Of a stretch of DNA of 64,000 bases, positions 1 to 64,000 are shown piece by piece (position 1 is the first letter of the stretch; the number at the start of each line of letters is the position of its first letter). Made by a program: the position numbers and the translations under genes. This DNA is from Muricea muricata (taxonomy: Eukaryota > Cnidaria > Anthozoa > Malacalcyonacea > Plexauridae), in NCBI GenBank assembly GCA_963855995.1, contig OY979723.1, positions 4,376,884 through 4,440,883 of the forward strand, in the 5' to 3' direction. The notes below the pieces were generated by a model. The model worked only from the letters and a program-made list of their open reading frames with translations, ran no database searches and was not told where the DNA came from.

Positions 1-900
1 AAATCCAAGTTCAACTTGACAAAACTTATCGGTTTTAATGTATTGGATAAACGTATTCATAACAATATTGAACAGTAAGGGACTTAAACAGTCTCCTTGC
101 AAGACTCCTTTGTTTCCTCTTAAAACGGTGTTTGATATCGTTCAGTAACCACCGCAGTGGTGCGGAAGTCACTATACAGGTTCCCAAAGCAATTTTGAAA
201 GTGCTCGGAGATTTGATGGTATTTTAGTACAGTTTTAATGAGTTTATGGTCGACTTCGCCAAATGCATTTCGTAAGTCGAGTAATGTCATTGTTAGAGAT
301 CTTTGTTGTTGTTTCGCTCGTCTGATTAAGTATTCTAAATGAGCCGTATGTTCCTGGAGTAAATCCTTTTTGAATCCTACTTTCAACGTAATTGTTTTTT
401 CATAGAAACTCGTACATGGCATTCCGTACTGTTGATGTAAATATTTTGAGTGGCACTAATTGCAGGGTAATAGGTCTGAAATTTCGAGGATCATCGGTCG
501 ACTCTTTTTTTGAGGTTTAAATTTGAGACGGCTTTAATTTCCTTCATGTGTCAGGAATCTGGCCCGATTTCCATGCTTCGTGTATAATTTCTGTTATGTA
601 CGATGTAAGATATGCTGATTTTAAATTTTTGAACGGAATAATTGAAAGCTGGTCAAGTGGATAGGCAGAACCTTTTGACTTCATTCTTTTTCTAATGGCC
701 CTAATTTTAGCATAAGATAGGGGGTGTAGAATCAAATTCATGCGTGGGTGCTGAAAGTCTGGGTAGCCAATTTGGTCGAGCGAAAACATGAGATGGAAAC
801 GCATTCTTCCACATTTTTTTGAGGTAATTAGTACACGTAGCCAAATCAAACGTTGGTAACAGATAATCCACACAATCTAGATGCAATTTAGCATAGTCCC
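1..900 (-). pseudogene. LINE reverse transcriptase, broken, runs off the left edge
   Basis: Read on the minus strand from about 900 down to 1, three stretches match non-LTR reverse transcriptase in the right order. Around 544-750 lies the pre-RT block with PLDQLSIIPFK and a following SYITEIIHEAWKSGQIP. At 120-370 come GFKKDLLQEHTAHLEYL and LLDLRNAFGEVDHKLI, the RT block with the first catalytic Asp. At about 60-120 is GVLQGDCLSPLLFN, the block before the catalytic YADD motif, which would lie outside the window. Frame changes near 430-540 mean that this copy is not translatable as it stands. The motif style is that of a CR1/R2-like LINE common in cnidarians; the clade is uncertain. No promoter or 5' end was recognised. 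Confidence 0.85.
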
Positions 901-1158
901 AAAAGTTTTTCTTTATTTCTTCATCGATAGCATGGATAGCAATGTCGTATATGTGTTTGGGTAACTACCGAGCGTACATGACGACTTTAAATTCAATAAA
1001 CAATAATTACAATTATTCTGAATGAACTGGGTGCTAAATACACAACCGTTTAACCCTATGATAGTATTTATTCTGTATTAGAGGGTAAAATGCTTTCATG
1101 ATTACTCATGATCACTCATTGAACACATTTCTTATGATACTTTTGCTTTATTTCGTAG

Positions 1159-4088
1159 AGCAATGGAGCCGCCAGCGAACAAATGCTCTGGGTAGGAGTA
1201 AACGGTCTCGAGCTGATGGTAAGTTAAAAAAGTATGCTTACAAAATTATGCCAAAACATTTTTTGAATATATTAGATTTTATTAGATCACTTCGAGATAA
1301 CGGTATGTTCAGAGTTTGTACGGATAAACTTCAATGTCTTCAAATTTGAAAACAATATTCATGTGTATGTTAGTTCATGACTTGCAAGCTGAATCTGTTT
1401 CAAACTTATATACAGGTCATATAAACAGCCGGAAAATATTGTATGTTGTCTATCATCGTGTATGTTGTCTGATTATTCTGTGCCACATAGAAAAACTTAA
1501 TTTTTATTAGATTAATTTGTTTTAAATTGTTATACATTTATATTTTCAAAGCAAAAAAGACACGAGACGGCTATATAATTTGAAGTGACAATGTAAAACT
1601 TTAGTTTAAAAAAAGTTCTTTTTACATTATGTTTTATGACTTTGGAGTACCACATTGACAAATCCCGTCTTGTAATTACTTTTGCACCCGTTTGAACAAA
1701 ATTTTTGACATGCAATTTTAAAATACACCGGTAAAAAGTACGGGTTTTCCAAAATGCATGTTAAGTATATTGAAACCTTGAAAATAGAAGATTTGAATTA
1801 CGTTCTGGCTATATTAAGGACAATTTTCAGTTTAATCATATGCTTTAAGGTATCCCTATTATACGTTTTATGTTTCTTATGTTCGCCGTCTGCATTGTTT
1901 TGTGTAGGACATATAAGCTGTCAGCCAAGCCCAAGGACTATAATGAATTGTGGCAGTAGCAAACGATCTCGAAGTGATGGTATGTAATGATGGATTAATA
2001 TGCATGCAGTAAAATAGTTACTGTAGTAGTTGATTGCATTTTGGCGCTCAGTTTGCAACTACACTATAACATTAGAATGAAATACACTAACTGCAAGTTT
2101 ATAAAACAGAGTTCGTCTATATCTTTATCAACAGCAATCAATGTTTTTTATCACTTTAGATCAAATAAACCGTCCTCGAAGAGCAACAGAAATAACCAAC
2201 AGATTCTCTCAAGGTAGTGATAATAGTAATACAGACATACAGTAGCTAGACTCTTTTTTACTGCATGAGCCTGTTTTCCATTAGGCCAATTTGTTCGCTG
2301 GAGGTAAAGCGCTAACAAGCGTTTAGCAACGTGCTTGCTAGCGCACAGGTTCGCCGCGACAAAAATGGGGAGCGAATTTTCGAACAAACAAATTTGCCTA
2401 CTAGAAAATAAGCTTAAGATGCCAATAGCCTAGTTAAATATTAGTCATGAAGCTAATCTCTAAAACATGTCTTTGTCTTTTATTTAGACCCAGTTCAGCC
2501 AAGCAAACTTGCTACAGATAGTTCTACACCCAATAGACTTTCCCAACCTAATGGTACGTTAAAAATACCCACATTTCGATAATTGATAAATAAATTAATA
2601 AGTATTCTTACATTGAGCGCGCTTTCCTTTCCTTAGGATTCCAACGTTCTGTTCTGACCAAGTTGGACACAATTATTGAAAAGCACGATGAGGCTTTGTC
2701 TATTCTCAGTGCAATTCTGACTGCCTCAAAAGGGACAATAGAGGAGGAAGCGGTTTTGGAAGATATCCTTCCAAACTCAATGAGTACGGTCGAAGGTTTG
2801 GAAGACTTTTCTTGTCGGCTTGATGATGATATTTAACCGGGAAAACGGTATTAAAGCTTCATTACAATTTTAAAAATCGTGACAGTATATATTATATTTT
2901 ATTTATCTAGTTGCAGTTTTTGGTTGCACTGTGTGGACACAATTGCTCCTTCAGTAACAAACGCATAATGGCAAGAATCGGCACCAATAAACTCTGGTCG
3001 AATTATAGTTTGAAAGGGATCAGCCAAACGGCCATTTAAAGATCTTGCCATATGCAACATAATAATTAGTAAGTGTGTAATTAATGAATATTATGTAGGA
3101 CAATTTTCCGATCGCATACTTTGCGACATTGCTTCTTCTTTCGGTTTTATGAAAACTTTGAAAACGAATAGAACTGCATGTCCATCTTTACGACTAGTTA
3201 ACGAAGTCCTTGCCAGCAGAGTATGAGATTTAAAAACATACAGGCCATTAATTAATGCATAGTTTGAATGTACTTTTACTGAATTATTGAAGGTATATTG
3301 TTTTATTTGAGAGCAGTCTGGTTTGTATTGGTCGAGAGCCTTCGTCTATTAGGATAGAGCAGCTAGTGACGTGTTTTGTTTTGATACTGTATGATTGAGA
3401 TCATGTTCGCGTCAAAGTGCGTGCGAAAATCTTTTCGCTGCACCTGTAGCCGCACAACAAAGCATATAGTCTTTTCGATAACATTTTGCTGTTGTCTGCT
3501 CAGTTACAGAAACACAGTAAAAACGTTATAACGTTGAAAGAAAATTATTGACTGCCACTTTTTTGTTTTCACGCCGTTATGACCTCATATTGTGTATCTA
3601 TAACTGGAGAGACAACAGCATATTTTATCTATTTTTTATTGTGTATATTTTGTTAATTATTTGTCAATTTGCCTTTGTTCTGCCGTGCCTTACGCCAAGA
3701 GTTTAAATGAGGCGCGATTGCCTAACCCCATGCATAATTACTTGACCTAATTCTCGGAGATGAAAGATTGCAATTTTCACAACGAGCTTTGATTCAACTC
3801 TTATTCGCTCATTTCTTCTCCGTATCGTACGAAAATTATAAAGCCTGATCTTTCTTAATCGCGTGTAAGCCTTAATTTATGCGATAAGAGCGTGTTGAAA
3901 TTAAATTCGGTTTTTTTAGACACCTGCATTAATTGTCGTTTGTTTTGTGTTAATTAGAAACCTGTGTCAAAGTCCACAAAGGGTGCAACGAGATAAACGT
4001 TGAAGAGCAAATAGCGGAGTTTTTAAAGTATGCACCAAACAAGTCTGGTGGCTCCAGATTCAAGATAACTGCCGTTTTAGTATTATAG
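1159..4088 (+). pseudogene. DUF4806-domain gene, seven exons, two apparent frameshifts
   Basis: Exons by splice sites and reading phase: 1159-1218, 1908-1979, 2160-2213, 2488-2553, 2637-2847, 2911-3068 and 3958-4088 (stop TAG 4086-4088). The first four are small (54-72 nt), all phase 1 at both ends, and encode a basic, Ser-rich linker; exons 1 and 2 end with the related strings GRSKRSRADG and GSSKRSRSDG. Exon 5 gives a helical segment (SVLTKLDTIIEKHDEALSIL) and then the start of DUF4806 (STVEGLEDFSCRLDDD). Exon 6 continues with NKRIMARIGTNKLWSNYS and RPFKDLAICNIII, and exon 7 ends with EEQIAEFLKYAPNKSGG, the usual DUF4806 tail. One extra base near 2830 creates an early TAA, and one frame change near 3015 splits exon 6. 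Correcting both gives phase-consistent joins, so this is either a young pseudogene or a gene with assembly indels. The 5' exons with a start codon were not found. The function of DUF4806 is unknown. Confidence 0.72.
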
Positions 4089-4229
4089 TTTGCTGCGCAG
4101 AAACTTGCTCACGTAGCCAATAGCTATATAGTCATGCAGTGTTCAGCAAAGTACTCAAAATGTTTGAGAAAAAAAAAAGCCATAGCCTGAATGAGCCAAG
4201 CACATTCTCACTGTCTGCTCATCGCTGAC

Positions 4230-4420
4230 TTCGCTTTGAAATGACTTTAAAATTTTTTGCTTCGTTACAGTATAATAGTAAAGAAGTAAATATTGATCAA
4301 AAATCGTACTTCGTTGCAAGTAAAAAGTAGTTCATAAAAAGATTACTTCACTACAAGTAAATACTGATATTTTTTGCTTAAGTAAAGTATCGAAGTTACT
4401 TCGTTACTGGCTATAGCTAA
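4230..4420. repeat. Degenerate GTAACTTCG-type repeat
   Basis: The stretch contains several variants of an ACTTCGTTRC / AAGTAA motif (cgtacttcgttgcaagtaa, gattacttcactacaagtaa, gttacttcgttactgg). It resembles the end of a dispersed repeat, with no coding potential. The rest of 4089-4968 holds nothing that I recognise. Confidence 0.4.
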
Positions 4421-4968
4421 CACTGGCTATAGTGTGCGAATAAGAATTAACGTCAATCGCAATAAAGCCAGTTTTAAGCTCGCTGGTGTGATATTTTTCT
4501 CGCCGATCTTTTTGATATGGTTCTCATCAAATTGTATATTCCTTTTTCAGGAACGTCAAAAAGATGCTCATGAATGAAATTTAAGAAAATTATTCTATCT
4601 ATATACTTATGAGGATTTTTAAACAAATAAACAAGTTCCGATAAACTTTGGTGTCTTATATTTTTAGTTCTGTTCAACGCACACAAAACCTTTCACGATC
4701 TAAACGATGCAAACAAAACTTCGACGTTTCCAGCGAATGAGACCATTTGTCAGGAAGTTAGAAGTAGCACACTATGGTTGCTAATTTTCTGACCAATGAC
4801 CTTCATTAAAAACTCGAAGTTCGGTTGCTTCGTTTGGATAGTGAAATTGCTATGGTTTTGCACTTGATGACCATGTTGTTCGTCGAATTATGATTGATTT
4901 TGGTTTTAAGATTGGTCGCGGTTTAAATTTGTCGCGGAACATTTATATATTTTTGTGTTAGAGCTTGT

Positions 4969-5155
4969 TTGAACGTTGTTTGAAAGTTAATTTAACGTTG
5001 CAAGAACGTGGTACTAACGTTATGTTCCAACATTAATCCCAACATCGCCACCACGTTCCTATGAGTTCACAAAAAAACGTTACCACAACGTTGATACCAA
5101 CGTTATTACGACGTTCGGCGAACGTTGCCACAACGTGATTGTGCTAGCTGGGATA
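4969..5155. repeat. AACGTT-motif cluster
   Basis: About a dozen copies of AACGTT or close variants (acgttg, caacgt, aacgtg) occur in under 190 bp, alternating in orientation and ending at gtgctagctggg. This is typical of the internal part of a palindromic MITE-like repeat. No gene overlaps it. Confidence 0.6.
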
Positions 5156-5427
5156 ATTTCTATACCGGATGAAATTGTGAGTGATTTTCTTCTCGGAAAT
5201 ATTATTTATTGCACAGCTTTAGATGCAAAACTATGACCTTATAAAGTAAAGGTGGATGAATATAGACAGGTTCACATAAACCTGCCATTTTGTATCAAGG
5301 ACTAATATTGTTTTGCTTACCAGATTTTGCAGATCGAGTTGCAAAAATCAAAGAGCTAACTTACTTCAAGCTACAATTATAACATGTACTTTACACAGTG
5401 CACGTGTGTATCTGATTGTAAACTTAC

Positions 5428-5983
5428 AGTTAACAGTGGTGAAGAATTGCCAGCCTCGATCATCATAATTTACCATAGGATCGTTCCCACGTGCATATTT
5501 GCTGAGTTGGCAGTTTACAGATTCACTTTCTGCACCAGATTTGTATTTGAACCCAACGCATTTTTTCTCCTTTACACAGTTGAATGAACACTCAATTTGA
5601 GAATGAACATTGTGAGTACATATAATATCAACCGACGACAATGATGGGACTGTAAATTGTTAAAAAAATATTGTAAAAATAAATTATATATTAATAAGAA
5701 TATGATATACGTAGAAACAATTACACAAAGAGGTAACCAAGTCAACGTGATGCAAATAACCTTTTTATTTCATGAGTAAACAATTATACCTATAATCTAA
5801 GACTCATTGTATCTAACCCCTTTTATACTTATCTTCTGAAAAAGTATAACCACAGAAGCTTTTACTACCTGTTACAACCTTCTCGAAAACCCATTCAACC
5901 TCTTCATTTGCTATCAGCATCCCAAATGTAATCAGCAGGATTTCAATAGTGGAAAACAAAAAAAGGAACGGAACTTGCATCAT
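5428..5983 (-). CDS. Secreted PAN/apple-domain protein, first two exons
   Basis: Exon 1 runs from an ATG at 5983 (or the adjacent ATG at 5980) to 5869 and encodes a hydrophobic signal-peptide-like start, MMQVPFLFLFSTIEILLITF, followed by NEEVEWVFEKVVT. It ends in phase 1 at ACAG/GTAGTA. Exon 2 is 5428-5649 (222 nt, phase 1 at both ends, acceptor TTTACAG, donor GTAAGT). It encodes a PAN/apple-like module with the cysteine pattern IICTHNVHSQIECSFNCV, KKCVGFKY and NCQLS. The intron is only 219 bp. The same VHSQ-ECS-C-C-CVG core recurs at 58577-58797, so this belongs to the same family as the PAN/F5-8C genes further right. No following discoidin exon was found below 5428, so the gene is incomplete here or continues in unrecognised exons. 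PAN domains bind protein or carbohydrate outside the cell. Confidence 0.65.
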
Positions 5984-7776
5984 GAAGCCTGCCAGAATCT
6001 CTGTAATAAAGTACACAAACTGCACTGTTGTTTTTTTTTTGTTACTTTAAAGATCCATTGGCTCATTTACATTAAGTCAATAAATTCATTTAAATGTTTT
6101 GTCAATCGCAGAGTGCAACAATTCAGTCCCAGGATTCATAAATTTAATCTCTGCATTGAAGGATTTAATCGGTCATAAGAGAAATGCTAGCCCAAGGAAG
6201 AGGGTATTTTTAATTTTGTAAACAAAACTTCATGCTAGTCATAAATTGTTGGGTAATATATGCTACCTCATGGAGATAATGTACCCAATGTTTAATGCCC
6301 CATCATAACATTAGTGGTAACCAAACAATTTTTATTGTGTTTTTCCCTTTAAGTGGCAGTTTAGCAGATCTGCCACAAACAGAAAACCGAGCAATTTTTT
6401 GGCAGGTTGGACCTAGTTGCTACATTGACCCGCAATGCTACATGCAGGACCTGTTGTTGACATTATGCAATGATGAAAATTTTTAACAGAAGAAATTTTG
6501 TGTTGAGAAAATGATGGTCAAATATGAGTGATTTCGGTAAGGTTTAAGCCTCTAAGTTTGTTACAATATTCTATCTTATTCTAACGTGTGCTAGGGTATA
6601 AGTTTTAATTTAACTTTTTTATTTTGAAGTAAGACATTCTTTTCATATCGGACATAATTATCTAATTTGTGTGTTCAATAATGTCATAAATATATATGTA
6701 GCATTATGCTACATTGGCACAAATGGTAACTAAAGCTTGAATATTATATAAACCAACAACATGTGCTATATTATACTGAAATTTCTTTTGAAAACAGTTT
6801 AGATAAGTTGATATTCCTTCTTGCATCCTGTCAGAGGCCTCTTTGATGCAGGCTTCACCATGCTTTAGGTCTAAAATTATATGTATTTGTTTTCATGGAA
6901 ATACTCTGTGTACATAATTTTATTTATCATGTTCATAACCACAGTTTTTGTAGGAAATGTGCTGAATAATCCAATGTTTGTATTTTTTTAGAAAATACAG
7001 CAAAGAAATCCTAAAAACTATATTTTAACTATTTTCCTATTAACCTCTTTTCGACTTTAAATCAACCTTAATTTAATCTTCGAGCTAGTAGTATATGTTT
7101 ATCTGAAGACTTTTATGCTTTAGTTTATGTATTTATCGTTGTATGTACTGTATGTATGTCCAATTAGAGGAGTTCCTCGCATGGGACCTCGAGTCCCGTC
7201 TGAGCTCCTTCCTCTTGGTATATCTATCCAATGAAGTGCTTGAATGAATAGTAAATAATCTTTATTGAACCTTTGAATCAATACTAAATAGTGGATAGTA
7301 TTGAATGTTTGAACTTGGGATTGTTGAACATGTTCCGTATATTATCATACGTATTTAGTGTGGGTTGTTGATAATTTTGTGGAAACACCACGTAAGTTTA
7401 TTATCGCAAAGCTTTAGATCCGTAAGCTCTGAGACTTCATCAGTGCTAATAATAATGGCATCGTTTTTTTTTCTTTGGAACTCTAGGCTTCATGAAGATT
7501 AATTTTGTTAGGAAATATTTTTTCAAGAAAAATTAAGTATTTGCATTTATATGCAGATGCATGCACATGTACATTGCTTACCCCCGCCCCAGGGTAGCAC
7601 TTACTTCCCTACCGCTCCCTTAGGACACAATTGATTCTTGGTAGTATTACAATTAGTTATTCTGGCAATTAATTTCATGTCCAAAGAACTCGCAAGTCAG
7701 AAACCACAGTACAACGCAAATTCACGTAGGCCAAAGGTCAAATGGAAATACTTCCTCCACTAAACTATTTATTGGA
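5984..7776. other. No gene recognised
   Basis: AT-rich DNA with only short chance ORFs. A small palindrome (gtagcattatgctac) lies near 6700. The segment 7141-7250 (gaggagttcctcgcatggga then gtgcttgaatgaata) has the look of a LINE 3' end, but no ORF is attached to it. Confidence 0.5.
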
Positions 7777-8757
7777 ATGAGAATTTTTATTATATTTCCC
7801 CTTGTTGCTATATTGATATGTTTGTCTGGCGATGTGGAAACTAATCCGGGTCATTTCAATTTTGAAGAGAATAGATATTACACAAGGGGACTCAAGGCAT
7901 GTCATTTAAATGTGAGAAGTTTGCTTCTAAAAATTGACAGTCTCCATCTATTTATCAGTAAAAATCCGTTTGATGCAATTGCTATATCAGACACATGGCT
8001 TAAACTTTGAACTACAAATGCCGAAATAGACATTTCCAATTACTCATTAACTCGAAATGATCGTACAGACAGAACTGGCGGGGTAACGGCTTTTTATGCT
8101 CGCAATGGTCTAGAATTTCGCTCGCGCGGAGATTTACAAAGCAGTCACATTGAGACCTGCTGGATTGAAATCATACGTCCCAAAAAGCGGAATTAAGTCG
8201 TCCTATTTAGGGATTGACTACCAACTAAGATCAACGGCCAAATCAACTGTACAAAATCTCGCGCGTGCGTTTTCTCTCGAACAGCTGATCACGTCAGCGA
8301 CAAGAACAAGGCAATCCAGTAAATCAACAATAGATCTGATTTTTGCGAACAATTTTCATCGCGTGGTGGCAAGTGGAGCCTACTCTTTAGGTATCAGTGA
8401 TCACTCCTTGATATTTTTCGTAATTAAAGCTCGGAACTAATAAATCTCGTTAACAATCAAATCAAACTCTCTAAATCAAAGTATTACTAAATTTCTGCGA
8501 ATGCTAATAAGTATAATCCATCCAACCTTTGGAAAACATTTAGTAAACTAACACCTGTCATGTATAATTTTTGAGGAAAAGCCTGTCATTGATCAAAAGA
8601 CTATAGCCAGAATTTTAAATGATTATGTCACTTCGATTGGGATAAAGCTAGCAGATAAAATCAAGAGGAAATTTATACGCAGGGGCTCTCCTGTACCACC
8701 AGCCACTGATTTTCCCCACAGCTTTGAAGAAGTAGATGAATCATTAATAATTCATTA
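7777..8757 (+). pseudogene. LINE 5' half: 2A-like leader and APE endonuclease
   Basis: The ORF at 7777-8010 starts with a hydrophobic segment that runs directly into LSGDVETNPGH, a 2A-like motif, then KACHLNVRSLLLKIDSL, the start of an apurinic-type endonuclease, up to IAISDTWL. After a frame break, 8150-8440 holds the endonuclease C-terminal part (STIDLIFANN, SLGISDHSLIFF). A degenerate linker follows (NPSNLWKTFSK-like at about 8515-8545, then IARILNDYVTSIGIKLADKI at about 8600-8660). It stops before the reverse transcriptase. Known biology: some CR1/L2-type LINEs carry a 2A peptide before the endonuclease that causes ribosome skipping. Here the final Pro of the NPGP core is His, which should abolish it. 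Frame breaks and truncation mean that it is dead. Confidence 0.8.
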
Positions 8758-9960
8758 GTAGTTATACCAATAACATGTTAGAATTTAGTCACATGATGCT
8801 GCTTAGATACCCCGGTCAAGCGCCACCCGACAAAGAGATATTGAGATATTTAATGAAAATACTAGTTGTTTTCAACAAATATCTGAGATTATCTGTACAA
8901 AATAAAGCCTACATCACAGTCATCTGAACTCAAGTAATCTATTAATCGTGAAAACCTGCCTCAGTGATAAGCAGATTTGTTCGGTACGTCTGTGAGCGCT
9001 TTATCGTCCTCAAGGAATTCTAGATCTCAGCGGCGTTGTCGTCCTTATCACAGCATTAAACTAAAGACGTTTATAATTAATTAGTTTTAGAGAAACGTGG
9101 GAGCTTTAACTGTGACTTAAGAGCTGTTTATTTGAATTCCACAATTCAACACCATCGCATTTCTGAGTGCCAAACTTTGTAGTGCAATACTATAATATGA
9201 AAATCCTCAGCGCTTGTGTTAAAGCTAAAATTCACACCGCGTCATCGAGTAAGTCGTGTTGTAAATAGCAAACCGCAGAATAGAAACTAAGAGCAAACCA
9301 ATTTGGCTCTCTTGAAGTTTGTGTCCCATGCATGTCGTATTACGCACTTCATTATAGAGGCACTGGCCGTCAATCGCCTTTTCTGGCTTATAGAAACGCT
9401 TAACAGGCTGTTCCGTCATTACTCTTACCAGTCAATTGCATAAAAATATGGGAATATGTTGCACCGCTGAGTGGCCTTATTGTTTATTCGCTATTGTCGT
9501 AAACTCTTTAACGTATCAAAAGAATTCCTAATAAATTGCTATATAAAACAATAGATACTCTCAAGATCGATAAAATTATGAAAATTTACCTCGCCGTTTC
9601 GACTGAACAACAGTCATAATCACGAAATGAATGATGATGATATTATACAGACGTACAATTATATGGTGAAGTAACAAGGTTTGATTAGTTAAAAACTAAT
9701 GGATGTTTTGACGCTTTAGTTCCATGGTTAAGTGACGGTTTCAATCTAACTATAGCAACAGACTATTGCATGCAAAAAGTAATAGAGGCCAGCGATTTGA
9801 TTCGTTAATTATTTTAGTATAAGTAAATATTAAATGTGTTAGTGAACATTTAATATTATATCTTCGTCGTCAGGACTTCGAGCATATTCTTTTAAAGTTG
9901 AATTCGTTGCAACTGCATATATGGCTATATATCTCAGAATAGTCATGATATGAATGTTCT
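8758..9960. other. No gene recognised
   Basis: No recognisable protein or RNA gene. A minus-strand ORF at 9225-9419 (64 aa, GQCLYNEVRNTTCMGHKLQE) is cysteine-containing but could not be assigned. The rest is AT-rich and featureless to the eye. Confidence 0.4.
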
Positions 9961-9969
9961 TTTACTCAA

Positions 9970-10379
9970 GGTGTACAAGCAGCGATCAGTTTTTTTCTGC
10001 GTAGTTAGCGTTACATCTAGGGCATTTAAATTCATAAACAACAGGGCTTTGATAAATTCTCAGCGTTTGGTCTTTAGTAGTTCTCCAGTTGACAATAAAT
10101 TATAGTTCCATATATTTACCAAAGAAAGTTAAATTAATCCGCATTTTGATTTTTGTCGGCTCGATTGTGGTGACAGTGACAGTATTAAATGCATAACATG
10201 AGTAAATGGTTTGAATAATGTTAACAGTTTTCTAAAAGTTTTTGGGAGAACCATTCCATGACATAAAAGTAGCAATATTGTTCAATTCAGTTTTGAGGAG
10301 TTCATCGTTGCTGCAAGCAACAAAGACGCTGAAATAATGTCAGTATTGACGAGCATGGGTACGTTGGTTTGCGGTAGAT
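9970..10379 (-). pseudogene. Penelope-like element, C-terminal part
   Basis: On the minus strand, starting at 10379, the frame SIYRKPTYPC is the block that follows the Penelope-type reverse transcriptase. It continues through degenerate sequence to LTFFGKYMEL, TLRIYQSPVVYEFKCPRCNA and NYAEK, the beginning of a GIY-YIG endonuclease domain with its CxxC. Stops and frame changes are frequent, and the endonuclease is truncated near 9970. The N-terminal part lies at 15395-15845; the two halves are separated by the 5.0-kb element. Confidence 0.75.
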
Positions 10380-10382
10380 AGA

Positions 10383-13300
10383 CCGTTGGCCGTGGTGTCA
10401 AAATGGCCATCTAAAACTAGTTGTGTAGCACACCCCCCGAGACAAAGTGAACTGTGTTTATTCTATAAAATTAGTACATGAGAAGTTCAAAAACAAAAAG
10501 TTCCCGCATTTATCTTCTGCAGTTTTTGAGAAAACTGATGATAAAGAAATGAGTAATAATGAGACTTTACCTGTACACGCTAAATCGTCTATTTCTTTAG
10601 GGAACATTGTGTTTCCAAAATTTCAGGTAAATTTACCATTTTCGAGCATGTTGAATACGAAACTGCAAATATTGGGCTAGATCAAATTTTCGTTTTGTCG
10701 TTATGACCATTTGAAATTGTGCTGACGTCAGCAAATATTTCTTAACACTTATTTATATCAGTTGCTCGTCCAATTCATAATCTGAATCATCATCGGAACT
10801 TATTGTATCGTCCTGGGCATATTGTGCAGCAGCCAAATCTTGATTGGAACAATTTTTGCACTGGCACACTTCTGTGCACTTCAAACTTGCTCGAATGCAG
10901 GAACACCGCCGATTCTGGCATCCAGTCTTGCAACCGCATGTCACATTTTCAAGTAATCCTTCTGGGGCACAAGACCTTGTCATCCATCGCACAACTAATT
11001 TATCGCCTTCAAACATCCAGCCAGACTCGCTAGGACTGGGCAAGTTCAAGACATTCGATAAACTATTTTTCCAGATGAATGCTTGGTAATTAGAGCGCAG
11101 AAGATGCTGCTGCAACGTGTCATCATTTGGCGGGAGGTTTTCTTCCGCAAACTTTCCAAGTTTGAATAGATTGTGTCTGGCAACATTCACTTCAACAGCA
11201 TCCTTTTGGCCATATAAAGCACAAACGTACTTTTGAATTTCATCACCAAGATTATCCACAGGGGGGATTCGCTCTCCAATTTTTGCACATGATTCCAGGT
11301 ATCCTTGGCTTTTAGCTAACGTGAGGGGAGTTTTTTTTCCCTTGCCGAAGAATGCGCTTGTCGAATCACATCCTAAAATAGAAATTAAAGAACGTGACTT
11401 ATCATTGCATTTGTTCCTTACGACTACACCTGTACTAGAACATATGCGAGACTTAAATTCGCATCTCTAACATTTTATGAAATATTGAAAAACGGTTATA
11501 AAATTTGAATATACTTATGCACACCTGTGAGTGCATGAAGACCGGGGAGTGCCATGCACACGTCTCTACCAATTGCGATTGCTATCGCATCTATTGACAA
11601 AATTCTGTAGGCATCCCGTGCACCGGTTTCCAAAAAGAGTGATGACGCAAGAAACCACTTCAAGTACAATGCAGTGACAAAGACATCTGTGTCGAGGCTC
11701 TTTATAACAATGTTTTCATGATTTCGAGAAGCATGTAGGGCGTGCAAAAACATTCTAGTGTCAGCCTCTTCGTGATCACATTGAAGTTCCTGTATTTCTT
11801 CTACCACAGCACCATTTTCAGAGGGGGCGATGCTATGGCGTTCATTACCATGTGTAACATATACTGGTATTGATCTTAGTACTACAGGGTTGCACTTTGA
11901 CCAACATTCAAACAGAAATTGCATAAGTGCTTCTTTATTTGTTCCCGTTGCCATGAACTTTTGCCACTGTTTTGGCCTTTTCTGCTCTCGGCCGTATATT
12001 CGGACAACTTGCGCTCCTGCGTTTGCTCTTCTTTCCCTTTCAGTTCCTTTAATACTTGCTTTGGGATACAGATCGCCTACAAAATCAACCCGTGTAGACT
12101 GGTGACGCTTTGCCATGCCTATAAGCATTGAAAGGATTTCGTCTGCAAGATCACCGAGGGTATTTGCTTCACATTTGGTTAGTTGTTGAAGCAATGCCAT
12201 TGCATCGACCACGAGAGCATTTGGAGCTGGTACTTCACTGACAATTGGATTTGGTACCGACTCTTCTATAGCATGCATAAGCTTTGCTTTATCAGTTTTA
12301 ACCATACTACCGTTGATGTTGGCAAAAGGTAGGGGAGCTGATTTGAGAGCATATGAAAGGAGCTCTTGGGTGTCAATATTTCGTGACTTTCCAATAAGAA
12401 GTAAGCGAGCAAACAAGTCCCGGTCGTTTTTTAACGAGCAATTAGCTCCACTAGAATTCTTGGACGCGATCCCTTTGGACATTGAGGAGAACGTTTTTAG
12501 TTTTGCTTTCGTCATGGGTGAGTATATATCTGGTTCATCAACCAGTACTCTCTCCTTCAAAAAACTCATCAGTTTGGCCTCTCCAATGGCGTACGCCTGC
12601 TCCATATCAACTGATGTTGCTTCATCTGCAACTGTACCTGTTGATAACTGCAATATTTCTTCAAGTTGAAGGTCGAAAGGATTTATCATGGATTCAATTG
12701 TTCTAATTACATTACTGACAGCTGCCTCATCGCGTTTTTGTCTCGATAAATCCAATTCTTTGCGATCTCTATAAAAGTGAGATAGCAAGATTGATAGTGA
12801 AAATTAGATGAAACTATTTGGAGGAAATGTTACTAAGGGATTTTAACGAGATCCATGCAGTAAACTGGATATTTACAACTGACAATACAACTGATAAACA
12901 TTTACACAAACGCTAACACACTCAGATATTTTTAGAAAAAATAGCGTTTGCTTCAATTTAGGTAATTGCTTTTTACCTGAAACCAGTAGAAATATTTGCC
13001 ATAGTTTGACATTCATTAGTTATGGCAGCACGGTCGGATTGCGATAATATCCACCTTTGCAATGCACCTCGGTTTAGTGTGAATCCGGTAACTCTACCTG
13101 CAAGTATTGTAAAAGTACAACACTTCAGTAAAAGCATAAACGAATGTGTCTCCTTAAAAGATCAATATTACTGTAGCTGTGCATGATTTTACGTAAACTA
13201 TCTAAATTTAAAAGGCACATGAATTCTTACTTTCTGTACAACACAAAGACAATCACTTAATTATAGACAAAAATACATATTATACTGTAATAACCTTTAG

Positions 13301-15391
13301 TTTTGGCATCCCTGTTACATGTTTGTTCAATGGTCTGATCACAAGCCGTTCCTGAGAAACCATAATGTTTCTGTTATTGAACAGTCCAGTTGAGTTTAAG
13401 GTCATCAATCACACCTGCAGTAAAGTATATGCAACGAGTAAAGAAAACGATTGTAAAGAGTTATTTACCTTTAGTACGTGTACATCTAGACTTCCACTTT
13501 GTAAAAATATAACACATTTCACAGTCATAAGAGGTTCACTCATTTTATAAAAGTTTTGTCTTCAGCAGGTCACAATTTGATTCAAAACTGCATTACCTGG
13601 ATGAGTGTCTTGTACACATAACATTTCAAGCCAATATAATGGAAAATATCTGGCGTAGTTTACACGGTCATATGCGAAGAACCAGGGCAACATCGATCTA
13701 ATGGCTGATAAATGGAGATCCCAATCTGTAGTTCGCGTTGCTCTGACAAATAACAAAAGCAGTTGAGCCATCTCTACGTATGATGACCACAATGCAAATG
13801 TCTTACATGCGCTGTTACCCTGATTTACATATGCTGCATAACGTTCACAAATCTGATTGAACTCATCACTTTTTACTGCGGCTAAGAATGCTTCTTCTGG
13901 ATACTTTTCGGTCATATCTTTTATCACATTACACGATTGAATTTGTTCTGCTTCTGTCATAGTTGAAAGGAATGCCTTGAAACGTATCCGTTGCAGGGCC
14001 TCGCTGACAGTCTTATGAGATCTTAAGGCTCTATTGTAGTGTTTTCCGGACATTACACCGCTTACAGAACCAACAGCGACGATATCTGATTCAACAATCA
14101 AATCCTATAACATATTTAATAAAGAATCAGGCTAGGTCATGTCAGGTGTTTGTATTTGATGCTATATTGATGAAGAATAAATACAACATTGGGATGTGTG
14201 TTTGTTACGTACGTTTAAATATTGCGATTGTTCCGCATTCAGAAATATCTGAACGACTAATCACAATGTTTAAATGTACCTTTACATCAAAATCATAATT
14301 TGCAAGAACGTTTTTACCCACTTGTGTACTACAGTACTGTACCTGAAGACCAGCATCCTGGAATCTCTTTGCAATAGCACTACAAAAGGACATTATGGTG
14401 TGGAATTCACCAAGTCTGACAATAAATCGACTTTTGTAAGCAGAGTCCATCCATCTGATATGTTGTATTTTGGCATACACTGCCTCGTCAAACACTAGTA
14501 CCATAAAATTCAACTCCAACTTGTTCGCCATTTCAAGACTTCGCTTTAAAACTTCTTTGACAGTTGAGTAATCTGTTACTGGAGCATCAATGGCAGGGAG
14601 ATATGCTATGGTTGAGTTGACAAGCTTAGGTTTTGATAAAAGGGTATTGAACCCAGTCCATCCAGGTAGTAAATTGTTATTTCCTGTAATCTCTGGTATT
14701 TTGCTTGTGACATATGCCAAGTAGTTTCGTAGGAGTTACCTTGACACTTTCTGGTTTATCTATTAAGCTGCGAGTAAGTGGTCGCATTTTCTCCTCCAGA
14801 TTCACTATTTGCTTGTTGTGTTTAAGGTCCACCTTTTTAAGCCGAGTCGCTGCTCTTTCCATTTTAGTTTTATCGGTAAATCTTCGGTAACATTCCTTGT
14901 GATAAAAGAACGGCGGAGAATCATTCTCATAACACAATTGTTCTTGTTCAATCGTCAAAAATTCCAAAGATTTTTCAGTGATTTCCCTTTGTTCTCCATC
15001 TAAATGAAGCCATTCATTTCTGCGTTCCTTGAGTCGGTCGAACGTACATGACGTAAATTGAATTAAAGGCAAAAAAGCATCGACTTTTGAGAAATGAATA
15101 ATGCAGAAGCTCATATTTCAAAAATTTGAATATTAGTAAACAGCCGCCATGTTGAATTTCACCTATTGTTCCCAGTTCTTTTGATGCTATGAAAGCACAC
15201 GGCCTGAAGGCAAAAAGCGATATTTTTGCCAGGTTTTACTGTCAAATTCTGAAAAAACTGCAAGTGGAATTCATGGGAACTTTTTGAATTTATGCTTTGT
15301 ATAGTTCAAGTAATTGGTCTCAATTGTTAAATTTTTGTCTCGAGAGGTGTGCTACACAGGTGAAGATTTTGACACCACGGCCAACGGCCTA
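10383..15391 (-). mobile_element. 5.0-kb inverted-repeat element with a nuclease/CXC gene
   Basis: The left end (10383) reads CCGTTGGCCGTGGTGTCAAA and the reverse complement of the right end (about 15388 inward) reads the same. A second block of shared inverted sequence, TGTGTAGCACACC then CGAGACAAA, lies about 30-60 bp further in. Both ends are flanked by AGA (10380-10382 and 15392-15394), a possible 3-bp target duplication. The element interrupts a Penelope-like element. Conceptual removal joins the two Penelope halves in frame (LDIQILKKVSLS to IYRKPTYP), which shows that this is a true insertion and fixes the ends. The only coding content is the six-exon minus-strand gene at 10753-15114; no standard transposase is present. 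About 230 bp at the right end upstream of the gene could hold its promoter. Confidence 0.82.
10753..15114 (-). pseudogene. FEN/XPG-like (PIN) nuclease with CXC zinc domain, six exons
   Basis: Exons on the minus strand: 14343-15114, 13597-14104, 13295-13415, 12977-13097, 11525-12768 and 10753-11372; phases agree apart from the lesions. About 1,100 residues in total. Exon 1 has a His/Cys-rich start (MSFCIIHFSK, YHKECYRRFTDK), then LLPGWTGFN and VFDEAVYAKIQHI; exon 2 has SGKHYNRALRSHKTVSEALQ and PWFFAYDRVNYARYFPLYWL; exon 3 CDQTIEQT; exon 4 VTGFTLNRGA. Exon 5 holds acidic motifs typical of a PIN/flap-nuclease fold: VVDAMALLQ, DHEEADTR and DTDVFV. The exon 5/6 join gives LHALTG plus CDSTSAFFGKGKK, the last acidic motif. 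Exon 6 ends with a CXC/tesmin-like pattern (C-x-C-x3-C-x4-C-x-C-x7-C-x3-C-x-C-x2-C) and an acidic tail. Lesions: frameshift near 14736, stop at 13375-13377, one extra base near 13320. I recognise it as a recurrent uncharacterised family in cnidarian and fish genomes (from memory); the nuclease role is inferred. Confidence 0.8.
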
Positions 15392-15394
15392 AGA

Positions 15395-15845
15395 CAGTGA
15401 TACCTTTTTAAGTATTTGAATGTCTAGAAAATGTATATGTCATTGTCAGAAAATTTGTCAATAGTAAACTGTGCATGACTGTCAAAGGTATTGAAAGTAT
15501 TAGGTACATGTTCAACGTCAGAAAGTCATCTACACAGCCTTCATTAAAGACTATTTTGCCCGAGTTAATAAATGGTTTGACGATAACAGTTTCGAATTTA
15601 GTTAAGATTATGTTAGCTAAGGTTGGACCTAATCGTGAACCCATAGAAGCACCATTGGTTTGTATATATAGTATTCTCAATTGAGTGAGAAAATAGTTAA
15701 CGTTATAGGTTTCTTATATAAGTGTACCTTTCGTAAGAGTCGTCAAGATTAGTTTGCACTAATTAATTCGATTTAAGATTATGTCAACAGTTCTCTTTTG
15801 AGATTTGACGTCAAAGGAAACGTATTCTAACTCACATTAGTACAA
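15395..15845 (-). pseudogene. Penelope-like element, reverse transcriptase part
   Basis: The minus strand shows VSFDVKSQKRTVDIILNRIN near 15770-15830. From 15680 down come IQTNGASMGSRLGPTLANII and CVDDFLTL (the catalytic YVDD with Tyr to Cys), then FLDIQILKKVSLS ending at 15395. This is the order of Penelope-type reverse transcriptase blocks. Internal stops show decay. It continues at 10379 on the other side of the inserted 5.0-kb element. Confidence 0.8.
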
Positions 15846-15879
15846 TCATACTAGTATTCTATTGCAAATGCTGTAATTT

Positions 15880-17690
15880 GATTGGCTACTCTACTCGCTA
15901 TCTATTCCTCAGTAGATAGCGAGTGGCGAAACCAGCGCGATATTTAAAAAATGGCGTCTGGTTCTCGCTTTTCTGATGTTTCTGAGGACAAACTTGGTTG
16001 TTTACTCGAAAATGCAATTCCAGAGAAGACCAAAGTGGCCACAAAATATGGCATCAAAATAATTCAAGATAAAAATCTAACAAAAATGGTTTGAGTTTTG
16101 TACTGTGATGTCAACAAACTGTATCAAAACAAAAAGTCTTACGCGACAAAAATAACTAAATTTTGTAGAATGGTTTGCAAGTCAAGACAAATTTACAACT
16201 CCTATAGAGAAGCAGTCAAAAACGGAGCTGAATAAATGCCTGCAGTTGTTTTACGCCTGTGTTTGACAGAAAAATGGGACGTGCTTTAAAATTGCTTCAC
16301 TGAAAGCTATCCGAGCAGCACTTGACCGCAACCTAAGACAACCACCACACAACAAACCTTGGTCGATTGTTGGCGACCGAGAGTTCAGTTAGCAAATAAA
16401 ACATTGAATGCTGTCTGTGTTAACATGATGAAAGAGGGTAATATAGGGCCAACTATACACAAAAACCCCATAACAAACGAGCAAATGCAACAACTTTTCA
16501 AGACTGGGCAACTTGGCGAAGCAGAAACAAAAAATCCGTCTCAACTACTCCGAGCGGCTTGGTTTTACATTTCTTTCTACTTTGGAAAAAGGGGCCGCGA
16601 AAACCAACGGAAATTATCAAAACAAATGGTCGTTCTTCGTGAAACTCCAGGAAACAATAAGTATTATGAGCTACGAAGAGACTTACCTGGAGCAATGTTA
16701 GCCACAAAGAACCACCAAGGAGGTCTTGACGACAGTGCAGACGAGTCAGACGGCAAAATGTTCGAAACTCCTGATTCTCTTCGTTGCCAGTCAAAACACT
16801 AGAAAATTACTTGAAACACCCCCACCCCAAGCTGGAAAGCCTTTTTCAGCGACTAAGACCGAAATCTTCCAAATTCAACCCAGAAGTAGACGAGGTTTAG
16901 TTTTGTCAAGCGCCCATCGGTCAATCGATGCTGAAAAATATGATGAAAATAATGGGTCAAAATGCAGGTATCGAGCCCTATCTGACTGAACACTGTGTTC
17001 GTGCAACGTCTGTTACCGTTCTTTCTGACAGCAATATCGAAGTAAGGCACATAAAATCTGTTACGGGTCACAAGTCAGACCAATCGATCGATTCGTACAG
17101 CGTTCGGCCATCATTTCGTCAGAAGGAAAATATGTCGAACATATTAAGCAGTTTCATCAACGAAAGCAACGAAGACATTCCCCTGCTCCCTTCAAAATCA
17201 GTAAATCCTGTCTATGGTACTTTAGAGATTCAGTCTTTTGCTCGAGAATCATCGATATCAAACCAAAGAATTCAGAATATCCACCCAAACTACTTGAATC
17301 AACTGCAGCCATACACGTTCAACAACTGCTCGGTTTCGACTATAAACAACTATAGCTATCGTTGATCTTCAAAACTATTTGTCAACCAAAAAGATTAGTT
17401 TGTTGCTCATTTATATCTCGACCAAGAAGTTAATTTTTTTTTTTCAGTTGCCATACTTTAGAGACCTTGTAAGAATATTAACCTTTACGGTTGACTTGTT
17501 TGCAAAATACGGATTGTACGAAAGAATACATGCATGCGGAAACAAATGTGGTGCCATTTTCGTGACGTACATCCGTTATTAATATGTTAATTTTTTTCGT
17601 TGAAATAAATTTTACTGAACTATGTATATATTTTTGTTTGAAGTAAGGAACGATTCTACTAAAACAATTAGATTACTCGTAATCTAATTG
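15880..17690 (+). mobile_element. Crypton-type element
   Basis: The left part holds an imperfect inverted repeat, actcgctatctattcctcag followed by tagatagcgagt (15890-15922), directly before the recombinase start at 15951. The right part ends in a 26-bp perfect palindrome at 17665-17690 (CAATTAGATTAC, 2-bp centre, complement). A polyadenylation-like AATAAA occurs near 17604. The boundaries are approximate because Cryptons lack terminal repeats. Confidence 0.55.
15951..17365 (+). pseudogene. Crypton tyrosine recombinase (DUF3504 / KIAA1958-like), broken
   Basis: The start MASGSRFSDVSEDKLGCLLE is at 15951, followed by IPEKTKVATKYGIKI, and then stops. The central part is open at 16359-16802 (EQMQQLFKTGQLGEAETKNP, AAWFYISFYFGKRGREN, GAMLATKNHQGGLDDSADES). 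After further frame changes, 16928-17365 carries the catalytic end: LTEHCVRATSVTVLSD with an Arg, HIKSVTGHKSDQSIDSY with His and the expected Tyr nucleophile. Such recombinases move Cryptons by site-specific recombination. The catalytic residues persist, but the reading frame is interrupted at least three times. Confidence 0.85.
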
Positions 17691-17699
17691 TTAATTAGT

Positions 17700-18345
17700 A
17701 CTCACTCGGAAATCACGTGAGATAGCAAGGCGCACCATCAGGTCAGTGCAAGTGGAAAATTTTGGTGCAGAAGTTATATTAACACTATTTATATACAGGA
17801 TTCAGTTTCTGGACTAACCTTACTCAACTAATGGTCAATGTTATAAGTCGTATCAATAAGGACCACGCTGGTGAGCCGGAACTAACTCTGGGTAAACTCT
17901 CCTCCACACGGAAAACTATCACGACGAAAAAAGATGACGAGAAAAGGGAAGCTATGCCTACTCGGATTACAAAAAGTGGTCAGGCAGCTCTTGCTTCATT
18001 GTCAGTTATGTCTTTGCTAACATCGGCAATTGTAAATTTTACCAACCTAATGACAGCAAACTAGGCCTCCATGAGTGGTGATACAAACAGTTCCAATTTA
18101 TTAAAACGTAAAAACCCAAAAGCGGCTTCTGTCCTGAAAAATCCTCATAGCAAATGCGATTACATAGGGTTGTTAAACCAATTATTGAACTCCGACGCTC
18201 CGTCGGAGGATGCTGAATGATCAAATGATGCTGAACAAGAGGCTGAAGATAAGATCTCAGCCAACTCAAAGAATACAAGTCGGAAGACGCTGTTGTCGAC
18301 GAGATTTCGGCAAACTAGTTACTAAGATGTTCCGTTCCAAAAAAC
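17700..18345 (+). other. Two short unassigned ORFs
   Basis: An ORF at 17831-18064 encodes a Lys/Thr-rich 77-residue peptide (GKLSSTRKTITTKKDDEKRE, then KSGQAALASLSVMSLLTSAI); an acceptor-like TATATACAG precedes it. A second frame from 18071 begins MSGDTNSSNLLKRKNPKAAS and stops near 18218. The two may be remains of one accessory gene. I do not recognise either. Confidence 0.3.
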
Positions 18346-18347
18346 CT

Positions 18348-18569
18348 GGTCCTCACTAGTGACATAAGCATAAGCGCAAGATAAAACCAAGGATAAAAAC
18401 AAAGAAATCCACTGAAGCGTACGGCATAAGCATCGACATAAGCATAAGCACAAGCATAAGACTACGAGCATAGGCTATGGCAGAAAATTCGTTTTGCTTT
18501 GTTTTCGCAAACCTCGAAGGAAAATTTATCCTTTGTTATTTTGCTCATGCTTATATGTCGCTATAAGGA
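18348..18569. mobile_element. MITE with ATAAGC-rich ends, copy 1
   Basis: The left end CCTCACTAGTGACATAAGCA is complementary to the right end at about 18545-18568 (tcatgcttatatgtcgctat). The interior carries cataagcatcgacataagca and cacaagcataagactacgag. A second copy in inverted orientation is at 48716-48960. Confidence 0.65.
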
Positions 18570-21500
18570 CTTGTCAGAAATTAACAGGGGGGGAGGGGGG
18601 GGGGGTGGAAATATTGAACTTAAGGTTGGAAATGAGGTGACCCATCTAAGCAATAAGAACGAAATTTCCTTACCCTCCCCTTGGGCCTAGCATAAAACAC
18701 CATGACCCTCCCCTGTATCATCAGGTGATTTAATACAAAAGTTCAGTTTATTTACACACACACATAAAACGTTTACACTATAAGACTTTAATTTTTCTGA
18801 ATTAGATTGGAACTCTAATACTTCCTCCAGCCAAAATGTTTCAGTAAACTCACTGTGCAATTCCAAGATCTCGTTAGTGATTTTTTCCTTGAACAAGTTA
18901 ACCCATTTCCCACGCGGAAAAACAACATCCTTGACCTAATCTTTACCAACACCCCTGAGGCTGTTACTGATGTGGCATGTATATCATCAAAGTCAATGGA
19001 CACCTTCAGCGACCATAATCTTCTTTGAGTATAACGTGTCCGCCAAATTATCGTCCTGTGACACGCGAACAGTTCTAGATTATCGTTCAGCAGATTGGGA
19101 GGGTTTATTCAAGACTCTTACATCGATTAACCTTTCTTCGTTAATATCCTCAGATGAACCTGACAACAATCCCAGCAAACCTACTCACAACTCCAACAAC
19201 TCAAATACCAACTCGGGTGATATTGACAATAATTGGCAACGTTGGTGTAACTGTTTTATGGATGCTGTGTATCTTCATATTCCAACAAAAGTCATCAAGA
19301 AACGCAAATATCTGCTATGGTTTGACAGCGAGGTCAGGCATCTGTTGAACAAAAAGGAAACAGCTAGAGGAAGAGCAAAAAGAAACCTAAAACGAACACT
19401 TGGGAAACATTCCGAGATCTTCGGCGGGCTTGTAAATCCCTTCTGTCACAAAAACGTAAAGAATTCTTTCAGAACTTACTTAAAGCTAGCCCAAAAAGTT
19501 TTGGTCATTGTTTAAATCCGTGTCAAATACGTCCAGTGTGCCGAGCAAAATGACCTGGAAGCGTAAAGAAGGTAATGTTACAGCTGAAAACCCAGAGGAC
19601 GTTGCAAACCTTTTAAATAACTACTTCCAATCCATGTTTAATCCTCCCTTGTCCCAAAAAGAGTATGATAATCATCCATCTTCGACCACCTCGTCGCTAG
19701 ATGTAAACAAAGCCATGGGTCCAGACAAAATTCCAGCAAGGCTACTCAGATGCTGTGCACCCTATATCTCGTCATTGTTAAGTGATCTCTTTAATAAAAG
19801 TCTGAATACCGGGAAAATACCAAAAGAATGGAAGACCTCAAATATTACACCAATTCTTAAAAGTGGTCAAAAGAACGAAGCCTCAAATTATCGGCCCATC
19901 TCTCTACTCTCCATTGTATCAAAAATCTTGGAGCGTTGTACCTACAGTCAACTAATCAACCATCCATCGTGTCAACTACACAACCTCCAATTCGGATTCC
20001 TCAAGGGAAAGTCTACAACATCACAGTTACTTCAAGTTCTTCACGATATTGGCGAGTCACTCGTTAAAAGAATTCATACTGACATTCTTTACTTGGATTT
20101 TGCTAAAGCCTTCGGCAAAGTGGACCATCAGCTGCTAATCAAGAAATTACGTAGAGTCGGAGTTGGCGGAAACCTGCTTGCCTGGTTTGAAAACTATCTC
20201 ACTGACCGCCATCAACATGTCACAGTCCTAGATAAGACATCGCAATCAATACCAGTCCTGTCAGGTGTTCCTCAAGGCTCAATCCTTGGTCCACTATTAT
20301 TCCTCGTTTATGTGAACGATATACCCCTAATCACCACATCATCGTCCGTAGCACTGTTTGCTGATGATACCAAGTGTTGTCGTGCCATACGAACAACAGA
20401 GGACGTTAAACATCTTCAATGTGATCTTGATGGAATTAACGAGTGGTGTCAGATGTGGCGTATGAACCTCAACCAGTCAAAATGTGGTCTTCTCAGTGTG
20501 ACAAAATTAAAAATCGAAAACAAGTTCTGTCAGGCTACCACCTGACCAATGATGCCCCACTAACACCTCAATCATCAACAAACGAACCGCCCAAAAAGAT
20601 GTCAGAGTTCATATCACCACATATCTCAAATGGAACCACCAAATATCTGCAGTGTGTACTAAAGCCAACAAAATGCTGGTATTTGTAAAAAGATCTACCA
20701 TCAACATGACCAACTCTCGTACCGTTGTACACTATACAAGACGTTGGTACGCAACCACTTCGCATACAGCTGTCAAGTTTGGTCACCGCAGTATGTTTCG
20801 CTAATCCTTGATATGGAAAAGGTTCAAAGACGAGCAACAAGGTTTATCATGTCGCTGCCCTATCAATCCGAAACCTGCTACAAAGACCGACTGCTAAAAA
20901 CAGGGTTACTCCCATTGAGTTACTGGCATGAATACTTAGACTTAATGTACTTCTTTAAAGCAGCATTGAGAAATGATCAAAACGTTACAACTACGTTACG
21001 TAATCGTGTCACTAGAAGCGAGATAACTAATGGTGTTAGTATAAAGATACCTAGAGTAAACACCTTAACTTATCAGAACAGCTATTATAACAGGACTCCT
21101 AGAATACTCAACAGTCTACCACCAAATATCCGTGGATCGGATGTTACGATTGGACAATTTAAGTCATACTTGTTGAAATATTATCATAAGATGACTGAAC
21201 AAGTACATGACTTTGAAGTTCCCCGAACTTTCAAAACTGTCTGTGTTAAATATTCCTGTCGTCCGTTGTCCAGTCTTGCAGATAAAATGTGTTGTAAGTA
21301 GATAGCCCGGTTCATCCGCTGACCTCAGATTGCTCAGATTTTTGCTAAATTTTACTTTTTTGGCTTTCGTTGATAGAAATTAAGCCTCGAAATATAGGTT
21401 AAGTAACGATCTCTTGAACATGCAGTTTCGTATTTTCACCTATTATCTGATTATCTTTCTGAGGACAACGAATAACCTTGTAAATATTGTTAAATTTAAA

Positions 21501-21782
21501 TTTAGGTACACTGTTAATGGAAAAATGAGCTCTGTAGGTATCACCGGTCAGATTTGACAAAGCTTGTAAATAATATAATATTTGAATTAAACATAGCACT
21601 ATTTTTTCTAACCTATTTATACTGTGTCCTTACAACTATACGAGCATAAGAATAAATTTGAATGACCCTCCCCTTAAACGCAGCTCATTTTTTCTTCACC
21701 CTCCCTTTTTTAGGATCTTAAAAAGCTAAGACCCTCCTATGTTTCCACCCCCCTCCCCCCTGCTAATTTCTGACAAGTCCCT
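18566..21782. mobile_element. 3.2-kb inverted-repeat element hosting a LINE
   Basis: The left end GGACTTGTCAGAAATTAACA, followed by a G-run and tggaaat, is the inverted copy of the right end, where tttccac and a C-run precede tgctaatttctgacaagtcc (21735-21781). Both ends have subterminal accctccc motifs (18672, 18710; 21664, 21701, 21730). The interior is mostly a LINE at 18840-21305, so the remaining element DNA is under 1 kb and has no transposase; it is non-autonomous. A clear target duplication was not found. Confidence 0.72.
18840..21305 (+). pseudogene. LINE: endonuclease end, reverse transcriptase, C-terminal region
   Basis: 5'-truncated. It opens in the endonuclease C-terminus (VSDFFLEQVNPFPTRKNN, LDLIFTNTPEAVTDVA, SKSMDTFSDHNLL), then a linker at 19030-19515. 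The RT ORF 19508-20545 is open for 345 codons with MGPDKIPARLL, SNYRPISLLSIVSKILER, LQFGFLKGKS, LDFAKAFGKVDHQLL, LSGVPQGSILGPLLFLVYVN and the catalytic FADDTK. After frame changes, 20744-21301 holds the C-terminal part (HFAYSCQVWSPQYV, VQRRATRFI). It is a CR1/Jockey-group element. The RT core is intact, but the ORF is split into at least three frames. Confidence 0.9.
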
Positions 21783-21789
21783 AAACCAC

Positions 21790-22935
21790 TGCCTTCAAGC
21801 AGCTCACTTATCAAGTTGAATCCGAGAATTGATGAATCCAGTGTAATTCGTTCTAATGGGCGTCTCAAGCTTGCAGAACAGTTACCTTACGAAGTACGCC
21901 ATCCCGTCATACTTCCGAGGGGACATTGGGTTACAAAATTAATTGTCAAGCATTACCACGAGAGAGCAAACCATAACGCAGGAGTGAACTTTATTCTATC
22001 CCAAATTAGTGAGAAGTATTGGATAATCGCAGCTAGAGACGAAATTCGTGATTGGGAAAAGGAAGGCAACTTTTGTAAACGAAGACGCAGCAGACCCGTC
22101 AACCAAATCATGGCACCTTTACCAAAGGTTAGGCTCCGTTTCACGTACTGCGCCTTTGATCAGTGTGGTATAGACTACGCTGGGCCATTCACTACCATCC
22201 AAGGACGTGGACGTCGACAGCAGAAGAGATGGTTATGCGTGTTTACATGCTTGTCGGTTCGTCCTGTTCATCTGGAAAACGGGCGGCGGCTATGGATACT
22301 GATGCATTTTTAAACGCATTTTCTCGTTTCACGAGTCGAAGAGGGGTCCCGAAAGAGTTCGTAAGCGATAACGGAACCAATTTTGTTGGCGCAGTGAACG
22401 AATTGAAGGAGGTTTTCAATCAATTGGACCAAGAAAAGATAAAGCGTAGGACATCAGCACAAAGATTAAAGTGGCTGTTCAGCCCTCCAGCAGGCCCGCA
22501 TTTCAATGGAGTACATGAAATCTTAGTTAAAGCTGCGAAGAAGGCAATATACGCAGTTCTTAGCAACGGTGTAGTTGCGGAATTAATTACAATCTTCACT
22601 GAAATGAAAGGATTGTTGAATTCAAGACCGTTGATGTATTTATCTGCTGATGTTCGTGACATAGTTCCCTTTATCCCAAACCATTTCTTACTAGGCAAAG
22701 ATGGCTCAAGGAATATTTACCAATGTTAACCGCCAGACCAAAATGGTATGATGCTGAAAAGAATTTAAAAATCGGTGCCGTCGTATTGCTTGTGCAGTCA
22801 GGATTACCACGGAGAAACTGGCCGCTGGGACGAATTGTTAATGTTTTCCCTGGGAAAGACGAACATACAAGAGTAGCGAAAGTGCAGTGTGGAGAGAAAA
22901 GACATTTTTGAGACCTATACATAAACTGGTTCCGT
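21790..22935 (+). pseudogene. BEL/Pao integrase, broken
   Basis: The His-Cys domain is at 21880-22090 (VKHYHERANHNAG, and FCKRRR where one Cys of CxxC is left). The catalytic core shows all three acidic residues: GIDYAGPF (22170), VSDNGTNFVGA (22360) and PPAGPHFNGVHE (22490-22520). MKGLLNSRPL and NHFLLGKDGS follow, and then a chromodomain-like tail, LPRRNWPLGRIVNVFPGKDE, at 22800-22865. Frame changes occur near 22260 and 22720. A G-rich polypurine tract at 22991-23007 directly precedes an LTR, as expected for the 3' end of a BEL element. The rest of this element is on the opposite strand at 23830-26479. Confidence 0.88.
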
Positions 22936-23007
22936 TGGACATTTGACATTTTGTTTGGTTTATTCACACTGTGGGTGGTTACCTCAGCGTAGGAAGGGGG
23001 GGGGGGG

Positions 23008-23230
23008 TGCTGAGAAGCATAGACTCCATTTAGATACATTAACATTATTCATGCTAATTGCGATTAGATATCCATAACCAAGCAAAAAGACTGGGTCTAG
23101 AGCGTGGTCGAAGGAAAAGAAAAACATAGTTTTCAGATTTTAGAGGATTTATATAGTAATTTTTAGTGGTTTATAATAAATAAATTACTTGTTTTGACGT
23201 ATTAAAGTCGTTAATAGGGTCTAGTTAACA
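23008..23230 (+). repeat. BEL/Pao 3' LTR
   Basis: It starts TGCTGAGAAG directly after the polypurine tract and ends GTCTAGTTAACA, 223 bp. It is about 90% identical by eye to the inverted copy at 26249-26479. The five bases after it, GGTGT (23231-23235), match the five bases that precede the other LTR in element orientation. Confidence 0.9.
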
Positions 23231-23235
23231 GGTGT

Positions 23236-23830
23236 CCTAAAAAAATAACCTTAACCCAAAGTATTTGATATGATTGAGTGACTCCGACTTGGACTACCGT
23301 CCACCAGTAGAAAAGTTGGTCGTCAGATTTTAAGACACAATAAAGGGTATGGGGTAAAATTGTCTGTGGGTCATTACTGGAGAAATTTATCGACCACTGA
23401 CGGCCCTTAGGGGTCCAATTCTCACGGGCTCGAGCAACCATCTAAATTGCTCAATGCAATTTAAAGTGCATCAGTGTTTTTATTTTGTAAGGAGCGGTAA
23501 TAAAGTGGCCCATACCTCATCCCTGGGAAGCTATAGATACCATCATAGCCACAACTGATGCTACCTCCCTAATATTAATATATTTTCTCAAGGCAAGCCT
23601 GAATAAGCGTCGCACTTTAGGATGGAGTCATATGGACCTCTATTGTCACAGAGTTTATTAAAACATGCTTGCTGAGAGGGCACAAGGGATGACTTATCAC
23701 ATGTGAACCCCAAATCGGTTATCATGGCAATGGCCGCATTTAGCTCAAGTGCTTCCTTTGAGTCTGCAATGAGAATAATAGCACCATTATAGGCAAGAAG
23801 TAAAATTCTTTTGCACAAAGCTCTTCCATG
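23236..23830 (-). pseudogene. DIRS reverse transcriptase fragment
   Basis: On the minus strand, 23830 to about 23590 gives RILLLAYNGAIILIADSKEA, ITDLGFTCDKSSLVPSQQA and ISKCDAYSGLP-like sequence, the DIRS reverse transcriptase with the catalytic DD lost (AYNGA in place of AYMDD). Degenerate continuation (REVASVVAMMVSIAS, then WSINFSSNDPQTIL) runs to 23236. Its RNase H and recombinase continue on the plus strand from 26485. It abuts BEL sequence at about 23830 in mid-domain. Confidence 0.75.
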
Positions 23831-26230
23831 GAGCACTGATTTGGTATCTCTCATCTACGATTTGCAAAGAGTTCTCGAATTTTTGCAGCGCTAATTTGTC
23901 TTCTGTTAGAACCCTCCCACAAGCTTTATCTGTTCCAATATTTTCTACTTCCCAGAAATTTCGTATCGGGCGATCAATACTGCAGCAGTCGGACAGTCCG
24001 TTCTCCAAATTTTTGCTTCTTGTAAATAGTGATCCTGAAAGAAAGGATCTTGTGCGGTACTCGGTGTTCTTGTCTGGAGGACCAATGCATGTCTAACCAA
24101 GTGGAACAAGGCGAGCTACTGGCCCTCCTGGAGGGCCTTGGAAATCAACAATCGAAACATGGATTTCCGGATCGTCCACGCCTATTAATAATCAGCAAAC
24201 CCATCTTCACTTGGAATCGGAAAATTGCATTGGGGAATGTGGCCAATTCTTTTGTTGGTAACTCCAGTCCACGACTCGGTAACTTCCAGTAACTGCTTTT
24301 GTGCAGGTTTGAACATCGATGGTTTTCGTAAATTGCTGGTCAACACTCTCCATTTCGATTTGTAGTAGCATTGATTTAAAGGTTTCTACATTTAATACTC
24401 GTACTTGCACGGTCTGCCATGTTGTTTTCAATCCAAAAAGTTCTGCAACTTTTTCATTCATAAATGACTCATTTGAGGCGTCATGTAATATCGGATTAAC
24501 TTAATTACACCTTTTCCCCATTGCTTTTTACCCAAACCGGAACAGTTCTCAAGGAGAATGTCCCAGGATTTACTTTGGATTCACATGACGTCATTGTAAG
24601 GTTTGTCAAACCATCTGCCCCCCTCCGTGGGGAATCTGATTTCTCATCAGGAAGAACAGGACGAGGCTTCCTGTTATGATCTGAATCATGCAACGAGTGA
24701 TGGTGAGTGAGCTGGCACCCACCAACAACACCCTAACGACTACGATTTCAGTGCTTTCCGCGGTACTCAACGGACAAACAATAGAAGCAAAGGCATTTTT
24801 CTTTCGCGACCTTCCAACGGTCCCCGACATTGATCTGTTGAAGCTTTTGACAATTCCATATTCCATGGTTCTCCTGTCCACAGAAAACACAAGGTGGCTT
24901 CTTTTTTCGACCATCTGAATCTCTCATACGACTTTGGGAATGATCTTCTCCATCTTTTCCTGTACAAAATACTCTTGGTTTCCTTTCATCAAACTTTCGT
25001 CTAGAGAATCTTTGCTCAGGGGGTGGTTTGTCATCAAGCCCATGAGACATTGCTTTGGCTTCAACCCTAATTGCTAATTCTTCTTTCAACCAATCTAATA
25101 AACTAGCAACGGCAGCATCTTTGTCTTCCACACTTAACTATAGACTGTAACACTCTAGGTTTCGTGCTGGCAATTTCTTGACCAATCGATTGTGCAACGT
25201 GCGTTCGCCAAGCTCCGCGTGTCGGTTTTCTGCCTTGAGCTTCACAACTGTGACCCTCACCAAGTCAGCAAATCTTTCAAAATTCTTCACGTCATTGTAC
25301 CGCATTTCTAATAAATTCTTTATATTCTGGAGCCGAAGTCCCCAAGCCACGATTCGCTTCGTGAGCTCGACCAACTAAACTTTGCTGTAATCTTGCCATT
25401 TTGAGATTTACGGGCTCATTTGAAGCATCTACTAAACTCTGAAACAGACTCCAAAACTCCTCAAATCAGTTGTTCTTTATTCCCGTCAAAGCTTGGAACT
25501 CGCAATGGTTTTAAGTGGCGATTAATGGCTGGTGTCCTTTCATGCTGTTGGGCTGGGGTTGGGACTTGATGACTAAAACTTGTATTTGATACAGGATTCT
25601 CCTGTTGGTTACTTGGGATTCCAGTGTTGTTACTGCTAGGCAAGTCAAGGGTGTTAGACCCCTGCATGGCAGTTGGTGATACGTGACTTGGTTCAGTAAA
25701 AATGTCATCTTCCAGTGGCGATGTGGCTGATTGAACACTGGATTTGCTCTGTCCCAATAATGCTGGTGAGGCCACTAATATCGCTTGGGCACTGTCTATT
25801 GTCTGCTTTATATCTAACTGTAAATTGTCTGACTCTTGCATGACTTCTTTGTACATTTTTATATCATTTAATTGTAGATATAGACCACTTAATTCATCCA
25901 TAACCATTTGTGTTTCCTCTAATATTTCCCACAATTCGTTTACACAATTTTCGATTTCAACATTATTATAACCGTCCTTATTAATACTGCACACTTTTTG
26001 TAAATAATGTTTAAGTTTAGTCACCTTAGTTCTCCTGGTTCTTTTCTCTCTTAATTTCACAAGCATCTCCGCATGCTGCTTCGATGAACTAGCCTGACTA
26101 TCATCCATACTTTCTCCCAAGCTATTTATGTTACTGTTCACAACGGTACTATTCGTATTTTCTTCGTTGTTTCCTTCTGTTTCCTCCATTGTATATTCTG
26201 TTTTAAAACTGTCCTTTCTCTTCCTCAAGT
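23830..26230 (-). pseudogene. BEL/Pao gag, protease and start of reverse transcriptase
   Basis: From the ATG at 26228 a 255-codon ORF (26228-25461) encodes gag: Asn/Ser-rich start, Lys/Arg-rich helix, coiled coil, then LKPLRVPSFDGNKEQ (DUF1759 start). It continues broken through 25374-25138 and 25131-24748, with a CCHC knuckle (CVFCGQENHGIWNC) and a second one (CFYCLSVEYRGKH). The protease region at 24700-24200 has SLRTVPVWVKSNGEKV and HDASNESFMNEKVAELFG, the BEL-type aspartate site. The RT leader at 24008-23855 has NFWEVENIG, LALQKFENSLQIVDERYQIS and APWKS. The polymerase core and RNase H are missing. The strand is opposite to the integrase at 21790-22935. Confidence 0.88.
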
Positions 26231-26248
26231 CCTAGCAGGATCGCCAAA
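26231..26248 (-). other. Primer-binding site of the BEL element
   Basis: Directly inside the 5' LTR the minus strand reads TTTGGCGATCCTGCTAGG. TGG within three bases of the LTR end is the usual primer-binding-site signature; the matching tRNA was not determined. Confidence 0.5.
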
Positions 26249-26479
26249 TGTTAACTAGACCCAATTAACGACTTTAATACGTCAAAATAAGTAATTTCTT
26301 TATTATAAACCACTAAAAATTACTATATAAATCCTCGAAAATCTGAAAAGTATGTTTTTCACTTTTTCTTTTCCTTCGATCACGCTCTCGACCCAGTCTT
26401 TTTGCTCAGTTATGAATATCTAATCGCAATTAGCATAAATAATGTTAATGTATCTAAATGAAGTCTATGCATCTCAAAA
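26249..26479 (-). repeat. BEL/Pao 5' LTR
   Basis: Inverted copy of the LTR at 23008-23230, 231 bp, with TGTTAACTAGACCC at its plus-strand left edge. It is preceded (in element orientation) by GGTGT, seen on the plus strand as acacc at 26480-26484. Confidence 0.9.
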
Positions 26480-26484
26480 ACACC

Positions 26485-28200
26485 AGTCGCTCTGCGAGAA
26501 CATGCATTCAGCCTTCATTGAGGCTCCCCTCAGACATTCTGGCTGCTGAGGCTTATATTAAGAATGGATGGTCCCCACTCTCGACAATGTAACAATATCA
26601 CAAGAGAAATACTGCTTTGGTGTAAAGCGCAGAGTTTAACCTTGTTGTAGCTCATTTGCATGGGACATTGAATATAGAGCCAGACAAGGCCAGTCGTGTA
26701 TTTAATGAAGACATAGTGTGGTCTTTAGATAGAGGTAAACATAGCCAACCAGTAGTAGTTTGGGGCAAGCCATCCATTGGTTATTCTCCATCAATATTAA
26801 ATTACAAATTGATACCATATGTAGCTTGTAAGCCTGATCCAGGTGCTTCAGTAATAGCTGCATTCAAATTGAGCTAGTTTGATTATTCACTCAGAATCAT
26901 TCTTATACTGTTTCGCACCTTTAAGTTTTTGATTGGCAAGGTACTGCAGGAAATTCATATGGAGAAGGCAAGGGCAATACAAGTTGTCCCCAGGCTGGAC
27001 AAGCCTGTTCTGGTGCCCTGTGCTATTCAAAGTGCTGGACGCACCACCATGCCACATACGGCATCAGACAAAGCCACCAACTGAGACAGTGGCGGATCCA
27101 GGGTAAGTCAAAATAAATTATATTAGCTCAATTTTAAATTCAAAATAACTTTATAACAATCCAACCAATGAAGCTGCTTTGAAGATATTTTAAAATGTAA
27201 ATATATCCTAGAATGAGCTGTGGTTTTTTGACTTACGCTAGATCCGCCACTGAACTGAGACTATCAAGACTTCACAGGTGAAGCACAAAACATTATTATT
27301 AATTCTTGGCGTCACTCATCTAGACAACAATATTCAGCTTATTTTGTTCCTTTGGTGAAGTTTTGTATGTACAACAATGTAAACATTATATCGCTCTCAG
27401 TTCAGGATGCTCTTATTTTCCTCACTAAACACTCTCAACGTTTGGGATACAGTGCAATGGCATCTAACCGTAGTGCGTTATCAACCATCATCACTCTGGA
27501 TGAATATAAACTAGGCGATCATTCTCTGGTGTCCAAGATTCTGACCGGCCTACTTAATCACAAATCGGTTTTACCTCGATTTGTAGAGACTTGGCACCCA
27601 AATTGTCCTACATTACATTGTCAATTTGCCAAATAACGAGGTCTAAATCTAAAGCTAGTCATGTTGCTGACAACAGCTCATCCTGATCAACATCATCAAA
27701 TCATCATCAAATCATCAGATCTTCATGATCAACAGCTCATCCTTATGTTGCTAGTATAAGCTCAAATAACTCACACCATTCAAAGCGGTAACCATTGAAA
27801 CTATGCTACGGAAACCAGACTCTTATGTCTTCAAAATAGAGTCCTTATTGAAAGAAACCTCTGGTGCTGGTTGATAGCACACTTAAACCTATTAATTTCT
27901 AAGTTTAGGAAGTTAAATCAGCTATTGCTGTGTTATGCTAAGCCTCATGGAGAAAGAAATCATGAAAGCAGAAGGTGCAAATGTTGAAGTTTTCAAACCT
28001 CACAGTACCAGAAGCGCAGCGACCTCTGCATCTAAAGTTACTGGTGACCCTATTGAAGAAATGTTTAAGACAGCAGGGTGGAGAACTTCGCCAATTTTTG
28101 AAAAATTAACCATAACAATGAAGTTATTGATATTGTTTATCGTGTTAAATAGCCCTACTTATTTGGTAGTCATCGCTGTAAAGTCCCACTGATTTCCGAG
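26485..28200 (+). pseudogene. DIRS RNase H and tyrosine recombinase
   Basis: 26590-26640 gives NITREILLWCKAQSLTLL. Then 26656-26877 has LNIEPDKASRVFNEDIVWSL and PYVACKPDPGASVIAAFKLS, the DIRS RNase H end. After an inserted MITE (27087-27252), the recombinase N-terminus is at 27260-27636 (IILNSWRHSSRQQYSAYFVP, SAMASNRSALSTIITLD). Its catalytic part is at 27935-28192: FKPHSTRSAATSASKVTGDP with the Arg, and MFKTAGWRTSPIFEK. The Tyr nucleophile is not in the expected place, so the enzyme is broken. DIRS elements integrate by this recombinase and not by an integrase. Confidence 0.85.
27087..27252. mobile_element. hAT-type MITE, copy 1 (166 bp)
   Basis: Ends CAGTGGCGGATCCAG and its complement ctagatccgccactg, with GTAAGTCAAAATAAATT just inside. 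It is flanked by a perfect 8-bp duplication AACTGAGA (27079-27086 and 27253-27260). Inserted within the DIRS recombinase region. The second copy is at 50046-50248. Confidence 0.93.
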
Positions 28201-30552
28201 TGAATGCTAGGAAAGAAAAACGAGGCTTAATTGTAAGTCGAAGTTTGTTTTAGATTCTGCCGAAGCATTTATTTTCTAATAATTTATATTCTTGAAAGTA
28301 ATATCAAATTTTTACTAACAGATTTAATATTTACCAACACTAAAATAATTGAAAAATCAAAAAACTGCTCACTAATACTTTTTTAAGAGTCTAATAGTAT
28401 GAATAGATCGAATTCGTACGTTAATTAACCATCTAACAAAAGCTTCGAAAGATCTATTAATATTTTTAACTAATCATATATCTTGTTGCTTCACAATATA
28501 ATGGTACGTACGTGAATGTAATGTCATCATCATTCACTTCTTGATGATGACTGTATATAGTTTAGTCGAATATGTTATCGATTTTCGGAGTATCTATTTA
28601 GTGGCTCCCGTAACATTCTGTTAGCTACGTCTCGATTCTTTTGAGAAGCCAAATAAACAACTAGAGATCGTGTCTCACCGGGATATCCAAACAGCTGTAT
28701 TGTTATTCTAAATATCTCACGCTTCTCGTATATATAACTTTTGCCATACAACTATATAGGCCATAATAACGTTTGCCGCTATTCCCGCAAATCATGTAGT
28801 CAATCTATGATGCATTTTGGTCTCGTATATATCATGGATCTTGCAATGAAGATTTTAGATTTATAAACGACAACCGTTTCTTATTTAACTGCAATTATAT
28901 ATACATGAAGTAGACACTTACCTATTTAGAAAACGATTTAATGAAGTTAAACATACGTTTGACTAATTTTAAACTGATTTCTTTCTTCAATAGATATTAC
29001 AGCAGCGTATTACAATATTTACCTGCTTGCAAAATTTGCAAGATATTCCGAGTCTGTTTTTCAATCGAATCTTCTTTGATATGTTCTTAGTTGTTGGCCA
29101 CCTGCAGCATTTTTAATGAGACCGCGTAACTAAAACACAAAGTGTTTATGCAACGAGAGAGCTCAATTAAGTGTTTGTAATATTAAAACGGGATATGCAA
29201 TTGATACAGAAAACCTGTAAGAAGATTAAGCGAACAAAATAAATTTGTTGTTTGTTGACATATTAGAATTTTTAGCACATTACGCAACTAAAAACGCACT
29301 GTACTAATTGTTTGGTACAATAGTGGAGCTCGAAATTCCCTGTTATATATAAGAAAAACAAACTGCAAATCGCTTTTTTAGAACATATAATAACGCATTC
29401 AAATTTAGGTATACCATATATTTATACAGTTGAACGATATTGTATGAAGCTTTTTAAAGCTATAGCAATTACTTTAACCACTGACTATAATTCTTTTGGT
29501 AGCGATGTAATGAAGCGCAAAAGACGTTTGAACTAAATCGTAGCTCGCAAACGTACAGTATAGCGACTCGGAATATCATAGCATGTTTCTTCCATGTTAG
29601 GTCAGCGGAGATTCAAACTCCAAGGTGTTGTTCGTGACTACATTGTTCTAATATATTGTAAGTCACCCATCGTGTAAGTCACCATTACGCTTCGCACTTT
29701 ACATTTTACACAAAATGTATATTACTCCCTCATTTAATTCAACTATGTATAGTGGAGAGCACATCTATTGTTGGATTTTTACATGTTTACTTTCCATGTT
29801 ATAATTTGAAAACATTTTATCTTTACGTTTCACAACTTGGGCCTCAATTTCACAGATTTAGGTGCCGTTAAATCTGTAAGAATATTATTCAGATAGGTTT
29901 TGTAACTCCTGGAAAGTAACTTAAACATACTCTATAATTGGGACCTCTCTTAGCCCTTTTCTCTTAGCCCTTTTTTAGTTTAGACCTTTTTTCCTACCGT
30001 TAAAAGTTTGACCTACTTTCTTCGCAAGGTTTCAACCTTCAGTATTTTATGAAATAAAATTCCTGACTTTTTAGACTATTTTGCGCATTGTGGATTATAA
30101 TTAACTCCACCGCGTTTAACTTTGCTAGCATTTGTTGAGGTTGAATCTACTTGTAATTTGTCTAAATTCTTTGAAAAGCTAGGTTTGTCACCGAGTTATT
30201 TCGCTAGATCTATATCTAAGAATACTATGCCGCAAAAATTGCGGAAACAAAAAGCCAAAACTTTTGGCAGAAAAAAAACTAAAGAAGCAAAATAGAATAT
30301 CGTAAGACTTTCAAAGGACTTTAAATGCAATGTTTACTTTTTTCCCGCCAAAACGCGCAAACAAAAAAACCCAAGCCAAACCAAGTCGCTATGATGGATC
30401 GAAAAACCAAAAACTCAAGAGCATCTGCTAAATTTCAATCAACAAAACGAGTAAATTTAAAAAAGAGACACGCGGGTCTAAGAGTGGCTGCTAAAAATTA
30501 CAATACAGGAGATATCGTACATCGCAAAATCATTCGGAGATCAAAACAATTT
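28201..30552. other. No gene recognised
   Basis: 2.3 kb of AT-rich DNA without convincing ORFs, splice-consistent exons or repeats. A Lys/Arg-rich ORF at 30325-30591 (88 codons) has no recognisable domain and is probably chance. Confidence 0.5.
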
Positions 30553-31489
30553 TGTTACGAAACAAGTGACAAGCGAAATTGCAAGGTGTAATTGGCATAT
30601 CTCACGCGTAAGTCACGCAACACTTCCGCCATTTTGATTCTGTAGAAAATATGAGCCCGAAATTCTACTGCTGTTCATATCACAGATTGCACGCGAAAAA
30701 CAATAGCGTTTCCCTGTCTTCTGGCTAGTCCATGGAGAAATCAACCTGGCGATCTAGTTTCGAAATTAATAAAACTGATCGGCTCGTGGTTTTCAACAGG
30801 GGGCGATTTTACGAAAAGTGAAGAGTGGTACCCACCGGATAGGGATTTTCTCAAACTTCGTTCAGCAACTGGTAAAACATATTAAAGTTCAGCATTTTCG
30901 AATTGAGCAAAAAACAATCATAACAATTAGAAGTGTGAATATATCTATTTACTCTTATGAAGTTTTGTGCCGTAAATAATTAAGAAACAAAGCAATGAGA
31001 CTGATAAAGCGCCTTACATTATTAAGTTTGTTTGCATCGAAGTGTCATCTAAATTATATTATCATATCCAAACTAGTTCTGTGAAGAGATTCATATACAA
31101 TATAGAATGTTAAAACTAGTTCTGTGAAGAGATCCATATACAATATAGAATGTTAATAAAAGCAGCCAAAGAACTTCACTCTCATCGTGATCCAGTCATA
31201 CCTGCAGGATGTTGGATGAACGCGAATGAATCTTGCTGTGATAGTATAGCCGTAATGTTCTGGTGGACAATAGTGTTTGCGTCACGGTTTCCCTGGAATA
31301 TGTACCTACAAAGCCAAAGGGGGGAAAAGCAGCAAAGGCATTATTTATGTTGGTATAAACCTGTTTATGTGGGATGTGCTACATTTGCTTGACATGCCTT
31401 CAAACCTGTCTCGAAATTTTGTTACGAGACAAGCGGCAAGCGAAATTGCAAGGTCAAACATATTTCACGCATAAGTCACGCAACATTTT
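30553..31489. repeat. Pair of about 70-bp diverged direct repeats
   Basis: The repeat at about 30553-30625 (tgttacgaaacaagtgacaa, gcgaaattgcaaggt, tcacgcgtaagtcacgcaac) is repeated at about 31418-31486 with around 75-80% identity by eye. The two copies bracket the broken discoidin exon at 31153-31305. Confidence 0.6.
31070..31155. repeat. 43-bp tandem duplication
   Basis: Two adjacent units starting aactagttctgtgaagaga and ending caatatagaatgtta differ at one base (ttcat against tccat). The second unit touches the stop codon of the minus-strand discoidin exon. Confidence 0.9.
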
Positions 31490-32172
31490 TGTTGCATGAA
31501 GCATTACACGAAGTAGAATCAGACTCTATTGTTCGTCACGATTTTCGCAGGGCTTCGACGCATTTTTCGCCTTTGCACAGCGTAACATTCCTCTTGCAAC
31601 AGGTCTCGCAATATTTTTCTGCCGTGCAGCCAATGAAAACTCGCTGTTTGAAAATAGTTCGTAGCCTCCACTCCAATATCAAGACAATTGCGAGACCAGA
31701 AAAGTTGCAAAATGTAGCATCCCTGCTCATGCAACTACAATTATAAACAACAACTACAACTGGTCGTTGCGAGAGGTAATTTTTCTTTGTAAACGAAGCT
31801 TACATAGTGTGTGTTGTTAATCCGATACACAGTTCATCCTTTACCTTACCTCAAGTACTCCCCCAGCTTTATAACCATGAAAATTCTGTCCATCGTTGCT
31901 GAAGGAAATCGTGTAACTCGTAACATGCTGATCGTTGTCTTGTCGTCCCTGAGTACTTATTGCTGTAATGAAGGCTGGTCGTTCAAAATTTACTTGCAGC
32001 CATTGATTTAGATCGAGTGTGGGTGGTGCCCATGCTCCCTTTCTTACATCCCATATTGTTTTCAAGTTCAACCGTGCATTGCGTGCTCGGACCAGGTTAT
32101 CATAATGCCTTGATGATGTGATTTGATGATCGCGAACTTGATCATTCTCCATTCCTAGAGTATTTACACAAT
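31153..32172 (-). pseudogene. F5/8 type C (discoidin) exon pair, frameshifted
   Basis: Exon 31850-32172 (phase 1 to 0, acceptor TTTATTAG, donor GAG/GTAAGG) encodes CVNTLGMENDQVRDHQITSS, NQWLQVNFERPAFITAISTQ, YTISFSNDGQNFHGYKAGGV, the first two-thirds of a discoidin domain. The matching last exon is 31153-31305 (acceptor TTTGTAG) with GNRDANTIVHQNITA and, in another frame, RFIRVHPTS, DWITMRVKFFGC and a stop. Compared with the intact sister exon at 52856-52999, it has a 4-base insertion just after the acceptor and a second frame change near 31230, so the domain cannot be completed. No PAN exon was found upstream; a LINE occupies 32700-34693. Discoidin domains bind cell-surface lipids or carbohydrate. 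Confidence 0.82.
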
Positions 32173-32699
32173 CTAATAAAAGTAAAAGAAATGTGATCCG
32201 AGAATGATGTGTGATCCGAGTATCTATAGCATTTCTTACATCCATTGAAACTACGTCGGTACAAGCATCAGCAACAAAATTATGGAAGTTGGGCAAATTG
32301 CGGACCGCCAAACACATTGCCGATGCATTTTAAATGCAAAGAGTGGGATATAATCGTTGCGAAAGATAACACGAACTTCGTGATCTAAAACTATCTATTT
32401 TGTCCGGTTTTTTGTGTTCAATATCAAAAGCACTAATATTTGATTGACAATTTAGTAAGTACATTAAGTTGGGTTTTGGAAACTTGAATCGGTACCTGAT
32501 CGCAATTTCATATTGTGTTTGTTCCAAAACGACATTAAAGTGGGCTCTCGTTGCTGTTTTATTCGTTTATGTATATACATTCATGACATCTGAATTATGT
32601 CATCAGATTGTGTGTGCACCAGGGCGCTTCCTGGTGTGCACCGATGAAAGTATACATACGAGTGTCCGCGTATCATAACTTGAAAAGAAAATCAGTTAT

Positions 32700-34693
32700 T
32701 ACTAAACTTGATATTGACTGAGAAAGGTTTAAAAAAGCTAGGAACGAAACAACCACTAAACTAAGGCAAGCCAAAAGAGATTATTTCTCCCAAAAAGTCT
32801 CGACCAATAAGCAAAATCCCAAGGCTGCTTGGAAGACAACTAATACTTTGCTTAGTAAACAATATTAACCATCTAAAGTAAATGAATTAAACGTAAATGA
32901 TATGAAATTGGCCAAGTCAAATGATATTGCAGAAGGCTTCAATAATTTCTTTTCCAACATTGGGCCAAGTTTAGCTGAGGAAATTGGTACAGCAGAATGT
33001 CATTTTAACGACTACCTTGATAAAACTGATTCTGAATTTACTGCATTCCAGTCAGTTACTGTAAGCCGTGTTTGTCAATTACTGTGTGAACTACCTGGTA
33101 GTAAAGTTACTGGGCTGGACAAAATATCAGGCAAGATAATCAAACTGGCAGCACCAATAATTTCTGATACATTGACTCACATCTTTAATCAAGAAATTAC
33201 CCTATGCACTTTTCCACACGAGTGGAAGATTGCAAGAGTAATTTCCCTTTTCAAGAATGGCAAACGTAGCTTGCCAGGTAATTATCGACCTATTTCTATC
33301 TTATGTTAAAGTAAAGTTATGGAGCGCATCCTACATAATCAGCTTTATGAATATTTAACTGCAAAGAACATACTGCCTGAGCATCACTTTGGTTTCAGAA
33401 AATTCCATTCAACAGCTTCAGCTCTACTTGATTGTACAAATGACTGGTACATTAACATTGATAGAAAATTGTTCAATTTGGTTGTATTTATCCACAAAAA
33501 AAAGGTATTTGATACTGTTGGCCATGAAATTTTATTGCAAAAACTAATGCATGTTGGAATCACAGGAAATGCATTCCTGCTACTGAAGTCGTATTTAACT
33601 GAACGTACACAAAGATGTTACGTCAATGGATCCATTTCACGTGAAAGAGTGTAAAATTTGGTGTGCCCCAATGGTCTATTTTGGGGCCACTGTTCTTTTT
33701 ACTATATATTAACGATTTACCTACATGTCTGGATAAAACAAAACCACGACTGTTTGCTGATGATACAAATGTCACAGCAGCTAGTGAGTGCTTACACGAT
33801 ATTGAAAATGCAGTAAATTCAGATTTAGAAAATCTTCGATAATGGCTCTTGGCAAACAAGTTGAGCCTAAACGTTGCTAAAACTGAATTTCAAATTATTG
33901 GTACAAAGCCAATACTGAAAAAGCATCTGCAGAACAGCTTAAAATTCATATTCAGAACAAACTGATGAAACAAGTTTTTCAATGCATAACGTTAGGTGTG
34001 ACTCTTGATGAAAATCTTTGTTGGAAAGTTAATACAAATGCATTATGTAAAAAGATATCATCTGGAATTTACGCTCAGAATCATATTAAAGAGCATGTTG
34101 ATACTCTTATCGGTGTACAATGCTATAATTCAACCCTATTTTAGTTACTGTTGCGAAGTTTGGAATGTACACGGCAAAACTCAATCGTTACGTCTACAAA
34201 AACTTCACAATAGAGCTGCCCGTATTATAGCACATGTGCCAAATTAGATAGATCAGCAAACAGTACTGAATATCTTAGGTTGGGAACCGCTCAAACAACA
34301 AAGGGAAAAAGCAAAAGCAAAAATGATGTTTAAGACCCCGTTCTCACGATACCGGCAGAGTTTGAAAACGGTATGAAATTCTTACATTTAGGGGTTACGT
34401 TCACACGATGCCGGTATGAAATTGTGTGAAACCGTAATGCTAACCGCAAGAGTTTGAAAACGGTATATGTACCGTAAAAGTTTGAAACCGAAAATCGCTA
34501 CTCGCTGCATTTGAAAAAGCACGATCCTTGTAAATAGACAGCTTCTTAATATTTGGTTCATATACCTGCATGATTCTTTATTCTTTCATTCATTGTAAAT
34601 ACTTATTAATATTTTACACGCCCATTGTGGAAACCATGCAGCATTAGCTGACAATGTTAGCGTTGTTAAATAAAGTTATCATCATCATCATCA
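32700..34693 (+). pseudogene. LINE reverse transcriptase with (ATC)n tail
   Basis: The linker KARNETTTKLRQAKRDYFSQ begins near 32730. The RT ORF 32902-33309 has FNNFFSNIGPSLAEEIG, VTGLDKISGKIIKL, LPGNYRPISILC; 33319-33654 has EHHFGFRKFHSTASALLD. Then LFADDTNVTAAS (catalytic) near 33750 and KLSLNVAKTEFQIIG near 33865, each in a different frame or after stops. The C-terminal part ends near 34333 (KQQREKAKAKMMFKT). The 3' end is AATAAAGTTATCATCATCATC at 34671-34693, a LINE tail with a short ATC repeat. A foreign segment lies at 34335-34500. It is a CR1/L2-group element, 5'-truncated. Confidence 0.87.
34335..34500. mobile_element. Insertion rich in ACCGTTTTCAAAC-like repeats
   Basis: About 165 bp within the LINE 3' region contain repeated gagtttgaaaacggtat (34359, 34450), cacgataccgg / cacgatgccgg (34347, 34397) and gtttgaaaccg (34478). 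The motif style resembles the subterminal arrays of the element at 35499-39570, so it may be the end of a related element. No terminal inverted repeat was resolved. Confidence 0.45.
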
Positions 34694-35498
34694 CCTGATG
34701 TGTGTGGCAAGTTCAGCTTGTCATAGCCTACGAAACAAATTTGTCGTGACCAAATGTTTTAAACGGAGTGATTCAAGGTTCTTGCTTATATTCGCTCTAC
34801 TTTTGTATCGAGCACTCTATTCATATGATTCTAGACTTAGTATATTTACTGACACTCGCCTATTTCGCTCCTTTATTGCTGAGCACTCTGAGAGGTAAAA
34901 TGGAACCGGTCAACCTTGGATACCTGACAAAGAACATACCTATCGCGCAACCGAAAGATTACTCTGGTCGAAAAAACTGAATCATTCCTACGACGCGTCA
35001 GATGGAAAGTGTATGTGATAAATATTATGCAGTTTTGCCATTATTGTGTGCGACACTTACTCTGATCTGGCAATTTGTAAAGATTTCCTAATTTTTAAAA
35101 GATGATTCTGCCGACCTTCTTTGAATGACAGCCATGATGGATGTAGGAATTTTAACAACAACAAATTTGAGAGGATGACTTCCATTTTCACATCACTCAC
35201 TTTGAAACCCAGCAATAAATAGTTTTGTTTAGAACATAAGGAAGTCTGTGTTTACTTTACAACCGTAGCAATACCGTAAAGCGTCAGTAGTTAATTAAGT
35301 CAATCATTTACTCAGCATATACACATGCACAATTAAGAAGCTAAAGTTGATTTTGCATTAAATTTACCGCTTGAATCTTAACGTGTAATTGGATAAAATC
35401 TAGGGAACAACAACTATGAAACATGTTTATTGGTCATGCTATAAATTGGATTTCAAGGAAGTTCATCTAAGAGTTTTTGTACTGTTTTTTTCTTCAAG
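34694..35498. other. No gene recognised
   Basis: Short chance ORFs only; no repeat or splice-consistent exon found. Confidence 0.4.
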
Positions 35499-36426
35499 AG
35501 AAATTGTGACCCTCTTTGGGAAAACATACGTTAACGCTTTGAAAAAAACGCTGTAGAAACCGTTTTCAAACCGTTTATTAGCCGTGATAACGGGAAGCGC
35601 AAACCGTGATCGAGATTAGGATGACCGTGATAACAGTTAAAATAAGTGTGAAAACACTTTGGTCTTTGCGTGATAACACTTTTATCTGTGCGTGATAACA
35701 CTTTGACCTATCCGTGAACACGCTTTGAGCTATCCGTGATTTTTTATCTAAGCGTGAGAACTAATTCCCCCATTTTGCTTTAATCCATTTTGTTTGCCAG
35801 ATAATACGGTTCAACTTAAACCGCTTACCGGATAATCTAATCGTCAGAGTTGCACGGATCAAATGGCATTCCGCTAATTCGAGCAATAGGTTTATTCATA
35901 CATTTACTGTAAAAGTCTTGCTACGGTATGGCGATACGCATAAAATACTTGCTTGCTTTATACGTGACATGTTAAGTGACAAATTGTCCCTGGTAAACAA
36001 AATTAAAGATTCGAAAATCAAACGCTGTGCTCGAAGATCTGCTAAAACTGCGCGCCGTGAAAATACATGTACATTCAAATTATTTATATTGCTAAACATG
36101 TATGTTTGCTGATATACAAAAATTGTAGGATTATGGATTTAACTGCATTTAACTATAGTTGTATTGAGGACCGTAATACATTGAGCCGTGTTAAACCATG
36201 CATGTATACAAAGTTGTATACATATCGGTGGTAGTCCTACAATATCTAGCTAAAATTAAACAATATAAAGCTGATATAAACACAAAGCCTCTACAAAGAA
36301 GGTATACATTGTTATTCTGGCCTTACAACTGAAATGAATCCCAACTGTTCGCAGGATACTGCTTATAGACAACTTTACGCCAACTGTGTATATGTAGCCA
36401 AATAATATAAAAATATTTCTGCTTCT

Positions 36427-36520
36427 ATAATAATAATAATAATAATTTATTCATTTAAATATAGCGCATATAGTTTACGTTAAATACTCAAAGCGCTGTA
36501 CATGTAAAAACCTATACTAA
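36427..36520. repeat. AAT microsatellite with retroelement-tail-like sequence
   Basis: (aat)n at 36429-36448 followed by tttattcatttaaatatagc and caaagcgctgtacatg, which looks like the terminal part of a dispersed short retroelement. Its identity is not certain. Confidence 0.4.
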
Positions 36521-37809
36521 ACGGTAAGTAGTATTATGACTCTAATATAGTAGATAACGTTAAAATATACACTAATGAATATATCTACAATAAGAATAGT
36601 AAAATACCAAATGTCCTTAAACTGTCTATTAAAGCCTATACACGTCGTATCTGTCTATATGCATTAAGTGAAGTCATGATTTCTCGCTTATACACGTAGC
36701 TGATTTCAAAACAAAAAAGCCTAGACTTCCAACTAATATAACCAAGCTCTTACGCGCCGCGCTTCAGACACTGTTCCAAATAATAAACAAACAAACATTA
36801 TCATATCATTACCAATAGCTAGATATTAAACGCACCTCTGATCTTTTACAACATATATGCATGGCATTCGTGGTATTTAGACTGGATTTCAGCATTACGC
36901 TGCCACCATCTTGGTCAATATATCGTTACCAGAATGAATATTCATAAATAGATAAGACATTTTCGAAAAAATAGTATCACTTGCAGGCATATTTTATTAC
37001 TTCAATACCAAATGACTGGTAATGGTTTTTTGACATTCGATCATTCGCAAGCGGCTTATTTGATTGTCATTTTGTTTGCCATATTTCCTGCTTACTGTGA
37101 CTGCCTCTTTGGACAGACTGCCTGTTGCTAATTGCACTGACATATAGATCCACGCATACTGGCCTGAAAATAGTATTTGAGGTTGCTCTCTCAACTTTTC
37201 AATAAAATCGAATGCTGCATAGTTTAAAATAAATATCTGAACAATAATATTTATTATTTGGAGTAATCAAATGAGCGGATTTGAATCGAGGAAGATGTCA
37301 AGTATCTAATTATGGTTAAAGACTAAAATCAGCTTTAAACTGGAATAACTTCTAAAAAAGCACGGTGACAAATTACATTGGTCAATTTAATTCCCTAATG
37401 GAAGTAGATTTCAACTGATTTTCAACCAGTTCTCCATAGTGAATGAAATATCTGCGACTTCGACCAGCAATATTTATCTCATTCGTATTTACTCAAATTT
37501 CCTTCTATATAATTTTACAAAAACTGTGGCATCCAAAACTAATAAGCTGTCGATTAAATAATTAGCAGGCTAGGTCTGTGTTTACAGCTTAGCAAACTCG
37601 CAAAAAGTTTTCGTTACTCGGACAATTATTTTTTTCCGTTTGGAAAGGAAATAGCGCGATTTGAATGTGTGGAGGAGATTGCAACTTAAAGATAAGTAAC
37701 AGCTGTAGACTTGTAACTGTCTCTGATATAATCAGCGGAACATATAGACCATTCCGAAGGAAGGCTTATATAGCGATCTGGCTTCGTCTTAAAGAACACT
37801 ACAAAAAGT

Positions 37810-37865
37810 AGCCTGCGTGCAGACCCTAACCACGTTTCGTGATTATTAGGGTCTGCACGCAGGCT
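37810..37865. repeat. Perfect 20-bp-arm hairpin
   Basis: The left arm AGCCTGCGTGCAGACCCTAA (37810-37829) and its exact complement (37846-37865) are separated by 16 bp. It is probably a very short foldback MITE inside the 4.1-kb element. Confidence 0.9.
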
Positions 37866-39570
37866 AAGGAAAAAACGTTGGGGATCGAATCAGTACTAAA
37901 AGTATAAGTGTGTAGAGAGTACTGTAAAACATAATAAGTCTTATCTTTATCCATGAAACAGGTGTAAATGAACAGAACTATGTCAACTTAAGCTTCTTAT
38001 TTCTGGTTGAGTTGGATTCGTAAAAATCACTAACGCACGGCTTATACTTTATTACAGTATGTACTGTTTACTAACTGTTTAACTGGCCAGCGGCATACTG
38101 TCGATATGATGTTGTCGAGTATACTAATATAATAGTAAAATATCCAAAAGAAAACAAAACAATAATACGGGTTATTTGTAGTGGCCTTGTAAGTAAAGGT
38201 TGCATGCACATTAAGCAGATACTTGAATTTAAATTGCTGGCAGTTTAAGTGGATTAATTTTTCCTCAAGAGTTATTTGACACGCACGTGCACGCAATCAT
38301 GCACAACACCATTATCGAATATATATAGAACGGCGAATAGATAGCAAAATAGCTACAGTAGACTGGTTCTGAAACGTTCGTTGGTTGTCTAGTCATCTTG
38401 CATCTTGCGCGTTGAGGACAAATATGAAACTTTAGCGTGCGTCAAGCAGAATCCATGCATAAACCCATTAACTGTAAACCGAAATACCTGTATGTATTAA
38501 TTCGTGTATGTTTCGTAATACATTCCTGACTGCTAGCTTAGGAGATTGTGCGAACGGGATCTTGAATATTTCCTATGAAGTATGTGATGTAGCTGGTTTA
38601 TAGATGAACCTATATTGCACTATACAAAATTTCTGTTTTATGTGATGGTTTATTTTGGCCAACAAAAGAACACTGTTTAGCAATTAAAGAACATGCAGGC
38701 GACATCACAGACACAAGTATAAAGACATCGCAAGGTAATTGAAAGATTTCCAGTTATAACTTATGCATAATCGTAAATATATATAAACAGTTCAGAAAGA
38801 TTATAATGAAAGAGTTGTATTCAGTGGCTTTAAATGCAGCCATATATACATACTGATTTAAAGGGCAAATACAGTATATATTTCACTACCTAAACAATAC
38901 AAATAGAGTTGAGATTTGACGTTTCCAGCCAAGGCCCGAGCCGGAAGATATTAATAGTAGAAATTAGCTACTACACACAGATATGCGTAGTTGCGCTATT
39001 TGTGCGGTATATCTATATTTTTCTATATTTTTGCGCGGTATATCTATATTTTTGACTCATCTATATTTTTACGCATATAAATCATATTAGAAAGATGTAA
39101 ACATAAAAAATTGTAATTGGGAAGCAGAATTCCATGTATGATGCACTTACACAAAGACATTGCGTGAATGGAGCATTGATAAAGATCTTAGACAGTAAAA
39201 CTTCATCATCTAATCAGAAATCCAGTCAAAATTAATCACATATGCACGGACGGAAACACTCTGCTCGACTCGGTTGGGTAGAAAGTTGCTGGGTTAATCC
39301 TAATCCCTGAAGGCGTGAATCAAAAATTCTGAAACCAGGAATAACATTCATCTGTGAAAACGGATGGTTCTATCTGTGAAAACGGGCAGTTCATCGCGTG
39401 AAAACACTTTAACCAAAGTGTGAAAAAAAATTATGGTACCGTGTTCACACTTTGGAAGGCCGTGATCACTCCTTGAGCAAACCGTGCCGTGTCCGTTTCG
39501 AATCCGTTCTTTTTCTCATTTTCACGCTAAACCGTTAACGTATGTTTTCCCAAAGAGGGTCACAATTTAA

Positions 39571-42500
39571 GTTTCGAGAAGATAACAGATATTAGTGATA
39601 AGCAATTTAGTTCTAGAAAGCGTATCTTAGGAAAGTGTAAGTGCGTGCTCTAGAAACTTCGACACGATATTAAAACGAACTAATATAGGCTAAAAATTGC
39701 AAGGCCATATAGCCAAACTTTTCATTGCGTTAAAGTTGTACGTTTGATAATTTTATAGAGCTTAATGCCAACGATTCTCTCAGAATGAAATATGATTTTA
39801 CGGAATTATTGTCGACATTTTGATGCGCGCTGACTTTAAATCCAAGATAAATTAAGTTTTATTCTATCACAAAATCAAGCAATGACAACCAATGTATGGT
39901 CTTTATATGGGTTTAAATGCCCAATTACATGATAACGAAAGCCATCCACACAAGACACTTGTTTTGTTTATATTTCTGCCATGTATGAAGACGTTTACAT
40001 ATGAGAAAGTTTTCTATATGACATGTTTTCATTCGGCAAGTTTTATTCGTTCGTCTGTTAACGCTTCTTTTCCAACTTATTGAAAAGCTAGCGCGTTGTC
40101 AAAGTACAAATTTGCCTGTGTGTAGTACAGTCAACAAAGGTGACTTGTCCACGAAAAACCTGTCATAAGATGACTGATGATGATGATTGCCAATTCCATG
40201 CAAATATTTACACCCTGGTTTTAAAATGTTGGTAATCCTTATTAATGTCAAGAATATGGCAGACTATCAAAAATAACGAGATGTGATTGGCTCAAGAAAA
40301 TATTTGCCCTGGTTAGTAAATCCGCCGTACTGAATTTAATTAACTATAACTATACTGGAAAGATAACTCCTATAATTACTGCCCATGATGAGGTAAAGCC
40401 GGCAAGCGACTAAAATGACTTTCAAAAGGACTCGGGAAAATTTTCATGCAAGGAGTGCAGAACTGACAAGAAGTTTGTTTTCGGGCTTAAATATGCAAGT
40501 AATGCGCAAATAATGTTTTTAATAGGAAAAACAATTGGGATTTCAATTTTATACGTTAAATAATTCTCACAGTCCTGCATCTATCTTAACCTAAATTAAT
40601 TTATGAGGTATTATATGTTTATATTTTGCAGAATCTACAAAGGTATAAATGTACCGATGTTACATTTGCATTTTAACTCTAAAGATATGTTCTGAAATAC
40701 CATGACAGTTGTCTATCTTATTTTGTATTGAATGCTTGATATTCTTGGTAACTTTGAGCTCCTAGTTCCTGCTTCAAACCCACCAAAACAAGAAAAAATT
40801 GAAGTTTTTCAAATTGTGCTATTCTGTGCCTCATACCTTTTCCCATTGCTGAAAAACCAGGGTGTCAACCACGGCCAAAAATACAGCGTTAACGTTAAAT
40901 GTGCGGTTTTCCCAGTTACTACAATTACCCAATTTAGGTGAGTCAAAACAGAGTTATAATATAAATATTTAGTTAAATCTGTTTTCGCATCTGATATTAG
41001 ACCAGTGCTCAGTATTGTATTTTTTTTTCACAGGAATGAATCAAAGAAAACTATATTCATTTTTCAAAACCTGTTTTCGTTTAGACTCATTTGCATTAGA
41101 ATATATGGTTACCGTATAATCTAATACCTAATTAGTACCATGATCTAAATATTTTGACAGTGATGCATGGTGTTATATATTTGTTCAATAATGCTCTCAG
41201 AATGTGAGCAATGGCATTTCAAAGGCCCAACCATTTAAAAAAATTGAAAGGAGGCGTGCTCTTGTATTCAGACTAAATTTCCCAGTTTCAATTAAACGCA
41301 GAATTTTTGTTGCTCCTCGCTAACACCCTGAAAACAAGGTTTTACAATCCGCTTATTTGTCGGTGGTTTGCCGATCACCTGTCAGGAACTGGTCACTCCA
41401 AATGAAAAATAAGTGTGTAGACGTGTCTATTGTTCTTCTACATAAATTGTATCATAATATCTCCCAAGTATATCTAGAGAGTTTCAAACTTTTTGCTAAA
41501 TTTTGTTCTCCTTCCCTAATATTTCAACAGTCATTTTATTTTGACTATTGTAAACGTTCGCAAAAAATAGTCATCAAACTATGTCTTAACCTAAAAAGGG
41601 AAATGCAAGAGAATTTAAAAGGTGTAAAATTCACTGATTTAAAACGTGCATTTTCCAAAAAAATTACAAAATTAATGGGACTACCTACAAAGCACGGCTT
41701 GCCCCCCCCCCCCCGCTTGAGTTATTTGTTCCAGTATACTTATAGTTCAATGGTTGAAAGTTCTCTTGAAAGAACGAAATAAACTATAGAGATTAGAAAA
41801 GATTAAAAGGGGCATTTTAAGATAAATTCAGTCAAATGAAAGGTACAAATTGAAGCATGGTAATGGAGACCAAATTTAAGACCCGGATGTATAGTTGTGC
41901 GTATATTGGCTGGTTATTTACACGACAAGAGATCGAGAAACCTAGAGGAATATTTTTTCCGATTTTTTCGCACTCAAAGTTTTTTTTACGTAAAAACAAA
42001 GGTGAAGATGTTAAAGACTAAAGCAGGATTGCCTTGAACATTTTGAATTTTGTGTTATGAATATTATAGTATGTTTAATATTGAGTATTTGTGAGCGAGA
42101 ATTAATGCAATTTTTGTATTTTATTTTTTGAAAAAATCATATGAACACACTTGATAAGTCATGAATACATCGTAGTGTTGTTGTTCAACACCTTGTTGCA
42201 TTTCTAAAATAATTTTATTGAATGTTTCGAGGAAAAAAGTTCAATTTGTGTCCAGATGATGGATAATTTGGCAGCCATTTGTGCCTTTCGGGCACAGTTT
42301 CTCGCAATCCGGACCTCCTATCCGGTAAATAACATATTATGTATTATAGTACAAAAGTGGTTTTTCTTTCGCACTTTAAACATGATTTAATTTTGAAACG
42401 CTTTGCATGGCGGAAGCATTTGTAAGGCTAAACATTTCACTAAGAATGTAACAAATAGTTTTTTGAAGCTAAGTAATGTCTTAAAAGCTTTCTGTATTAA

Positions 42501-43259
42501 AAACAAAAATTATGTATACATGATAGCTACATTATAACGATGATTTATACAGTATTGTGATTGCTTGTATTATATAAAGTATTGCTTCAAATCTGAACTG
42601 GTGGTACTGGCCCAGTGTGAGAAGACATCAACTTTTGTATATTCTTCCAAAATTGTGATGAAAATCTCATTCATATATGCCTTATGACATGCTAGCAAGT
42701 ACGACCATTCAGACTCAGGTGCAGAAGCATGGTCAAATTAAGGTCAACTAAGCTTATACGTAATATAATATATAAAAAATACTTTAATGGGTCAGCTTTA
42801 TGGCAGACTGAAAATTTTGTTGCAATTATTGCAGGCTTGATTCTATCGAAACGTTTGAAAATAAGATTAGTAAAGCACTATCCATTACTGACTAAAAATT
42901 CCAATGTTAGTACAGATGTCATAAATTATACAAATATTTGTTCCTACCTGTTATCATGGGGAATACTCAATGCATAAATGCGAAGTAAATTTACAAATTT
43001 CAAATCGAAGTTTGAAAATTGCTTGCCAACTTTGACACGTAATTATGAAATTCCCCGCCCACTTCTCAATTTCTGAATATAGCTTGGAACTTGAGCTATA
43101 TTTGTTTGCCGTTTAACACGTGGTTACTCCACAGCTAACCTCAGTGCAGCTGCAGCTTAACTAGTTTGGTTCAGCAGTTTTACCATAATATAGAAACAAA
43201 AAAATAAGAATAAACAAATCTTAGTTTATATATTTACAGGGATCATTACTAAAAGGATT
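39571..43259. other. No gene recognised
   Basis: 3.7 kb of AT-rich DNA. The longest ORF (41357-41782, 141 codons, Lys- and Phe-rich, with a 13-C run at 41702-41714) has no recognisable domain. No repeat structure stood out. Confidence 0.45.
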
Positions 43260-44250
43260 TAATGCTGAGAAAGCCTTTTAAAATAAATCAGGGCATTTGC
43301 TTTAACCCATAATATGTTCCAAAAAAGGCAGCATGATAAGAGAAATTTATTTTCTTAAATTCAGTATTAGGTTTGGATAACACCAAATCAGTATCACTGT
43401 TTCGTAGATTTCGAGATACACTAGAGGTCTTTAGTCTATTTAGGTCGCCCATCAAAACAATTTCCCAATTTAAGTACACTGCTTCAACTTTAGTTAATAC
43501 ATCAATGAGGTGATCGACCACAGCTAAATCCTACTACATGGATGGTGGTCCATCTCACAAAGAATAATTGATGATATCCCTCGTGCATGTTTCGTGGGTC
43601 GTAATTTTGACCAAATGACTTCAAAAGATGGAGTGATTATATTATATTCGACAGAATGTCAACTTTCATTTGATTTTGAGCGTAAACACAAACCACACCA
43701 TGGGTCTTCACGACTCTATCCTTACGAAATATATTGTGCCCTGGAATTTTCACAACGGAGTCTGGTATAGCTTGTCTTAGCAATATCTCCGTAAAAACAG
43801 CCTTTTCGGGTGCAATTTTGTTAACAGCTAAGCGTATTTCATAAATTTTTGGCAACAGGGACATAACATTCGATAAGATAAATCTTGGAACAAACATTCT
43901 ATTATTCACATTGTGTGTCTGGGTAAAATTTGCATGAGGAATTATTACTAAGTTATTACGATTTCTTGTTTTAGCACCAACATCTCCTCTAAAGGTATTG
44001 TTACGCAAGGATATTCGTACGGCTACATTATTATCAGTTTCGTTTAGTTTTGGTATATTAAAATTATTTGTTAACGAACAGCTTGTTTTACTTCTAGCAG
44101 CTCCGCACTCCGCATCGGTTGTCAAAGCATTATGGCTCAGGCTAATAACTGAAAGGAGAATGGGGAGAGATCGTGGGAGGGTGTGGGAACAGAGAGTGAT
44201 ACGATGGGAACTGGAGCGGAAGGTACCTGTAGTTACGATGATCCGCATAA
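43260..44250 (-). pseudogene. LINE endonuclease fragment
   Basis: A minus-strand ORF from 44248 (203 codons to 43637) has a signal-like N-terminus. It then enters the start of an APE-type endonuclease: FILSNVMSLLPKIYEIRLAV, then FTEILLRQAIPDSVVKIPGH, NIFRKDRVVKTHGVVCVYA. After a frame change, 43521-43288 gives LIDVLTKVEAVYLNWEIVLM followed by GDLNRLK, the catalytic GDFN-like block. No reverse transcriptase follows. Confidence 0.8.
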
Positions 44251-45382
44251 AAAGGGGTGGTTAATATTGGGTTGCAAAGACTACAAAAGGGAAGTGTAGC
44301 CATTCCAACTTTGAAAAGGGCGTTGCGTGATATTATGAGATCGAAGGTTGGAAGTACTTTGTAAAGGAACGCGCGAAAGGCTCAAATGATCTTGTTTGCT
44401 CAGGAGAGGTTTCACGTGGGCGAAATCACACCTCGAATCCTTTGAAAAGACGCCTCTTCTGCGCAGTAACGGACAAAAAACCAATTTGGGTGAGTTATGG
44501 TGTTTATTTTGAGAATTATTCATTAGATTTTTGATACGAAAATCACATTTAACACACCGACCGCTTCGAAGTATAAAAAGACAAAGCGTGATGAATTATG
44601 GTAATTTATTCTGTGATGAGTCTGTTTTGATTGGAATTCTGTTTAAATATTCACATTATTAGGCATATCGGCGTTTTCTGCGTATTAGATTCATTTTTAA
44701 AAAAAGGAATTTATAATATATTCAGTTACCTGATTTGTGTCGGAGTTTAAAACACCACGCTGATTACTTGCTGTATGCACGAGCTCGTCATAGTATTGTT
44801 AATGGGACTGTTGGTCATATCATTGTTATTTATTACTTTGAAGATTGAATTCATAAGAGACAGTAAGCTTGACCTAAGAAGCAATTTCTCGTCTACATAT
44901 CTCACTATCTTGCTTGCAAATAACAGCTCCAAAATAGTTTTATTTAAATTGCATCGAATCAATTTCAGTCATTAGATCACTTGTAATGTCCACTATAGGC
45001 TTGCAATACCTGCTTTTCGACTAGCGAATTGCGATACAGATGGTTCAATCAGTTCATTGCTCTCTATAAACAGCTTTTGGGAACAAGGAACGCGCCATTT
45101 AATGATGTATTCCTCTTCCCCTCCTTCGCTTTTGGACATTTTAACGTCTCCATCAACCAGGGAATTTCTTGGCTATTAAGTTTAGTGCTTCGGTAACAAA
45201 CCTCATAGATATGTTTCACTGTCGTATGTTAGGCCGTTAAGATCATTCACAATTGGTTTAAAAACGAAGATTATATTTCAAAAAATAGCGAAGCGAAAAG
45301 CACACGTCAGACACGCTTGCCAAAGCCTGAGTATTCATTTATACAAAGTTTGAAAAAAGAACAGCAGATACGGAATATTTCA
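44251..45382. other. No gene recognised
   Basis: Only short ORFs; no splice-consistent exon, repeat or inverted structure noticed. Confidence 0.4.
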
Positions 45383-45386
45383 CTAA

Positions 45387-46923
45387 GGGGCTGCTTGTAT
45401 GAGAGCCGGAGCGGGACGTTACTCGGGATCCCGGCATGTATATGTTTCCATAATATACAGGGTGTCCCAAAAAAACCCAAATACGATTGAAAATGATCTA
45501 TTGTTAGAATTTCAATGCCTAGCACTAAATTGAACCCACGAGTGGATAAACTATTGACATAACCGTCATAATTAATAGCAATACGCGTGGGTTATTTTAG
45601 CCTATTCAATTTGGTTTTTATCAATATTCCCATGAGCAAAACAAACGTGCTTTACAAAGATATTTTAATTCTTTAACAAGTGCTAGAGCATTCAAATGTT
45701 AACATAGGTGATTTCAATAGTTTTTGGGTTTTTTTGGGACACCCTGTACATCCCATTCCATTTATACGAAGCCGGGACGTTTTTTGTCCCGTCCCGCCTA
45801 GGCGGAATCTCTCTTTCAGCAACCGGGATCCCGCTTCAAGCGGGACGAGTTTTGTCGTAAAATGCTTCATCCCGCCTGACCGGGAAAAACTCAATTTTTC
45901 ACTTTGACCATTCCTGCAGTTATTTGGACAAACTTCCTTTCATTCTATTATTTTTTGTGTTAACTTATAAGTGACGTAGAATTGAAAATTATAAACATCA
46001 ATTTAAACTAGAAATATATACATGCATGCATGCAAAATCCCTCGTCTTAATATATTAAAGATGCAACTATATTTTCGGAACATGAAGTATTGTCAGGATT
46101 ATTGTCATAGCAACACGCCGACACAGCAGTTTTTAATAATGCGTTCTATATTTTTAAATAACTGTGAAAATAATGAAAAAATTTCCAGTTTTAATGATGA
46201 AATACTTAATTTTTTAAATGTCTATGGTCCGTATGTCATCATGGGTAGTGTGAACTTTAGTACGGTATGAAATACAATTTATTACGCTACATTATTAAAA
46301 CGTTTTGATGAATATTATGTATAAACTATTAAATCTTTGTTTTGCAATAAAATGGCTTGAGCCATGCATTTTTGAAATAGCTACCGTCGTATTTTTCAAC
46401 TGTAAATTATTTTAATACTTACAATAAAACTACAGTCTTGCTTTTACAAAACAAAGAAACGTAAACTCGAAAATAAAATGTGGAATCATTACGGCTACTG
46501 AATAGTCTGAATATGGCTACCTGTTATGTACGTTTCCGTTCTTGTTTCCTTCTGTTGGCGCGCTTTTTCGTCATCTTTTCAAAATTTTTGATTTGTTTTT
46601 ATTGTTTTATAATGATTTCGATTTGTTTTCCCGCAGATTTTATGACATTTATTTTAAAAAACCCTCAAAATTCAATGACTTCAGCTAAAAGTCGAACGTC
46701 CAAACGAAACCAACACAAAATGGCGGATGACTTTCGCATCTCAGAATTAGTTAGCCCCGCCCGCTGTGGCTTGGGGACAAAGAGAAAATCTGTGGTGCAC
46801 TATTTTAATGCTGTCCCGGCTTTGTTTACGTCGCGGTGAATGTCTCATCCCGCCTCTCATATAAACGAAAACTCAACGCAGTCCCGGAAAAAGTCCTGTG
46901 CTCCCTCTCATATAAACAGGCCT
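45387..46923. mobile_element. 1.5-kb TTAA-type inverted-repeat element
   Basis: The left end GGGGCTGCTTGTATGAGAG and the reverse complement of the right end AGGCCTGTTTATATGAGAG match at 15 of 19 positions. Flanks are CTAA (45383-45386) and TTAA (46924-46927), a TTAA duplication with one change, as in piggyBac/Kolobok-like elements. Both ends carry CGGGAC / CCCGCC motifs (45410-45440, 45780-45890, 46850-46890). An ORF at 46480-46839 (119 codons, ending with MADDFRISELVSPARCGLG) has no transposase motif. A mariner-type MITE sits inside at 45458-45746. Confidence 0.65.
45458..45746. mobile_element. Mariner-type MITE (289 bp)
   Basis: Ends CAGGGTGTCCCAAAAAAACC and complement (ggtttttttgggacaccctg), flanked by TA on both sides. 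Terminal repeats are about 24 bp. Non-coding. Confidence 0.92.
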
Positions 46924-46940
46924 TTAAAGTCGTTGAGGAT

Positions 46941-47101
46941 CAGTGGCGTCACCAGCGCGATAAGTGAGGGGGACATACTCATATATTCGTGTTATGCACA
47001 ATGAATTTTTTTGAAGTCGATTCGATTTCAAAAGAAATTAATTGTGCAGAACACGAATACATGAATATGTCCCCTCACTTATCACGCTGGTGAGGCCACT
47101 G
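46941..47101. mobile_element. hAT-type foldback MITE (161 bp)
   Basis: Ends CAGTGGCGTCACCAGCGCGA and complement; almost the whole element folds back on itself (arms about 55 bp). A perfect 8-bp duplication TTGAGGAT is at 46933-46940 and 47102-47109. Confidence 0.95.
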
Positions 47102-48054
47102 TTGAGGATTAAATTGTCATGCACTTAATTGGTTCAAATTCACAGGTTGTGCAGCAATGTCTTTAATTAAAGCACAGATGGTGTGGCACTGTTTGAGGCG
47201 AGAAACTCGATAATTTGAAAAACTCATTTGTTCGCAAGTTTTTTCTTAGTTGACAGATTGTATAGAAGCTACGCGCCCTTTTTTGTTATACACATAGTTG
47301 CACGTATGCTGTGATGGAAACTCTGGTTTCTAAAAGACCTGATTTTTAAAAGCTCTTTGACTAAGAGCAATATGATGCTTCAAAATAATAAGATAATGAC
47401 TTCCATCATCTCAAATTTAATGCCGCATTGCAATAAGTATTTATTATTAAAGTAGTGTAGAATAATTAACTGAACTCTCGTTAAGTTAAAAAACTGTATT
47501 CATAAGAAAGTAAAGAAGCAAAAGTTAATATAACGTATTAACTTACCAGATATTTTCTTGATGTTGTTGAGCCACATCTCCAAATCGAAACTAAGGTCTT
47601 TTGGTTGTTGTGCTTTTTGCCAAGTAAGGATGATAACAATATGTAAGTACAACTCGACGTATACTTATATAGTCTAAACGCACAAACCAGCAACAAATCA
47701 GAGCACGGCTATCGTACGTACACTCTCGTACGTACATACAAATTCGTCTTAATAGTTAACATGCACAACTTGACGAAAACGAACGAATATTCATTTATGT
47801 TAATGTCTATCACATATTTTATGCAAATTATACGAGTTCTTTTGAAACTAGTTCAAACCCATAGGCACGTAGGCAGCCATGGCTGACGAATTATATGTGA
47901 TTGAGGTACTTGTTGCTGAGCTGGATGTGGTTGGTAGGAATGTGGTTTAGCAGCTCGTTGCTGAGGTGGACGTGGTTGGATGGGGTGTGGTTGACGTAGT
48001 GGTTGACGAGAAAATGGAACTTGTTGTTGGGGTAATGACATTTGTATACGGTCC

Positions 48055-48443
48055 TTATCGCATGATATGTTTCTTGACGTTGCTCTGGATTTGCAAAATT
48101 TGCATATTCATTTCGTCCACTCTTTCCATCAGACCCCTGAAATAAACAGTAAATACGTACATATACTACACATATACGCACAAAATTGAATGGGTATTTT
48201 GTTTATTCCTTTGCAAAAATCAATGTTTGATTACTCTACTTACTGCCTTACTTCACGATGAACGTAGTCTCGAACCCGCCTACGCACAGAATTGGTAACC
48301 AATGTGTGGTAACTGCTCAGTTCGGAATTTCTTTTAATACCATTGACTATAATATCCCACAAAGCGCCGTGTTGCCAATATTGCTCTGCTATGATAAGCC
48401 TTCCTTCTAGGTTTCCAATCTTTACTCTTGGTCGTGGAGGCAT
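48055..48443 (-). CDS. Small basic coiled-coil protein, two exons
   Basis: Exon 1 is 48244-48443, starting at ATG 48443 (MPPRPRVKIGNLEGRLIIAE, then QYWQHGALWDII, ELSSYHTLVTNSVRRRVRDY), ending in phase 2 at GGCA/GTAAGT. Exon 2 is 48055-48136 (acceptor TATTTCAG) and adds QGLMERVDEMNMQILQIQSN, a heptad-like coiled coil, to a stop at 48055-48057, for 93 residues in all. The phases match. An alternative frame in exon 2 stays open longer and gives Pro/Gln-rich sequence (QQQVPFSRQPLRQ), so the C-terminus could be longer if another donor is used. The gene lies wholly inside an inverted-repeat element, so it may be element-borne cargo. Family unknown to me; no catalytic motif seen. Confidence 0.55.
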
Positions 48444-48715
48444 TGCTAGAAACTTGTTATCTTACTAAACATGTGGATTGTCCGTAACCTCCCAAGGGTT
48501 TAAAAATTTTCATGAGATTTCCTTCGTAACGACACGCAGAGTGAATATAAAGTAAGTAAGCCCTTTCAAATTTAAAAACCATGCATAATTGGCGTCATGC
48601 AGCTATATGTAAACTTGACAGCAATAATTGCTTTAAATAAATAGTTCATAAAATTCTACGCTCTTAAGCGCATGGAAAGTTAAGTTCCAACCGTATGAAA
48701 GAAAAGAACTTAAGT

Positions 48716-48960
48716 CTAGTCTTCACTAGCGACATAAGCATAAGCAAAATGACAAACTTTAAGCCAGTTTAAGGAAAAAATTTTCTCTGAGGTTTACAAA
48801 AACAAAGCAGAAAGAATTTGCTTTTGAATTTGCTTTTGTTTTGCCATAGCTTAAGCTCGTAGTCTTATGTTTGTGCTTATGCTAATGTCGATGCTTATGT
48901 CGCGCGCTTCCGTGGATATCTTTGTTTTGTTTTACCTTGAGCTTACCGTTATGTCGATTA
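48716..48960. mobile_element. MITE with ATAAGC-rich ends, copy 2 (inverted)
   Basis: Begins cttcactagcgacataagca and contains agctcgtagtcttatgtttg and gatgcttatgtcg; the latter blocks are the reverse complement of the interior of the copy at 18348-18569. Inside the 1.4-kb element. Confidence 0.65.
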
Positions 48961-49232
48961 ATTCGAGTTTGAAAGGATTGATGTTTTTACGCACACTGTT
49001 CACAGTACATGATTTGAATATATCACCTTAATCACTTGACGAAAATTCGTAATTTCTCGTGTCAACCAATACGCAAGCGAGTTTATACGCGTTTAAGCAA
49101 CCTTATCGTTCAGCTAATGAGGCTATTCGTTCGTTTTCGTCAAGTTGTGCATGTTAACTAATTACATCTTAATTACTTGCACTTGACAATGCATAGCAAC
49201 GAATGTGGATGCCTGTTTAGAAATACGTTAGA

Positions 49233-49336
49233 GTTAAATACCGAGAAGGAGGGATTTATGGCGTATACAGCCCGCGAGGACGCGCAGCGTCCGAAAGCTG
49301 TATACGCCATAAATCCCGACTTTCGAGGTATTTAAC
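49233..49336. repeat. Foldback repeat (104 bp)
   Basis: The left arm gttaaatacc, then gggatttatggcgtatacag (49233-49270), is complementary to 49297-49336; the loop is GC-rich (cgcgaggacgcgcagcgtcc). Typical foldback MITE. Confidence 0.85.
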
Positions 49337-50045
49337 TAACTTATTTTATTTTTGAGGAGGTTTTCTAGTAGAATCTTTCGACTTTAAACAATTTAAGTCG
49401 AAATTCGTCGAGATTTTTCCACAAGTTTGATCTAATTATTTATTCAAGAACTGTATCTGAGATACAGCCCGCGGTACATCAAAGAAAACCGAGACAAAAA
49501 TAAAATAAAGTGTAGATAAGCGCACTTGCCATGCGTACCCACGTCTATAAAGAATACCAAAATTAACTACCATGAGCATGAAGTATACCAACAATGCATA
49601 AATCGCCCACACTTGCTCGCTAAGCGTACTTAAAACCTCAAACGTACGCTCATGTATGTACACCCATTACGTCACACGCATACTAAATTCAGTTGCTCGT
49701 ACAGTATTTTAATGAGGGTCTGCTGCCTCACGCATCACCCTGCGCCCCCTTGAACCATCCTCACCACCCTTTAAAGCACCCTGCACCACCCTAAAAATGG
49801 AGGTCGATAGGTAGCAATGTTGCTACTAACGAATTCCTTTAGTTTCGGGGTTGCCACTGTTTTCTATAGCATAGAGTCCTTCTTCTGGGTTCAATTACAA
49901 CATCTCGTTTGCCTTAGGGAAGTATATGTCTAGAGCAGTAAAACAATAAAAAACATGAAACTTTTCAGCATTAACTCATTTATTTCTCGCAACTTTTGTG
50001 GTATAAATAATCAAGAACCAAAAGAAGAGACTCAAGCCATCCTAC
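49337..50045. other. No gene recognised; CACCCT-rich stretch
   Basis: 49735-49795 repeats CACCCT about six times (catcaccctgcg, ccaccctttaaag, caccctgcaccaccc). It is perhaps the subterminal part of an unseen element. A minus ORF at 49436-49663 is unassigned. Confidence 0.35.
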
Positions 50046-50248
50046 CAGTGGCGGATCCAGGGTAAGTCAAAATAAATTATAGCAGCTCATTTTTAAATTC
50101 AAAGTAACTTTATAACAATGTCATAGGATATGAATTTCAAAAGAATAAAATCTAACCAATGAAGTTGCTTCGAAGGTATTTTAAAATGTAAATATATCTT
50201 AGAATGAGCTGTGGTAATTTATTTTGACTTACGCTAGATCCGCCACTG
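50046..50248. mobile_element. hAT-type MITE, copy 2 (203 bp)
   Basis: Same family and orientation as 27087-27252, 37 bp longer owing to an internal segment. A perfect 8-bp duplication CATCCTAC is at 50038-50045 and 50249-50256. Confidence 0.95.
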
Positions 50249-50256
50249 CATCCTAC

Positions 50257-51439
50257 ATATTAATGTTTCGACATCTGAATGCAGTCTAAATCACGTCCAG
50301 TATAGTATCTAAAGTAGAACAGGGTGCACAAAGTTGAGAATTTTGCAACGACACACGACGCAACGCCAACGAGGACGTGAAAATGACGTGTACAACAACG
50401 TATATGTCTACTTCCGGTTTGATCTAGATCAACGTCAGATTTGTCTTTTTGCAAGCATTTTTTATGTTGTAATCCTGCCTACTTATGTTGTTGGATATTT
50501 CAATCACTTGTCAAGGTGTAGACAAGGCAAAGAGTTATGAGGTTGGCCTTGTGTCTCTAAACAATTTTTCTGCACAATCAACTACTTTTTGAAGAATTAA
50601 ATGACAATATTTTGTTGTTTTGAGGACGCAAAGTTTGTCAAAGTGTTAGGAATGAAATACAAAAGCTCAAGGGAAATGCTTATATTTCTGGATTATTTAA
50701 TCAGGTGTATGGCTTTTAATGTAACGAATCGAAGTATAGCATGTCATATATAGAAATGTTTTTAACAGCTTTTTTTGGCTAAATGTGTTTTTTTTATTCT
50801 TGTACTTTCTAGCACTCTTGTGACAATACAGCTTGAACTGTTTGATTTTTACTGACTTGACTATATTATATCTTGTTTATATCCATGTCTTTTTTTTGTA
50901 TCATTCGTTTCTATGCATGCTCTCAAATATATCGCTTGGCAAGGAATACCAGCAATACTAAAGTGGTTAGATTTCTTCCGATTATTTTTTGTTATTTTTG
51001 CTATGGCGAAACCCAGTACGCCAAAAAAATACCGAAATACTAAAAAGCAACCGAATACGGCAAAAAATACCGAAATACTAAGAAGCAGCCTTTTCATTAC
51101 CATAAAAAATTGCCTAGGATTAGGAAACAATATATGGACAGGAAAAACGAAGTGCCTTTACTGTCGTATTTAAACATAAAACTTTGACTTTCTGAAGACG
51201 GCGAGAAAACTACTCGATGAACGTCTTCTCTAGGACGTGGACAACGTGTCAGACTAAACCGGATGTGAAATTTCGCGGGTCCATACTACATTCCTGTTCT
51301 CTTCGACGTCGTGTCCTGTTTGCTAAACCTCTCTAATATACATTACTCACGTACTTATGATCTGTAGCGTAGCAAGCCCGACAATTTATTCACGCTATGC
51401 AAATATTTTTGTGTTCATTGACTGTGGAAACAACAATTT
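50257..51439. other. No gene recognised
   Basis: Short ORFs only, including mutually antisense ones at 50861-51173. An imperfect repeat (aataccgaaatactaa, 51030 and 51069) lies in this stretch. Confidence 0.4.
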
Positions 51440-51583
51440 GTATAGGTAATAGCATAATTTCGAGTGCAATTACGGATAAACAAGCACGAGTGAGTTTATA
51501 AAAACTGCAAATTTGCAGTTTTTAAAAACTCACGAGTGCTTCTTTTCCGTAATTTCACGAGAAATTATACTATTACTTATTAA
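51440..51583. repeat. Foldback repeat with arms of about 68 bp
   Basis: The left arm ataggtaatagcataattt, tacggataaacaagcacgag, aaactgcaaa meets its complement directly at 51510/51511 (tttgcagttt, actcacgagtgctt, attatactattac). There is almost no loop, and a few mismatches and small gaps. Confidence 0.88.
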
Positions 51584-51879
51584 TAATATAAAAAGGAAAT
51601 GTTCAAACAAGCATTTTGTACTTACAACTTCGCATTATGCAAGTGCACTAGCTCATTCTCGAATTTCTTCGCTTAAAAAATTCATGTTTATAAAAGCCAT
51701 GACTAAAAATTTTATGCACAAAGTTCCAGCATACTTTAGAGTTTGTTTTGTGATCATAACTGTCTGAGAAGAATCCCAAACTGTGTTGAAATTTCGACGA
51801 AATCTTTAAGCAAACGTGAAAATTCGGCCGCCATATTTTTGGTTTTTCTGCGAGTAAATACCATCGCTCAAAGAGCTTA

Positions 51880-52087
51880 TTACCGATTTTTGCACTGTTG
51901 TTACAGATTTTTGCACTGTTGTTACAGATTTTTGCACTGTTGTTACAGATTTTTGCACTGTTGTTACAGATTTTTGCACTGTTGTTACAGATTTTTGCCC
52001 TGTGTGACAGATTTTTGCACTGTTGTTACAGATTTTCGCACTGTTGTTACAGATATTTGCACTGTGTTACAGATTTTTGCACTGTTC
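51880..52087. repeat. 21-bp minisatellite, about ten units
   Basis: The unit is GATTTTTGCACTGTTGTTACA. The first six units are almost perfect; later ones are shortened by 2-3 bases (ccctgtgtgacag, gcactgtgttacag). One frame reads as a seven-residue repeat (RFLHCCY), but there is no other evidence of coding. Confidence 0.95.
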
Positions 52088-52242
52088 TGGGTGATGTTTA
52101 GGATTAACTGCACTCGAATCAACCAATCACAGCCCAGAAACATTTCCTTGTATATTATTACTAAAGAAATGAATGGTTATGATTCAAAATTTACAAAGCG
52201 GGACTAAACTGTTGGGCTGGCTACGCCACGGCTTATGATGTA

Positions 52243-52689
52243 CAGGGTGTCCCAAAAAAAAACGGAACCCGCATAAACAATTATGTATGCACTTAAAACG
52301 AAACCCGCATAAATTAATGTTGTATGCAGTATGATTCACAAATTGACAGCTATAAAAGTTTTAAAAGCTGTGTTATACACGCTGATTTTGTCCTTGTTCG
52401 TCAAAACTTTTATAGGAAACATGATTACGTTTGTAGTTGCTATTACTCAGTTAATGTCGCTTTGTTTTTACTACACTTTTCAGTGAAAAATTAGCAATAC
52501 GGATAGGTGTAAGACATTACTTTTAACTTGTTTTGCTTTGACATATGCTGCACAAAAATATGAAATCCCAGAGGTAAAGAAATGTCAAGTCATTACACTA
52601 CTGTGAATAATAATTACATTATTGTGAATAATATTTTTAACGACTGCATAATTAATTTATGCGGATTCCGTTTTTTTTGGGACACCCTG
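52243..52689. mobile_element. Mariner-type MITE (447 bp)
   Basis: Ends CAGGGTGTCCCAAAAAAAAA followed by CGGAACCCGCATAAA, complementary to the right end with few mismatches over about 35 bp. TA on both sides. It shares only the outer 15 bases with the 45458 element, so it is a separate family. Confidence 0.93.
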
Positions 52690-52855
52690 TAGAATACATT
52701 AAAATGTCCATAACCCAGGCGATGCGTATTTTCGAGCAATTTAAAAATGACTTAAAAGAAATTTTGAGTTAATAGGCGGAAGATTATAAGGTGTTTTAGA
52801 AAGCGGTTTCAGATTTGTCGACTTTTTATATAGCCAGTACAATGATGTGAGGGCA

Positions 52856-55800
52856 TTAGTAAAAGCAACCGTAAAACTCTACTTTCATGGCTATCCACCA
52901 ATGCCATCCGGTTGGATTAATGCGAGTGAATCTTGCCATGATAGCTGGTGTGATATCGTTGTGGACGATAGTATTTCTGTCACTGTTTCCTTGAAATACC
53001 TTGAAGATCAAGGGCAAAGGAAGGATTGAATCTTGTCCCATATATAATGAAAATGTATTGTTATTATAGATCGTTTTCGAAATATAAAATTTTGAATTTT
53101 TATAAGCCAATTTTTAAGAAATTCGAGAGGTACAGATAAAATAAGTCAAAATAATAAAGGGACATAATTCTTTTGACAGGACCGCAAGTGGAGCCTTTTA
53201 ATTGGGTGGGATGTTCTTGTGATCTGCCGTACTAATTTCTTTAAAATCAGTAGTTAGAAATGTAAGTTGATTTCAAAAGAAATTAACACAAGTCCTTGAC
53301 CATGAAGTGGATTTCATTTAAATTTCTGAACACAACACATTAATTTTGTAAAATGTAATAGATAAAGTCAATATCTAGCATTTTTCAAGTTCACTATTCA
53401 TACTTTTAAATGGGTACAGATGTGAGTTTAAATCCAAACAGATCAACAACAGGTCAAACAATGCGAAACGCGGGATTGTTTACTTCTGATAGCCCTCGCA
53501 CAGCACCTGCTCAGGGCTGATTTGACCGCCTCGCAGTAACCTTCTCTGTCCTTTTACTTTAGCTGATTTAGTTGCAAGTCGTTAAAGAGCAGACGTAGAA
53601 AAGCGAATCCTCCGGAATTTTTCTTGGTAATTATATTGAGCAACTCTATTTCTTACACCAGGAAACTATAAAACAGTCGGACCAAGTACCACTTTACGAT
53701 GAGATTTACGATGTTTTAAAGGCATAAATATGAAGATTTTCGCACGTCGCACGTTTACTAAAGGGACCCACCTCTATGTGAAGGAAATGAAGTTTGGCGA
53801 ATCCTCAGGATTCGCCAAACTTCATTTCCTCTTTAGAAACAAAGTTTGGCGAACCCTGAATCTATCCAGGAAATGAAGTTTGGCGAATCTTCTTCTTCAG
53901 ATAATAAAAGTATAGCTACAATACTTAACAAATTGTTTACGTTGGTGGAAGACCGTCTTAAACCCCAGTCAAGCAGTGTACTAGAGCAAGGTATTTACAT
54001 TGGTAATAGTACTTTAAACGCTTCCGTGGATGACTTTAGTTTTACTGAAATTAGTGTGAATTTTGTCAAAAAAGAGTTATCTTCATTGAAGATAAAAAAG
54101 TCATCCGGCTTAAAAAACATCCACACACGATTTCTGAAGGCTGGTGCTGACGTTCTTGCTGAGCCCTTAACATACATCTACAACTTGTCGCTCCGCACCT
54201 CGATTGTTCCAACTGACTGGACGTCTGCAACGGTCACACCATTACGCAAGTCTGGTTCTTTATCGGATCCTAACAATTTCAGACCTATATATCGCAGTAG
54301 TACCAGCCGTCATGAAAATCTTTGAACGGGTAATACACAAGCAAATCTGACAACACACAAGCTATTATCAGTCTAGTTTTCGACTTGGTCACTCAACTGC
54401 AACTTGTCTTTTTGATGAGTTGGACTTCATATTAAAGAACACGGACAAAGGTTTACTAACAGGCGGTATATTTTTAGATCTCAGCAAAGCCTTTGACCTG
54501 ATAGACCATACCATACTTAAAGCGAAACTAAAATCCTTCGGCATTTGAGGTTGCGCTTTTAACTGGTTCGAAGATTATCTGTCAGGAAGGACTCAAACTG
54601 TTTATATTGGTTCCAACACGGAAGAAATGAGTATGCGCAGAGGAGTTCAACAAGAGTCTGTATCAGGCCCTTTGTTGTTTTTGATCATTATTATTGATTT
54701 TCCAAACAGCACAAAACATTATAAAATCGTTTTGTACGCTTACGATACTGCAATTTTCTTTGCACAAGAAGACGTACATACGATACAAAGTACCCTTCAA
54801 CAAGACCTTAATGCTCTGAATAATTAGTTCTACGAAAATGATCTTGTTGTAAATTGTTCTAAAACAAATATTCTATTATTTGGCACTAATAAACTTCTGG
54901 CAAATGTTAATAACCTCACTCTAAAGGTTGATGAAACTACTGTGTATAATATAGCGTCAATCAAGTATTTAGGGCTAATAATGGACAATAACTTAAACTG
55001 GCACGACCATATTGATTATATTGCATCAAAAGTGTCCAGTAGACTCGGCCTTTTGGGTCAAATCAGGAAATATATAAGTGTAGACACTTGTAAACAACTT
55101 CACTGTTCTCTCATCCAACCTCTATATGAATACTGCGACGTCGTTTGGTCTAACGCCGACAAAACACACCTCCAACGCCTTTTGAGATTACAGAAATGCC
55201 GGGCAAGATTAATATTGAAGCGTAAAACTAATGACTGCAGGTCATCTGCCTTATTTAAAGAATTAGGATGGGTTAATTCAACTGACAGATGGTCTTTTCA
55301 TAAGTGTGAGACAGTTTATCGTTGCTTAAATCACTTTTGTCCATCACATTTATTAAATCTCTTTTGTCTAAACTCCGATGTACACAATTACAACACAAGA
55401 AGAAAAAATGACATTCACTTAGCTAAAATAGGATCTAAGTCTGGTGAAAGATCATTTACATTTAAGGCTGCAAAACTTTTGTTCAATAGCTTAAGCTCCA
55501 CCACCAAGTCTGCAAAATCTGTAACATCTTTTACAAACCTTTATTGGCGTGAAACGAAACAATATGTTTAAATAATTTTAGATCATATTATTAGTTAATT
55601 TTATACTCTATTTATAAATTTGTAAATACTTTAGAATTTTATTAGCATTGATACTTAGATTTAATATTAACCTTTACGTACTAATAGTTTATTTTATACA
55701 CAGCATCAGTGTAACTAAGCTTTTCGCTTTCTGAGTTTCTCTGTTTAATAAAGTTTATTATTATTATAAGGTCAAAGTAATTCATACGACAAACAATATT

Positions 55801-58797
55801 GTAGAAGCAATTTTGTAGCATTCTGTGAGTAAATATGACCCCCAAAATGATGCTTTTCTGACATGGAAAATAGTTGTTCGGAGCCGCTTCGGTTCGGTCA
55901 GATGAAACCTTTCATATTTTTTCAAAAATAATATTTGGCTACCTTATAACAATATTTTTTACAAAGAGGTGGGTCCCTTTTTAAAGTGCTTATGCAACGA
56001 AATTTCACCCTAAAGTTTTTTGACCTCAGTGTAGAGAGAACGTAAAATGCGTTGGTAACTTCTTTTACAGAAGTTCATTGTCTGGCTTCTTTCGTGAGAA
56101 ATTTAGCTTTGAATAATATGCAAATATCATACTTATGACATCATAGTGCATAATGTATTTTAATACAACATAGATTTTTCGAACAATTTAATTTTGTCGA
56201 ACAAAATTCCAAAATTATAACTTACAAATTCTGATTTGCTGTATTTTAGTGCAACTTTTGGAAATTTATTGTGGATACTTTAAGAAAAATTCCTACAGCA
56301 CTAAAAACTCATTATGCACTGTGATGTCATAAGTATGATATTTTCATATTATTCAAAGCCAAATTTCTCCCGAAAGAAGCAAAACGAAGAACTTCTGTAA
56401 AAGAAGTTACCAAGCCATTTTACGTTAACTTAACACTGGCGCCATAAAACTTTGGGGTGAAATTTCGTTGCATAAACACTTTAAACAGTTTCATCGTTCT
56501 TCTTTTACGACTTAAATTTAAAAACGCTTTATTGTCTTAAAACGATTCGAGACTTTGAAATATTTAATCTTATTTACGACGTTCCTTTGGTCCTTATAGG
56601 ATTAATGATGGTAAATAAGAGCATTAAAGTTTTTTAGCTATTCATAGATTTCTCGGCATTTTGATTATGCGGACGGTAGCGTAAGTAACTTGAGGTGGGT
56701 TCGACTTTGGACGCACCGCCTCCTTTAGTAAATAAGAAAGCGGCTAATACGCTAGGTATAGGATAAATCGTTTACTTTACCTTAAGTACTCCCCCTGCTT
56801 TATAACCATCAAAATTATTTCCGTTGTTGCTGAAAGAAATCTTGTAAGCCGTAACATACTGATTAAGTGGTCCTAGACCTTGAGTACTTATTCCCGTGAT
56901 GATGGACGTTTGTTGAAAATCCACTTGCAACCATTGATTCGTATTCCTTAACCCTGCGGCCCATCCTTTCCCAATTCTGTTCAGTCTTGCAAAAGATGGT
57001 GGAATGCCATTATAATGGCTTGATGCCGATATTTGATCATTGCCAATTTTACCATTCTCCATTCCCAGAGCTTTCGTACATTCTATGACGGATTAAAAAC
57101 ATTAATATTAGGTATTCAGTGGACTACCATAAAAACCCTGACCAATATTAAAATGGGTACGTAAAGCGTGCATATGTCTACTGTGACTTTATATATGGGT
57201 GACAGACAAATGTCAGAGACTTTTTATTTGAAACAATAAAATCAATGAAAAATATTTATTTTAAACCACTGTTGGTCATTGTTATTTGCCAGTAACATAC
57301 ACAAGCCCGCTTTGAATTATGGGCAAAAAATCCCAAAAAACTTTTAATTAATATTTAATTAGTATATCATGTTTCCTCCCTGTATTTATACAGGGTGTAT
57401 AAAAAAAGTAGACTAATCTGAAATTGCTCTCTGTTTCGCGAAGCGCCTCAATGTGCGATGTTTTTTTATTAAAATAGATGGTTTTGGTACTTATAATCTA
57501 GAATAAACCGGAAACATGCCAAATTTAAAGCTTCAATATCCGGGGGGTCTGTCTTTTACGGCAATTTGAATATGCCTTGCGCACAAAACTTAAATGCTTA
57601 CAAGTAATTTTAACTTAGTAGATGGAAAATTTGACGGGTGTTGTATTGCTGTACAAAATTTCAGAAGATTTGCTAGAGTCTAAGCCGTTCAAAACGTCGC
57701 GCGAACTTCCACATTTTTAGTTTATGTATCTACTTAATTTGCATACAACTCCCATAAGGGACATTTAATTAAAATTAGAACATTTCTTCAGAAAAACGAT
57801 TCTTATTAAGAAAAATATACGTTCGCATGACGTTTTGAATGGCTTAAACTCAATCAAATTTCTTGAAACTTTGAACAGCAATAAAACACCTAACATATTT
57901 TCTACCTACCAATTCAAAATTAATTTTGAGCGCAAGTCATTTTTAATGTGTTTCAAAAAACACACACCCCTGGGCTTGAAACATTTAAATTTCCGACTAT
58001 TTTTATTTATTCTACACCGTTAGTACCCAACCAATGTATATTGATAAAAACTTCATACTTCAAGCCGCCTTGCGAGGTTGAAAACCGTTTCAACATTGTC
58101 TACTTTTTTTATACACCCTATATATCCTATAGTATGCAATATTGTCATCATTTCATTCTTGATGATGAGTAATTAAAGAATAGCAAAAACGTTGAAATAA
58201 AAATGTTGTATGCGTTGAAAAAAATAATTACAAACCTGGTTGCAGTTGAGGTATTGCCATCTAAAAATAACCCAAATAAGTTTAGCGATAATATTAATAT
58301 TTTAGTAAGCGCTTACAGTAAAGAAGTGGCTTTGTTGATCTTAAGGCAATCAGTTCAATGGCAGTATTGGAAATATTTATCAAATAGGTAGGAAAAAAAA
58401 TTAAATTAGCAAAGCATTAGGTTAATATTCGACCATTTTTTTCATTTAGCGTCCTTCCTTGATTTTTTGTACAAGCATTTTATCCTTATCCATTCTTGCT
58501 AACTATTTTATTGCTTGCATTATCAGAGGTTGTTTGTATTGTTTTGTCACAATAAGTCTTCATAGTTTTTTCTTACCTGTTCCAAGTCTATATAAAAGAT
58601 CCACTCTCCCTTTGCACCAGTTTTTTGATCTCTTGCCTCAGTTTTATTACTGACTTGGCAGTTAATAGCATATTTGATTGATTTAGGTCTGTAGTTGTAA
58701 CCGACACATGTTGATGTTTGGAGACATTTTAACGAACATTCAACCTGAGAATGGACTGAATGACTGGATACAATATCTTGTTCTGGCAATGTGTCTC
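52856..58797 (-). CDS. Secreted PAN plus F5/8 type C protein, three exons seen
   Basis: Exon 58577-58797 (phase 1 start, acceptor AAAACAG, donor CAG/GTAAGA) encodes the PAN-like module DIVSSHSVHSQVECSLKCL, TCVGYNY, NCQVSNK. Exon 56781-57082 (phase 1 to 0) encodes the discoidin start CTKALGMENGKIGNDQISAS, NQWLQVDFQQTSIITGISTQ, KAGGVLK. Exon 52856-52999 (phase 0, acceptor TCTTCAAG) encodes VFQGNSDRNTIVHNDITPAI, NPTGWHWWIAMKVEFYGCFY and a stop. The last two join cleanly into one complete F5/8C domain ending with the usual Cys. The PAN exon ends in phase 0 while the discoidin exon starts in phase 1, so at least one more exon is expected between 57082 and 58577. The first (signal) exon was not found. 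The 3.8-kb intron holds a LINE and two DNA elements; the other intron holds a mariner-like element. Likely an extracellular adhesion or recognition protein. Confidence 0.78.
53782..53830. repeat. Perfect 23-bp-arm hairpin plus a third copy
   Basis: AGGAAATGAAGTTTGGCGAA (arm 53782-53804) is followed after 3 bp by its exact complement (53808-53830). A third copy of the arm in direct orientation lies at about 53870-53891, and a partial one at 53843-53857. Confidence 0.92.
53831..55769 (+). pseudogene. LINE reverse transcriptase (CR1/L2-type)
   Basis: 53846-54325 has KKSSGLKNIHTRFLKAGADV and VTPLRKSGSLSDPNNFRPI. 54360-54600 has SSFRLGHSTATCLF-like, LDLSKAFDLIDHTIL and a stop after KSFGI. 54627-54827 has RRGVQQESVSGPLLFL and YAYDTAIFF, where the catalytic ADD is changed to AYD. 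54942-55571 is open for 209 codons with IKYLGLIMDNNLNWHDHI, CDVVWSNADKTHLQRLLRLQ and ends with YWRETKQYV. The 3' end is AATAAAGTTTATTATTATTA at 55749-55769. Dead copy, 5'-truncated. Confidence 0.88.
55985..56480. mobile_element. TTAA-type foldback MITE (496 bp)
   Basis: Ends AGTGCTTATGCAACGAAATT and complement (aatttcgttgcataaacact). Arms of about 170 bp are similar throughout. TTAA lies directly outside both ends (55981-55984 and 56481-56484). Non-coding. Confidence 0.92.
57391..58120. mobile_element. Mariner-like element (730 bp), non-coding
   Basis: The left end CAGGGTGTATAAAAAAAGTA and the right-end complement tactttttttatacacccta match except for the last base; TA lies outside both. Long imperfect inverted arms extend inward (ccaaatttaaagcttcaata against gcttgaaacatttaaatttc). 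No transposase ORF. Confidence 0.85.
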
Positions 58798-60641
58798 CTG
58801 TTTTTATTAAAAAGAAAAAACGTGGAAATTGATGTAAGATATGAATCAGCAGGAAATTGATAGCTTGCCTTTTAAAGAGCTTGAAATATCAAGAAGTTTC
58901 CATTGCAGCGGATATAATGGTATAAAATCGCAAGTACTACAGCCCACTATGTCAATTACGCCTTTGTTCAACCTTCCTAGGATGATATACAATTCAATTA
59001 TACTGAATATGGTTTGAATAAGCTAGTAAAATGTGGATGAGCTCCATGAGGACTGCCATCTGTGGATAAATATTTTCACCCCATACAACCCCCCCCCCCC
59101 CCATAAAAACAAAAAAACATGCGCGTCGTATAACTCTTTGAAGATACGATCGATATAAAATAGATAGTTACGTATAACTATGACAAATCTAGAAGATTTT
59201 TTTCGCTTTGGTGCAAGTAACGCAAATTATTTCCAAGTAGTTATGAAGTGTAATCGTCGCTACTCGTTGCTTTAATCGTCAATAATCGAATTAATGTCGC
59301 TTGATCTCACTGGTGACGTTACATGCATGCACATGCATATTCTTTGAAGTTTAAATTTTTATTGAAATGGATCTAGTACAACAATAACTACAGTACAGTA
59401 GTACACTGGCATTTTAAACTTTTCACCTACATAAAATAAAGACCGATTACATATAAGGGGTGGACAAGAGTATAATAAAAAAGTTACTCCGAATAAAGTG
59501 TGCATATTAACAACACAATTTATGAATTGTATGATATTTAATAATGAATATTTAATTTTATGAATGAACACAATTTGATTCATCGTCAGCAGTGTTATTA
59601 AGATATCAATGTATTTTTGCTGTATTATTTTTGCTGAGACTATTAGCCGGGAAAAGATTTTACAAAAAGTATCCCCTTAAAAAATTGTTTATCTGGTCCA
59701 TAATGGATATATATCAGGAAAATGATCATATAAAATGAAACATTTTACATCTAAAATTTTCTCAGTATCTTATGGTAAAGTTTCAAATACATTCTAGTTT
59801 TCTAAAAAGTTGTTGTATTCTACAAGGCATGACAACTTGTTCCCGACTCAAAACACCTACACTTTTGCGTTTTATCCCGTCCCCCCCCCCCCCCCTCCTC
59901 GCTTTGAATTTCTAGCTCATTATTACCTCACATGAACGAAAAATTGGTTGAACTTTTCAAACAAAAGCCATCATTGTTTATGAGTCGTTCTTAAGAAAAC
60001 CAATTTCTATCATTAATTGTCTTTCATTGTTATAACCAACCATTCACAAAGCATGTTAGCATAGGTTGGTGGCGACTTAGGTAATTTAATAAATTCGACC
60101 TGCCAAAGGAAAATTCAGCTGTCGAAATGTAGTAATTGGACTTGAAGCAAAATTTGAACACTCAAACTTGGCTTAATAGCTTAAGCTGATTGGGATTTTA
60201 TTATAATGTCTGCCACGTGTCTATATTGTAGCATTTATTTTATTTTATTTTATTTCGTCATTAACGCATTTGTCTAATCACTCAGCGATGTTGCGTAAAA
60301 TTTTATGGTGCACTGCTCTATTCTTTTATGCCAAGACGTCTTTATGCTATGCGCATATATTAATTTCAATTGGAGGTTTTTATACATTTACTTCATAATG
60401 ATGTCTAGACGAGATACGAACATACATATGGATATATATAAGACTGGATAGTGCATCGTAGTACAAGACACAAATAAAATTAAAGCCGTAAACACGTCAT
60501 TTTTCGGGATCGGCGGCCTTGTTGAATTGCCCCAACCCAGAAGTGAATCGGTGTAGTTTCTTTCAGGAAACCATGGTTAATAGACCTAGATGGCTAGGCT
60601 AGTCAGCAAACTTCAAAGGGAACGGCTAAGTATGTCGAGAA
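58798..60641. other. No gene recognised; C homopolymers
   Basis: Contains two long C runs (59089-59102, 59881-59895). A minus ORF at 59359-59583 is unassigned. No signal exon for the PAN gene was recognised here. Confidence 0.4.
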
Positions 60642-60841
60642 CTAATTGTATTTGCGTCACGTAACGAGTAAAGTGGGTGCGCTTGTGATGAGTGATTATA
60701 AAAGATATGAACGAGATCTTAATATGGAAACAAAATGTCATATTCCAAAAGGCTACTGGGTTTCTTACATTAAGATGGACAAGGAAACAGGAAGCGAACA
60801 CACAAGTAAACCTATTTTGAACGTTGGAGCGAGAGGAAAAT

Positions 60842-61211
60842 ATGGAAGAAAGCGAGCGTAGTGAGCAGGTTTTGACAGAGATATCAGGGACGAAGGCGAA
60901 AACATTTTATCGCATCTTTGATGCTTCTGTTGCTCTAACGGAAATACAGTCCGACCAATTAGTTACTGAAACCTCCGAAGCTCTAAAAGAAATTATTGGC
61001 GAGCGAGAGGGGTTTTTCCTGTAGTCAGTGCGAGAAAGTGTGGACGTATAAGGGGGGGGGGGGGGGGGGTTGACAAGACACGCAAGATGGAAACACCCTG
61101 ACGATAAATAAGACAAAACTCGCGCTGCGTTAGCTAAAGAGGCCATGGCCTCCATTATTGAATCCATAAAAGTCAAACTCAAAAGAGGAGAACTTGTATG
61201 GAACAAAAATT
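60842..61211 (+). pseudogene. C2H2 zinc-finger protein, broken
   Basis: ATG at 60842 opens MEESERSEQVLTEISGTKAK, TFYRIFDASVALTEIQSDQL, EIIGEREGFFL and then a stop. In the next frame CSQCEKVWTYK and, after an 18-G run (61052-61069), LTRHARWKHPDDK give one C2H2 finger (C-x2-C, H-x4-H). After a further stop, AALAKEAMASIIESIKVKLK follows, to a TAA at 61209-61211. The G run sits inside the finger and may be an expansion or an assembly artefact. Function unknown; single fingers of this kind occur in domesticated transposon genes, but that is only a guess. An upstream ORF (60646-60861, YKRYERDLNMETKCHIPKGY) overlaps by 20 bases and is unassigned. Confidence 0.6.
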
Positions 61212-62486
61212 AATGCTATTGTTCCCTCTTAAAAATTAATGTCATTGTTGACTTTACACAACATTCTGTCCGAAAGAGCAATCAAGACAAACTTCTAAAA
61301 TGTTTTTATGGCTTGATTCCTCAATTGAAGTTATTGCTCATGGGATGGCGTATATTCAAGTAACAAAATTTTGCGTTGAATATACGTCCCTCACCCCCCC
61401 CCAAAAAAATGTCGCAGAATCACAAATATTTACCATCCATTCTTTCTTAATGTAATTTTGAATTTCATATGCTATATATTTGGCGATATTGTAAGATAAT
61501 TGTTTTATATTTACACTAAAATCCAAACACCTGCAAAAATCATAAAAAAAACCTAGCTAGGCAATGATGCAGATCATACAATTGCATTGTATCAACTGTG
61601 AACCACTTAAGGCTGATAGGAGAAAGATAAACCTAAAATAATGCACAAAATTTTAAATAAAATGGGTCCGACTGTTTCAGCAGTTTGAATGAGGCACACG
61701 ATATCGCAAGCGGTATTGTAATAAGGTTTCGAACCTACGAACCAAATATGAAATACATAAATGTCTGTGGCTAAATCTAAGTTAAGAATAAGACAAATTA
61801 TATATACTTAACGTACTTACACTGTGGCCTCTCATAAAGTCCAAGCTAAATGCTAAATGTCTCATCGGAGAAAGCTTCGACAGTTCTCAACGGAGACTAT
61901 AAAACGCACCAGTCCGACAGTTCTCAACGGATAAATTTCAATCTACTATATCGCATGCATAACTATAAACTGACTAATTATTCTATATTTTTCCTTTTTG
62001 CGGGAAAGTCTAATTACAGTCTCAAGGGTTCCAGGGGTCTTCAAGGGTAAAACCACGTACTAACAATATGAAAATAGTTCATTTATCATGGGACATTCCG
62101 TTTAAACTCTATTCCGAAAAAACTTAGGACAAGTACATCCTTAACTTTGTTCCAACATAAAATCGCTACGTGCATTGAAATATAGAGGTAAAATCATGCG
62201 ATGCGCGTTTTTATATGTGCCTGTAAATATGCTAATTATTATCTAATGCGTACTAACTAAATTTGTAAATACTATATAGTTTCTATAGTTTTTATATAGT
62301 TTCTATACTCTATAGTTTCTTACATCTGTTTTCTTCATTTTCATATGTAAAATTCTCTGAACACGCTCCTCGTGGAAATCAGTTTCGGACAACGGGGTCG
62401 GCGTTTATAAAAAGTTACTACTAAAGATTTCAACATAAACACCGCGCTATGACAAATATAAATTAGCGCGGTTCTGCCTCAATATA
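61212..62486. other. No gene recognised
   Basis: AT-rich with short ORFs. A local repeat (tccgacagttctcaacgga, around 61870-61932) is present twice within 60 bp. Confidence 0.4.
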
Positions 62487-62985
62487 TACAACCATTTGCA
62501 AGCTACCGTTCACCGTGCATTGAAAACAACGTTTTAAAAAGTTATGAAGAGCATGTTAGTCAGTTGAAACTTATTAGTTTCAGCTGTCAAACTTGTAAGT
62601 TTTGAACGCGTAACTTGTAGTTTTGTGCGCGTAACTTGAAGTTTTGGTGCCGTAACTTGTAGTTTTGATGCCATAACTTGTAGTTTTGATGCCATAACTT
62701 GTAGTTTTGATGCCGTAACTTGTAGTTTTGAAGTTACGACAAGTTACGACAAGTTACGACATCAAAACTACAAGTTATGGCATCAAAACTACAAGTTATG
62801 GCATCAAAACTGCAAGTTACGGCACCAAAACTTCAAGTTACGCGCACAAAACTACAAGTTACGCGTTCAAAACTTACAAGTTTGACAGCTGAAACTAATA
62901 AGTTTCAACTGACTAACATGCTCTTCATAACTTTTTAAAACGTTGTTTTGAATGCACGGTGAACGGTAGCTTGCAAATGGTTGTA
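62487..62985. repeat. 499-bp near-perfect inverted repeat with internal 21-bp tandem units
   Basis: Arms 62487-62725 and 62750-62985 are complementary with about two or three mismatches in roughly 230 bp. Each arm includes tandem units GTAACTTGTAGTTTTGATGC with variants (four to six per arm), and the unique outer part runs tacaaccatttgcaagctac to gttttaaaaagttatgaaga. The centre has three short gttacgacaa units. Confidence 0.96.
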
Positions 62986-63252
62986 ACGCGTTTGTTCAAG
63001 ACAAACTAGATTTCGTCGTTTATTCATCGAAACACAGTGTACTTTGAAACGCTGTATGCATGGGTTCTCAAATAGATTAATGCTGAACTCCACATTTGTA
63101 GATTTTTGTCTAGTCCTTAATAAAATTCTAAGCCATTCTTTGCGAGCATTTCCCTTCTTAAACTTGATTGCTATATCTTCAACGTCGGCTGCGGGAACAA
63201 CAGGGATTTTAATTGATTGCGAATTGATCTGTTCTGCTTGTCGGTTAGCCAT
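62935..63252 (-). CDS. Hypothetical protein, 105 codons
   Basis: ATG at 63252 gives MANRQAEQINSQSIKIPVVP, then VEDIAIKFKKGNARKEWLRI and SINLFENPCIQRFKVHCVSM, ending at 62935. Composition is protein-like (mixed charged and hydrophobic, not low complexity), but no domain is recognised and no partner exon was found. The last 17 codons lie inside the right arm of the inverted repeat. An upstream in-frame ATG exists at 63273. Confidence 0.35.
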   Translation of the reverse strand: MANRQAEQINSQSIKIPVVPAADVEDIAIKFKKGNARKEWLRILLRTRQKSTNVEFSINLFENPCIQRFKVHCVSMNKRRNLVCLEQTRYNHLQATVHRAFKTTF

Positions 63253-63830
63253 ACAAAGCACAATTAGAGCCAACTATTCTACTTAATATTTTTATGAGAC
63301 CTTAGCTATGTGTTTGCATACTAAACTCTAAAACAAGGTTTTTCGAACGCATTGTATGAACAAAGAATTTGTAAATAGCTTTTTCGAAACACGACACCCC
63401 TTTCTTCATCACGTAACCAAAAATATAAAAAATGAACAATAACATATTTATAACGTGACCGAGCTATAACCTAACCATCTAGGTCTATAAAACGTACGAA
63501 AATTTACCTCTATAAAAGCTAATAGCTTAAAACGTACCAGTGAATTCTTATTTCAAAAAGAAAACCATACATCCTGTAATAGAAATCTATAGCATTTCTA
63601 CTCATCCAGCCAACACGGCTGCAAATCCAAAAATATGACGTAATGCGGCTTCAAAACCCAACAATATGGTCGCCACCAACCCTACACTAACTGTCTTTGT
63701 GAGTGGTTAGTTATAATAGTGAAAAACAATAAACTATAGAAATTCGCTTTCTGAAGAACGTGTTATAAATTTTGTTTTATTGGATATATATGCGAGGTAG
63801 AGGAATCTTTACAGGTGTTAATTCTATAGT

Positions 63831-63953
63831 TCAATAGTCGTCTTCTTCTTCTGAGTTTGTTGGTCTGTCTTTCTTTTTCTGTCGGCTCATTTGAGTAGAG
63901 TTTTCACTTCTCGGCTGCTCAGCAACTACTACTGAAATCCAGCTGGGGCGATC
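63831..63953 (-). CDS. Possible terminal coding exon at the right edge
   Basis: The minus strand reads DRPSWISVVVAEQPRSENST, QMSRQKKKDRPTNSEEEDDY and a TGA at 63831-63833, a hydrophilic acidic tail of the kind seen at gene ends. An AG just upstream (about 63954) could be a splice acceptor, but it lacks a pyrimidine tract. The next frame (HVYDKCYNHYYKRIAPAGFQ) is also open up to the window end, so the call is tentative. Confidence 0.3.
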   Translation of the reverse strand, partial: DRPSWISVVVAEQPRSENSTQMSRQKKKDRPTNSEEEDDY

Positions 63954-64000
63954 CTTTTATAGTAATGGTTGTAGCATTTGTCGTACACGTGAACAAAAAG

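Follow-up and report, generated by a model that had tools for sequence, protein, structure and literature searches.

Can a flap-type nuclease be the only enzyme of a DNA transposon? This question is raised by a locus of the gorgonian Muricea muricata (GenBank assembly GCA_963855995.1) within a window of 64,000 nucleotides, by which we mean the whole stretch analysed, positions 4,376,884 to 4,440,883 of contig OY979723.1. The original prediction, made from the sequence alone, described here an inverted-repeat element of 5.0 kb whose single gene encodes a FEN/PIN-like nuclease with a CXC domain, and considered it a candidate for an undescribed class of transposon. We conclude with high confidence that the locus holds a young cut-and-paste DNA transposon of the AcademX type, in a non-autonomous copy that has undergone an internal deletion.

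The element itself is real, although it begins four bases ahead of the predicted span 10383..15391: it starts with TAGACC at 10379, ends with CCTA at 15391 and is 5013 bp long. Its matching inverted ends are 26-bp terminal inverted repeats (TIRs) complementary at 25 of 26 positions, the left one starting with TAGACCGTTGGCC (10379..10404, plus strand) and the right one, read inward, with TAGGCCGTTGGCC (15366..15391, minus strand). The second inner inverted block was also found, as a subterminal pair of 25 bp each at 10422..10446 (plus) and 15334..15358 (minus), and AGA flanks the element on either side (10376..10378 and 15392..15394). The 20-bp core of the ends occurs at exactly two places in the window, in inverted orientation, even with three mismatches allowed (0.00 expected), and the search of the window with up to three mismatches returned no further copies of the ends. 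Exact inverted matches between the sequences on either side of the gene reach 22 nt, while 2000 first-order resampled control sequences gave at most 14 nt. The insertion took place in a dispersed repeat (flanks 10241-10378 and 15395-15520); a genome search with the joined flanks gives 55 matches, including two to the window itself, and in the three paralogous empty sites retrieved the sequence is GGTAGACA, where AGA is present just once, identifying the flanking AGA as a target-site duplication (TSD). The surrounding DNA contains sequences of other elements. At 16326-17365, roughly 1 kb away from the transposon, lies a broken Crypton-like tyrosine recombinase, two reading pieces of which match DUF3504 (E 1.6e-5) and Phage_integrase (E 9.6e-6), each falling slightly short of its Pfam cut-off; a LINE-type reverse transcriptase (RVT_1) and a weak integrase-core match below cut-off are present at 19490-20545 and 22160-22726. 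Pieces of F5/8 type C and PAN domains on the minus strand (31844-32329 and 58550-58888) probably belong to host genes.

The window element carries one gene, on the minus strand; a single gene had been predicted, but with six exons, whereas we place seven coding segments. From the start of the gene, these comprise an N-terminal zinc-finger-like region containing YHKECYRRFTDK (14740..15114), the rest of the DDE exon, which encodes GEFH as well as VFDEAVY with the second D (14343..14722), the alpha-helical insertion of the DDE domain (13597..14104), the segment with the catalytic E (DQTIEQT; 13295..13414), the segment following it (12977..13097), most of the FEN-like nuclease with the motifs VVDAMALL, HEEADTR and DTDV (11525..12768), and the last segment, in which the FEN-like domain ends (GCDSTSAF) and the C-terminal tesmin/TSO1-like CXC domain follows (10753..11372). 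The boundaries of 11525..12768 and 12977..13097 were each shifted by one base to fit a GT donor. All four predicted acidic motifs and the CXC domain are thus present, the latter as a Pfam TCR match with E 0.001, below the curated cut-off; the Pfam scan of the window exons named no transposase. The junction between the first and the second segment is a deletion scar, marked on the minus strand by a 9-nt filler (14723..14731), at which about 1.66 kb were lost, and with them the second zinc-finger region as well as the first D of the triad (VWDNCD in longer copies). The predicted absence of any DDE motif therefore applies to D1, which went with the deleted part of the gene, but not to D2, the GxFH motif and E, which are kept. 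An in-frame TAA (13374-13376) lies within the catalytic-E segment.

The host genome (453 Mb) was searched with the end pattern allowing up to three mismatches, which gave 13 hits and none in the reversed control; these correspond to six pairs and one orphan (L020), which has one end and extends into the 3' part of the gene, where it breaks off. All six two-ended copies contain the gene, and they measure 5013 bp (window), 6682 bp (L015), 5003 bp (L016), 7175 bp (L017), 6670 bp (L018) and 6655 bp (L019). They diverge from each other by 0.48-1.46%. Exact 3-bp TSDs flank five of the six (AGA, TTG, TAA, TAT and ATT), and L019 has the mismatching trinucleotides ACT and AAA beside its ends. One end of L017 reads TAGTCC. 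In alignments of one flank per copy, covering some 400 bp of adjoining sequence, the flanks appear unrelated and identity begins at TAG. The occurrence of the gene between matching ends at other loci, proposed as a check, is thereby borne out. L017 further contains a 495-bp insertion in an intron (about 3485-3985) that is missing from the other five copies.

Only the window copy and L016 carry the deletion; the four longer copies keep the first D. Deletion and filler of L016 are identical to those of the window copy, and the two have 17 derived sites in common and differ at 25 of 5003 sites, while they reside at different loci with different TSDs (TAA and AGA, respectively). The common deletion junction combined with differing TSDs implies that the deleted form moved after the deletion had occurred, and one deletion followed by transposition explains both copies. 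The window copy presumably moved with transposase supplied in trans. None of the six copies could be shown to be intact: the window copy has its in-frame stop in the exon with the E, L015, L018 and L019 have a frame break just ahead of the D1 part, L015 and L019 contain one stop each in the nuclease exon, this exon is split in L018, the nuclease-exon match of L017 stops early, and the start of the last exon of L016 did not align.

The longer copies (6.66-7.18 kb) contain the whole gene for one protein, in which a zinc-finger-like N-terminus is followed by an RNase H-fold DDE domain with a helical insertion, a FEN/Exo1 domain and a CXC domain. D1, D2 and E are present in all four of them, and in an alignment of 57 relatives, chosen from among 120 listed, the first and the second D are conserved in 57/57 each and the E in 56/57. 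The predicted structure shows the RNase H-fold DDE with its helical insertion, and the fold matches the P-element, ISCth4, Hermes, Tn5 and RAG1 transposases, the closest solved folds in VIA-align being those of the P element, ISCth4 and Hermes, with the P-element transposase nearest. The DDE part was folded separately because no Foldseek match of the full model reached E 0.001, the Rad2/FEN rows leading there; for the DDE part, Foldseek gave no match below E 0.04. The assignment as a DDE domain thus leans on VIA-align and on the conserved residues. Pfam detected DUF6589 in 10/33 relatives at E 0.01 and no named transposase family in these 33.

Structure prediction was also proposed as a check for the nuclease, and here the predicted fold agrees with Exo1, FEN1 and XPG, with the CXC domain located behind it. 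Identity of the top ten fold matches is 13-15% over the aligned part, and in sequence-profile searches of the PDB, Exo1 gave weak matches with best E values of 0.039 and 0.046, and the CXC of lin-54 was matched at 6e-4 and 9e-5. The set of FEN acidic residues is conserved in the aligned relatives, the CXC domain has nine conserved cysteine columns, and TCR is matched in 21/33 relatives at E 0.01. The nuclease of the transposon has its predicted fold and conserved acidic residues in common with Exo1, FEN1 and XPG, but differs from them in being fused behind a DDE transposase and followed by a CXC domain.

The gene also occurs in further families in the same genome. With a Dendronephthya protein as query, at least 96 matches with 35-82% identity were obtained at many loci, which is a lower bound since scoring covered 34 of the 1959 first-look candidates, and the nuclease exon of the window copy shares 30-43% identity with fragments of the other families. 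Five further copies, from families A (two), B (two) and D (one), had two readable ends, established by copy-to-copy comparison and a motif scan; all of them start with TAG[G/A]CC and 5/5 have 3-bp TSDs. Among eleven two-ended copies from four families, ten thus have 3-bp TSDs, with lengths of 2-8 bp tested and only 3 bp matching; cases with a single end found or available were set aside, namely family C, L037 of family E, L042 of family B, and L035 of family A, in which the one end read deviates (TATGGGCC) and the other was not found in L067. Inverted-repeat searches of the loci L034-L063 taken singly gave no convincing TIRs because these loci hold only parts of elements. A small contig (G000:C63:280706-308048) carries two copies of a related family that point in opposite directions and are separated by about 20 kb. 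No relative was found in the viral collection, and the prokaryote collection yielded one eukaryote-like contig (JAJRVU010000273.1) in a Planctomycetota metagenome-assembled genome (MAG), on which the gene begins at the contig edge and which is probably a contamination.

Which known lineage does such an element belong to? The AcademX lineage of the Academ superfamily was reportedly described originally by Kapitonov and Jurka in 2010 and by Kojima in 2020. The nuclease of AcademX is XPG-like, and Academ carries a Cys8 zinc finger (Repbase). AcademX generates TSDs of 3-4 bp and AcademH of 9-10 bp, and these lengths are related to the encoded nuclease and helicase, respectively (PMC10045372); for bivalves, another study lists 100 Academ consensus elements with a mean length of 5565 bp (PMC10294476). 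DDE transposase, nuclease, TIRs, 3-bp TSDs (3 or 4 bp are printed) and a length of 5-7 kb are found likewise here, and no difference from AcademX was found in the features compared, by description only. We file the element as AcademX because DDE, nuclease and 3-bp TSDs match the printed description; it fits by features rather than by direct comparison with an Academ sequence, and the literature searched, in its accessible portions, yielded no AcademX sequence. AcademH belongs to the same superfamily by description but differs, according to the same source (PMC10045372), by its helicase and TSDs of 9-10 bp from the FEN-like nuclease and 3-bp TSDs seen here; Pfam scans of the window exons, of six relatives and of the 33 relatives detected no helicase.

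Three other readings have to be weighed against this filing. The presence of introns and the annotation of relatives as uncharacterised would suit a FEN-type host gene lying between unrelated inverted repeats by chance, yet six copies with the same ends, five of them with exact TSDs, flanks that are unrelated on the side aligned with identity starting from the same base, and empty sites make the probability of this reading negligible, and it was rejected on the multiple copies with matching ends and the empty sites. That the FEN-like nuclease is itself the transposase or the sole enzyme of an undescribed class is suggested by the clear FEN fold and by the window copy, which keeps all FEN motifs without the first D; we regard it as very improbable, since the full DDE triad is present in the four longer copies, whose ends are the same, this triad is near-invariant in the 57 aligned relatives, the DDE fold matches known transposases and the deleted copies make up just two of six. 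The predicted class without any DDE is thus not supported, the longer copies and the relatives carrying a DDE transposase domain, and the combination of DDE, nuclease and a TSD of 3-4 bp is the one printed for AcademX (PMC10045372).

That the element lies outside Academ, in a lineage similar to P, hAT or KDZ elements which acquired its nuclease independently, deserves somewhat more weight but is still improbable. P element, ISCth4 and Hermes are the closest solved folds, and the relatives match DUF6589 (10/33, E 0.01) and no named transposase family, which is in line with such an origin. P and hAT elements, however, make 8-bp TSDs, whereas in our set only 3 bp matches and 8 bp matches in 0/11 two-ended copies; the additional FEN and CXC domains also distinguish the element from P and from hAT (Hermes), with which it has the predicted RNase H-fold DDE domain and its helical insertion in common. 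Moreover, a nuclease together with TSDs of 3-4 bp is what is printed for AcademX (PMC10045372).

For the AcademX-type element, a mechanism can be proposed. The DDE domain would cut and join the TAG[G/A]CC ends, producing the 3-bp TSDs, the FEN domain would probably serve as a structure-specific nuclease that attacks the opposite, non-transferred strand or terminal flaps, the zinc-finger and CXC regions would bind DNA, and the window copy would have been mobilised by transposase acting in trans. A more specific version, which we put forward tentatively and consider possible rather than probable, is a machine of two nucleases in one chain: a P-element/hAT-like DDE domain would make and join the 3' ends while the FEN/Exo1 domain would cut or trim the other strand at flaps or junctions and thereby set the 3-bp TSD, as a eukaryotic counterpart of TnsB plus TnsA, and copies without D1 would keep FEN-CXC and act in trans as helper or KP-like repressor. 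It agrees with the near-invariance of both active sites and with the remobilised deleted copy.

The window copy is an example of how an internally deleted copy can resemble a new class of transposon. Its relatives are annotated as ordinary uncharacterised or tesmin/TSO1-like CXC proteins, and many animal genes that bear such names are now tied to a transposase with DDE and FEN domains. In Muricea, the family is young: its copies differ by about 0.5-1.5%, their ends are clear, and they offer 3-bp TSDs as well as empty sites. The role of the nuclease becomes testable in this family.
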